DNA from: Gemmatimonadetes bacterium bin94
Lineage (GTDB): Bacteria; Gemmatimonadota; Gemmatimonadetes; Longimicrobiales; Gaopeijiaceae
Reading direction: 5' to 3'
Length of the DNA: 47,076 nucleotides
Assembly: GCA_002238865.1 (NCBI GenBank)
Contig: MPNE01000032.1
Coordinates: 1-47,076, forward strand
Shown here in pieces: positions 1 to 47,076 of this stretch. The notes beneath the pieces are model-generated. The model ran no database searches. It saw nothing but the letters and a program-made list of their open reading frames with translations, and was not told where the DNA came from. The position numbers were made by a program, and so were the translations under genes. Position 1 is the first letter of the stretch, and every line of letters starts with the position of its first letter.

Positions 1-2
1 CG

Positions 3-1895
3 CAAGCGACCATCAGCGGCTCAGGGTTTTCGAGTGTTCCCGGGGACAACGAAGTGGTGATCGGCGGTTTGGCAGCGACCGTGACCGCGTCGAGTGCGAC
101 GCGCCTTTCGGTGACGGTCCCGTACAGTGACTGTCTGCCCCCTCGGCGCGCCGAGTTGCGCGTGACGGTGCAGGGTGACAGTGACGCCCGGCTGGTGGGG
201 GTGAGCCCGCGCAGCGGGGAAGACATCGATCTTCCGGTGGGCTGGTACCGCTACACCTATGGCGGGAACGGCTGCCTCCACCTGCCCGGAGATGACGCGG
301 GAGGCGCATACGTGATCGGAGTCGTCTCCATCTCCGAAGAGCCGTCCTCTCTGACTCCGGTTGCCGCGACCAGCATCGTCGGAGACCCGACAGTGGTGGC
401 CGGGCGATCGCTCTTCGCCTACTCGGCGCCGCTTCGCGAAGCCGTGGTACCGGCGCGGCGAAGCCCGTTGACGAGGGCCGATGTGGCTGCTCCGGCGGGT
501 GCCGCCGCACCTGTCCGGCCGGAAATCGTCGGGATTACGCGCGGCTGGGAGCGCCCCCACAACGAAGTGATGAACCGGAACCGGGGGATCGCCCGGAGGC
601 TGGGTCGAGTGGACCCTGCGACGGCGCGTGCTCAAGCAGCGCGCGCTCTGTCCGTTAACGACACGCTCACCCTGTTTGCCGGAGGGACGTCTTGCTCGGC
701 CCGCCACCAGATGCGAGCTGTGGTGCGGCTCATCGGCGACCACACCGTGTGGCTCGACGACATCGAAAACCCGAGCGGGACCTTCACGGACTCCGAGCTT
801 ACGGGACTGGACGCCTTCTACGGAGCCCGAGTGAAGGGGGTTCACGACGATTACTTCGGGGACCTGTCCGACGTCGACGGGAACGGGGGCCGGGTCATGG
901 TCGCCATGACGAAGCAGGTGAACGAACAGGACGACCCGGATTCGTTCCTCGGGGGGCGGGTCTGGTTTGGGGACCTCTATTCGACCGAGACGTGTGCCAC
1001 CAGCAACCAGGCCGAGGTTGTCTATGGCCGCGCCCCAGATCCCGCGGGCGTCTTCGGACACGCCTGGACGAATGAGCAAACCCTTGCATACTACCCGTCC
1101 CTGCTGACGCACGAGATCGCCCACCTCGTGCAGGGTGCCGCCTCGGTGTTCGGGGGAGCCGACTTCACCACCTGGGAGCTGGAGGGCGGCGCGACGCTTT
1201 CGGAACAGCTGGTGGCCTACGGTCTCTTCGGACATGGATCGGGGCAGAACATGGGATACGAACAGTGGGAAGACGGCCGTGACTGGTACGAGAACTGGAC
1301 TTTCGGGCTGGCCCGATTCTTCGGGTGGGACTCGAACGATCCGACCGACACCCGCCGGATCCCGAACGCGCCGGAGGAGTGCAGTTGGATCGGCACTCCG
1401 GAGGAGGGAAACGACGGCCCTTGCGCCTACCCGTTCAGAGCCGTGTACGATGTTCCGTCGATGGTCTTCCGGTTCGCGATGGACCGCTGGGGAGACGAGT
1501 ACCCGGGCGGCGAGAGGGCCCTGATGCATCGCCTCATGCGATCTACCACGAGCGGGCTGGCTTCCCTGGCGGACGTTAGCGGCTGGCGGGCCGAACAGAT
1601 TCTGGCGGACTTCTACATGTCGCTGTGGATCGACCTGAACGGCTGGGACGCCTTCGGCATGACGACCTGGGATCTCGACGACATCTGGAGCCGCTTCGGG
1701 CCGAGCCAACGTCTTCAGCCCTACGAATCGACATTCGCGGAGTTCACTCGCCAGTGGAATGTCCGAGCCGGATCCACGTCATACCTGGAGTGGAGTCCAA
1801 GCGGTTCGCGGGGGCCGACATCCATCCGGGTAACGTCCCCGAACGGCGCTTCCATTCCGGACCACATATCGGTATGGGTGTTCAGGGTCCGATGA
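3..1895 (+). CDS. Secreted HExxH metalloprotease-like protein with IPT/TIG domain (5' partial)
   Basis: The reading frame is open from the first bases of the window, so the true start lies upstream; the GTG at 54 falls inside a beta-strand-rich segment (ATISGSGFSSVPGDNEVVI) typical of an IPT/TIG domain and is not a believable start. Further on a zinc-protease signature LLTHEIAHLVQG is encoded with its first His at 1110-1112, followed about 20 residues later by WELEGGATLSEQ, where a Glu could be the third zinc ligand, as in gluzincins. The layout (Ig-like N-terminus, then HEIAH and a nearby Glu) recalls M30/M6-like secreted bacterial proteases; the exact family is not certain. It is probably exported, but the signal peptide is outside the window. 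The GT9 gene follows 13 bases after the stop. Confidence 0.7.
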   Translation, partial: QATISGSGFSSVPGDNEVVIGGLAATVTASSATRLSVTVPYSDCLPPRRAELRVTVQGDSDARLVGVSPRSGEDIDLPVGWYRYTYGGNGCLHLPGDDAGGAYVIGVVSISEEPSSLTPVAATSIVGDPTVVAGRSLFAYSAPLREAVVPARRSPLTRADVAAPAGAAAPVRPEIVGITRGWERPHNEVMNRNRGIARRLGRVDPATARAQAARALSVNDTLTLFAGGTSCSARHQMRAVVRLIGDHTVWLDDIENPSGTFTDSELTGLDAFYGARVKGVHDDYFGDLSDVDGNGGRVMVAMTKQVNEQDDPDSFLGGRVWFGDLYSTETCATSNQAEVVYGRAPDPAGVFGHAWTNEQTLAYYPSLLTHEIAHLVQGAASVFGGADFTTWELEGGATLSEQLVAYGLFGHGSGQNMGYEQWEDGRDWYENWTFGLARFFGWDSNDPTDTRRIPNAPEECSWIGTPEEGNDGPCAYPFRAVYDVPSMVFRFAMDRWGDEYPGGERALMHRLMRSTTSGLASLADVSGWRAEQILADFYMSLWIDLNGWDAFGMTTWDLDDIWSRFGPSQRLQPYESTFAEFTRQWNVRAGSTSYLEWSPSGSRGPTSIRVTSPNGASIPDHISVWVFRVR

Positions 1896-1908
1896 GAACA
1901 GCCAGCCG

Positions 1909-2886
1909 ATGCGAAAGCTGATACTCAGGAACTTTCAGTCGCCGGGTGACATCGTGATGCTCACCGCTGCGGTCCGCGACCTGCACAGGTGCTATCCCGA
2001 ACGTTTCCTGACCGATGTCCGCACTTCCTGTCCCGCGCTCTGGGAGAACAACCCGCATATCGTGCCGTTGAACGAGGACGACGCGGACGTGGAAGTCGTG
2101 GACTGCCACTACCCGCTGATCCACCAGAGCAACCAAAGGCCCTATCACTTCCTGCACGGCTTCATCCACTATCTGAACGAGCAGCTGGGACTTCGGATCG
2201 AGCCGGGGGCGTTCAAGGGAGACATTTACATCTCGGATGGTGAGAAGGAGTGGTTCTCCCGCGTGCAGGAGGGTCACGGGGAGTCCACCCCATTCTGGAT
2301 GATCGACGCCGGGGGCAAGTTCGACTACACGATCAAGTGGTGGGATCCGAAACGGTACCAGGCCGTCGTCGATCATTTTCGGGGCCGCGTGGAGTTCGTC
2401 CAGATCGGGGAGGTCGGACATCATCATTTGCCGCTCGACGGGGTCGTCGACATGAGGGGGCAAACCACCCTTCGCCAACTCGTGCGGCTCATGTATCACG
2501 CGCAGGGCGTCGTGACGCCGATCAGTCTGCCGATGCACTTGGCCGCAGCGGTGGAAGTGAAGCCCGGCATGCCGAAGAACCGTCCGTGCGTGGTCGTGGC
2601 CGGAGGCCGCGAGCCACCTCACTGGGCGGCCTACCCGCACCACCAGTTCATTCACACCGTCGGTGCGCTATTGTGTTGCGACAACGGGGGATGCTGGAAG
2701 TCGCGAACGGTGCCGCTGGGCGATGGCGACTACAAGGACGGCCCTGACGAACTTTGCGTGGACGTGGTGGGCAACCTGCCTCGTTGCATGGACATGATTA
2801 CCGCGGAAGAAGTGATCCGCCGGATCGAGTGGTACTTCGATGGCGGAGCGATCGAATACCTGAATCCCCGGTCCCGAGCAGAATAG
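1909..2886 (+). CDS. Glycosyltransferase family 9 (heptosyltransferase-like) with C-terminal cysteine cluster
   Basis: 325 residues. The start MRKLILRNFQSPGDIVMLTAAVRDL and the later section PISLPMHLAAAVEV fit GT9/ADP-heptose transferases (GT-B fold), which move a sugar from a nucleotide donor to LPS core or to protein. The distinctive part is the C-terminus, with cysteines at 256, 257, 262, 283 and 293 in LLCCDNGGCWKSR...ELCVD...NLPRCMDM. In the autotransporter heptosyltransferase TibC, four cysteines hold a ferric ion in an iron finger; a similar metal site here is inference. The next gene, a protein kinase-like ORF, starts 13 bases downstream, so the two are probably co-transcribed. The acceptor substrate cannot be told from sequence. 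Confidence 0.75.
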   Translation: MRKLILRNFQSPGDIVMLTAAVRDLHRCYPERFLTDVRTSCPALWENNPHIVPLNEDDADVEVVDCHYPLIHQSNQRPYHFLHGFIHYLNEQLGLRIEPGAFKGDIYISDGEKEWFSRVQEGHGESTPFWMIDAGGKFDYTIKWWDPKRYQAVVDHFRGRVEFVQIGEVGHHHLPLDGVVDMRGQTTLRQLVRLMYHAQGVVTPISLPMHLAAAVEVKPGMPKNRPCVVVAGGREPPHWAAYPHHQFIHTVGALLCCDNGGCWKSRTVPLGDGDYKDGPDELCVDVVGNLPRCMDMITAEEVIRRIEWYFDGGAIEYLNPRSRAE

Positions 2887-2899
2887 GTTCCCCCGTCCG

Positions 2900-3730
2900 G
2901 TGCAAGGACACCTTCCTCCCGAAGAGCACTTCCTGGGAAAGACTTTTCCATTCTTTCCGAACCACGAAATCGTGGAGCACATCGGTACGGGGGCAATCGG
3001 CCGTGTGTATCGTGCACATGCGGCCCACATAGATGGTGACTTGGCATTCAAGTTCGTACCAATAGAGAATCTTCCTTCGTATCAACACGAGCCAGACGTT
3101 TACCTTGAGGAAGCCAGGAAGGCGAATGTTCTGGAGAATCCATGCGTCGTCCCGTATCTGGATGTGCGATCCTGGGAAGATCCCGTGTTGGGACGCGAGT
3201 TCGTGGTGTTTATCCGCCAGTATGTATGGGGCACGTCGCTGGAGCAGTTCATCTGGGCCAATCGGGGGAATGTGCAACTGCTGTTTATCGAGCAATTCCT
3301 GAGCGCCATGTTCGGTTTGCTCTTTGAGCTCGAACAGCGCGGAATGATTCACGGTGACATTCACGCGGACAATGTGTTGGTAACACGCTCGCGGTACAAT
3401 CTCAGAGGAGATGTGCAGTTCAGGGTTATGGATTTCAAGCCAACAGGACACGGGGAACCCAGTGACTACCTGGGCATTGCGCTTTCGCTGAAGAGACTGT
3501 TGGAATGCGTCAGTTACGAGGAACAGCAACTTCGGGATCGTTACGTCTTTGAGGTTCTGCGAAACGACTTCCTGGGCCGATATCTTCTGGTCGAGTCGGA
3601 CACGGCAGCGGATGACCGTGCCTTCAGTCCGCGCCAATTGCAGAGCAAGCTGGACAGTGTTGACGAGATGTTCGCCGCTGCGAGCGCGTCCCGAGGACCG
3701 GAAGCAGCTGTTCGATCTGTTCGTCGCTGA
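2900..3730 (+). CDS. Protein kinase-like protein (atypical Ser/Thr kinase fold)
   Basis: 276 residues from a GTG start. A glycine-rich loop IGTGAIGRV lies at residues 28-36, followed by an AFKF segment in the position of the ATP-binding lysine. The catalytic loop is MIHGDIHADNVLV with His151, Asp153 and Asn158, an HGDxHxxN variant of HRDxxxxN. The metal-binding DFG is replaced by MDFKP. These motifs support ATP-dependent phosphotransfer to protein or small molecule. No membrane segment or sensor domain is seen. The GTG has no clear ribosome binding site and the frame is open further upstream inside the GT9 gene, so the start is uncertain. Base composition is visibly less GC-rich than both neighbours, suggesting separate acquisition. 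It probably works with the adjacent GT9 enzyme, but that is inference from position only. Confidence 0.65.
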   Translation: MQGHLPPEEHFLGKTFPFFPNHEIVEHIGTGAIGRVYRAHAAHIDGDLAFKFVPIENLPSYQHEPDVYLEEARKANVLENPCVVPYLDVRSWEDPVLGREFVVFIRQYVWGTSLEQFIWANRGNVQLLFIEQFLSAMFGLLFELEQRGMIHGDIHADNVLVTRSRYNLRGDVQFRVMDFKPTGHGEPSDYLGIALSLKRLLECVSYEEQQLRDRYVFEVLRNDFLGRYLLVESDTAADDRAFSPRQLQSKLDSVDEMFAAASASRGPEAAVRSVRR

Positions 3731-3759
3731 GACCTTGCGACCAGCTTCAGGCTGAAATC

Positions 3760-3774
3760 TCAACACTATGTTGA
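3760..3774 (+). promoter_or_regulatory. Candidate BlaI-type operator
   Basis: TCAACACTATGTTGA is a perfect dyad with 6-base arms TCAACA/TGTTGA around CTA. It overlaps the -35 element of the promoter just upstream of the BlaI-family gene. The ACA-N3-TGT core is like the operators bound by BlaI/MecI dimers, so autorepression is the natural reading. Not tested. Confidence 0.55.
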
Positions 3775-3799
3775 TTTTTCCGCATCACTCCGCTATGAT
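3771..3799 (+). promoter_or_regulatory. Sigma-70-like promoter of the blaI/blaR-like operon
   Basis: TTGATT at 3771-3776 and TATGAT at 3794-3799 are separated by exactly 17 bases, close to the -35/-10 consensus, in an AT-richer pocket 62 bases before the GTG of the repressor gene. The -35 overlaps the dyad at 3760-3774. Confidence 0.6.
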
Positions 3800-3861
3800 C
3801 AGATAGGCGCGGGCGCCAGCCGGGTTGTCCGCATTCAGCGTCCGGAATAGCGGGGCAGCAC

Positions 3862-4245
3862 GTGACCGACCTGCCACAGCTCAGCAGACGAGAGCGCGAA
3901 GTCATGGACATCGTCCACGAATCGGGCGATGCCACAGCCGCGCAGATCCGAGAGCGCATGACCGATCCGCCCACTGACTCGGCCGTCCGGTCGGTGCTGC
4001 GGATCCTCGTCGAGAAAGGGCACCTTTCGAGCGCGTACGATGGGCCCCGCTACGTCTACTCGCCCACGGTTCCGGCACAGCGGGCGCGCACATCGGCCAT
4101 GCGCCATGTCCTGAGGACGTTCTTTGGCGGCTCGGTGGAGGGCGCGGTCTCCGCGCTGCTCCAGTTGGAGGACGGCAATCTCACACCCAGGGAGCGCGCG
4201 CGGATCAAGGCGCTGATCGACCGGGCATCCGAGGAGGGACGGTGA
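3862..4245 (+). CDS. BlaI/MecI/CopY-family transcriptional repressor
   Basis: 127 residues, the usual length for Penicillinase_R repressors. LSRREREVMDIVHESGDATAAQIRERM opens the winged helix, SAVRSVLRILVEKGHLSSAYDG is the recognition helix and wing, and YVYSPTV leads into the C-terminal dimerisation helices (FFGGSVEGAVSALLQ). In known systems such repressors are cleaved when the partner BlaR1-type protease senses a signal. The GTG at 3862 is chosen because the conserved domain begins within six residues of it. The stop overlaps the start of the M56 protease gene (TGATG), indicating translational coupling. Confidence 0.9.
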   Translation: MTDLPQLSRREREVMDIVHESGDATAAQIRERMTDPPTDSAVRSVLRILVEKGHLSSAYDGPRYVYSPTVPAQRARTSAMRHVLRTFFGGSVEGAVSALLQLEDGNLTPRERARIKALIDRASEEGR

Positions 4246-6422
4246 TGGACTGGCTGATCGCACCGCATTCTCCGGAGATGCTCGGACTCGTCGTCAGGGC
4301 CACGATCCTGCTTGCGGCGGCGCTGGCCCTGGCATGGCTCGCCCGCAAGGGCCCCGCGAGGGTCCGTCATCTGCTATGGACCACGACCTTTGCGCTTCTC
4401 CTCGCGCTGCCTGTCCTCAGCCTCCTCGGCCCTTCGTGGGAGGTGCCGATCCTTCCCTCGATCGGCGGCGCTCCCCCTGAAACCGCCCCTGAGCCTCCCC
4501 CGGCCGGCACCACCGAGAGCGCAGTCATCACCCTGCCCGCACCCGCCCCAACGTCGCCGGAAGCCGGGTCCGCACGAGTCCCGGGGCAGGAGCCGGTGCC
4601 GCCTTCGCGCTCCATCCCCTTTCCACTGCTGCTCTGGGCAGTGGGCTGCGCCGCCGGGCTGGCGTCTCTCGCGATGGGCGGGCGCCGGTTCGCGGGACTC
4701 GTTCGCGCGGCCACACCGCTTGCCGATCCCGTCCGCCTCCGACAGGTGGAAGCGGTGCGCCGGCAACTGGGGATCGACGGCGACGTGCGGGTCGTCCTCA
4801 GCCCGAAGGCCGGCACGCCCATGACGGGCGGCCTGTGGCAGCCCGTGGTGCTGCTGCCGGTGTCGGCGACGTTGTGGACGCCCGAGCGGTGGAGGGTCGT
4901 GCTGACGCATGAAATGATCCATCTGCGCCGCCGCGACGTGCTCCGGCAACTCACGGTCCGGGCCGGGCTCGCGCTCTGCTGGTTCCATCCCCTGAGCTGG
5001 ATGGCAGCACGCCGCGCGGCAACCGCGAGTGAAGAAGCCTGTGACGAGGAGGTGTTGGCGCTCGGGACCCGCCCCTCGGAGTACGCCGAGCACCTCCTTT
5101 CGCTGGCCGGGAACATGAGCGCCGATGGGCCGGTCCTGGCTCTGCCGATGGCCCAGTGCTCACACTCGCAGTTGGAGATGAGAATCGTGGCCATTCTGAA
5201 GCCGAATCGACCGCGCCCGAGCAGCATCGCCACCGCCCTCGTGATCACGGTGATCGGCGCCGTGGGGGTCTCGGCGGCGGTCGCCTATCCGGCCGGGACC
5301 GCCCAGCAGGACACCGTCACCGCAGTTGTCGCCGCCCGGATCGGAACCACGGGCGTGGGCGAAGAGAGCACCGAGTACATCTTCGGCGACGTGACCGCCG
5401 TGGCCGCCGACGACCACGGCCGTATCTATGTCGCAGACCGCCTCGCACCGTCGGTTCGACTCTTCGGGGCCGACGGAGAGTTCATGGCCTGGATCGGACA
5501 GGAGGGCGAGGGGCCCGGTGAGTTCGCAGTGCCGGTCGACATCCTGCCGACGGCGGATGGCAGGCTTCTTGTGCGGGGTGTGCGCATCACCACGTTCGCG
5601 ACAAGTACTTCATCGGAGTACCCGGATTCCGTTGTCGGCACGTGGAGCATTCCGCCGTACGCCAATTTCAGTTCCTGGCGGGCCCGGCTGGCCGATGGCG
5701 TCTACTACTACCCGCACCTTTCCTCCCGACGCGGTGAACCTGTCGACTACTTCTACATGAAGTACGGGCCGGAGGGGCTCACAAGCGACACGGTCAGGGT
5801 GCCCGCCGTGGGGAACCTCGGGAGGCAGTTTACCGCGTTCTACATGGTCAGCCAGGGCAGTGGCCGGATGGTCGACGGACTGAACATCGCGCCCTTCGGT
5901 CCGCGTGCTGACTGGGACATGACCGGGCGTGGGACGGTCATTGCGGGCGACGGAGAGACCTACCGGCTCCAGGAGTTCGACCAGGATGGCCGACTGCTGA
6001 GGACGATCGACGGCCCCGAGTCAGAGAGGCGAGCTGTGCCGCAGGCCGAACGCGCGGACAGCATGAGGGCGCTCGAGGCGCGGATCGATTCCCTCCCTGT
6101 CCCGTTGGACGACGTCCTGCACGTCGCGCCCGAGATTCTGCGGGGGGAGATCCCGGATTCGCTGCCCGGGTTCATCGCCCTCCACATGGGCGCCTCCGAC
6201 CGTATCTGGCTGGAGCGCTGGCCCCCGGAAGGCAAGGGCTCGTCCCGCTACTACGATGTCCTGGAATACGACGGGCGCTACAGCGGTACGGTCGTCGTCC
6301 CGGCCCCATTGCTGGCGGATCCGCCACCATTCTTCGGCGACAACGTCATCGTTGGCGTTGTCAGCGACCCGACAACCGAGGTGCACACGGTCGTCGCTTT
6401 CCGCTTTCGCCTGCCGCGGTGA
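4245..6422 (+). CDS. BlaR1-like M56 membrane metallopeptidase fused to a beta-propeller
   Basis: 725 residues from the ATG at 4245 (a GTG one codon earlier is also possible). Residues 1-60 hold two hydrophobic segments around the charged ARKGPARVRHLLW; a third follows a Pro-rich loop near residue 125. The M56 catalytic motif VLTHEMIHLRRRD has its first His at residue 222. Another membrane segment (ATALVITVIGAVGVSAAVAY, near 330) precedes an extracytoplasmic C-terminal half. BlaR1 normally ends in a penicillin-binding sensor; here it is replaced by a six-bladed propeller-like domain (GRIYVADRLAPSVRLFGADGEF then GEGPGEF). So protease and partner repressor are conserved, but the sensed ligand is probably not a beta-lactam. 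Overlaps the repressor gene. Confidence 0.85.
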   Translation: MDWLIAPHSPEMLGLVVRATILLAAALALAWLARKGPARVRHLLWTTTFALLLALPVLSLLGPSWEVPILPSIGGAPPETAPEPPPAGTTESAVITLPAPAPTSPEAGSARVPGQEPVPPSRSIPFPLLLWAVGCAAGLASLAMGGRRFAGLVRAATPLADPVRLRQVEAVRRQLGIDGDVRVVLSPKAGTPMTGGLWQPVVLLPVSATLWTPERWRVVLTHEMIHLRRRDVLRQLTVRAGLALCWFHPLSWMAARRAATASEEACDEEVLALGTRPSEYAEHLLSLAGNMSADGPVLALPMAQCSHSQLEMRIVAILKPNRPRPSSIATALVITVIGAVGVSAAVAYPAGTAQQDTVTAVVAARIGTTGVGEESTEYIFGDVTAVAADDHGRIYVADRLAPSVRLFGADGEFMAWIGQEGEGPGEFAVPVDILPTADGRLLVRGVRITTFATSTSSEYPDSVVGTWSIPPYANFSSWRARLADGVYYYPHLSSRRGEPVDYFYMKYGPEGLTSDTVRVPAVGNLGRQFTAFYMVSQGSGRMVDGLNIAPFGPRADWDMTGRGTVIAGDGETYRLQEFDQDGRLLRTIDGPESERRAVPQAERADSMRALEARIDSLPVPLDDVLHVAPEILRGEIPDSLPGFIALHMGASDRIWLERWPPEGKGSSRYYDVLEYDGRYSGTVVVPAPLLADPPPFFGDNVIVGVVSDPTTEVHTVVAFRFRLPR

Positions 6423-6515
6423 CGGTGGTCGCCATACGAGGCCGGAACACGACGCGACCGGGCTGAAGGGGCTCGCGTTCGTCGCGATCGTGATCGGGTC
6501 GCTGCTCGTCCCGTC

Positions 6516-6752
6516 CTACCAGTCCTCTTCAGGTTCGTCCCAGGTTTGGGCCCAGAATTCGTCCTCCTCGACCCGTATTCGCTCCATGTCCACCGGCTCG
6601 ACATCTTCCGCATCCACGCGGCCGAGCGTCTCGATTTGATGGACGATCTCATCCGTCACCCCACTCCGGGTCTGGTGACGCAGCCGGCTTCGGACCCTCC
6701 AGCCGGCTACGGCCACGAGCACCGCGAGCGCCACGAACAGATATCCGGTCAC
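6516..6752 (-). CDS. Small single-pass membrane protein of unknown function
   Basis: 78 residues when started at the GTG at 6752, chosen because AGGAG lies just upstream and the membrane segment begins at once (TGYLFVALAVLVAVAGW). A basic stretch RVRSRLRHQTRSG follows, then an acidic cytoplasmic tail EIVHQIETLGRVDAEDVEPVDMERIRVEEDEFWAQTWDEPEEDW. The tail composition and the hydrophobic helix argue that it is a real gene and not a shadow. No family is recognised. It converges with the BlaR1-like gene, whose stop is 93 bases away. Confidence 0.55.
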   Translation of the reverse strand: MTGYLFVALAVLVAVAGWRVRSRLRHQTRSGVTDEIVHQIETLGRVDAEDVEPVDMERIRVEEDEFWAQTWDEPEEDW

Positions 6753-7103
6753 CGCTCCTGGAGGCTCCTGAGTTTCAAGCAAGCTGCGGGTGGCGCGTCG
6801 GCCCTGCATGCAACATGTCGCGCGACGCGAAAGGCATCCCGCAACCTGTCGGGAAGGCGACCCGTGGGTCAACGGCAACGAATCGTCCCGGTTCCACCGG
6901 ACTGCACGATCTGCCGTCGGACCGCTCCCGGCGGACGCAGTCGCCGGGCGTGACCGGGTTCGCGCGTCAACGGTTACGACATTGTTACACGCTCCGGGAA
7001 GGCGTCGTTACGTGGGACCCGGAAGTTGTATCCACGGCCGACGACCCGCCACCGGAATCCGGCCATGACCGCGACCGCGTTCCACGGCAAGGAGCCAACG
7101 TCC
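6753..7103. other. Intergenic region, divergent promoters
   Basis: This 351-base stretch separates the small membrane protein from the first TonB receptor. Besides the Pho-box-like element at 6971-6988 and the receptor ribosome binding site AAGGAG nine bases before 7104, no gene is supported; the ORFs through it are GC-driven shadows. Confidence 0.5.
6971..6988 (+). promoter_or_regulatory. Pho-box-like direct repeat
   Basis: CGGTTAC-GACA-TTGTTAC has the 7-4-7 architecture of a PhoB-binding site, and each half differs at one place from the CTGTTAC variant. It lies 116 bases before the receptor start, and a PhoB-like regulator is the last gene of the same run. The spacing and the regulator make it plausible; a chance match cannot be excluded. 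Confidence 0.4.
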
Positions 7104-9938
7104 ATGCACCAGTACACCAACCGCGTTCCCCTGCTTTCGTCTCTTCTGATCCTGTCCGTCCTCCCCGGCGCGGCCGCCGCGCAGGCCGGCAAGATCGTCG
7201 GGCGCGTGGTCGACCGAAGCACGGCGCGGCCCATTCCCAACGTCCGCGTGCTGCTCGAGGACGAGTCGGCCGGCGATCTCTCGTCCATGGACGGGCGCTT
7301 CGTGCTGCGCACGGTCCCGGCGGGAACGCACTCGGTCGTGGTCGAGATGCTCGGCTACGCGCACAAGACGGTGACGGGCGTCGTGGTCGGCACGGACAGC
7401 GTCACCACTCTCGACATTTCGATGGAACCGGCGGCGCTGCGGATCGACGGGCTCGTGGTCGAGGCCACCGTCGAAACCGGATCCGCCGCGGCCTTGCTCA
7501 CCGAACGCCAGTCCGAGGCTTACGTGGTGGACGCCATCGGCGCGGATCAGATCTCAAGGTCGCCGGACGGGGATGCCGCCGCGGCCCTCAGGCGGGTTCC
7601 GGGACTGTCGGTCGTGGATGGGAGGTTCCCGTACGTGCGCGGTCTCGGCGAACGCTACAGCGGAACCACCTTGAACGGCGCCCCCCTGGCGTCGCCGATG
7701 CCCGACCGCAAGGCCGTACCGCTGGACATCGTGCCGTCGGACCTGCTCGAGTCGATCGTGACCGCGAAAACCTACTCCCCCGATCAGCCGGGGGACCACG
7801 CGGGCGGCCTCATCGAACTGCGCACCAAGAACTTCCCGGCCCGGCGGATCCTCTCGGTGTCGGCGTCGAGCAGCTACAACAGCGCCTCGACCTTCCAGGA
7901 GGGCCTGCGTTACGCGGGGGGCGGGCTCGACTTTCTCGGCTTCGACGATGGAACACGCGAACTTCCCGCGGCGCTCCCCACCGACCGGCGGGTGATCTAC
8001 CCGAACTTCTCGCGTGCCGACCTCGAGCGCTTCGGCGAAGCATTCGGGGGTGACTGGGGACCGGTCGCCGGCACGCTGCCCCCGAACACTTCCTTCGGAC
8101 TCTCCTTCGGAGACGATCTCGAGGTGTTCGGCCGCTCCTTCGGGATCCTCGCCTCGGCTACCCACTCGAACTCCTTCAACCGCAAGGACGGGATCATCGA
8201 GCGGGTGTTTTCGGCTTCCGGCGTTGACGACCCGGAAATCGACTACGCCGGCAACGCCTACACTCGCTCCGTCTCGCTGGGCGGGCTCGCCAATCTGGCC
8301 TACGAACTGAGTCCGACCACCCGGATCACCGCGAATCTCGTGTACAACCGTCTCATGGACGACGAAGGGCGGACCTACCAGGGCTTCAACCTCGACACCA
8401 ACACCGACCAGCGGAATCACCGCCTCCGTTTCCTCGCCCAGACTCTGACCAACGCCCAACTCAAGGGAGAACACGTGCTCGGCTTTCTCGGGGGCGCCAA
8501 GCTCGACTGGAGGGGCGCCCGGTCGCGGGCCCAGCGCTACGAGCCCAATACCCGCGAGGTCCTGTATCGCGAGGAGGACGGCCAGTTCCGGTTCTACAAC
8601 TTCGTCTCCTCGGGATCGGTCTTTCACCAGGATCTGGTGGACGACACCTACAGCGGTGCCGCCGACCTGGAGTTGCCGTTCACCCTGGGCGGCGGAGATC
8701 GCAACGCGAAGTTCAAGGTCGGGGGCGGCATGAGCACGAAGGACCGCGACGCCTTCACCCGCCGCTTCCGCTTTCTCGCCATTCCGGGGGGCGTCGTCAA
8801 CAACGCCGTCCGGGGGCGTGACCCCAACGATCTCTTCGACAGCGAGACGATCGCCTCCAACGGGTTCGAGCTGCAGGAAGCCACCTTCCGGCCCGACAAC
8901 TACGGCGCCGACGAGAGAATCATGGCGGGCTACGCGATGTTCGACGGCGAGATCACCGGGTCTCTGAGAGTGATGACGGGACTCAGGGTCGAATCGGCGA
9001 CGCAGGAAGTGGCGCCTCGGGACCTCTTCGACATGGGTCTCGATCCGCTCGACGCCGCCCGTCTCGACGACACCGACCTGCTCCCGGCCCTGAACATCGC
9101 CGTGCGGCTCGCGGAGCGCATGAACCTGCGCCTGGGCGCCTCGCGGACCCTGGCGCGCCCGCAACTGCGCGAGCTGGCGCCCTTTTCCTTCGCCGACTAC
9201 GCCGGAGGATACCTGACCGTTGGGAACCCCGAGCTCCGGCGATCCACGATCCAAAACTTCGACGTGCGCTGGGAGAGCTTCCTCGGGGGAAGGTCCGTCG
9301 TCGCGGCCAGTGCGTTCTACAAGACCTTCGACAACCCCATAGAGGTCGCGGTCCTGCCATCCACCGAGCTGCTCAAGACCTGGGTGAACGGCGGCAGCGC
9401 CGACAACTGGGGGGTCGAGTTCGAACTCCGGTCCGGCCTCGAAGGCATCTCGCCGGCGCTGCGGGGATTCTCGCTCAACACCAACTTCACACTGGTCCGG
9501 TCCTCGGTGAGCGTGCCGGACGTCATCCGCGTGTACATCCCCGGCGAAGGCGGATCGGACCTCCCCGTGGTGCCGAAGGACCGGGCACTGCAGGGGCAGT
9601 CGCCGTACATCGTAAACATCGGGCTCACGTACGCGGCGGAGTCCGGTTCGGCCGGCGGCGGGCAGTGGCGCGACCTGACCGTGAGCGTGCTCTTCAACCG
9701 TTTCGGCCGTCGCATCGACGCCGTCGGGGGGCAGGCGACGCCGGATATCCACGAGGAACCGCGGAGCCAGCTCGACATCGTCGCGGAACGGATCCTGTTC
9801 GGCGGCACCAAGCTCAAGCTCTCGGCGAGCCGCCTCGTCGGCGGCGAGGTGAGGTTCACCCAGGACGGTGGGCTGCTGCGCCGCTGGAACACCGGCAGAA
9901 CCGTGTCGCTGTCGCTCGGGTGGGGGACCGGAAACTGA
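7104..9938 (+). CDS. TonB-dependent outer-membrane receptor with carboxypeptidase-regulatory-like domain
   Basis: 944 residues. The ATG at 7104 is preferred over earlier codons because AAGGAG precedes it by nine bases and it opens a signal peptide (LLSSLLILSVLPGAAAAQ). Residues 28-110 are a CarboxypepD_reg-like beta-sandwich (KIVGRVVDRSTARPIPNVRV...). The plug domain follows (AAAALRRVPGLSVVDGRFPYVRGLGERYSGTTLNG), then a 22-strand-type barrel. Such receptors import scarce ligands across the outer membrane using TonB energy. The next genes are a beta-helix lipoprotein, a small lipoprotein and a PhoB-like regulator, which suggests a phosphate-responsive uptake locus; the ligand itself is unknown. 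Confidence 0.9.
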   Translation: MHQYTNRVPLLSSLLILSVLPGAAAAQAGKIVGRVVDRSTARPIPNVRVLLEDESAGDLSSMDGRFVLRTVPAGTHSVVVEMLGYAHKTVTGVVVGTDSVTTLDISMEPAALRIDGLVVEATVETGSAAALLTERQSEAYVVDAIGADQISRSPDGDAAAALRRVPGLSVVDGRFPYVRGLGERYSGTTLNGAPLASPMPDRKAVPLDIVPSDLLESIVTAKTYSPDQPGDHAGGLIELRTKNFPARRILSVSASSSYNSASTFQEGLRYAGGGLDFLGFDDGTRELPAALPTDRRVIYPNFSRADLERFGEAFGGDWGPVAGTLPPNTSFGLSFGDDLEVFGRSFGILASATHSNSFNRKDGIIERVFSASGVDDPEIDYAGNAYTRSVSLGGLANLAYELSPTTRITANLVYNRLMDDEGRTYQGFNLDTNTDQRNHRLRFLAQTLTNAQLKGEHVLGFLGGAKLDWRGARSRAQRYEPNTREVLYREEDGQFRFYNFVSSGSVFHQDLVDDTYSGAADLELPFTLGGGDRNAKFKVGGGMSTKDRDAFTRRFRFLAIPGGVVNNAVRGRDPNDLFDSETIASNGFELQEATFRPDNYGADERIMAGYAMFDGEITGSLRVMTGLRVESATQEVAPRDLFDMGLDPLDAARLDDTDLLPALNIAVRLAERMNLRLGASRTLARPQLRELAPFSFADYAGGYLTVGNPELRRSTIQNFDVRWESFLGGRSVVAASAFYKTFDNPIEVAVLPSTELLKTWVNGGSADNWGVEFELRSGLEGISPALRGFSLNTNFTLVRSSVSVPDVIRVYIPGEGGSDLPVVPKDRALQGQSPYIVNIGLTYAAESGSAGGGQWRDLTVSVLFNRFGRRIDAVGGQATPDIHEEPRSQLDIVAERILFGGTKLKLSASRLVGGEVRFTQDGGLLRRWNTGRTVSLSLGWGTGN

Positions 9939-10055
9939 ACCATGAGCAGGAAACGCCCGATCATCGCCGAATCCGGCACTCAGGTCCGGACGCGCGACGG
10001 GCGGCAAACGGGCGAGAGAGCGCCCACGCCAACCAACCAGAGGAGGAATCGGAGA

Positions 10056-11615
10056 ATGAGTCGCAAGGGATGCAAGTCTTTCGGAGTATTCGCAGCGGCG
10101 GTGACCGCGCTGGCAACCGCCTGCGGCGGGGATCCGCCCACCCTCACGACCCCCGCGACGCCCCCGCCGGCCCCGACCGGGGTCAGCGCGGTCGCCACCG
10201 ACAACGACGTCACGGTGATCTGGAGCGGCCAGGGCGACAACTACATCGTGGAGCGCCAGACCGCCGGTTCGAGCTTCAACCGGATCGCCGGCGACATCAC
10301 CGCGACCACCTACACGGACTCCGGAGTGGACGAGGGCGCGTACGCCTACCGCGTGATCGCCGTCGCGGACGGCTTGCAGTCGGACCCGTCCGACCCCGCG
10401 CTGGTGACGGTCGTGGGCGTGGATCTGCGCACGGATCTGACCGGTACCATATCGGGCACGCGAACGCTCAACGCGGACTCGATCTACGTACTGCGCGGGA
10501 TCGTGACGGTGGACGACGGAGCCGAACTGCACATCCCGGCGGGTACCTTGCTCCAGGGTGACGCCGCCACCCAGCCCACCGCCCTCATCGTGAGGACCGG
10601 CGGCAAGATCTTCTCGGAGGGCACCGCGGACGATCCGGTCGTCTTCACCAGCACATCGCCTCCGGGCGAGCGGCGCGCCGGTGACTGGGGCGGTGTCGTG
10701 ATCAACGGCAAGTCCCTCTGCAACTTCCCGGCCGACCAGTGCGTGGGCGAGGGCTCTTCGGGGACCTACGGCGGTACCGAGATGGACGACGACAGCGGCG
10801 TGATGGTGTACACGCGCATCGAGTTCGCGGGCTTCGAGGTGTCGTTCGGCAACGAGTTGAACGCCCTGACGCTCAACGGCGTGGGCGCCGGCACCGAGAT
10901 TCACCATGTCCAGACGAACGTCGGTCTGGACGACGGAATCGAGTTCTTCGGCGGAACGGTGGACCTGAAGTACGCCCTGGTCACCAACGCTTCCGACGAC
11001 AGCTTCGACTACTCGACGGGGTGGCAGGGCCGCGGCCAGTTCTGGATCGCGCAGCAGAACCCGGACGACGCGGACAACGGCTTCGAGGTGGACGGCAACG
11101 AGGACGACTACAACGCCACGCCCTTCACCGCCCCGACGATCTACAACGTCACGCTCGTGGGGAACGGGCCGGGAGGGGACGGGGGGGAGAAGTCCGACAT
11201 CGGTCTCCTGCTGCGGCGTGGCACCGGCGGCGTCATTTATAACGCGGTGGTCATCGGTTTCGGCGACCAGGCCCTCGACGTGGACAACGCCGAGACACTC
11301 GAGAACGGGCTGGAGCTCCGGAACACCGTCTTCGCCGACAACAACGCATCGTTCGCAACCGATGACGACGGGATCGACGAGGAGGCCTGGTTCATGAACG
11401 ATGACTGGTCCAACCGCATCGAGGACGACGCCGTCCTGATCGATCCGTACAGCCGGGAGGAACCGGACTTCAGGCCGGCCAGCGGCTCTCCGCTCCTGAC
11501 CGGAGCCGCGACCCCGCCCGACGACGGCTTCTTCACCATCACGGACTTCATTGGCGGGGCCGACCCCGATGGGGAGAAGTGGTGGGAGGGCTGGACCTCG
11601 TTCGCGACCAACTGA
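10056..11615 (+). CDS. Lipoprotein with FN3-like domain and right-handed beta-helix
   Basis: 519 residues. The ATG at 10056 is chosen because GAGGAGG precedes it and a lipoprotein signal follows directly (TALATAC, Cys23); an in-frame ATG at 9942 would put 38 polar residues before it. A Pro/Thr linker leads to an FN3-like domain (PPPAPTGVSAVATDNDVTVIW). The rest shows parallel beta-helix features: LNADSIYVLRGIVTVDDGAELHIPAGTLL, then repeated turns such as GDWGGVVINGKS, ALTLNGVGAGTEIHHVQTN and GLDDGIEFFGG. Outer-membrane anchored, probably facing outward or periplasmic, and a likely partner of the receptor upstream. No catalytic motif is recognised. Confidence 0.8.
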   Translation: MSRKGCKSFGVFAAAVTALATACGGDPPTLTTPATPPPAPTGVSAVATDNDVTVIWSGQGDNYIVERQTAGSSFNRIAGDITATTYTDSGVDEGAYAYRVIAVADGLQSDPSDPALVTVVGVDLRTDLTGTISGTRTLNADSIYVLRGIVTVDDGAELHIPAGTLLQGDAATQPTALIVRTGGKIFSEGTADDPVVFTSTSPPGERRAGDWGGVVINGKSLCNFPADQCVGEGSSGTYGGTEMDDDSGVMVYTRIEFAGFEVSFGNELNALTLNGVGAGTEIHHVQTNVGLDDGIEFFGGTVDLKYALVTNASDDSFDYSTGWQGRGQFWIAQQNPDDADNGFEVDGNEDDYNATPFTAPTIYNVTLVGNGPGGDGGEKSDIGLLLRRGTGGVIYNAVVIGFGDQALDVDNAETLENGLELRNTVFADNNASFATDDDGIDEEAWFMNDDWSNRIEDDAVLIDPYSREEPDFRPASGSPLLTGAATPPDDGFFTITDFIGGADPDGEKWWEGWTSFATN

Positions 11616-11633
11616 ACTGAAGTCGTCCACCCA

Positions 11634-12232
11634 ATGCAAGCGCGCGCCCGGCGACGCCTCCTCCTCCCCCGGCCGGTCCACGGGTTCCACGCCCTTCTCC
11701 CGGCGCTGGCCGTCGCACTCGGTTGCGGCGGCCAGCCCTTCCCCGGTTCGTCCGCGAGCCTGGACGAGCTCGGTCGCGCCGCGCTGGACGCCTTTTTCAA
11801 CGATGATCGCGAGGCCCTGGAGGCTCTGCGCCTCTCCGAGACCGAGCACAACACCCGCGTGTGGCCCGAGCTGCCGGCGGCCCGGGGTGAATCGCCCTTT
11901 CCGATCGACCTCGCGTGGCGAAACATCCAGCTTCGCAACCGGCGGGCCGTTTCACGGGTTTCCGCCGTTCTGGCGGCGGCGCAACCGATCGAATTCGAGT
12001 CGGTGGAATGCATTGGCGACACACAGGTCTTCGACACCTTCGTGGTCCACACGGACTGCCACACCCGGTTTCGGACCCGGGGAAGGCTGTACAGGATCCG
12101 GCTGTTCAAGGATATTCTGGAGAGAAACGGCGGATTCAAGATCTTTCGCTACTACGACGAGGACCCTGAACTTGTGACCGGCGCGGGGTGGCCGGACGAT
12201 GGGGAACCGGTGCGGCCAACACCCCGGGCCCC

Positions 12233-12236
<4 letters not shown>
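11634..12236 (+). CDS. Small putative lipoprotein of unknown function
   Basis: 200 residues. A basic N-terminus (MQARARRRLLLPR) and hydrophobic stretch lead to LAVALGC, a possible lipobox. The mature part starts with an alpha-helical segment (LDELGRAALDAFFNDDREALEALRLSETEHN) and continues with a compact domain that includes two cysteines (VECIGD, VHTDCHTRF), possibly a disulfide, and RFRTRGRLYRIRLFKDILERNGGFKIFRYYDED. No family is recognised. Its stop overlaps the start of the response-regulator gene by four bases (ATGA), so the two are translationally coupled, and it starts 18 bases after the beta-helix gene. Confidence 0.7.
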
Positions 12237-12961
<725 letters not shown>

Positions 12962-13043
12962 CGCGGGCTCCATATTCCGGGCGGTCGGAGTCCTCGACCA
13001 GGGGGCGGATGGGTGCGCCCGCCCATGCGCCGACCGAGCCGAG

Positions 13044-13105
13044 ACTGGCGGAGAAGCGGCGATCTGGTGAGGTTTCAAATGCGCAGATCGTGCAGTCCAT
13101 CAGCG
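13044..13105 (+). repeat. Dispersed 62-bp repeat, copy 1 (before tRNA-Val)
   Basis: About 70% identical without gaps to the reverse complement of 46488-46549, with exact blocks ACTGGCGGAGA, GCGCAGATCGTGC and GTCCATCA. This copy ends 48 bases before the tRNA; the other sits just upstream of the integrase start. Confidence 0.5.
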
Positions 13106-13153
13106 GGAATGAACAGCGGGAATCGCACCCCCGACATCGCCTAAGTCGTTGCG

Positions 13154-13228
13154 GGGCGCTTAGCTCAGTTGGTTCAGAGCGCCTGCCTTACAAGCAGGAG
13201 GTCGCTGGTTCGAATCCAGCAGCGCCCA
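13154..13228 (+). tRNA. tRNA-Val (anticodon TAC)
   Basis: A full cloverleaf is readable. Acceptor stem GGGCGCT pairs with AGCGCCC, D arm GCTC/GAGC, anticodon stem CCTGC/GCAGG with loop CTTACAA and anticodon TAC at 13189-13191, T arm GCTGG/CCAGC around TTCGAAT, discriminator A at 13228. The CCA tail is not encoded. The stop codon of the convergent gene begins two bases beyond the 3' end. Confidence 0.97.
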
Positions 13229-13230
13229 TG

Positions 13231-14730
13231 TCAGAACCGGTATGCCACGCTGACGACAGGTCGGATCTCGGCATCGTCTTCCAGGTAGTAGGCCAGCCCT
13301 GCTTCGCCGGCGATGGTCGTCTGGAGGAACCGCAGGCCGGCCGTGACGATGTTGGTTCCATCCTCGATCCCGACTCGCCGGAATTCGCCGGTCAGCCCCA
13401 GCTCCGGTGTGACGCGCACATCGCCACCGAGCGCAACAACACCGAACTGCTCGTTCAGGGTCTCACCAAAGACTGTTGCCGAAATCCCGATCACTCCACC
13501 GGAAGCGTGCAGACCAATTGCGTCGTCCACCGCCACGGAGGCGGCAAGGGAGCCCGCGTAGTACGTCACGGTCTCCTCTGCGAGCCACAGCCCGGCATAT
13601 CCTTCAACGGCGACCGAAATCTGTTCGTTGTTCCATGCGCGGAACCTGGGCGCGAAATACGGAAATAGGTCAGAGTCGCCACCGCCCACGTTGTAGTAGA
13701 AAAAGCCGGACCCCGCGGTGACCGTCAGATCGTCCGTCACCCCGTAGGAAATCTGACCGACGCCGGGCCATGCATCTCCGAATTCTCCGATCTGCGCCAA
13801 CGGGCTGGCACCCAGATAGCCGGCGCCCACGTGACCCCGGCCCTGGGCAAGGGTATACCCCGTCGTCCCCACGAACCCCACCAGCAGCCGTGGAGGGAAG
13901 GGATCGGGTTGCCTGGCTTCGCCGGCACGCTGCGCACCGGCGCCGGCCTCGTCCACGGGGGGTACGCCAGGCTGCGTCCGCCGTGGCGTGGGCTCGGGCG
14001 GTGCGCGCCTGGGTTGGACAGGGTCGGACCGCTCGATCCCGGGTTGTGCGGCGGCGGGTGTCACCTGACCTGAGACCCCGGCCACCGCAATGCTCTGCCG
14101 GACGGAAAGACCATCGGAATCACGTGCCACCGCGTTTACGATCGCCGTGCCCGGACCCGCGTGCGTGATGGTCACAACGTCGTCCGAAACGGCCGCATCG
14201 GCTACGTCCCCGTTGGACGTCGATGCCGAAAAGCGCAAAGCGCCCCCTTCGGGATCGCGAAAATAGGAAGACAGGCTGATCGACACCCATTGCCCCGGAG
14301 CAAGGCTCTGTCCGGGAATGGTCCCGACAGGCACCGGTGCCCGGTTGGGCGCTTCAACCGTGACTTCGGTGCGTAGTGCGGTCGAGAGACCACCGGGATC
14401 GCTGGCGAAGACGGTTACCACCGCCATGCCCGATTCCACGCCCGCGATGGTCAGGATATTGCCTGACACGGAAACCGTGGCTATCGAGGCATCCGAGATC
14501 GTGGCCGCAAAGGCCAGTGCGTCTCCGTCCGGGTCGGTGAAGTACGGCATCAAATCGATCGACGTCGCCTGCCCCGCCGCCAGCGTCTGCGCGGGAATGG
14601 AGCCCGCCGCCTCGGGAGGCCGAGGATCCTGGGCTACAGCGGGCGCCGACCAGGCAATCGCAAGCATCACGACGGCTGCCGCAGGGCCCCATTGGGGGAT
14701 GGATCGTTGGGAAAACCGTTGCTCTCTCAT
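13231..14730 (-). CDS. Outer-membrane beta-barrel protein with two cadherin-like domains
   Basis: 499 residues with a signal peptide (AAAVVMLAIAWSAPAVAQ). Two tandem Ig/cadherin-like domains follow, each with the same core: SIPAQTLAAGQATSIDLMPYFTDPDGD and TIPGQSLAPGQWVSISLSSYFRDPEGG, roughly residues 42-130 and 136-215. A Pro/Arg-rich linker (about 220-275) leads to a C-terminal domain with alternating strands ending in VSVAYRF; the terminal Phe and the pattern fit an outer-membrane barrel. It lies nine bases after the TAG at 14740-14742 that ends the readthrough tail of the upstream lipoprotein gene, and its ribosome binding site AGGAAG overlaps that TAG, so the two genes form an operon. The function is probably surface adhesion or structure; not known. 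Confidence 0.75.
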   Translation of the reverse strand: MREQRFSQRSIPQWGPAAAVVMLAIAWSAPAVAQDPRPPEAAGSIPAQTLAAGQATSIDLMPYFTDPDGDALAFAATISDASIATVSVSGNILTIAGVESGMAVVTVFASDPGGLSTALRTEVTVEAPNRAPVPVGTIPGQSLAPGQWVSISLSSYFRDPEGGALRFSASTSNGDVADAAVSDDVVTITHAGPGTAIVNAVARDSDGLSVRQSIAVAGVSGQVTPAAAQPGIERSDPVQPRRAPPEPTPRRTQPGVPPVDEAGAGAQRAGEARQPDPFPPRLLVGFVGTTGYTLAQGRGHVGAGYLGASPLAQIGEFGDAWPGVGQISYGVTDDLTVTAGSGFFYYNVGGGDSDLFPYFAPRFRAWNNEQISVAVEGYAGLWLAEETVTYYAGSLAASVAVDDAIGLHASGGVIGISATVFGETLNEQFGVVALGGDVRVTPELGLTGEFRRVGIEDGTNIVTAGLRFLQTTIAGEAGLAYYLEDDAEIRPVVSVAYRF

Positions 14731-14739
14731 GACATCTTC

Positions 14740-14847
14740 CTATTCACCACAGGTCTTGCCTCCCTCGTGGTCGGGAATCGAGTTGAGCCACTTCTGGAAC
14801 TCCTCGTCGGCGGGCGCGCAGAGTTCGACATCATCGAAGCCGGATTC
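14740..14847 (-). other. In-frame tail after the TGA of the CARDB/FN3 lipoprotein
   Basis: Reading on past the TGA at 14850-14848 in the same frame gives 35 codons, ending ...DDVELCAPADEEFQKWL and a TAG at 14742-14740. The LCxPxDxxxxxWL core matches the tail of the LRR protein at 33129-34022 (ELCVPDDEALRAWL), so this segment looks like the original C-terminus, now cut off by a nonsense codon or a sequencing error. Confidence 0.6.
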
Positions 14848-15882
14848 TCACCGTGGGACCCCTCCCGCGATGTCCGGCGGGGGTGGAATGGTGATGACGA
14901 CCGTCTCCGAGTCGTCAGAGCACCCTGCCTTGTTGCAGGCCCTTACACGGTAGGTGGTGGTCTGGTATGCCCCAAGGAAGGTGTTGGGGTCGTTGTCGTA
15001 GTAGCTCGTGTGGGGTGCCGAGACCTCGGCATCCAGGTCGTTGTCCTGGTACACTCGGTAGTACGTGGCCCGGGGCTCGGGGTCCCAGTGCACTCGCGCC
15101 TTGTCGGTCCCGAGAGGGATGTTGACCTTCTCTCCGCGGATTTTCGGTGTCGCCGGTATGTCGACAGGCCCAACGACCTCGGTAAGACCGCCCCACTCGC
15201 TTGATTCCTCCGAGCACACCTGACCGTTGCAGGCTATCGCCTTGTAGTAGTACACGGTGTTGGGTTCCAGAGCCGCGTCGATGTAACTCGTGACACGGCT
15301 CGAAGTCTGAAGGTCCCGTATCAGACCGTAGTCCCCTCCTTCGGAGCGGCTGCGGTAAATCTGGTAGCTGGTTTGCCCCGAGCCTGCTATCCTGCTCGTC
15401 AGGGACTCATGGCTCCTGTCGACTACCGCGCCAAACGGGGGCGGCAGGTAGATCTCGATCGCTCCGGCGCTCGAGCAGTTGTTGCCTGGATCCATCTCGT
15501 CGGGGAGCGGGTCGACACAGGCCCCGTAGTACAGCGTCCCGAACTCTCCGTGGGGAGGCTCCACGAGCATCCCCGCATAGTACGTTTCGTCCACTGGAAT
15601 CGTGTCCGTGAACTCTGAGCCTATCACGGTGTCGTCGTTGGTGATCGTCGGGTCGGCGGAATACAGGAAGCGCACCTGCGTCCTGCCTGCCGTCCTCGTA
15701 CCCCGGTTGAGGACGGTGACATCCATGTAGAAGCTGCGCCCATGGGCCGCCCTGCCCGGCATGTCGGGAGCGGAGACGATCAGATCGGGCCCGTCCTTCG
15801 GGAGGTCGGTTGGCGAATCTCCGCCTCCGCAGGCCGTGGCCAGGAGCAGGAGGGCCATCCCGGTGTGCCTTTGCGTCTTCAT
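14848..15882 (-). CDS. Lipoprotein with CARDB-like and FN3 domains (C-terminus cut by TGA)
   Basis: 344 residues. MALLLLATACGGG provides a clear lipobox. Residues 30-145 resemble a CARDB domain (DLIVSAPDMPGRAAHGRSFYMDVTVLNRGTRTAGRTQVRFLYS). Two FN3-like units follow (YIDAALEPNTVYYYKAIACNGQVCSEESSEW; RATYYRVYQDNDLDAEVSAPHTSYYD...YRVRACNKAGCSDDS), each with a cysteine pair that could be a disulfide. The frame stops at TGA, but a conserved tail continues in frame to 14740 (separate entry). Located between the LuxR gene and the barrel gene on the same strand, with 62 bases to the former. Probably a surface adhesion or ligand-binding protein. Confidence 0.75.
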   Translation of the reverse strand: MKTQRHTGMALLLLATACGGGDSPTDLPKDGPDLIVSAPDMPGRAAHGRSFYMDVTVLNRGTRTAGRTQVRFLYSADPTITNDDTVIGSEFTDTIPVDETYYAGMLVEPPHGEFGTLYYGACVDPLPDEMDPGNNCSSAGAIEIYLPPPFGAVVDRSHESLTSRIAGSGQTSYQIYRSRSEGGDYGLIRDLQTSSRVTSYIDAALEPNTVYYYKAIACNGQVCSEESSEWGGLTEVVGPVDIPATPKIRGEKVNIPLGTDKARVHWDPEPRATYYRVYQDNDLDAEVSAPHTSYYDNDPNTFLGAYQTTTYRVRACNKAGCSDDSETVVITIPPPPDIAGGVPR

Positions 15883-15944
15883 TTGTGAAGTATGGGACAG
15901 GCGATGCAGACAGGCATCCCCTCTTTGGGGGAGGCCGCGGGGCT

Positions 15945-17096
15945 TTAGCGGAAGGACTTCCGCAGGGCTTCGAGGGGCAGAACCCTCCGCACGAGTTCGG
16001 TTTGCTTGCGAATCCCCAGCTTCCGGTAAACCCGCTTGAGGTGCGTCTTCACGGTGCTCTCTGCGCAGCCCAGCAGGTGCGCAGTACCGGCTACCGTCTG
16101 GCCTGTCGCCACGGCCACCGCCACACGGCTCTCGGAGGGCGTCAAACCCAGCACCGCGGCCACCAGCTCCACATCTATCCGGGGCCGGGTTTCCGGATCG
16201 ACGATCAGCACCAGTGCCGCCAACCGTAACGCACGATCGTCCATGCCCATGCTCGGCACGGGATGGAGTTCAAGGACCAACGGCGATCGAGCCTTCCTGC
16301 GCGTGATCTTCATCGAGCCCCCGGCGCCCTGCACGCCGTTTGGGGGCAGCGCCCGCGCCAGCAAGCGCTGTAGCTCATCGTTCTCCCCTCGGTGCCCGGC
16401 AACCAGCGCGCCCGCGTCGTCGCGGAGCCCATCGCGTCCAATCAGGATGCCCCGGGCACGGTCGTTCGCCTCCAGGATGCATCCAAGGCGATCCAGCTGG
16501 ATAATTCCCAACCGCCGGGTCTCGAGCAGTTTGCCCAACGATGCGCCCAACGCCTCGGCCTCGTCCATCGTACGCCGGACGCGCGAGAACTGGTATATGT
16601 GAGGCGCGAGACGCCTGATGGCCTGGATCTGATCGTGCCCCCAACCTTCCCTTTCCGTGGAGTTGCCGAAGGACAGGACGACCACTGACCCGTCCAGCCC
16701 CTGAACCCCCAGGAAGAGGCCGTTCTCCGTGCCCTGCACGCGCCGAAACTCATTGTATGCGGCGGACGTCTTCATCTCCTGGTCGGTGTAGAGATCCGAC
16801 TTGTGGACCAACTCGCCGTCGCGAAGTCCTGCAAGTCGCGGAATGGCTTCATCCCGCCAGTAGTAGTCGCCAAAGTACAGGCCCTGCAGATCGTCGCGAC
16901 GTTGCGTACCCACAAAGAACCGAGCCAGGCGAATCTCGGTTCCGCCCCCCGCACCCACCTCCACGCACGTCACGCTATGGCCGTTCGCCCGGACCATGTC
17001 GTTGATCCGGGCAGCCACCGAGACCCACGAGACATCCCCCAACGCCGCCTTGTACAATTCCTCCAAAACGCACTGGAATCTGTCCTCTGCAGCCAT
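15945..17096 (-). CDS. LuxR-family transcriptional regulator (copy 1)
   Basis: 383 residues. The C-terminal LuxR HTH is plain: LGLTPSESRVAVAVATGQTVAGTAHLLGCAESTVKTHLKRVYRKLGIRKQTELV. A central PAS-like section (LGIIQLDRLGCILEANDRARGIL) and an N-terminal part without a known domain precede it; no receiver Asp pattern or autoinducer-binding motif is seen. A same-length paralogue lies at 34090-35241, so these form a family of standalone sensors. It is upstream of, and on the same strand as, the lipoprotein/barrel pair at 13231-15882 and divergent from the trypsin lipoprotein, so these are its likely targets. The signal is unknown. Confidence 0.85.
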   Translation of the reverse strand: MAAEDRFQCVLEELYKAALGDVSWVSVAARINDMVRANGHSVTCVEVGAGGGTEIRLARFFVGTQRRDDLQGLYFGDYYWRDEAIPRLAGLRDGELVHKSDLYTDQEMKTSAAYNEFRRVQGTENGLFLGVQGLDGSVVVLSFGNSTEREGWGHDQIQAIRRLAPHIYQFSRVRRTMDEAEALGASLGKLLETRRLGIIQLDRLGCILEANDRARGILIGRDGLRDDAGALVAGHRGENDELQRLLARALPPNGVQGAGGSMKITRRKARSPLVLELHPVPSMGMDDRALRLAALVLIVDPETRPRIDVELVAAVLGLTPSESRVAVAVATGQTVAGTAHLLGCAESTVKTHLKRVYRKLGIRKQTELVRRVLPLEALRKSFR

Positions 17097-17325
17097 GGCG
17101 CCTCCTTCCGTCTTCTCCTGTAAGCTAGACGCTCAAGAGGCTGAAGACAAAAGCGGCAAGAAGGCCGATGCGAATCGGAGCCACGCGCCGGAGACGGCCG
17201 GTATCGGAGGGTAGCGCCCACCTCGGCCGTGCGGCACATTGATCGCAGATCCGTGTACGACGGATCGAGCATCCGGGGTTGCGTGCTCCGGTCGAGGCCT
17301 TTGTCCGCATGAGAGCCGGAGGAAG

Positions 17326-18786
17326 ATGCCCAGTTTTGTAAGGTCCCGCCTGTTGCTCTTCTCCGTGGGGGTTCTGGTGACTGCTTGCGGTGGGGACGAG
17401 GAGCCGTCACCTACGGCCCCACCCGCACCCCCGCCGCCTCCCGAAGAGCCCAACGAGCTGCCCACCGCAGCGTTTACGGTTGACGTCGATCTGGGAGTGG
17501 CGCCTGTGACGGCTTCCTTCGACGGCTCCTCTTCGTCGGACCCCGACGGGTCGATCGTCTCGTACTCCTGGTCCTTCGACGACGGCACGACGGCGAGCGG
17601 GGTACGCGTGACCCACACGTTTGCGGAAGCCGGAATGTACCAGGTGGACCTCACCGTCAAGGACAACCGCGACGGCGAGACCACGGCAAGGGACTCCGTC
17701 GTCGTGTCGAGTCCGGCGGGCAGCGGACCCAACATCATCCAGGGTACCGTCTGGTTCGACCGGAACATGGACGAAGCCATGGACGCGGACGAGCGCATGC
17801 TCGAGGGCTTCGTGGTCTTCCTCGACGAGGACGAAGACGGCGCGTACGACAACGGGGAGGCCTTCACCTTCTCGTCGGCCGACGGGACCTACGAATTCGC
17901 CGGTCTCGACGCCGACCGCAGCTATTCGGTCTCCCAGATTCTCCACTTCGGATGGAGCAGCACATACGCCGGGCCTTCGGCGACTCCGTCGGGCGAGCCG
18001 TCCCCGCCCATGGCGGCGATCATCAACGGCGAAGACGCCGACATCGAGGTCTTCCCCTTTCAGGTCGCGCTGCGGACGACCGACACGCAGAGGCAGTTCT
18101 GCGGAGGAACCCTTCTGAACAGCCGCTATGTGCTGACGGCCGCCCACTGCGTTTTCGGGGCTCCGGCCGACGCGATCGAGATTCTGATCGGGAGTGCCGA
18201 CCGGAATTCGGGGGGCGAGCGGGTGAAGGTCCAGGCCGTGCGCTCCCACCCGGAATTCGGCGCCACGATCGACTACGACGTTGCAATACTGCGCCTGGAG
18301 GGGTCCCATCTGTACCCGCGCGTGTACCTGCAGGCACCTGATCAGCCGGATTTTTCCACGCCCGGGGACACCGCCACCGCCATCGGATGGGGACAGACCG
18401 AGACCGGTCAGTCCTCCGACCTCCTCAAGTGGACGACGATGCCGATCATCACGAACGACGACTGCGGCAAGGTCGCCGGCTTCATGTTCGGGAGAATCAC
18501 GGATCGTGTGATCTGCGCGGGAACGGAACGGCTGGGAAGGGGGGTGTGCTTCGGCGACAGCGGCGGCCCGCTGATGGTGCCGTACCATGAGTCATGGATC
18601 GAGATCGGCGTGACCAGCTTCGCGGTGAACCGGGACCAGTGCGGGAACATCCCGGCCGCCTTTGCCCGCGTGACCGAGCTGTACGACTACATCGTCGCGG
18701 TCGCCCGGATCGAGGAGTCGCTGAGTTACACGGTTGACTGGGGCACGGAGACCATGGCGCGGGTGGACTTCGGCAACTTCCACTAG
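17326..18786 (+). CDS. Trypsin-like (S1) serine protease lipoprotein with PKD and B-type domains
   Basis: 486 residues from the ATG at 17326 (GGAGGA a few bases upstream). Lipobox LVTACGG is followed by a Pro-rich spacer, a PKD domain (AAFTVDVDLGVAPVTASFDGSSSSDPDGSI), and a Cna-B/SdrD-like unit (GTVWFDRNMDEAMDADERMLEGF). The protease domain begins IINGEDADIEVFPFQVALR, the equivalent of the chymotrypsin IVGG start, so it is probably made as a zymogen and activated by cleavage there. The catalytic triad is His274 in LTAAHC, Asp318 in DYDVAIL and Ser412 in CFGDSGGP. Cysteine pairs flank His274 and Ser412. It is anchored by lipid, probably at the outer membrane. Divergent from LuxR copy 1. Confidence 0.9.
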   Translation: MPSFVRSRLLLFSVGVLVTACGGDEEPSPTAPPAPPPPPEEPNELPTAAFTVDVDLGVAPVTASFDGSSSSDPDGSIVSYSWSFDDGTTASGVRVTHTFAEAGMYQVDLTVKDNRDGETTARDSVVVSSPAGSGPNIIQGTVWFDRNMDEAMDADERMLEGFVVFLDEDEDGAYDNGEAFTFSSADGTYEFAGLDADRSYSVSQILHFGWSSTYAGPSATPSGEPSPPMAAIINGEDADIEVFPFQVALRTTDTQRQFCGGTLLNSRYVLTAAHCVFGAPADAIEILIGSADRNSGGERVKVQAVRSHPEFGATIDYDVAILRLEGSHLYPRVYLQAPDQPDFSTPGDTATAIGWGQTETGQSSDLLKWTTMPIITNDDCGKVAGFMFGRITDRVICAGTERLGRGVCFGDSGGPLMVPYHESWIEIGVTSFAVNRDQCGNIPAAFARVTELYDYIVAVARIEESLSYTVDWGTETMARVDFGNFH

Positions 18787-18801
18787 CGCCCCTGGCCGGT
18801 T

Positions 18802-19815
18802 TCAGGACACGTGGGCACGGAGCTGCCGAATCTGTTCGTCGTTCCCGAGCACGATCAGGTCGTCTCCGGCCTCCAGACGGGTGGTCGCCTCCGGATTGAA
18901 GATCGTCTCGTCCGAGGATCGGCCCGCCTTCTGGATCGCGATCACGAGCATCCCGGTCTCCTTGTGGATGCGGGCGTCCGCGAGGGTGAGACCGGCCATT
19001 TCGGAATCCGCGTGAATGGTCACCTGATCGATATGGCGGGACAGGCGGTGCCTGCTCGATGTCACGTCCAGGAACGAGGCCACGGACGGCCGCACCAGCA
19101 GGGACGCAACCCACACCGCACCGGTCATGTTCGGGCTGACCACATGGTCGGCTCCGGCCCGGTACATCTTCGCCGAGGCGTCATCTCCCTCGGCGCGCCC
19201 GATGATGACGAGTTGTCGGCTCAGGTGCCGGGCTGACAGGCACACGAAGAGGTTGTCGGTATCCCCGGAGAGACAGGTCACCAGACCCATGGCCCTTTCG
19301 ATGCCGGCTTCCCTGAGGACCCGGTCCTCGGTTGCATTGTCCTCGACGACCAGCACATCGGGGTGGATCTTCCGCAGCGCCTCGACCGCCTCGGGGTGCT
19401 GTTCGACGAGGACATAGGGCTTTTTCGCCCCTTCCAGTTCCTGCATGAGCTGCCTGCCCATGCTGCCGCCTCCGCACACGATCACATGGTCCTTCATGCG
19501 GTCGAGTCTCTTCATGGTTCTTCGCCTCTTGTAGGTGTTGCGGAGGTCCATCCGGAGCATGGACGCGGTGACCAGGGCAAACCACATCCCCAGTCCGGTG
19601 ATCCCGCCGACGAGCATGAACACAGTCCAGTAGCGGCCGGCCTCGCTCAACGGGTGCACTTCGTGATAACCGACCGCGGTGATCGTGATGATCGTCATGT
19701 AGAACGAGTCGGCCCAGTTCCAGCCCTCGATCAGCTCGTAGCCGATCGTGCCGACGAGGATCAACAGCACGAAAAAGGACATCACCATCAACACCTGGGA
19801 GCCCCTGAAGATCAC
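18802..19815 (-). CDS. Two-TM potassium channel with RCK domain
   Basis: 337 residues. Two membrane segments (VLMVMSFFVLLILVGTIGYELI and WTVFMLVGGITGLGMWFALVTASML) flank a pore helix and filter ITAVGYHEVHP. A TrkA-N/RCK nucleotide-binding domain follows (HVIVCGGGSMGRQLMQELE, then VVEDNATEDRVLREAGIERA), then TrkA-C from about residue 250. The fold matches MthK-like K+ channels gated by cytoplasmic ligand. The filter reads GYHE where GYGD is usual, found in a subset of such channels and likely to affect selectivity or conductance. It stands alone, convergent with the trypsin gene and 37 bases from the serine hydrolase gene. Confidence 0.88.
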   Translation of the reverse strand: MIFRGSQVLMVMSFFVLLILVGTIGYELIEGWNWADSFYMTIITITAVGYHEVHPLSEAGRYWTVFMLVGGITGLGMWFALVTASMLRMDLRNTYKRRRTMKRLDRMKDHVIVCGGGSMGRQLMQELEGAKKPYVLVEQHPEAVEALRKIHPDVLVVEDNATEDRVLREAGIERAMGLVTCLSGDTDNLFVCLSARHLSRQLVIIGRAEGDDASAKMYRAGADHVVSPNMTGAVWVASLLVRPSVASFLDVTSSRHRLSRHIDQVTIHADSEMAGLTLADARIHKETGMLVIAIQKAGRSSDETIFNPEATTRLEAGDDLIVLGNDEQIRQLRAHVS

Positions 19816-19852
19816 GCGACACCTCCGTCCGCCGTGCGCGGGTGCGGACTAG

Positions 19853-21295
19853 TCACCGGCGTCGCTCGAAAATCAGCTCGCGGACCCGGTCGCCCGTCAC
19901 CGTGAAGCCGGTGATCTCTCCCGCCGCGTTCCGTACGAAGCGCACGCCCGGGAAGAACCACTGGTCACCCTCGAAGGCGTCGGTGCCGGTGGGCGAGAGC
20001 ACCGTAGCAGCGTTGCGCCAGTGGCTGGCGACGAGTCGGCCTTCCGCGTCGACGGTGAGCTCGTAACTGCTGTCCAGCTCGGGGCTCCGATAGCTGCCCG
20101 TGTATTCCTGCAGCCGGTCTGCGCTCAGGTCGGGCGCCTCGGGTTGCGGCTGGGGCTCGGGGGGCTCGGGCGCGGGCTCCATCAGGTCGCCGATGTAGTG
20201 CTCCGCGATACGGCGCGCGCGCCCCGCGGGATCACAGTCCGAGACGTTGCAGAAGACCGCGATGGACAGGTTCTGCTCCGGGAACCGCACGAAGTTGGTG
20301 CGGAAGCCGACCCAGGAGCCGCCGTGCCCGAGAGCGGGCAGGCCACGGTAGTCGTTGACCGTCAGACCGTGGGCGTAGACGAGGGTGTCTCCGCTGGTCA
20401 GCACGCCGGGCCGAACCATCGCGCCAAGGATGCCCTCGCCACCGACCTGGCCGCTCTCGTAGTTGCGCATCCAGCGGATGAAGTCGTCGATCGTTGTGTT
20501 CAGCGAAGAGGAGGCAAGGGCGGTGAGCTGGTTGGGGAGATTCCAGAAGGTGCCCTCGGACGCGCCCTCCGCCTGCGACGGGGCGTACGACTCCGCCCGT
20601 CCGGAGACGACTTCGAGGTAGTCGTCCGAGAAGTGCGTGCGCGTCATGCCGAGGGGTTCGAAGATCCTCGAGTGCGTGTACTCGCGGAAGGTCATCCCGG
20701 ACTGCACCTCGATGATCCTGGCCAGCAGGTTGTACCCCGTGTTCGAATACGCGTACTCGGAGCCGGGCGGGAAGTTGATCGCCTGCTGGTTGTGCAGCAT
20801 GCGCAGGATCTTCTCGAACGAGATGACGTCGGTGAACTCCACGCCGCCGAGCGCCATGGTGTGGGGCCAGTCGCGGATGCCGCTGGTGTGGTGGATCAGG
20901 TGGCGCGCCGTGATCACGGCGCCGAAGTCGGGGAGCTCGGGCACGTACGTGCGCACGTCCGCGTCGAGGTCGAGGTTGCCCTCCGCCTCGAGGAGGAGCG
21001 CCGCCATCGCGCCGAACTGCTTGGAGATGGACGCGATGTCGAAGACCGTCCCGGGCGTGATCGGGACGCCGTGATCGAGGTCCGCGATGCCGTATCCGGC
21101 CCGGTGCACCACCTCGCCGTCCAGGATGACGCCCACGGCCGCGCCGGGCCGGTCGCCCTCCAGGTCGGCGAAGATAGCGTCGATATCCGGATCGGTGGGG
21201 CCGCCGGGCGGGGGCGCGGAAGAGGTGCAGGCGGAAAGGGCGAGCGCGATGAGCGCGGCCAGGGTGGCCGTGTGGGGGCGGCAGCGTCGTTTCAT
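19853..21295 (-). CDS. Class-C beta-lactamase-fold serine hydrolase lipoprotein
   Basis: 480 residues. The lipobox is LALSACTSS. The beta-lactamase/PBP fold motifs are in order: SISKQF (SxxK nucleophile), YSNTGYN (YxN) and a late HGGSW box replacing KTG. Such proteins are often D-Ala-D-Ala peptidases or esterases; substrate not predictable. After residue 390 a Pro/Glu-rich linker leads to a small lipocalin-like C-terminal domain (LQEYTGSYRSPELDSSYELTVDAEGRL) common in this family. It is lipid-anchored. Same strand as the K+ channel and the propeller lipoprotein, with 147 bases to the latter. Confidence 0.88.
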   Translation of the reverse strand: MKRRCRPHTATLAALIALALSACTSSAPPPGGPTDPDIDAIFADLEGDRPGAAVGVILDGEVVHRAGYGIADLDHGVPITPGTVFDIASISKQFGAMAALLLEAEGNLDLDADVRTYVPELPDFGAVITARHLIHHTSGIRDWPHTMALGGVEFTDVISFEKILRMLHNQQAINFPPGSEYAYSNTGYNLLARIIEVQSGMTFREYTHSRIFEPLGMTRTHFSDDYLEVVSGRAESYAPSQAEGASEGTFWNLPNQLTALASSSLNTTIDDFIRWMRNYESGQVGGEGILGAMVRPGVLTSGDTLVYAHGLTVNDYRGLPALGHGGSWVGFRTNFVRFPEQNLSIAVFCNVSDCDPAGRARRIAEHYIGDLMEPAPEPPEPQPQPEAPDLSADRLQEYTGSYRSPELDSSYELTVDAEGRLVASHWRNAATVLSPTGTDAFEGDQWFFPGVRFVRNAAGEITGFTVTGDRVRELIFERRR

Positions 21296-21442
21296 GGCTT
21301 GTCTCTTGTCGGGGCGTCCGAGCGTCGCCTGAAGCGACTCGCCTGAAGGGGGGGAGGGCGTCAGGCCGGCTCATTCGGGGGTTGGCGTAGGGTGCCAATA
21401 TTCGCAGGTATCGGCCTCCTGTCCACCCGCGGAAGGAGCCGG

Positions 21443-22735
21443 CTATCCCCGCTTCACGAGCCGATGCCGCACGATGTACTCGACATCCAGTTCGTCGCGC
21501 TCGATGCCCCACACGGCGTCGTCGCGGATGAGCATCACTCGCAGTCCCGCCGGGGTCAGCGACCGGGCGAGCGGATTGCCCGCCGGATCCAGGACCCACC
21601 ACTCGTTCATCTGCTCGCCCGTCTCCGATACGAAGGGGTCGAAGCGCCGCAGCCAGATGTTGCCGTCCTCGGCCACCGCGACCTCGGCCACGGCCGGGAG
21701 GTACGCAGGGGCGTAGATGGCCCTGCGGATGTCTTCTTCCAGCGTTCCGATCGCGAGCCCGGGCTCGCGCCGGCTCATGGACGGGTGCATGCGCTCGCCG
21801 GTGGCGCGCACGACCGAGTCGACCCTCGCGGATGGAAGGGGTGTCGGAGTGTAGGGAATCCGGCTGGCGAAGAGGGTGTCCCCGGTGAACCCGATTCCGG
21901 TGACCGAAACGATCGCTTCGCCGTCGCCGGTCCAGGCTCGGCGTTCCACGGCAAGCACACCGTGAGCGATGTCCGTAGGGAGCACATCGTCGCCGAAGGG
22001 CTGACTGGCGTACCTTCCTCCGGTACCGTCGGCGCGTAGAAGCGCAAGGACGTCGCGGGGCTCGTGGGGCTGCATCCAAATGTGGGACTGCGTGTTGCCC
22101 TCGGCATCCATGAGGACGAAGGGAGTCCGGGTCAGCTGTCCTCTTGCGACCCGGTCCAGGGAGGGGAACTCCATTCCCAGGAAGCTCCCGTCGCGATAGG
22201 GCCTGACGGGGCGCAAAGTTGAACCATCCGGTCCCCCAAGACCCACCATGGCCGACACGGAACCCAGGAACTCACCCCCCGGGTCGAAGTAGCTGGCGCG
22301 GCTCCTGAGAACATCCCAGACCCACAGGGAGTCTCCGAAGAAGCCCATGTTGTATGGGATCACGAACTCGCCCGGACCTTCTCCAGCTCGGCCGAAGGAG
22401 CCGGCGGGGGTGCCCTCGGCGGTCCATTGCCGAATGGTGGCTTCGTCGGGGTGGAGGGAATGGAGGAGACCGTCGGGGCTCAGCGCGAGGCGCTCGACGG
22501 AGGCGAATATGTAGACGGGATCGTCGAGCGACCCGATCCTCACCTCGGGTCCGGAGACGGTCCAGGGATCGGCGCTGAAGGGATCCGCCGAGGAGACCCC
22601 GTCACTCTGGCAGCCCGCCGCGAGCATCACCGCCAGGACGAGGGAGCGTGCTCGCGTCGGGCGGGCGGGACCGCAGGTTCGCGTCGTGTGCGGGGGGCCG
22701 CAGGCGCTCAGGCAAGGTTGCAGGGCAGGGGACAT
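21443..22735 (-). CDS. Six-bladed beta-propeller lipoprotein
   Basis: 430 residues as given. The lipoprotein signal VLAVMLAAGCQ sits unusually far in, after 30 polar Pro/Arg-rich residues, so the real start is likely later than 22735, but no better-placed start with a ribosome binding site is evident. Blade-like repeats follow: VERLALSPDGLLHSLHPDEATIRQW, GRAGEGPGEFVIPYNMGF and AEVAVAEDGNIWLRRFD, similar to the propeller half of the BlaR1-like protein at 4245-6422 (shared GEGPGEF). Ligand unknown. Divergent from the second TonB receptor with only 71 bases between, so the two may share control. Confidence 0.75.
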   Translation of the reverse strand: MSPALQPCLSACGPPHTTRTCGPARPTRARSLVLAVMLAAGCQSDGVSSADPFSADPWTVSGPEVRIGSLDDPVYIFASVERLALSPDGLLHSLHPDEATIRQWTAEGTPAGSFGRAGEGPGEFVIPYNMGFFGDSLWVWDVLRSRASYFDPGGEFLGSVSAMVGLGGPDGSTLRPVRPYRDGSFLGMEFPSLDRVARGQLTRTPFVLMDAEGNTQSHIWMQPHEPRDVLALLRADGTGGRYASQPFGDDVLPTDIAHGVLAVERRAWTGDGEAIVSVTGIGFTGDTLFASRIPYTPTPLPSARVDSVVRATGERMHPSMSRREPGLAIGTLEEDIRRAIYAPAYLPAVAEVAVAEDGNIWLRRFDPFVSETGEQMNEWWVLDPAGNPLARSLTPAGLRVMLIRDDAVWGIERDELDVEYIVRHRLVKRG

Positions 22736-22806
22736 GTGGGCATCGTTGCCGCGAAGTTGAGGGGCGGAGATGATTATTCGGAATCCCGACTACCTGGAGA
22801 GTCGTT

Positions 22807-25560
22807 ATGCGCTGCCCTGCCCATCCCTTGGCATACTCCGTCGCGGTCGCGGCGTTCCTTTGCGTGCTGCCGTTTTCCGCGGCGGCGCAGGGCACCTTGG
22901 AGGGCACGATACGCCACGCCGAGACCCGGGCGGCCCTGTCGGGCGTCCAGGTGGGTCTGGCCGCACTCAGCCTGGGCGGTATCACGGGTGCGAACGGCCG
23001 GTACGAAATCGCGGATATCCCGGCAGGCATACACACGGTACACATTCAACGCATCGGCTACGCGACCGAGGTCCGCGAAATCACCATCTCCGACGGCGTG
23101 ACCACGCGGCTCGATGTGGAGCTCGCCGAGGCCGTGGTCGCGCTTGAGGGGCTCGTCGCGGTGGGAAGCCGCGCCCGCCCGCGCACCGTCGCCCAGTCGG
23201 CCGTCCCCATCGACGCCATCACGGGCCAGGACTTCATCGACCAGGGCGACACGGACGTGAACGACCTGCTTCGCACCGTGATCCCGTCCTTCAACATCAA
23301 CCCGCAGGCCACGGGAGACGCGGCCAAGATCGTACGGCCCGCGAGCCTGCGCGGTCTGGCACCCGACCACACGCTCGTGCTCGTCAACGGCAAGCGACGA
23401 CACCGTGCCGCGGTCATCACCTGGATCGGCGGCGGTTTCGCCGACGGGGCCCAGGGTCCCGACCTTTCGTCCATTCCAGCCATTGCGCTGCGCCAGGTCG
23501 AAGTGCTGCGCGACGGCGCATCGGCCCAGTACGGCTCGGACGCCATCGCGGGAGTCGTCAACCTCACCCTCAAGGACGCCTCGTCGGGCGGCAGCGTGGA
23601 AGTCCGCACCGGTACATTCTGGGAAGGCGACGGCGAGTCCTACACCATCTCCGGCAACATCGGGCTGCCGCTCGGCGAAAACGGCTTCGCCAACCTGAGC
23701 GCCGAATTCGGCGAGTCCAACCCGACCAGCCGCAGCATCCAGCGCGACGACGCGGCGGCGCTCATCGCCGCGGGGAACACCCACGTGAGAGACCCGGCGC
23801 AGATCTGGGGCGCGCCCACGATCGACAACGACGTCAAGCTGTGGGGCAACTTCGGCCACTTTTTCGGCGACGGGCTTCGTCTGTACGGCCACGCCAACTA
23901 CGCTGCCGAGACGGTGACCGGCGGGTTCTTCTTCCGCAACCCCAACACGCGCGCGGGCGTGTACAGCCTGGACGGCGGCGAGACCCTGCTCGTCGGCGAC
24001 GTCATCGACGCTGGCGACGGCGTCCTCGACGGCTCGGCGAACTGCCCGGTCGTGCGGATCACGAACTGGGTCCCCGACCCCGTTGCGCTCGGGCGCGTGT
24101 TCGACGACCCCAACTGCTTCACCTTCCAGGAGATGTTCCCCGGGGGCTTCACGCCCCAGTTCGGGGGTGACGCGGTGGACGCGTCCGTGGTGGCGGGGTT
24201 GCGCGGCCAGATCGGACGCCTTCTCTGGGATGTGAGTGGCAGCGCGGGACGGAGCGCGGTCGATTTCTTCATCGACAAGACGGTCAACGCGTCCCTGGGG
24301 CCCGATTCGCCCTCGAGCTTCGACCCGGGCATCTACGAGCAGTCCGAGCTGAACCTCAACGTGGACCTGAACTACGCCGTCAGCGATGTGGTGAACGTGG
24401 CCGCCGGCGCGGAGTTCCGCGACGAGCACTTCGAGATCGGGATCGGCGAGACTGCGTCGTGGGAAATCGGCCCCTTCGCCGCGCAGGGCTTCAGCGCCGG
24501 GTCCAACGGCTTCCCGGGCTTCAGCGACATCGCCGCCGGGGGATGGCACCGTGTCAACCTGGCCGTCTACGGCGACCTGGAACTGCGCAGCCGGGACGAC
24601 CGGTGGACCGTGGGCACGGCTCTGCGCACGGAGCGCTTCGAGGACTTCGGCACAACCGCGAACGGCAAGCTGGCCGCGCGCTACGCACTCACGGACGTGC
24701 TGGCGGTGCGGGGTAGCGCCAGCACCGGTTTCCGCGCGCCGACCCCGGGGCAGCAGAACGCCTTCAACGTGTCGACCCAGTTCGATCGCACGCTGCGCGA
24801 GCTGGTCAACAACGGGACCATCCCGTCGACGTCCCGCGTGGCCGAGCTAAAGGGGGGGAAGCCGCTGGATGCCGAGAAGTCCTTGAACGCCAGCCTCGGT
24901 GCGGTGATCGATGCCGGGTCGTTCACGCTGTCGGCGGACTACTTCCGGATCGCGCTCTCGGACCGCCTGGCCCTGAGCCAGGTGTTCGCGCTCGACGAGG
25001 GCGAAGCCGAGCGGCTGATTGCCGAGGGGATCACGAGTGCGAGGAACCTGGCCAACTTCCGCTTCTTCACCAACCAGTTCGACACGCGGACCCAGGGCAT
25101 CGACGTGGTGGCCTCCTTCGTGCCGGAAGGGATGGGCGGCGGCACCGAGTTCAGCCTGGCCTTCAACCACACGGCCACCACGGTCACGAGCTACAACCCC
25201 GCCGTCCTCGACGAACTGCGGATCCGGCAGCTGGAAGACGCTCTTCCCGGGACCAGGTGGACGACGTCGGGCAGGCGTGCGTGGGATGCAGTGTCGCTGC
25301 TGGGCCGGCTCAGCTACTACGCGGGCTGGTTCGATTCGCGCGACGACCGGGACTACCCGGGGGAATTCCTCGTGGACATCGAGGCCACCTACGCCGTGCG
25401 CGAGTCCGCGAAGCTGACCGTCGGCGGCCAGAACGCGCTGAACCGGTACCCGGAGGAAAACCCCAACGCGGCGTCGGTGGCGGGGAACCGTTACAGCCCG
25501 GCGACGCCTTTCGGGGCCAGCGGCGGGTTCGTCTACGTGAAGATGGGCTTCAGTTGGTAG
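22807..25560 (+). CDS. TonB-dependent outer-membrane receptor (second)
   Basis: 917 residues with signal peptide (YSVAVAAFLCVLPFSAAAQ). A CarboxypepD_reg-like domain spans about 28-110 (TLEGTIRHAETRAALSGVQV). The plug is clear: VNDLLRTVIPSFN, SLRGLAPDHTLVLVNGKRRHRAA, and VEVLRDGASAQYGSDAIAGVVNLTLK. The barrel ends VYVKMGFSW with an aromatic last residue. Sequence style resembles receptors annotated for siderophores or sugars, but the ligand is not predictable. It differs from the receptor at 7104-9938 in plug and barrel, so is not a recent duplicate. Divergent from the propeller lipoprotein. Confidence 0.9.
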   Translation: MRCPAHPLAYSVAVAAFLCVLPFSAAAQGTLEGTIRHAETRAALSGVQVGLAALSLGGITGANGRYEIADIPAGIHTVHIQRIGYATEVREITISDGVTTRLDVELAEAVVALEGLVAVGSRARPRTVAQSAVPIDAITGQDFIDQGDTDVNDLLRTVIPSFNINPQATGDAAKIVRPASLRGLAPDHTLVLVNGKRRHRAAVITWIGGGFADGAQGPDLSSIPAIALRQVEVLRDGASAQYGSDAIAGVVNLTLKDASSGGSVEVRTGTFWEGDGESYTISGNIGLPLGENGFANLSAEFGESNPTSRSIQRDDAAALIAAGNTHVRDPAQIWGAPTIDNDVKLWGNFGHFFGDGLRLYGHANYAAETVTGGFFFRNPNTRAGVYSLDGGETLLVGDVIDAGDGVLDGSANCPVVRITNWVPDPVALGRVFDDPNCFTFQEMFPGGFTPQFGGDAVDASVVAGLRGQIGRLLWDVSGSAGRSAVDFFIDKTVNASLGPDSPSSFDPGIYEQSELNLNVDLNYAVSDVVNVAAGAEFRDEHFEIGIGETASWEIGPFAAQGFSAGSNGFPGFSDIAAGGWHRVNLAVYGDLELRSRDDRWTVGTALRTERFEDFGTTANGKLAARYALTDVLAVRGSASTGFRAPTPGQQNAFNVSTQFDRTLRELVNNGTIPSTSRVAELKGGKPLDAEKSLNASLGAVIDAGSFTLSADYFRIALSDRLALSQVFALDEGEAERLIAEGITSARNLANFRFFTNQFDTRTQGIDVVASFVPEGMGGGTEFSLAFNHTATTVTSYNPAVLDELRIRQLEDALPGTRWTTSGRRAWDAVSLLGRLSYYAGWFDSRDDRDYPGEFLVDIEATYAVRESAKLTVGGQNALNRYPEENPNAASVAGNRYSPATPFGASGGFVYVKMGFSW

Positions 25561-26078
25561 GCCTGGTTCAGGTGCCCCTTGCACAATGTGCTTGACAGCA
25601 TCTATATGGTGATATGTTTTCCCTGAAATTGCCCACGTGGCCATTCATGCCGAGGCGAATTCGTCGGTACGGCAGTACTGTCGGCACGCTTTTGGACCCA
25701 TCCCGACCTGGACCATGGAAAAAACCGCTCCCTCGGGCGATTCGACCCGGGAACGGCATCCGGTTGGCCCCGTCCTGCTCCACCTGGAGGTGCGGACCCA
25801 GGCATTCGTCGTCGCGGCGGATATGGGTGACGGACACTTCAGGCAGCTCCGAGGGAATCTGTCGAACGGATGCTGCCCCAGGGCCGACGAGCTGCTGCCT
25901 GACGCCGGAGACTACGGCGCGCGAGGCGCAGAAGCGGCTGGAGAACCGGGGGTCGGCGCTGACCGATTCGCAGCGATCGCTGCGAGGCGATGATGAAACG
26001 ATGATGAATTGCTGAAGAAACGCTGATCGAACGTTGATCGATCGCCGAAGAGGTGAAACCGCCGACTAACGGGGGCGA
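25561..26078. other. Intergenic region without a supported gene
   Basis: About 520 bases between the TonB receptor and the decayed body remnant. Overlapping short ORFs in three frames have no family resemblance, signal peptide or ribosome binding site. The only structure seen is the six-unit 11-bp repeat at 25989-26054. Confidence 0.5.
25989..26054 (+). repeat. Six degenerate tandem copies of an 11-bp unit
   Basis: Units GATGATGAAAC, GATGATGAATT, GCTGAAGAAAC, GCTGATCGAAC, GTTGATCGATC and GCCGAAGAGGT follow each other without gaps. The period of 11 matches one turn of DNA, so the same face repeats. It lies 190 bases outside the left inverted repeat of the switch. Confidence 0.65.
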
Positions 26079-26248
26079 TCAGGAGACGGCAGAGGGGGAC
26101 TCGTCCGTGTTGAGTTCGGAAATCCCGACCGGCCGGATGTTGACCCGGAAGCCGGTAAATGCATACAGGCCCGTATCTTGGGCGACTGCATGGCAGGGGA
26201 ACATTTTGGAACCTGGAACCGTCAGGACCACTGGCCGGTACTTCCCAC
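26079..26248 (-). pseudogene. Decayed, frameshifted second body of the switch lipoprotein
   Basis: Read on the minus strand from the crossover GTG (26248-26246), this stretch aligns codon for codon with the intact body at 27940 after one missing base in the first codon: LTVPGSKM against VTVKLSGM, then DTGLYAFTGFR...VGISELNTDE against NTGQFAFTGLR...VEISGFDMDE, 12 identities in a 30-residue block without gaps. A TGA at 26081-26079 ends it. The missing base is what makes the present head stop after GSTGQWS. Confidence 0.65.
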
Positions 26249-26623
26249 CGTTACTGTCCCTATAATGGAAGCCGTACGAATATAGGAGCCGCGGAAGTCA
26301 AGTGTGACCGATCCGCCGGTGTCGGGGATCGTGGCCGCGGCGGAGGTCGCATCGAAGCTGGCGTCCGCCGGGAAGCCGCTGATGGTGACGGTGTAGGCAC
26401 CTGCCTGGACTCCGTCAAAGCGGTAGTTGCCGCCGCCGGCGGTTGTGGTGGAGGCGCCGCTGCTGAGATTGACGGATACACCGTCGATCCCCATGCCCTC
26501 GATCGAAACCTGGCCCATGATCGAGCCGGTAGGCGGCGGAGGAATAACGTCCTCTCCGCAAGCCGCGATGATCGGGAGCACCAACAACGTTGCCGCCGCG
26601 AGGAGCTTCCTGAATCTTTCCAT
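26222..26623 (-). CDS. Head of switchable lipoprotein: signal peptide plus first repeat
   Basis: 133 residues from the ATG at 26623, preferred because AAGGAG precedes it by eight bases and a lipoprotein signal follows (LLAAATLLVLPIIAACGED, Cys22). After a PPPPTGS linker comes one carboxypeptidase-regulatory/SD-type beta-sandwich repeat (IMGQVSIEGMGIDGVSVNL...YRFDGVQAGAYTVTISGF). It ends IIGTVTV at the inverted repeat, then GSTGQWS and stop. The body at 27940 carries the same repeat type (IMGQVSAEGEGLAGVTV) but no signal peptide. Inversion of 26245-27943 would join them in frame. In the present state only a short lipoprotein can be made. Confidence 0.85.
   Translation of the reverse strand: MERFRKLLAAATLLVLPIIAACGEDVIPPPPTGSIMGQVSIEGMGIDGVSVNLSSGASTTTAGGGNYRFDGVQAGAYTVTISGFPADASFDATSAAATIPDTGGSVTLDFRGSYIRTASIIGTVTVGSTGQWS
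26245..26261 (-). repeat. Left inverted repeat / crossover site of the switch
   Basis: On the minus strand this is AGGGACAGTAACGGTGG, exactly the 17 bases found on the plus strand at 27927-27943. It lies in coding sequence for GTVTV in the same codon phase at both sites, so exchange keeps the frame. Confidence 0.8.
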
Positions 26624-26730
26624 TCCGTTTTCTCCTTGGAAACGGGTGTTTGAGCCGCCCCGCATCTCGGGGGTGCTGCCACGCAAGCGTCGCAAGATCG
26701 GTGCCACTTGTCTGAACACCATGTAAGATG

Positions 26731-26749
26731 CTATCTGCAATCGAGATAG
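26731..26749. promoter_or_regulatory. Dyad in the leader of the lipoprotein head
   Basis: CTATCTGCAATCGAGATAG has perfect 6-base arms CTATCT/AGATAG around seven bases, 108 bases upstream of the head start inside the invertible segment. It could be an operator or a leader hairpin; no clear -35/-10 pair was found beside it. Confidence 0.3.
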
Positions 26750-26809
26750 GGTCATCGGGACAAGATTGGAGAACGTCGGATTCTCACCCATGGTCAGATT
26801 TCTGTCCTT

Positions 26810-27784
26810 TCAGCCCTGTTGGGTGTAGTAACGGGCAACGGCCCCGAGCCCCGCCGCCTGGCCCCTCGAGTAGTGGGCCGGCATACGCTCGGACTTCCAC
26901 CGCCCCGCGTTCATGATCGCAACCAGGCCAGCCCCGTTCGCAGTCAGATCCTGCGTCATGCCCACCCTGGGTGAATGCCCGGAAAACCCCTCGCCGAGTC
27001 CCGCCTCCCTGCACATCGCGGCGATCCGGACACAGATGGTCCTGCCGCGCCGAACACCGAACACCCGGGCTGTCGGAGACGCGTTGCGCGGGCGGATGCG
27101 GTTCAGGGCGGCCGTCGCCCGGACACCCACGTAGAGGACGGCGGGCGTGTTGGACGTCTTCGAGCACCGGATGATCAGCCGCGAGCTCCCATTCCGCCGG
27201 AACTTCACGTCGGCCCAGCGCAGGTTGGCGGCTTCGCCGCGCCGCAGCAGTGCGTCTCTCATGACGGACACGATGGCGATGTCGACCTTCCCGCGCCAAC
27301 GCGCGGCCTCGACGGACTCCGTGCGGCCGGACGGGTAGATCCTCGGGATGTGCGCAGTGTCGATGATGGCCCTCAACCCTTCTTCACGGAGCCCCCGGGC
27401 CTGCTTCGGCTCGGCCGTTCCGCGCTTGGCGGCACGGTTCTTCACCCCGGCCAGGGTCATCTTGACGCCCTCCGACACCGTGGGCGTAGGCAGTCCGGCG
27501 TGGCGATGGAAGAAGCTGATCGCCTTGCAGTCCATGGCGAGCGAAGAAAATGACAACCCCCGAGCGTCGCGGTGAACCAGATAGGCGGCCACCGTGACCG
27601 GGTCGGCCGGAAGCGGCGTGACTCCCTCCTTCTGCGCCCAGGCCTGAAAACGGTTCCAGGCGGACAGGTAAACCTTCCGCGTGGTCGGGCGCTGGCTCTC
27701 CACGACGGCGGCGGCCACGGCTTCCAGGTGGCGTTTGGCAAGATCACCTCTATGAACCAGGGGGGCGGCGGAATTGATGTTCAT
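26810..27784 (-). CDS. Tyrosine recombinase of the invertible segment
   Basis: 324 residues. The ATG at 27784 is chosen because GGAGGGG lies just before it; a TTG four codons earlier is possible. N-terminal SAM-like core-binding domain (HLEAVAAAVVESQRPTTRKVYLSAWNRFQAWAQKEG), then the catalytic domain with Arg in MRDALLRRGEAANLRW, a Lys in the SKTSN hairpin, HSPR, the NAGRWKS position and a Tyr in MPAHYSRGQ. It is about the length of simple XerC-like invertases and lacks an arm-binding domain, as expected for inversion between short sites. Located inside the 17-bp inverted repeats, so it most likely acts on them. Paralogue at 35366-36343, roughly three-quarters identical by eye. Confidence 0.88.
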   Translation of the reverse strand: MNINSAAPLVHRGDLAKRHLEAVAAAVVESQRPTTRKVYLSAWNRFQAWAQKEGVTPLPADPVTVAAYLVHRDARGLSFSSLAMDCKAISFFHRHAGLPTPTVSEGVKMTLAGVKNRAAKRGTAEPKQARGLREEGLRAIIDTAHIPRIYPSGRTESVEAARWRGKVDIAIVSVMRDALLRRGEAANLRWADVKFRRNGSSRLIIRCSKTSNTPAVLYVGVRATAALNRIRPRNASPTARVFGVRRGRTICVRIAAMCREAGLGEGFSGHSPRVGMTQDLTANGAGLVAIMNAGRWKSERMPAHYSRGQAAGLGAVARYYTQQG

Positions 27785-27815
27785 ATTCCCCTCCAACGTG
27801 CTTATTCAAAGCCCC

Positions 27816-27847
27816 GGCGCGCAGCCGAGGTCGCTCCTCGGCGCGCC
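27816..27847 (-). terminator. GC-rich hairpin upstream of the recombinase
   Basis: GGCGCG and CCGAGG pair with CCTCGG and CGCGCC around loop TCGCT, with a 3-base bulge. It is 32 bases before the recombinase start on the minus strand. No U-run follows, so it may be a leader hairpin or an insulator against readthrough into the switch. Confidence 0.35.
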
Positions 27848-27891
27848 TTTGCGGATGCGGTCCCGAAGGCATACCGCGCCGGTCAATAACG

Positions 27892-27942
27892 GCACTGTTC
27901 GCCTCGATCCGACCGACATCCGAAGCAGGGACAGTAACGGTG
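27892..27942 (+). pseudogene. Trace of a second head just inside the right inverted repeat
   Basis: The frame of the body stays open upstream of 27940 and reads ALFASIRPTSEAGTVTV. This resembles the end of the head, GSYIRTASIIGTVTV, at matched positions (I, R, S, then GTVTV), and the DNA is about 58% alike upstream of the 17-bp repeat. No start or signal peptide remains. Confidence 0.4.
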
Positions 27943-27943
27943 G
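27927..27943 (+). repeat. Right inverted repeat / crossover site of the switch
   Basis: AGGGACAGTAACGGTGG, inverted match to 26245-26261. The final GTG is the first codon of the body frame as drawn; it is not a likely translation start because no ribosome binding site or signal peptide precedes it. Confidence 0.8.
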
Positions 27944-30900
27944 AGAACACGGGTCTCGGGGGTGTGACGGTCAAGCTTTCGGGCATGGCCGACGCGCAGA
28001 CCGCCACCGACAACACCGGCCAGTTTGCGTTCACGGGCCTGCGGGCCGGGACGTACTCGGTCGAGATCTCCGGATTCGACATGGACGAGGTCGGCTTCGG
28101 CAGCACGTCGTCCGCCGCCACGATCGGCGTGGGCGAGTCGCAGATCCTCACCTTCGACGGCACGTATCTCCGCACCGCGGGCATCATGGGCCAGGTCAGC
28201 GCTGAGGGCGAAGGCCTTGCGGGCGTGACCGTCACCATGACCGGCGAGGGTGAAGACATGACCGACGTCACCGACGCCGGCGGTCTGTACGCCTTCTCGA
28301 AGCTCAAGGCGGGCGACTACTCGGTCGCGATCTCGGGCTACGACACCGACGACTACGAGTTCGCAACGACTTCCGCGAGCGTCACGGTCGCCACGGGCGA
28401 GACCGCGAACATCCCCTTCGAGGGCACGCTGCTCCGCACCTCCGGCATCAGCGGCCGGGTGAGCGTCGAGGGCACGGGCCTTGACGGCGTAGAGGTCGGC
28501 CTGGCGGGCGCGGCGGAAGCCACGACGATGACGAGCAACGGCGGGCAGTACTCGTTCGCCGGCCTGGCCGAGGGCACCTACGTCCTCACCATGATGAACC
28601 CCGACGCGAATGCGTACACGTTCGAAGAGACCACTGCCACGGTCGTGCTGGGCGACTCCGAGTCGAACATCACGAACTTCGAAGGCACGCACACGCGGAC
28701 TGCTTCAATCTCGGGCGTGCTGTTCATCGACGAGGTGGATAAGGACAAGATGCACACCGAGGGCGAGCCCTCGATCATCGAAGCACTTGGGCCGTGGTTG
28801 GCGATCCAGGACGACGAGACGAAGGCGATGGTGGCCGGGCTGCTGACCCAGGCGAAGGTGATTGTGCGGGGTCCGAGTTTGAACGACCCGCCGACAGAAG
28901 TGCCCATCAATCCGTTGGACGGAACGTTCACAACGGGCGAGACCTTGATGAAGGGGTCGTACCAGGTGGAGCTTCCCGTCAACGACGACATGATCGCGGC
29001 GGCGCTTGAAGCGGTCGGCGTCAAGTTCACCGGTGGGTCGATGGTGGTTGACGTCGACGCCGGCGGCGAGGCCACGCACAACTTCCCGTTCGAGATCACG
29101 ATGCAGACGGTGGCCACAGGCGCCCGCATGGGCGGCGGCGGCCACTTCGGTCTTCCGGTCGAGGGCGTGAAGCTGGCGCTGTACGCCCGGGCCGACGGAA
29201 CCGGAATGCTGGACGAGGCCGAGACCAACGAGATGGGCATGGCCACGTTCAACTTCGCGCGTGCCGACGACACCAGTCCCGGCAGCGAAGACGGCGACAA
29301 CATCGTCTTCGTGAGGGTGGTGGAGTCCGGCCATCCCGCGCTGGTGGTGTCCGGCAACGAGTTCGTCGAGATCGACTACGCGTCGACGGCGCGACTCTAC
29401 GCGGCGGACCACGAGATGGAAGTGGCGACGCTGATCAACGTTGCGGTCGCGTTCGACTTCTGGGTGAAGAGCAACGAGACGGCGCGTGACGGCGACGAGG
29501 GGCTTGCTGGCTGGAGCACCGCGGTCGTCATGGTCGACTCCGAAGACCCGACGATGACATCCGACCCGCTGATGAAGCCGGATCCGGATGACGACATGGA
29601 GATGGTCAACGCCACGGAGCCCACGGACGACGGCGAAGACAACATGGACGACCTGGGCAAGAGCACGTTCTCGTACGTGATCACCGACCCGACAATGTTG
29701 CCCGTGACCTTCGCCGTGGCGGCTGTTCCAGTAATGGAGGTGGCCGGTAATCGGGTCAGCGTCCAGCCCGACATGGGCGAGATGTGGGAGCAGGGCGACC
29801 CGCTGACATACACGCACACGGGTCTCGAGCTGCCGCCCGGCGAGGACGACGACATGCTCGACCTCGGCCCCATCCGGGTCACGTTCACGACGCAGGCCAT
29901 CTACGTCGGCGTGCACCGTGAGCTGGACGACCGGACCGGGTTCACCGACTTCATCGGTCTCGGAGACGGCGACTCCCGTCCCACCGGCACCGCCGAGGAC
30001 GAGATCGAGGTCAGCCTTATGGTCGCGGACAGCAGAGGGCGTCTCAGGACCTTCGAGTACGACCACGACATGGATGACGAGACGGACGACATCGAGGCTA
30101 CCGCGACCTTCGACGGTTCCGGCATCGTGTCGTTCGCCCGCATTCCGTCGGATACCGAGGTCACCGTCGTGGTCGATGCGCCGAATGACATGGTGATCGT
30201 TCCGGATGATCGCGCCACGAGGGAGATCGACGCGTTCGGCGAGCAGCTGGACGACTACCCCGACGGCCTGATTGTCGGTGCGTACGGCGACGGCAGCGGT
30301 GCGCGGCCTGATGTCTGGCTGTGCCCGCTGGCGCGGCAGGAGGACGACGACCCCAACGAGGTATGTTCGACCTTCGCCTACAAGTGGGCGACCGGGACGG
30401 TTTCGGGATCGATCAGCGGCCTCCGGGAGGACGACGAGGCCATGGTGACCCTGACGGCTGTCAACAGCAACGAAGACTACGAGGATGATCTGGCGGACGA
30501 CATCGAGGTCGAGTACGACGAAGGCGGCACCACCTACTCCTTCACGGGCGTTGCGGACGGGCGGTACATGGTCACGCTCGCGGCCAACCCGGGAAGCTGG
30601 GAAGAGGACGAGGCCACGGGCGTCTCGATCATGCACGACGAGGACAACGACGACACCGATTACACCGGCGACGTCGACAGCGGCAACGGCCTGTCCGCCA
30701 CCGACCTGCGCGGCACGATCAGGGGCGTGATCGGCAACAACTCCAACGGCAGGAACGGCCTTACCGGGTCCGAGTCGAGAGCGGGTGTCGTGGTGAACCT
30801 CCACGAGGCGAACGCAGCGATCACGTCGGGCGCCAACAGAGGCAGGCGTACCGCCAAGTCGGCCGTCGTGGCAACTGCCGAGACCGATGACGACGGTGCA

Positions 30901-32361
30901 TTCATGTTCGAGGCGCTCCAGGTGGGCAAGTACTACTTCCTGAAGCCGGAGAGCACGGACCTGTACACCGCGGTCAGGAACGGTAGCACGAGCATCGCTA
31001 ACGAGATGAGCGACGATGTCGTGCCGCACGCGCTCACACGTGCCATTGTACCCGATGAGGACTACGAGCCCAACGACGCATTGAGCTGGGACGCTCACAC
31101 CAGCACGTTGAACGGCGAAGGTGCGAACGACTTTGCGCTGCTGTACACCGACGGCGAGGTCGAGGGCGAGGTGTCGGATCCGAGTGTGCGCGCTGCGCAC
31201 GAGCGGTCGGTCGTCGAACTGCATCTCTGCAAGGCGACGAACCAGGTACTTGATAATACGGCCGACCCGCCCACGGTCACGACCGCGGCAAGCCAGTGTG
31301 ACGAATACACCGGCGATGTCCACGAGGCTTCCGTGGGTTCCGACGGCGAGTGGATTGCCGATGGACTGCGTGAAGGCTTCTACGAGGTGGTTGTGGACCT
31401 GCCGGCGGGGTACATCAACGTAAGCGCGACCGGCACCGAGACTGAAGCCGACGACGGCTTCGTCAGCCAGCAGCTCGTTGAGCTGTCCGGCGGCCGTGCC
31501 GACGCGAGCACCGAGACCTTCCACATCAAGGATCGGAACGCGGGTAATCTAGCTGAGCTCACCAGTGTCGAGATCGACGGTACCACCTGTACGACGGGCA
31601 CTGCCGCTAGCAATACCGACAACCAATGCGGCAACAACGACCTTGACGACGCGACAATCAGTGTTGTCGCAACCGCGTCTACTGGTGCGACGGTCCGCCT
31701 GAGCTCGAGCGGGACAGATCCGAGCCCCACCACCACGGGTAGCTACTCGTTCGGGGTGAGGAACGGCAGGGCCTCGACGGTCACGCTGCCCGAGGATGCA
31801 GGCACGAGCAGGTTCTTCGTCCACGTTGCTTCCGAGGACGGCTACACGACCAACGCCGCCGCCGATGCTGGATTCAACTACCGGCGTGACACCGACACCC
31901 GCATGGACATGCTGACGATTTCGTGGGGTGGCGACCGGATCGATCTCGACCGCAGAGATCTCGGCCTGGACCCGGGGAATCCGGACGGTGAAACCGCTCC
32001 GGTAACGGGAACGACGACCCTCAATGTGCTCATTGACGAGGGCGACAATGGGGCGGACGTGCCAGCAAGCCCTCTGACCATCGAGGTTGTCGGGAAGAAC
32101 ACGGACTTCGACTTCGTGAGGTTTGCGGCTGATGAGTTGACGGATGCCCCAGCCAACAGTGGAACGTTCGGTGACTGCCCCGCCACAATCGACACGGAGA
32201 CGGGCACGGTCACCGTTGAAGCAAACGCGGCGGCCGCGGCGGGCGGCAAGGGTGAAGCCGCGATCTGCTTCCGGATCACAGACAGCGATGGTGACGCGAC
32301 CGACGTGGATGCGAACACCAACAACATGAACACCTACCGTCTGATCCTGACCAGGAGGTAG
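27940..32361 (+). CDS. Large acidic repeat protein, silent body of the switch lipoprotein
   Basis: 1,473 codons opening directly at the right crossover site, without signal peptide or credible start. The first 260 residues are carboxypeptidase-regulatory/SD-like repeats with the motif (I/L)xGxVxxEGxGLxGVxVxxxG...YxFxxLxxGxYxVxISGxDxD. The rest is a very acidic multi-domain surface-type protein rich in Asp, Glu, Thr and Gly, with a further B-type repeat near 960-1060 (VVVNLHEANAAITSG...FMFEALQVGKYYFLKP) and a C-terminal region that resembles cadherin/Calx-like sandwiches. Joined to the head it would give a lipoprotein of 1,598 residues. In the present orientation it is probably not translated, or only weakly. 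The absence of stops over 4.4 kb shows it is maintained. Confidence 0.85.
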   Translation: MENTGLGGVTVKLSGMADAQTATDNTGQFAFTGLRAGTYSVEISGFDMDEVGFGSTSSAATIGVGESQILTFDGTYLRTAGIMGQVSAEGEGLAGVTVTMTGEGEDMTDVTDAGGLYAFSKLKAGDYSVAISGYDTDDYEFATTSASVTVATGETANIPFEGTLLRTSGISGRVSVEGTGLDGVEVGLAGAAEATTMTSNGGQYSFAGLAEGTYVLTMMNPDANAYTFEETTATVVLGDSESNITNFEGTHTRTASISGVLFIDEVDKDKMHTEGEPSIIEALGPWLAIQDDETKAMVAGLLTQAKVIVRGPSLNDPPTEVPINPLDGTFTTGETLMKGSYQVELPVNDDMIAAALEAVGVKFTGGSMVVDVDAGGEATHNFPFEITMQTVATGARMGGGGHFGLPVEGVKLALYARADGTGMLDEAETNEMGMATFNFARADDTSPGSEDGDNIVFVRVVESGHPALVVSGNEFVEIDYASTARLYAADHEMEVATLINVAVAFDFWVKSNETARDGDEGLAGWSTAVVMVDSEDPTMTSDPLMKPDPDDDMEMVNATEPTDDGEDNMDDLGKSTFSYVITDPTMLPVTFAVAAVPVMEVAGNRVSVQPDMGEMWEQGDPLTYTHTGLELPPGEDDDMLDLGPIRVTFTTQAIYVGVHRELDDRTGFTDFIGLGDGDSRPTGTAEDEIEVSLMVADSRGRLRTFEYDHDMDDETDDIEATATFDGSGIVSFARIPSDTEVTVVVDAPNDMVIVPDDRATREIDAFGEQLDDYPDGLIVGAYGDGSGARPDVWLCPLARQEDDDPNEVCSTFAYKWATGTVSGSISGLREDDEAMVTLTAVNSNEDYEDDLADDIEVEYDEGGTTYSFTGVADGRYMVTLAANPGSWEEDEATGVSIMHDEDNDDTDYTGDVDSGNGLSATDLRGTIRGVIGNNSNGRNGLTGSESRAGVVVNLHEANAAITSGANRGRRTAKSAVVATAETDDDGAFMFEALQVGKYYFLKPESTDLYTAVRNGSTSIANEMSDDVVPHALTRAIVPDEDYEPNDALSWDAHTSTLNGEGANDFALLYTDGEVEGEVSDPSVRAAHERSVVELHLCKATNQVLDNTADPPTVTTAASQCDEYTGDVHEASVGSDGEWIADGLREGFYEVVVDLPAGYINVSATGTETEADDGFVSQQLVELSGGRADASTETFHIKDRNAGNLAELTSVEIDGTTCTTGTAASNTDNQCGNNDLDDATISVVATASTGATVRLSSSGTDPSPTTTGSYSFGVRNGRASTVTLPEDAGTSRFFVHVASEDGYTTNAAADAGFNYRRDTDTRMDMLTISWGGDRIDLDRRDLGLDPGNPDGETAPVTGTTTLNVLIDEGDNGADVPASPLTIEVVGKNTDFDFVRFAADELTDAPANSGTFGDCPATIDTETGTVTVEANAAAAAGGKGEAAICFRITDSDGDATDVDANTNNMNTYRLILTRR

Positions 32362-32419
32362 GCCACACCCAACCCGTCACGAGTTCTGAAGAGAACTTGA
32401 CGACGGCGCAGCAAGGAAC

Positions 32420-32447
32420 GCCCCCGCCCGGTTCGCCGGGCGGGGGC
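32420..32447 (+). terminator. Perfect 12-bp hairpin with TTCG loop
   Basis: GCCCCCGCCCGG and CCGGGCGGGGGC pair fully around TTCG, an extra-stable tetraloop. It lies 58 bases after the body stop and 30 bases before the beta-helix gene. No T-run follows, so it may be a transcript stabiliser or attenuator rather than a classic terminator. Confidence 0.6.
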
Positions 32448-32477
32448 AACCCCGTCCATGGAGGAGGTGGCAACGAC

Positions 32478-33125
32478 ATGAGCACCATCCACCACACGGC
32501 AGTTGTGCACCCCACGGCGACCGTCGACCCGACCGCCACCCTTGGTGCACAAGCGATCGTAGGCTCAGGTGTCACCATCGGCGCCCACGTCAGGATCGGT
32601 GACCGCGCCATCCTCTGGCGCAACGTCTCCGTGGGCGACTTCGCCACCATCGAGGACGGCGCCGTGGTGGGCGAGGACACCGAGATCGGGGCCGGCGCGA
32701 AGCTGGCTGCCCATGCAAAGACGGGCACAAACGTGCGCATTGGAATCCGTGCGGTCGTGATGTCGAGGGTTGTTATCGGCAACGGTTCGCACGTCGATGA
32801 CGGGGCGCACGTCGAGATGCGAGCCACGCTGTTCGGGGGCGTCCTGATCGGCAAGGACGCCTTCGTAGGGAACCGGACCCGGCTGAGCAACCACACGATT
32901 GTGGGGGTCGGCGCCAAGGTGGCGCACCGGGTCGTGGCCGGACGCGAGACCGTGATTGGCGCGGGCGCGACGATCGACAAGATGGTCACCCTGGGACAGC
33001 GGTCGCGCATCGGCAAGGATGCATTCGTGCCATCCCGGGTGACGGTTCCCGACGGCGGCCGTATCGACAAGGGTGCATTCGTACCACCTGCGGCGGCAGG
33101 GCCCAGGCAAGCCTGGTTGGGGTAG
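32478..33125 (+). CDS. Left-handed beta-helix (hexapeptide repeat) protein
   Basis: 215 residues from the ATG at 32478, chosen because AGGAGGT precedes it by nine bases; the earlier in-frame ATG/TTG region would have to translate the hairpin. The protein is almost wholly made of hexapeptide turns ([LIV]GxxxxI/V): HTAVVHPTATVDPTATLGAQAIVGSGVTIGAHVRIGDRAI and on. LpxA-like acyl/acetyltransferases and gamma-carbonic anhydrases share this solenoid, but no catalytic His set or acceptor domain is recognised. No signal peptide. It follows the switch body and is three bases before the LRR gene, so the three may be co-transcribed. Confidence 0.75.
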   Translation: MSTIHHTAVVHPTATVDPTATLGAQAIVGSGVTIGAHVRIGDRAILWRNVSVGDFATIEDGAVVGEDTEIGAGAKLAAHAKTGTNVRIGIRAVVMSRVVIGNGSHVDDGAHVEMRATLFGGVLIGKDAFVGNRTRLSNHTIVGVGAKVAHRVVAGRETVIGAGATIDKMVTLGQRSRIGKDAFVPSRVTVPDGGRIDKGAFVPPAAAGPRQAWLG

Positions 33126-33128
33126 GTC

Positions 33129-34022
33129 GTGGACCCGGTGGCGCCAACGCCGATTCCCGGCGTGAGGTCCTCGCTACGGACGGTTGTGAACGGCCGGCCA
33201 AGACAGGACCGCGACGCCCTGGTGGCGCTCTACAACGGAACCGGCGGCGCGAACTGGCGGGGCAACCGTAACTGGCTCACTGAACAGCCGCTCGGGCAGT
33301 GGTATGGCGTCACGACCGATCACACGGGCCGGGTCACAAGGCTGAGTCTCGAGGAGAACAACCTGGTGGGCACGCTCCCGCCGGAGTTGGGCAACCTCAC
33401 CAGCCTTGAGCAGGTGTACCTGGACGGCAACGAGCTGACGGGCACCATCCCGCCGGAACTTGGGCGCCTTGCCCGCCTCGATTGGTTGGGGCTCAGCGGC
33501 AACAGGCTGACAGGCGCCATCCCGTCGGAATTCGGCAATCTGGCCAACCTGGAAGGGCTCGGGCTCGGAGGCAACGAGCTTGCCGGTACCATTCCGCCGG
33601 AGCTCGGCAAGCTGGACGGCCTTCACGACCTGTGGCTCGGGGGGAACAACCTGACGGGCGCCATTCCGCCGGAACTCGGGAATCTGTGCAGCCTTGCCTG
33701 GCTGGGCCTCGGCGACAACAACCTGACCGGTGTCGTGCCACCGGAACTCGGCAATCTGCACAACCTTGAGACCCTGTCACTCGAAAACAACGCACTGACC
33801 GGCCCGTTGCCGCTGTCCCTGGCCGGGCTGGAGAGAATCGACCAGCTCAGCTACCTCAACACGGAACTGTGCGTCCCGGACGACGAAGCTCTCCGCGCGT
33901 GGCTGGAATCACTTCGCGTCCACCGGGGCACGGGTGTGCCCTGTACGCCGGGCACCGGTCACCGGCCAGATCAGGGCCATGCTGCGCGAGCCGGAGACGG
34001 CCGCGATGGATGCGGCCGGTGA
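33129..34022 (+). CDS. Plant-type leucine-rich repeat protein
   Basis: 297 residues from a GTG three bases after the previous stop. The N-cap DRDALVALYNGTGGANWRGNRNWL and WYGV is typical of bacterial LRR proteins related to plant receptor ectodomains. Seven LRRs of the form LGNLxxLExLxLxxNxLTGxIPPE follow, then the conserved tail ELCVPDDEALRAWLESL. The C-terminal 30 residues are Arg/Gly-rich and may be read-on. Most relatives are exported, yet no signal peptide is visible here; either the start is misplaced or the protein is translated as an internal cistron. Probable protein-binding role at the surface or in the cytoplasm. Confidence 0.75.
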   Translation: MDPVAPTPIPGVRSSLRTVVNGRPRQDRDALVALYNGTGGANWRGNRNWLTEQPLGQWYGVTTDHTGRVTRLSLEENNLVGTLPPELGNLTSLEQVYLDGNELTGTIPPELGRLARLDWLGLSGNRLTGAIPSEFGNLANLEGLGLGGNELAGTIPPELGKLDGLHDLWLGGNNLTGAIPPELGNLCSLAWLGLGDNNLTGVVPPELGNLHNLETLSLENNALTGPLPLSLAGLERIDQLSYLNTELCVPDDEALRAWLESLRVHRGTGVPCTPGTGHRPDQGHAARAGDGRDGCGR

Positions 34023-34089
34023 ACCGGGGCTTGAGGTTCTGTTCAGCCGGGGGATCCCGCACGTGAAGGATCAGCGGCGCTGAAGAGCA

Positions 34090-35241
34090 TCAGCGCTCTG
34101 ACACGGGAACGCCCTCCAGCGACAACACCAGCCGCACCAGCTCCGCCTGCCTCGAGATGTGTGTCTTGTGGTAGATCTTCTGCAGGTGCCAACGGACGGT
34201 ACCCTCCGTGCGCTCGGTCCGCGCGGCAATGGTACGCACGCTATAGCCAGCGGCCAGCATGACCGCCAACCGGCTCTCGGACGGTGTAAGCCCCAGGGCC
34301 GCGGCCACGATCCCGGGGTCGACCCGGGCCGGCCTCTCCGCGTCGGCGACGAGCACGAGGGCCGCGACCGACCGCGAGGGGTGTTCCCACGGGCGCTCGG
34401 CCACCGGATTGAGATGGACGACCAGCCGCATTCGCTTCGAACGCTGTCCCACCGTCATCGAACCGCCCGCCGCCTTGATGCCGGACGGCCCCAGCGCCCG
34501 CGCCACCAGCCGCTGGAGCTCGGCGTTGTCAGCCTTCCTTCGGGCCAGCAGACAACCGTCTCGGTCGAACAGCCCATCGCCTTGCCGGAGGAGACCTCTG
34601 GCGCAATCGTTCGCCACCAGGATCCGACCCTGCCGATCGAGTTGGATGACGCCGAAACGGTGGTTGTCGAGCAAATCGGTCAGCGAGCTTCCCAGCGCCT
34701 CCGCATCGGACAGCGCTCGCCGAACGCGCACGAACTGGCGCAAATGCGGCAGAAGGTCCGCGATGACGCTCCTTTGGCCCGAGCCCCAGCCTCCGCCTGC
34801 GGTGGAGTCGCCGACTACCCAGCCGATCTGTGAGCCCCCGGGGCCGTCCAGTCGGACAACGCGCCCGTTCCGGACGTGGGCATCACGCGCGATCAGGTTG
34901 TACGACTTCGAGGTCTTCTTCTCGGGGTCGGAGTACAGGTCGCCCGTATGAACCAGTTGGCCGTCGGGCTGCCGCTTGAAGCGGGGCATTCCTTCGTCCC
35001 TGGGAAAGAAGTCCCGGAAGTACTCGCGCTCAAAGTCTTCGCGGCGTTGCCCGTGGACGGTCATCCGTGCGAAGAAGGTCTCCACCCTGGAGTAGCGGCA
35101 CCTCTCGCTGAACACCAGGAAACTGCTCTTCGTCTGGCTGACCTCGTTGATCAGACGAGCCGCTGCCAACCAATGGGCATCGTCGAGTGCGGCTTCGTAC
35201 AGCAACGTCAGTATCCGCTCGAATCCATTCTGAGGGGTCAT
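34090..35241 (-). CDS. LuxR-family transcriptional regulator (copy 2)
   Basis: 383 residues, the same length and layout as the regulator at 15945-17096: N-terminal segment NGFERILTLLYEAALDDAHW, a PAS-like centre (FGVIQLDRQGRILVANDCARGLL), and C-terminal HTH LGLTPSESRLAVMLAAGYSVRTIAARTERTEGTVRWHLQKIYHKTHISRQAELVRLVL. The recognition helix differs (TEGTVRWHLQK against ESTVKTHLKR), so the two should bind different sites. Convergent with the LRR gene and directly downstream of a tyrosine recombinase on the same strand. Candidate direct repeats lie upstream of its start at 35290-35323. Confidence 0.85.
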   Translation of the reverse strand: MTPQNGFERILTLLYEAALDDAHWLAAARLINEVSQTKSSFLVFSERCRYSRVETFFARMTVHGQRREDFEREYFRDFFPRDEGMPRFKRQPDGQLVHTGDLYSDPEKKTSKSYNLIARDAHVRNGRVVRLDGPGGSQIGWVVGDSTAGGGWGSGQRSVIADLLPHLRQFVRVRRALSDAEALGSSLTDLLDNHRFGVIQLDRQGRILVANDCARGLLRQGDGLFDRDGCLLARRKADNAELQRLVARALGPSGIKAAGGSMTVGQRSKRMRLVVHLNPVAERPWEHPSRSVAALVLVADAERPARVDPGIVAAALGLTPSESRLAVMLAAGYSVRTIAARTERTEGTVRWHLQKIYHKTHISRQAELVRLVLSLEGVPVSER

Positions 35242-35289
35242 TGCACCTCCTCTCCAGCTATGCGGTACCCCGACGTGAGCTCAAGGTGC

Positions 35290-35323
35290 CCGAAATTGTC
35301 GCTACCTTCTCCGAAACTGTCGC
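35290..35323 (-). promoter_or_regulatory. Direct repeat upstream of LuxR copy 2
   Basis: CCGAAATTGTCGC at 35290-35302 and CCGAAACTGTCGC at 35311-35323 (plus-strand reading) match at 12 of 13 bases and are 21 bases apart, two helical turns, 49 to 82 bases before the start. A possible binding site for LuxR dimers. Confidence 0.4.
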
Positions 35324-35365
35324 AAATCATGGACTTGCGGATCGTGCCTTCGCTCCCGAAGCCAC

Positions 35366-36343
35366 TTACCTCTCTTCACCGTAGTAACGGGCGACGGCCC
35401 CCTGCGCCGCCCCCTGGCCCCGCGAATAGTAAGCCGGCATGCGTTCGGATTTCCAGCGTCCTGCGTTCATGATCGCGACGAGGCCGGCCCCGTGTGCGGC
35501 CAGATCCTGAGCCATTCCCACCCTGGGCGAGTGGCCGGAGAAGCCCTCACCGAGCCCCGCTTCCCTGCACACTGCAGCGATCCTGGTACTGATGGTCCTC
35601 CCGCGGCGAACACCGAACACCCGCGCGCCGGGAATCGGACTGTCCGGACGGATGCGGTTCAGGGCTGCGGTCGCCCGAACGCCCACGTAGAGGACGGCGG
35701 GCCTGTTGGACGTTTTCGAGCGCCTGACGGTAACACGCGAACTTCCGCCAGGGTGAAACTTGACGTCGGCCCACCGAAGGGCAGCGGCTTCCTGCCGTCG
35801 CAGCAGCGCGTCTCGCATCACTGACACGATCGAAATGTCCAACGCCCCACGGGCCCGCGCGGTATCGAGAGTTTCCAGGCGGCCGGAAGGATAGACCCTC
35901 GGGATATGCGCAGTGTCGGTGATTGCTTTCAACTCCGCTTCCCGGAGCCCCCGAGCCTGCCTTCGCACGAGCCCTCCCCGTTCGGCGGCGCGGTTCCTCA
36001 CGCCGGCGATCGCCATCTTGACGCCTTGGGAAGCTGTCGGCGTCGGGATCCCGGCCCGACGATGAAAGAAGCTGATCGCCTTGCGGTCCATGGCAAGCGA
36101 GGCGAGGGACAGCCCCACGGCATCACGATGGACCAGATAGGCTGCCACGGTAAGCGGTTGGGCGGGCAGCGACCTGACACCTTCCCGCCTGGCCCAGGCC
36201 TCGAATCGCTTCCAGGCGGCCGTGTACGCCTTGCGCGTGCTGGGGCGCTGACTCTCGGCGACGGCTGCGGCCACGGCCTCCAGGTGACATGCGGCGAGGT
36301 GGTCCTCAATGGGGATCAAAGCGACTGTGGCGTTGTCATCCAT
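35366..36343 (-). CDS. Tyrosine recombinase, paralogue of the switch recombinase
   Basis: 325 residues. It follows the recombinase at 26810-27784 along its whole length: HLEAVAAAVAESQRPSTRKAYTAAWKRFEAW, catalytic Arg in MRDALLRRQEAAALRW, SKTSN, HSPRVGM, NAGRWKSERMPA and Tyr in YYSRGQ. All catalytic positions are intact, so it should be active. Nucleotide identity is clearly below protein conservation, so this is not a recent copy. No 17-bp site like that of the first recombinase was found around it. It may act on sites outside the window or on an undetected pair near LuxR copy 2. Confidence 0.85.
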   Translation of the reverse strand: MDDNATVALIPIEDHLAACHLEAVAAAVAESQRPSTRKAYTAAWKRFEAWARREGVRSLPAQPLTVAAYLVHRDAVGLSLASLAMDRKAISFFHRRAGIPTPTASQGVKMAIAGVRNRAAERGGLVRRQARGLREAELKAITDTAHIPRVYPSGRLETLDTARARGALDISIVSVMRDALLRRQEAAALRWADVKFHPGGSSRVTVRRSKTSNRPAVLYVGVRATAALNRIRPDSPIPGARVFGVRRGRTISTRIAAVCREAGLGEGFSGHSPRVGMAQDLAAHGAGLVAIMNAGRWKSERMPAYYSRGQGAAQGAVARYYGEER

Positions 36344-36437
36344 ATCCGTTCCCCCGTGTCCGAATCGTGAGATCTACGCTTCGAACACTCGAAAATACGG
36401 AATCGACCCCGGACCCGCGCCTATCAAATCAAATGGG

Positions 36438-36683
36438 TCAGCCCCGGCGCTCCCCGTGCTCCCGGAGGAAATCCTCCGTCCCTTCCGGCAGGAACAGGTT
36501 GTCGGAGATCTCGGCAATCTCCTCGGCTTCTTCCCAGGCCCTTTCCAGCAGCCAGAGCTCGCCCTCCAGCGCGCGCCGCTCCTGCTCTTCGTGCAGCGCC
36601 ATTTCAAGTGCCAGTTTGGTCGGTTTCGGCATCTTGTTGACGTAGCCGGGTTCGCCGTACTTCGCGAAGCCTCGCCCGGCTGT
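36438..36683 (-). pseudogene. Inverted C-terminal fragment of the zinc-ribbon membrane protein
   Basis: Minus-strand frame reading AGRGFAKYGEPGYVNKM, then the complete C-terminal helix region (MALHEEQERRALEGE..., FLPEGTEDFLREHGERRG) and TGA. The protein is identical to copy A at 38791-38990 over about 65 residues, while the DNA differs at about eight places, all synonymous. The N-terminal three-quarters, including the zinc ribbon and membrane segment, is absent; the fragment abuts the stop of the DUF819 gene. Confidence 0.75.
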
Positions 36684-37877
36684 TCAGCCCCCCACCAGCC
36701 CCAGCAGCCACGCGCACAACAGCGCTGCGTAGATCCCCAGAATGTACCCGGCCACCGCCATCAGCAGTCCGATCGGTGCCATCGCGCGATGGTACACCCC
36801 GGCCACCACCGGGGCCGACGCCGCGCCGCCGATGTTCGCCATGCTGCCCGTCGCCACGAAGAACAGAGGCGCGCGCACGATCCGGGCCGCGATCAGCAGC
36901 ACGGCGACGTGAATCGCGATCCAGACCGCGCCGGCCGCAAGGTAGACCGGCGCGTCGAGCACGGCCCTCAAGTCCGCCTGGGCGCCGATGCCGGCAAGGA
37001 GCAGGTAAAGAGCCGTGTAGCCCAGCCCCGAAGCGCCCACCTTTTCCAGCTCGCGAAGGCGTGTGAACGAAAGTGCCAGGCCCCCGGTCACCACAATGAG
37101 GATGGCCCAGGTGGTGCCGCTGATGATCGGCGGATCGCCCATCGAGGGAAAGGTGTTTCCCAGCCGCTGGGCACCCACCGCGCACGCCATGCCCAGCCCG
37201 ATCATGACCACGGCGTCACGCAATGTGGTGGGGCGCCGCTCCCGGTCCATATCCGCCAGGCGGCTGTTCGTCTCTTCGACCGTCTCGGTCCGTGCCCTGG
37301 TGCGCCGGTCGAAGCGGCCCTGAAACCCCACCAGTGCGATGAGCACCCCCATCCACCCGTACCCCACCACCGTGTCCACCACGATCACCGGACCCATCGC
37401 GTCCGGCGACGTGCCGACGCTCTCCGAGATCGCGACCATGTTGGCCGTCCCCCCGATCCAGCTCCCCGACAGCGCCGCGAAGCCGGTCCAGGCGTCGGCC
37501 GGAAGCGCGCCCTGGAAGATCAGGAGCGAAATCGGCCCGCCGATGACGATCCCGACCGTGCCCGCGGCCACCATGAACAGCGCCGTTGCGCCCAGCCGGG
37601 CGATGCTCATCACGTCCACCGAAACCATCAGCATGAGGAGCGCGAAGAGGAGCAGGTACGGGACGGTCCAGTCGTAGAGCGGCGACGCCGACGGCGTGAT
37701 CCCGGCGGTCGTCGCGAGCATGGGCAGGAAGTAGACGTAGATCACGGGCGGAACCACCTCGAAGAGCTTCCTGCAGCGGGGCAGCTCCGAGATCCAGAAG
37801 ACCCCGGCCACGATGGCGGCCAGGAAACCGAAGACGCCCATGGGGTCGGTGATCAGCGCGGTTGTCTCGGGTTCCAT
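36684..37877 (-). CDS. DUF819-family integral membrane protein
   Basis: 397 residues, almost wholly hydrophobic with about 11-12 membrane segments. Family landmarks: ITDPMGVFGFLAAIVAGVFWIS, VYFLPMLATTAGITPSASPLYDW, and the central GSWIGGTANMVAISESVGTSPD, with a mirrored SMANIGGAASAPVVAG near residue 350, consistent with an inverted-repeat transporter fold. A cytoplasmic charged loop (RRTRARTETVEETNSRLADMDRERRP) separates the two halves. DUF819 proteins are YjcL-like putative transporters of unknown substrate. Alone between the zinc-ribbon fragment and the zinc-ribbon tandem pair. Confidence 0.85.
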   Translation of the reverse strand: MEPETTALITDPMGVFGFLAAIVAGVFWISELPRCRKLFEVVPPVIYVYFLPMLATTAGITPSASPLYDWTVPYLLLFALLMLMVSVDVMSIARLGATALFMVAAGTVGIVIGGPISLLIFQGALPADAWTGFAALSGSWIGGTANMVAISESVGTSPDAMGPVIVVDTVVGYGWMGVLIALVGFQGRFDRRTRARTETVEETNSRLADMDRERRPTTLRDAVVMIGLGMACAVGAQRLGNTFPSMGDPPIISGTTWAILIVVTGGLALSFTRLRELEKVGASGLGYTALYLLLAGIGAQADLRAVLDAPVYLAAGAVWIAIHVAVLLIAARIVRAPLFFVATGSMANIGGAASAPVVAGVYHRAMAPIGLLMAVAGYILGIYAALLCAWLLGLVGG

Positions 37878-38001
37878 GGCCTGAATCCCTGTTCATGGCC
37901 GGCCGAGTGCGCCCGAAAGGAGGCGTCCGCCGGCTTCGTACCCTATTGTGGTCCTCACGGACAGCTACGATACCGACCCCTCAAAGTCAAATGCGACGGC
38001 C

Positions 38002-39024
38002 GTGTACAAGTCCTGCATGTTTTGCACCAAGCCCCTCGGGACGAACGAGGTCATCGAGACGTTCCCCGTGGGACGCCGCCTCGCCTTCGACGCGGCACGC
38101 GGCCGTCTCTGGGTCGTCTGTGCCAAGTGCGAGCGCTGGAACCTGACCCCTCTCGAAGAACGCTGGGAAGCTGTGGAGATGTGCGAGCGGATCTTCCGGG
38201 ACACGCGCATACGCGTATCCACCGACAACATCGGTCTTGCACGCCATCCGGAGGGGTTGACCCTGGTCCGGATCGGCGAGCCGATGCGCCCCGAATTCGC
38301 CGCGTGGCGCTACGGCGACCAGTTCGGGAGGCGTCGCCGCAAGACGATCCTGTACGGCGCGGCGGCCGTCGCCATCCTCGGCGGTTTCGTGATCGGTGGC
38401 GCGGCCGCGGGCATCCTGAGCGGTTCCGTCCTGAGCCAGAGCGGCAATCTGGTCCACCTCTGGAACGCGCGAACACTCGTCAAGCTGTACCCGGACGAAG
38501 GCGGCAAGATCAAGCTCAAGCAACATGACCTGCTGGGCACGCGGGTGCGTCCCGCCGACGACGAACTGGGCTTCAAGGTGCAGATCCGCAAGGGGAAGAA
38601 GAAATCATGGCATGAAGGCGCCGAGGCCCGCCGCTTCGCGGGGGCGATCCTTCCCAGGATGAATGCGATGGGGGGCAAGAAGGAGATGGTTCAGCACGCC
38701 GTCAAGGAGATCGAAACCGTCGGCCACCCGGAACGGTTCCTTGTCGACATCGCCGAGGGTGACCGCTTCCGGGACAAGAAAGGCGTGCCCGGCTACGTCA
38801 ACAAGATGCCGAAACCGACCAAACTGGCGCTCGAAATGGCGCTCCACGAAGAGCAGGAACGGCGCGCGCTGGAGGGCGAGCTCTGGCTGCTGGAACGGGC
38901 CTGGGAAGAAGCCGAGGAGATTGCGGAGATCTCCGACAACCTGTTCCTGCCGGAAGGGACCGAGGACTTCCTCCGGGAGCACGGGGAGCACGGGGAGCGC
39001 CGGGGCGACGCCGGGCGCGGCTGA
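38002..39024 (+). CDS. Zinc-ribbon membrane protein, copy A
   Basis: 340 residues from the GTG at 38002, chosen to match the start of the next copy (VYKSCMFC against MYTTCMFC); an ATG 18 codons earlier is possible but adds unrelated residues. Two CxxC pairs (SCMFCTKPLG and VCAKCERWNL) form a likely treble-clef/zinc ribbon in the first 50 residues. One membrane segment follows (TILYGAAAVAILGGFVIGGAAAGIL, about 125-150). The C-terminal third is strongly helical (HEEQERRALEGELWLLERAWEEAEEIAEI). No family name is recognised. Tandem with copy B five bases downstream. Confidence 0.75.
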   Translation: MYKSCMFCTKPLGTNEVIETFPVGRRLAFDAARGRLWVVCAKCERWNLTPLEERWEAVEMCERIFRDTRIRVSTDNIGLARHPEGLTLVRIGEPMRPEFAAWRYGDQFGRRRRKTILYGAAAVAILGGFVIGGAAAGILSGSVLSQSGNLVHLWNARTLVKLYPDEGGKIKLKQHDLLGTRVRPADDELGFKVQIRKGKKKSWHEGAEARRFAGAILPRMNAMGGKKEMVQHAVKEIETVGHPERFLVDIAEGDRFRDKKGVPGYVNKMPKPTKLALEMALHEEQERRALEGELWLLERAWEEAEEIAEISDNLFLPEGTEDFLREHGEHGERRGDAGRG

Positions 39025-39029
39025 CTGCC

Positions 39030-40049
39030 ATGTACACCACCTGCATGTTCTGCACCCGGCCCCTCGGGACCAACGAAGTCGTCGAGACCTTCCCCGTCGG
39101 TCGCCGCCTCGCCTTCGACGCGGCACGCGGGCGCCTCTGGGTCGTCTGCGCCAGGTGCGAGCGCTGGAACCTGACCCCGATGGAGGAACGCTGGGAGGCG
39201 GTCGAGGCGTGTGAGCGGATCTTCCGCGACACCCGGGTGCGCTTCTCGACCGACAACATCGGGCTCGCCCGGCACCCGGAAGGCCTCACCCTCGTCCGGA
39301 TCGGCGAGCCCCTGCGCCCCGAGTTCGCAGCGTGGCGGTACGGGGACCAGTTCGGGAGGCGGCGGCGCAGGAAGATGCTGTATGGAGCCGCCGGGGTGGT
39401 CCTGGCTGGGGGAACCGTCGTTGGGGGTCTGGCCGTCGGTGTGATGGGCGTCGTCCTCCTCGAGGCGCCGCTTCACATGGCCAACATGTGGGTGAACCTG
39501 CGTACGAGGGTCAAGCTTCGCCCAGACGGTGGCGGCGTGATAGGACTGAGGCGCGGTGACCTCCGCGACACCCGGATCCGTCCGGCCGACGAAAGCCCCG
39601 GCTTCAAGGTGCAGCTGCGGCGGACCTCGCACGGCGTTGTCCGGAAGGGTTGGTATCACGGCGAGGAGGCCCACCGCTTCGCCGCCGCGATCGTGCCCGG
39701 CCTGAACGCGATGGGGGGGACCAAAGCGGCCGTCCTCGGCGCCGCCGGGGAGATCGAGGCCGCGGGCCACGCCCAACGCTTTCTTGTCGACGTTGCCGGG
39801 AGGCGCGGGTTCGAAAGCGATGTCGGCGAACCCGGATGCATCGCGAAGATGCCCAGGCCCACCCGTCTGGCGCTCGAGATGGCACTCCACGAGGAGCAGG
39901 AACGACGCGCCCTCGAGGGCGAGCTTTGGCTGCTGGAGCAAGCATGGCGGGAAGCCGAGGAGATCGCGGCGATTTCGGACGATCTGCTATTGCCGGAGGG
40001 AACCGACGACTTCATCAGGGAGCACGGAAGAGCGAGGGAAACCCGTTGA
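39030..40049 (+). CDS. Zinc-ribbon membrane protein, copy B
   Basis: 339 residues. Same layout as copy A: CMFCTRPLGTNEVVETFPVGRRLAFDAARGRLWVVCARC, one membrane segment (KMLYGAAGVVLAGGTVVGGLAVGVMGVVLL), then a middle domain and the helical tail HEEQERRALEGELWLLEQAWREAEEIAAI. The N-terminal 110 residues are nearly identical to copy A while the region after the membrane segment has diverged, so the duplication is old or its N-termini are kept alike by conversion. Its stop overlaps the TTG start of the peptidase-like gene (TTGA), which indicates functional linkage. Confidence 0.75.
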   Translation: MYTTCMFCTRPLGTNEVVETFPVGRRLAFDAARGRLWVVCARCERWNLTPMEERWEAVEACERIFRDTRVRFSTDNIGLARHPEGLTLVRIGEPLRPEFAAWRYGDQFGRRRRRKMLYGAAGVVLAGGTVVGGLAVGVMGVVLLEAPLHMANMWVNLRTRVKLRPDGGGVIGLRRGDLRDTRIRPADESPGFKVQLRRTSHGVVRKGWYHGEEAHRFAAAIVPGLNAMGGTKAAVLGAAGEIEAAGHAQRFLVDVAGRRGFESDVGEPGCIAKMPRPTRLALEMALHEEQERRALEGELWLLEQAWREAEEIAAISDDLLLPEGTDDFIREHGRARETR

Positions 40050-40777
40050 GCAAACTCGGCATCGACTACAGCGGGTTGGAGAACCCGCCGGACCCGGGCG
40101 GGCGGCGAACCGGGCGCGGTGGGCGAACAGGTGGCCGTGGTCTCTTCCGGCTCCCGATACGCCTGGCCCGCTGGGCCGTGTTCGGCGTGCTGCTCGCCGT
40201 CCTTCCCTTCGTCCTCCTCATCCGGGGCGGCGTCTTCGCCTACCACGAGTGGGGCCTCGGGACGTGGCCTTCGCTGGCGGTCTCGGCCGCGGCCATGGCG
40301 CTTCTTCTGACGGTCTACGCATGGGCCGCAAGCCGCCGAATCGGTGCGGGCAAGGGGCTCAGGAAGATCCTGACCCGCGCGGCCGCACTGCTGGGCGCGG
40401 CGTACGTGGCGTATTCACTGGTCTACGTCGCCGGCGCCAACGCCAAGTCGGACGAGGTGCGCGACGAGTATTCCACCCTCCACCCGCTGCTGCGCGTGGC
40501 CGCGAGCGCGCTGATCCTGGTGGATCCGGGTGCGGTGATCACCGACGCGGGGCGCACGCCGGACTTCTACCGGCGTCTGGGACTGTCGCCGAACGAGACG
40601 TCCCTACACTTCGAGCAGCCCACGGGATTCGTTCACGCCCTGGACCTGCGCACGGTTGGCCGCCCCGAATGGCGGAACCGCGCGGCCGACGTCGCGTTCC
40701 GGGCGATGGGCTTCCACACCCTGCGCCACGTCGGCACCGCCGATCACCTGCACGTGTCGCTGAGGCCGCCGGGATAG
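40046..40777 (+). CDS. Membrane-anchored LAS-like metallopeptidase domain protein
   Basis: 243 residues from a TTG at 40046 overlapping the previous stop; GAGGGA lies seven to eight bases upstream and the longer frame is only a shadow of copy B. Three hydrophobic segments between residues 35 and 135 (AVFGVLLAVLPFVLLI, SLAVSAAAMALLLTVYAWA, AAALLGAAYVAYSLVYVAG) precede a C-terminal domain. There His188 (SLH), Asp200 (HALD) and the HxH pair His234/His236 (DHLHVSL) resemble the zinc ligands of LAS peptidases (M15/VanY type, murein-cleaving), although the spacing between the first His and Asp is longer than usual. Cell-wall cleavage is a plausible but unproven role. Confidence 0.65.
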   Translation: MSKLGIDYSGLENPPDPGGRRTGRGGRTGGRGLFRLPIRLARWAVFGVLLAVLPFVLLIRGGVFAYHEWGLGTWPSLAVSAAAMALLLTVYAWAASRRIGAGKGLRKILTRAAALLGAAYVAYSLVYVAGANAKSDEVRDEYSTLHPLLRVAASALILVDPGAVITDAGRTPDFYRRLGLSPNETSLHFEQPTGFVHALDLRTVGRPEWRNRAADVAFRAMGFHTLRHVGTADHLHVSLRPPG

Positions 40778-40780
40778 CCC

Positions 40781-41860
<1,080 letters not shown>

Positions 41861-41864
41861 TTTC

Positions 41865-43181
41865 CTACCCCTCTTCTGCCTGAATCATTGCTGCCACTTC
41901 CTGCACCTCGTCGAGAACCCTCAGCAGGTTCCCGCTCCACAGCATGCCGATCTCCTCTTCCGTATATCCGCGGCGCACGAGCTCGAGGGTGACGTTGAAC
42001 GACTCCGACGCGTCGTCCCAGCCCGCCACGCCGCCGCCGCCGTCGAAGTCCGAGCTGATCCCGACGTGCTCGAGCCCGATCAGGTTGACCATGTAGTCGA
42101 TCTGGTCGACGAAGTCGGCAACGCTCACGTCGGCCGGACCGTCCTCGCCAAGCTGCTCGGCAGCCGCCATGCGCAAACGGTTCACCCTCTGCCTGTAGCC
42201 GTCGCGCCGGTCGTCGGGGAGGGCGCCGATGGCAGCGCCGTCAAGGAGTTCGAACCCCCTTTCGGCGGCGATCTCGGCCTGGATGGCTCCCATCGCCTCG
42301 GAGCGGGCCGCGTTCTTCGTCGTGTTCACGAAGGAGCGCAGCGCCACCGTCTGGACCACGCCCCCGTTTTCGGCCACGCCGCGGAGCTGCTCGTCGTCGA
42401 GGTTGCGGCTCACGTCGCTGAGCGCGCGGGCGGCGGAATGAGACGCGACGACCGGTGCGCGGGTCAGCTCCAGCGTCTGCATGATCGACGGCTTGGACGG
42501 GTGCGAGATGTCGATCATGATGCCCAGCCGGTTCATCTCCTCGATCGCCTCGCGGCCCATGTCGCTAAGGCCGTCGTGGAGAAAGTTGTCCGCGTCGCCG
42601 TGCGCGTCCGAGAGCTGGCTGGGGCCGGTGTGCGCCAGCGACATGTAGCGCGCGCCGCGGGCGTGGAACTCCTCGACGCGCGAGATGTCGGTCCCGAGCG
42701 GGTACGCGTTCTCGACCCCGATCATCGCGACCAGCTTCCCCGAGGCCGCGATCCGGCGCACGTCGTCGGAGGTGAGCGCCAGTTCGATCCGGTCGGGCGC
42801 GTATTCGTCCACCAGCCGGTGGATGGCGTCGAACTTGTCGATCGCGTTCTCGTAGGCGGCGGCGTAGCCCTCGTCGGTGTGCGGGCCCTGGCCGGTGTAG
42901 ACGACGAACCAGGCCACGTCGAGCCCCCCGGCCTCCATCTTGGGCAGGGTGACCTGCGTGGGCAGATCCATGGTGTAGTTGCGCTCGGCGGTGAAGTTGG
43001 CGGTGCTGATGTCGTCGTGGGTGTCGAGGGTGATGACGCGGTCGTGGATCTCGCGGGCGCGCGCGTTCATTTCCTCTTCGGTCTCGTCGGTGGCGGGAGC
43101 GTCGGCGCCGGGGGCGCAGACGGTTGTGGTGAGGAAGAGGAAGAGGGGAAGGGCGAGGAGGGCGGGTCGGCGGTTGGGCAT
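41865..43181 (-). CDS. M19-family (renal-type) membrane dipeptidase
   Basis: 438 residues from the ATG at 43181 (GGAGCA six bases upstream; the longer frame to 43388 is unsupported). A signal peptide/lipobox-like start (LLALPLFLFLTTTVCAPG) leads to a TIM-barrel amidohydrolase with the M19 ligands: HxD in TLDTHDDI, Glu in MIGVENAYPL, His in IDISHPS, His in VVASHSAARAL, and Asp in SSDFDGGGG. These bind two zinc ions and split dipeptides or D-amino-acid dipeptides in the periplasm. Followed by DUF3500; divergent from the cupin gene with 145 bases between. Confidence 0.92.
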   Translation of the reverse strand: MPNRRPALLALPLFLFLTTTVCAPGADAPATDETEEEMNARAREIHDRVITLDTHDDISTANFTAERNYTMDLPTQVTLPKMEAGGLDVAWFVVYTGQGPHTDEGYAAAYENAIDKFDAIHRLVDEYAPDRIELALTSDDVRRIAASGKLVAMIGVENAYPLGTDISRVEEFHARGARYMSLAHTGPSQLSDAHGDADNFLHDGLSDMGREAIEEMNRLGIMIDISHPSKPSIMQTLELTRAPVVASHSAARALSDVSRNLDDEQLRGVAENGGVVQTVALRSFVNTTKNAARSEAMGAIQAEIAAERGFELLDGAAIGALPDDRRDGYRQRVNRLRMAAAEQLGEDGPADVSVADFVDQIDYMVNLIGLEHVGISSDFDGGGGVAGWDDASESFNVTLELVRRGYTEEEIGMLWSGNLLRVLDEVQEVAAMIQAEEG

Positions 43182-43326
43182 CGGCGGTGCTCCGTGGGTC
43201 CGTGTGACTCGGGACTGGCTGCCGCGCGGCCGCGGCTCAGCCACTCGATTCAACATAGGGCCCCGAACGCTTGCTGGCACCCGGCGCCTTGCCCGAAGTG
43301 CCGATGAGGCCATTATTCTCCAGACC

Positions 43327-43650
43327 ATGGGAATCATCGACTCCAGCCGGCAGCGCCGCTTCTCGCCCGAGAAGATGCAGAAGCTCAACCTCTTCGAGAC
43401 CGGCCAGATGTTCTGCGACGTGTACTGCCTGCGGCCCGGGCAGGCCCAGCACGTCCACTCCCACGCGGGCGCGACGAAGTTCTACTATGTGATCGAAGGC
43501 GAGGGGAGCTTCACGGTGGGAGACCGGCGCGAGAGGCTGGGTCCGGGTGCGGTGGCGTGGTCGGAGCCGGACGAGCCGCACGGTGTCGCCAACGACTCCG
43601 ATCGTGACCTGGTGTTGCTGGTGGCGATGGCGCCGAACCCGAACCGGTAG
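43327..43650 (+). CDS. Small single-domain cupin protein
   Basis: 107 residues from the ATG at 43327. Cupin motif 1 reads QHVHSHAGATKFYYVIEGEGSFTVG (His, His, and Glu in the G-E-G turn) and motif 2 GPGAVAWSEPDEPHGVAND with the last His, so a metal site is likely. Such small cupins act as isomerases, dioxygenases or metal-binding sensors; the substrate is not evident. Ten bases separate it from the methyltransferase gene, so they are probably one operon. Confidence 0.85.
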   Translation: MGIIDSSRQRRFSPEKMQKLNLFETGQMFCDVYCLRPGQAQHVHSHAGATKFYYVIEGEGSFTVGDRRERLGPGAVAWSEPDEPHGVANDSDRDLVLLVAMAPNPNR

Positions 43651-43660
43651 GGGGGCGGGC

Positions 43661-44209
43661 ATGTCGACCATGCTTTTCGGCGTTGCCGTCGTCATCCTTA
43701 TCGCGATGTTGGCGGGAGTGGTCTGGTCCGTAGCCGTGCCGGGCAGGCGAATCTGGCCGCCACCGGGTCGGCGTTCCTGGCAGTACGTCCTGACCTGGCT
43801 CGGCTTCTATGCAGTGTGCGGCATCAACGTGCTTCTGCTCCTCATGTACTGGAATTCCTGGGTCTTCCAGAGCCCGCTGCGGTTCATCGTCGGGATCCCG
43901 TTGGTGCTGCTCGGGGGCGTGCTGGCGATGTGGGGAGTGTACACGGCGGGTTGGACGAACTCGCTGGGGCTGAAGGGCGGGTTCGTGGAATCCGGGCCCT
44001 ATCGGTTTACGAGGAACCCGCAGTACGTGGGTGACGTCGTCTTGTTCGTCGGGGTGAGCGTGATCGCCAACTCGCTGCTGCTGTGGATCACCCATTTGCT
44101 GCTTGCCCTGGTGTTCCTGGTGGCGCCGCTGACCGAAGAGCCGTGGCTGGAGGAGCAGTACGGGGACGCGTACCGGGAGTATCGGAAGAGGGTGCCGCGG
44201 TTTCTCTGA
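43661..44209 (+). CDS. PEMT/ICMT-type integral membrane methyltransferase
   Basis: 182 residues with four to five membrane segments. The SAM-binding signature is GPYRFTRNPQYVGDVV, followed by the C-terminal EEPWLEEQYGDAYREYRKRVPRFL, both diagnostic of the phospholipid methyltransferase/isoprenylcysteine carboxyl methyltransferase superfamily. It methylates lipids or lipidated/isoprenoid substrates in the membrane; substrate unknown. The ATG at 43661 is chosen because the first membrane segment starts at once; GGGGGCGGG upstream is only a weak ribosome binding site. Convergent with the permease remnant, 24 bases away. Confidence 0.85.
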   Translation: MSTMLFGVAVVILIAMLAGVVWSVAVPGRRIWPPPGRRSWQYVLTWLGFYAVCGINVLLLLMYWNSWVFQSPLRFIVGIPLVLLGGVLAMWGVYTAGWTNSLGLKGGFVESGPYRFTRNPQYVGDVVLFVGVSVIANSLLLWITHLLLALVFLVAPLTEEPWLEEQYGDAYREYRKRVPRFL

Positions 44210-44233
44210 GATTGAGCAGCCCTGGTCAGAAGC

Positions 44234-45211
44234 CTAATCCCACCCCACCTGCCCGGTCCGCCCCACCGCATCCACCCGAATCGTCAGGATATCGATGTCG
44301 TGGTACTGCTGGTGGCGGATCGACGACGCGTAGTGCCGCAGCAGCCGCAACGGGGTCTCGGTCTCGACGGGGACGCTGGCGGCCGCCTCGCTGAGCATCG
44401 CCAGCTGATCCTCGATGTTGGTCGCGTCCGTCGTGGCGATGAACTCCAGATCGGCCGCCTTGCCGTCGCTGCGAGCGATGAGCATCAGGTTCCGCTCCTC
44501 ATCCGCCGTCTCTTCCGCCTCGCCGTGCGTCAGGATCTGCATCGTCTCTTCGCCCACCGCGCGCAGCCGCGTTTCCATCTCTTCGCCCCAGCGTTTGCGG
44601 GCGGCGAACTTCGACAGGAAGGCGTCGACCTCCGGCCACGTCTCGGCGGTCAGGCGGGTCTTGAGGCGTGATTGGCCCCCGCCGCCGATCTCTCCGAACA
44701 CCGTCAACAGGATCACGGTCAGGCCGCCGACGGTCATGCCGTTGCCGAGCAGCTCGCCCCACGCCCCCTGGAGGTACTCCGGGTAGATCCAGTCGAACTG
44801 GAAGGCGATGCCGAGCCAGAAGGCGACACCCACCACGAGGCCCTTGCGGTAGTCCAGTCCTTCCGAGAGCAGGATCTTCATCCCGAAGACGAAGATCAGG
44901 GCGACGAGAATCACGTAGTACGCCGCGACCACCGGCCCCGGGATCGCAACGATCAGCGTGACGAACTTGGGCAGGAACGCGAGGACGACGAAGACGGCGC
45001 CGACGCAGATCCCGATGCGGCGCGCCGCCACCCCGGTCAGTTCGGCGACGGCGATGCTCATGCCGTACGTCGTGTTCGGAACGGTGCCGGCCAGGCCGGA
45101 AAGAAGATTCCCGAGCCCGTCGGCGCCGATCGCACCCTGAATCGAGCGGAAGTCGACCGCGCGAGGCTTCCGCCACGATACACGTTGAATCGCGATGGCG
45201 TCTCCGAGCGT
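44234..45211 (-). pseudogene. NCS2 nucleobase permease, C-terminal part cut off by element insertion
   Basis: The frame carries about 325 residues of the C-terminal half of a xanthine/uracil permease: TLGDAIAIQRVSWRKPRAVDFRSIQGAIGADGLGNLLSGLAGTVPNTTYGMSIAVAELTGVAARR, several membrane segments, and a hydrophilic C-terminal domain (about 140 residues) found in a subgroup of these transporters. Family proteins have a further N-terminal half with around eight membrane segments; here homology ends abruptly at TLGD (45211) and an unrelated frame and then the integrase follow. The missing half may lie beyond the right edge of the window. No proper start remains. Confidence 0.8.
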
Positions 45212-45312
45212 GTCCAGCAAGCACCATGAAGTTTGTATCTTGTTGTGCTCGTTGGGGTTATGGATTCGGCGGGCGGGATTCCCGCTGTTTGATTCCCGCC
45301 GATTGCGAAATC

Positions 45313-46476
45313 TCAGGGGCGAGCCCTCGGGCGGCTTTCCAGAGCCGTCCTGAGCCGTCCCGCGTCGGGCCTCTGGTAGCACCTGAGCACCGTGTGGGCG
45401 TTCTTCCAGCCGCCAAGCTCGCAAAGCACCTTGAGCGGCAGTTCCATGAGGTCGCTGGCAAACTTGCGCCTCAGCGAGTGCCAACTCCGCCCCCGCTTCG
45501 GCTCCAGCCCCGCGAGGGTCTGCGCCCTGCACCACAGGCGGTAGGCCCATGCGCGGCCCATGCACCGGGAGGCATCCTCCGCGGCGGGCAGCACCGGAGC
45601 GTCGCCCGTTCCCGCGCCCAAGCTCCGTGCCTCCTCCAAAGCCGCGACCACCTCGTCGGTCACCGGCGTGCTGTGTTCGTAGCCGGTCTTCTCGTGCTCG
45701 GCCCTCCACCGGATGGTCCTGCCCTCAAGGTCGATGTCCGTCCACCGCAGTTGACGGATCGCCCCGATCCGGTGCCCCGTCTCGTGGGCGAGCACCAGCG
45801 CGACGTGGAATCGCCAATTGACCCGCCGGGAGACCCCGAGCAGCGCCCGGTACTCGTCGTCGGTGAGGACGACCCGGTTGGGGTTCTTCTCCGTGGGCTT
45901 CCTGAGGCCCTTCAGCGGATTCCTGTCGAGGAGCAGGCGGCCCCGGTCGTCCCTCGACCTTGCGGCCCAGTTGAGGACCGCGACCAGGAACGTCAGGTCG
46001 TGTTCGACCATCCGGTTGCCCACGGGCTTTCCACTGGGGCCGACCGTGCCCGCGCGGCGCTCCCGGATGAAGCGATCCCAGTCCCGCCGGGAAAGGGTTT
46101 CGGGCCTTCGGTCCCTGCCGAAGAAGTCGAGGAACATCGCCATCGCGGACCTGTCCCGCTGCCAAGACTTCACGCCCTTCGTGGGCGTCACCTCCTCGCC
46201 GTAGATTTCAAAAAGCGTTTCCAGAGTGAGCGGCTCGGGCTCGGTGTCCTTCTTGCCGTTCATCTTCGGCCCCGCGAAATCGGCGGCGGCCTCGTCGGCC
46301 TGCCGCTTCGCCCTCGCCCAGTCGCGGTGTCCAAGCGACCGGGTGAGCCTGCGCCCGTTCTCGCGCCACTCCATCTGGTACAAGCCGGTTTTCCGGTCGG
46401 GGAACACCCTCACCCGGTTCCGGCCCCACTCGCCGGCGCCGTAGGAGCGCCGACTTCGTTTCGTGCGTGCCATCAT
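45313..46476 (-). CDS. Phage-type tyrosine integrase
   Basis: 387 residues from the ATG at 46476 (AGAGGA five bases upstream; another ATG follows at once). An N-terminal basic arm-binding part (ARTKRSRRSYGAGEWGRNRVRVFPDRKTGLYQMEWRENG) and SAM-like core domain precede the catalytic domain: Arg in ETGHRIGAIRQLRW, Lys in EHEKTGYEHS, HSLRRKF, GGWKN and Tyr in LRCYQRPD. All five catalytic positions are present. It belongs to integrases of genomic islands or phages, not to the short invertase-like pair in this window. Its 3' end is about 100 bases from the broken permease, placing the attachment junction at roughly 45211-45312. Confidence 0.9.
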   Translation of the reverse strand: MMARTKRSRRSYGAGEWGRNRVRVFPDRKTGLYQMEWRENGRRLTRSLGHRDWARAKRQADEAAADFAGPKMNGKKDTEPEPLTLETLFEIYGEEVTPTKGVKSWQRDRSAMAMFLDFFGRDRRPETLSRRDWDRFIRERRAGTVGPSGKPVGNRMVEHDLTFLVAVLNWAARSRDDRGRLLLDRNPLKGLRKPTEKNPNRVVLTDDEYRALLGVSRRVNWRFHVALVLAHETGHRIGAIRQLRWTDIDLEGRTIRWRAEHEKTGYEHSTPVTDEVVAALEEARSLGAGTGDAPVLPAAEDASRCMGRAWAYRLWCRAQTLAGLEPKRGRSWHSLRRKFASDLMELPLKVLCELGGWKNAHTVLRCYQRPDAGRLRTALESRPRARP

Positions 46477-46487
46477 TCGATTCCTCT

Positions 46488-46549
46488 CGGTGATGGACCG
46501 CACGATCTGCGCGGAGGAAACTTCGCCGAGAGAAGCCGTCTCCGCCAGT
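46488..46549 (-). repeat. Dispersed 62-bp repeat, copy 2 (before the integrase)
   Basis: Reverse-complement partner of 13044-13105, about 70% identical without gaps. It ends 11 bases before the integrase start and contains GCGCAGATCGTGC and GTCCATCA unchanged. Confidence 0.5.
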
Positions 46550-46653
46550 GTCGCCCGGAAGGAGCTCCCCGGCCCGGAACCCTGTCGCCGGGGCCGTAGC
46601 GCGGGTGTCCGTCCGACGTTGGAGGTGGGCGGACACGAAAGCGTCCCTTCAGC

Positions 46654-46811
46654 GGACACGCCCATGATTCCGCATGTCGCGGCCCGCCTTTCGTTTGCGA
46701 CATGGCCGCAGACGCGGCCGTGGTGCGCGGGAGCTTGCGGGCGTGACAAGCGACCCCCCGCCTATGGCGCCTGGCGTGCCATGGGGGAGGATCGGCATGG
46801 ACACGCCCATG
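46654..46811 (+). repeat. Two 13-bp direct repeats
   Basis: GGACACGCCCATG occurs at 46654-46666 and 46799-46811, 145 bases apart and upstream of the integrase. Integrase arm-type sites would look like this; chance is unlikely at this distance but possible in GC-rich DNA. Confidence 0.35.
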
Positions 46812-46820
46812 CCATCCTCC
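46786..46820. other. Strong hairpin upstream of the integrase
   Basis: GGAGGATCGGCATGG pairs with CCATGCCATCCTCC around ACACGC, 14 pairs with one bulged base. No T-run follows on either strand. Confidence 0.5.
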
Positions 46821-47076
46821 GCGGGAGGTCGCTACGGGCCAGCGATCCTTTGCAGGAAGGCCATTGGGCACCCAGGACGACCGCGTCCCGGTCTTGGCCG
46901 CCGATGCCGGACAGCCCGACGGCCAAGTGGTCGGGCAACGGGTCCTCCAGCGCCTCCAAGCGGCGCTCGACACCCTTCCGGGACGGACTGTTGGCTGGGA
47001 GTGACCCCGCAGCGGCGGGGGGGATGGGGCTGTCCGGCTCCATCCCCCTTGGCGCCAATCGAGGTTTGCCCGAGAT

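Follow-up and report, generated by a model that had tools for sequence, protein, structure and literature searches.

The closest known counterpart of the locus described here is the vsa locus of Mycoplasma pulmonis, where the HvsR tyrosine recombinase operates. Switching of the vsa type shares with it a 5' part bearing a signal peptide (hereafter the head), silent 3' parts without one (the bodies) and a recombination site inside the coding region. Two sister genomes meet the vsa-type criterion, one (G017) with one head and two headless bodies and the other (G001) with one fused and one headless body. There are differences: the Gemmatimonadota loci belong to another phylum, code for unrelated proteins, are associated with a Cre-like enzyme, have sites that also lie far apart on the chromosome and carry bodies that, where measured, are much larger (1,366 to 2,286 residues). 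Moreover, at the locus that we started from, the invertase and the head lie together within a 1.7-kb segment and there is no second body. In the mba and UU172 systems of Ureaplasma parvum, one inverted repeat is located in a gene behind a conserved signal-peptide/anchor part and the other is intergenic, and inversion alternates expression with a neighbouring headless ORF (PMC3047005); the differences are that the recombinase is not established there, the repeats are of 21 nt and of other sequence, the genes are small and the hosts are Mollicutes. Tail-fibre switches such as the G segment of phage Mu join a constant N-terminal part to alternative ones by inversion of coding sequence, with the invertase gene adjoining; they differ by their serine recombinase, by their phage tail-fibre products and by yielding a product in both orientations. 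Shufflons (Rci/pilV) and the hsdS inversion systems (PsrA, Streptococcus pneumoniae) resemble our locus in having a tyrosine recombinase, inverted sites within coding sequence and silent alternative parts, but they change C-terminal tips or specificity domains, whereas here the change or loss extends to all that follows a head of 126 residues. No report of phase variation or inversion in Gemmatimonadota or in sponge symbionts was found in the open literature searched, which is only weak evidence of absence.

The stretch of DNA analysed (47,076 nt, hereafter the window) is contig C7 of the 4.42-Mb, 83-contig assembly of the source genome, Gemmatimonadetes bacterium bin94 (G000). A preliminary description, made from sequence alone, had claimed that a tyrosine recombinase and the start of a lipoprotein gene lie between exact 17-bp inverted repeats, and both parts of the claim held (PF00589 for the one, lipobox and ribosome site for the other). 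The left arm (26245..26261) reads AGGGACAGTAACGGTGG on the minus strand and codes for GTVTV at the end of the head; the right arm (27927..27943, plus strand) is the same 17 bp in inverted orientation, at the start of the headless body. The two are exact reverse complements with 1,665 bp between them. In simulated sequences having the dinucleotide composition of the window, 17-bp inverted pairs spaced by 300-5,000 bp occurred on the average 0.1 times per sequence (any at all in 4 out of 60), and the only further such pairs in the real window lie within one duplicated gene fragment (36441/38990). Between the arms, and both on the minus strand, are the recombinase gene and, 186 bp behind it, the head (26222..26623). 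The latter starts at ATG 26623, with an SD sequence (AAGGAG) 8 nt upstream, and comprises a signal peptide with lipobox (26558..26623, minus strand, MERFRKLLAAATLLVLPIIAA-C, by sequence reading; lipobox LPIIAAC), one carboxypeptidase-regulatory-like domain, GTVTV at the site, seven out-of-context residues and a stop. The criterion for a bacterial lipoprotein, a signal peptide with lipobox, is thus met (MERFRKLLAAATLLVLPIIAAC, by reading and motif match); the localisation of the protein, and with it surface exposure, is inferred. A scan for promoters of the sigma-70 type gave one weak match, on which no conclusion here rests.

Head and body are related through the reading frame. In the present orientation the head reads ...SYIRTASIIGTVTV up to the arm, then GSTGQWS and a stop (...RTASIIGTVTV-GSTGQWS), hence a stub of 133 residues. 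The body (27928..32361, plus strand), with SdrD_B, CarboxypepD_reg and prealbumin-like repeats, is a 1,473-codon ORF called from GTG 27940, inside the right arm; its frame passes through that arm in the codon phase of the head (GGG ACA GTA ACG GTG), and it has neither a start nor a signal peptide of its own. Inversion of the segment in silico gave a single 1,660-codon frame without any stop, in which 1,598 codons count from the MERFRK methionine. The predicted ON join is ...IIGTVTV-ENTGLGGVTV... and the peptide spanning head and body is IIGTVTVENTGLGG. This anatomy and this frame are shown; that the segment inverts, and does so reversibly, is inferred. The preliminary description was therefore right about the head ending in IIGTVTV at the left repeat, the body entering in the same phase at the right one without start or signal peptide, and the unbroken frame of 1,598 residues after inversion. 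Its proposal that the present orientation is OFF for the large protein is supported as the best reading, although no reads bear on the inversion itself. Its view that the exchange point lies inside the coding sequence also held, and a promoter inverton at this locus was rejected because the fusion falls within the frame and the body lacks a signal peptide, its own frame running into the arm.

Downstream of the body are a gene for a hexapeptide-repeat protein of unknown role (32397..33125, plus strand), linked to a body in a second locus too (88% identity), and a second recombinase paralogue (35366..36343, minus strand, 74% identity), which has its counterpart downstream of that second locus. 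A search for arms around these second recombinase copies (window 35366-36343; C57:61910-62881) revealed nothing convincing. The same region of the window contains a 221-bp inverted repeat (36441-36662 and 38775-38995, 93.7% identity), which corresponds to the 3' end of a gene (37948-39024) and a partial inverted copy of it beside the second recombinase, with a membrane-protein gene (36684-37877) enclosed.

The recombinase of the segment (26810..27784, minus strand, stop at 26810) matches PF00589 (E 1.3e-7). Its most likely start is ATG 27784, preceded by the SD sequence GGAGGGG, and not TTG 27796, which is a small correction. The catalytic R-K-H-R-W-Y criterion of Phage_integrase is met: R185, K213, H274, R277, W300 and Y309 (numbered on the 328-residue ORF) are invariant in 19 relatives. 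The nearest solved structure by profile is Cre (E 1.7e-22), in an alignment that covers the LLR and GHSxRVG motifs. The protein does not qualify as a XerC/XerD chromosome-dimer resolvase (15-18 bits with the NCBIfam models, versus cut-offs of 330-371). At the putative strand-exchange site there is a common core of 17-18 bp, the flanks of which are not conserved; the two expected inverted binding arms were not recognised. The source genome has seven recombinases of this family. Among 59 relatives the recombinase was found in the same genus, plus only one fragment elsewhere in the family; more distant relatives are present in bins of other phyla. Within the genus it adjoins 11 of the 13 headless bodies. 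The pairing of recombinase and site rests on neighbourhood and co-occurrence only, and the action of the enzyme on these sites is thus an inference.

The whole layout exists in a second copy in the source genome, on contig C57, with 17-bp arms, a head 97% identical, a recombinase at 81% identity and a headless body (2,286 codons, cadherin-like domains). Inversion in silico of its segment (51728-53425) is predicted to yield 2,411 residues from the same methionine. The C57 arms (TGGGACGGTAACGGTGG) are identical to each other, and compared with those of the window (AGGGACAGTAACGGTGG) both deviate at the same 2 of the 17 positions; such identity within a locus and difference between loci is expected if the arms of one locus exchange sequence. 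At the DNA level, the two loci become homologous precisely at the left arm (window 26244, L008 7728) and their left flanks differ, so that the site has probably acted as a breakpoint between loci as well. Each of the two has, downstream, genes for the hexapeptide-repeat protein, an LRR protein, a LuxR-type protein and the second recombinase copy. Fused genes, which the preliminary description proposed to look for in relatives, were found in the same genome and across the genus. When 410 residues of the predicted ON junction were used as a query, two fused paralogues were retrieved from the source genome, on contigs C10 (89%) and C29 (88%), aligned over residues 1-410 of the predicted ON protein with no stop across the junction, and similar fused genes were found across the genus. 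Since intact paralogues span the junction, the predicted ON protein is a normal form of this lipoprotein family. The C29 junction retains the site (GGGACGGTAACGGTAGA); that of C10 has lost it (GGCACCGTGACGGTCGA) with the amino acids kept. No ON contig of the window or C57 locus was found in the source assembly, where both are OFF.

The conservation of the site and the recurrence of the arrangement are shown by the survey of the genus. The core, of about 17 bp, is GGGACRGTAACGGT, and every headless start carries it in the identical codon phase (13/13). With up to one mismatch, the pattern GGGACRGTAACGGTNGA gave 36 matches in 23 same-genus genomes versus 2 for the reversed control, and the matches without mismatch are at head-body junctions or headless starts. 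The tally for the genus is 13 headless bodies (in 10 of the 23 genomes), four heads without body (window, C57, G007 C105 and G006 C18) and about 15 fused genes; the minus-strand entry of G017 C44 was counted as an out-of-frame head-body gene and not as headless. The first valine of GTVTV is coded by GTA in all 13 headless starts, while GTA makes up 4.1% of 434 valine codons in the genes sampled, and the same motif inside bodies or in site-less fused genes mostly uses GTG or GTC. Retention of this rare codon at headless starts indicates that the DNA is conserved, beyond the peptide. In one genome, G021, the site of a fused gene is exact and all that is left of the recombinase is a remnant, which counts against the proposed switch. 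Two other arrangements were encountered. In G009 (contig C45, L094 1-360), only the left part of the site (GGGGACGGTAAC) is present upstream of a recombinase, without a body. In G010 (contig C54, L096 15838-16957), another recombinase is located between 15-bp inverted repeats and adjoins a hexapeptide-repeat gene; this cassette is about 1 kb upstream of a fused lipoprotein of the same family.

Wherever two sites are on the same contig they are inverted (5/5), at spacings of 1.7 kb for the window and for C57, 7.6 kb for G007 C105, 9.3 kb for G017 C44 and 46.7 kb for G001. G007, from a sister species, is syntenic (the TonB-receptor neighbour of the window is present at 80% identity) and has the same ACAGT spelling of the site, 18-bp inverted arms, a head-only gene and a headless body; inversion in silico would extend the 128-residue head-only product to 2,043 residues. 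In G001, a 4.09-Mb single-contig chromosome record, body A (1,416 codons) is joined to the head while body B (1,366 codons) lies headless beside a recombinase, and inversion would place body B in frame behind the head. In G017, one head faces one body, and the genome has two more that are headless. That one head faces several bodies in some genomes makes it likely that the system swaps bodies, of which the window would represent the ON/OFF form. What is constant in the family is the succession recombinase, site, headless body. The claim of the preliminary description that the invertase travels with the head holds for the two loci of the source genome, to which the grouping of both in a short invertible segment is special, and is not general in the family. 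The site at L082 15662-15677 (G017 contig C44) has five Gs instead of four, which puts the head out of frame with the body in either orientation; slippage on this G tract could conceivably be a second off-switch, or the extra base could be an assembly error.

One and the same body was observed in two contexts within one bin, which comes nearest to evidence of inversion in a population. In G004, the body fused to a head on contig C77 is also present on C100, joined to an unrelated flank; the two copies run for 1,561 nt without mismatch and the contigs diverge just where the site begins, except for a common TG. C100 finishes with ~57 nt that differ, so that a recent duplication is not excluded. 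Two contigs of G006 stand in the same fused/headless relation (95.7%). On the first of them, C18 (L131 7300-8575), two lipoprotein heads are in tandem: the first ends just past the site (GTVTVANIG, then stop) and the second is fused to the body whose near copy (95.7%) is headless on C72. Contig ends near the site in G002 and G016 were considered as cases of mixed orientation and rejected, as they match no other contig of their own genome. A maximum-likelihood tree was built from the first 260 residues that follow the site in 26 bodies. On it, the fused and headless states require 8 changes by parsimony, at least 6 of which are forced by well-supported branches, and the states show no more clustering than labels assigned at random (a number as low was reached in 205 of 500 shuffles). 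The states are thus scattered, and not inherited by clade. One class of bodies, VEGAGQ, is headless in the four species having it (4/4), and some bodies may therefore be silent in the long term, or dead.

In our view, the window very likely holds a coding-sequence inversion switch that carries its own recombinase and is seen in the OFF state, the switching being inferred without support from reads. The Cre-like recombinase would recombine two short inverted sites (core GGGACRGTAACGGT). Site 1, with the codons GTVTV, closes a head bringing the ribosome site, the signal peptide, the lipobox, the first domain and presumably the promoter; site 2 forms the first codons of a body without its own start. 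Inversion of the 1.7-kb segment would put both in frame to give the 1,598-residue lipoprotein (ON), and the orientation seen would give only the short lipoprotein stub (OFF). The site encodes the start of a repeat unit, which places the junction at a repeat boundary and would allow any body that begins with the site to be attached. In the sister genomes, the same sites could join one head to alternative bodies.

Four other explanations were considered. The one that survives best, though we regard it as unlikely, is cassette capture, i.e. the recombinase inserting bodies as elements at an attachment site behind the head, in the manner of an integron or integrative element. The succession recombinase, site, headless body does resemble an int gene next to attP, the homology of window and C57 starts exactly at the site with differing left flanks, and sites are scattered over the chromosome. 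However, all five same-contig pairs (window, C57, G007, G017 C44 and G001) are inverted, which means inversion and not excision, and neither a circular element nor a direct second site was seen. Exchange between loci remains possible as an addition to inversion. A second explanation is that the loci are relics: past inversions split the genes, nothing switches now, and the recombinase is kept for another use or is decaying. In its favour are the OFF state of both G000 loci, the headless VEGAGQ bodies and the out-of-frame G017 head. Against it, split bodies are still open over more than 1,300 codons where measured, the catalytic residues are invariant, arms are identical within a locus and different between loci, the rare GTA codons are kept at the site and one body is found in two contexts within one bin (G004); we consider it very unlikely. 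Even less probable is homologous recombination or gene conversion among paralogous repeats, with the recombinase as a bystander. Heads and bodies do form a repetitive gene family with several copies per genome, but in four of the five pairs the identity at the breakpoint is limited to 17-18 bp and ends abruptly on both sides, the same site is at every headless start and a recombinase is beside 11 of 13 headless bodies. Finally, an assembly error or chance repeat, conceivable with repetitive genes in an 83-contig assembly, is all but excluded, since the layout recurs at two independent G000 loci and one sister-genome locus, G001 is a single 4.09-Mb chromosome record and an exact 17-bp inverted pair at such spacing is rare by chance.

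The inversion switch, if it operates as proposed, probably belongs to a general device that swaps bodies on surface lipoproteins and would give a host-associated bacterium phase or antigenic variation, the window being its two-state form. A bolder reading, for and against which the evidence seems to us evenly balanced, is that a family of Cre-like recombinases, several to a genome, acts chromosome-wide on dispersed identical sites in an animal symbiont. Inversions of 1.7 to 46.7 kb would then combine one or a few heads with a repertoire of giant bodies, and recombination between loci would also move modules around the chromosome. The related records are metagenome bins of Gemmatimonadota; their sponge origin is inferred from sample codes (RHO, IRC, SB06xx) and co-occurring phyla and is not a stated field. 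To judge from the literature searched, no head-body inversion switch has been described before in Gemmatimonadota, and a lineage that is uncultured and apparently sponge-associated would here have a vsa-like device. The implication is that these symbionts vary giant surface proteins resembling adhesins, whereas such variation is mostly discussed for pathogens; that the cell benefits from it is inferred. It also accounts for the signal-less giant ORFs and the short lipoprotein stubs of these genomes, and its exact 17-bp junctions can be counted in existing metagenome reads.

More distant recombinases were also seen in cassettes of their own. In the source genome (contig C2, L012 8995-10211), one with 33% identity stands by itself within a pair of exact 25-bp inverted repeats (CGCGATAACGGGATTTATCGCGCGC), and an 864-codon ORF follows directly downstream; a relative in a BD2-11 bin (L172) is flanked by almost the same repeat. 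Relatives from Acidimicrobiia and Chloroflexi bins (L163, L165, L166, L168, L169, L170, L171 and L175) each have their own short exact inverted repeats (AATTGCCGTTATCCC, CATAAGTTGCGTTAT, AATGCAGTTATACACG and TATAAGTGCCCTTATACGGC). These cassettes, of 1.2-1.5 kb, could flip themselves, and those of L169 and L171 abut ORFs of more than 1,000 codons.
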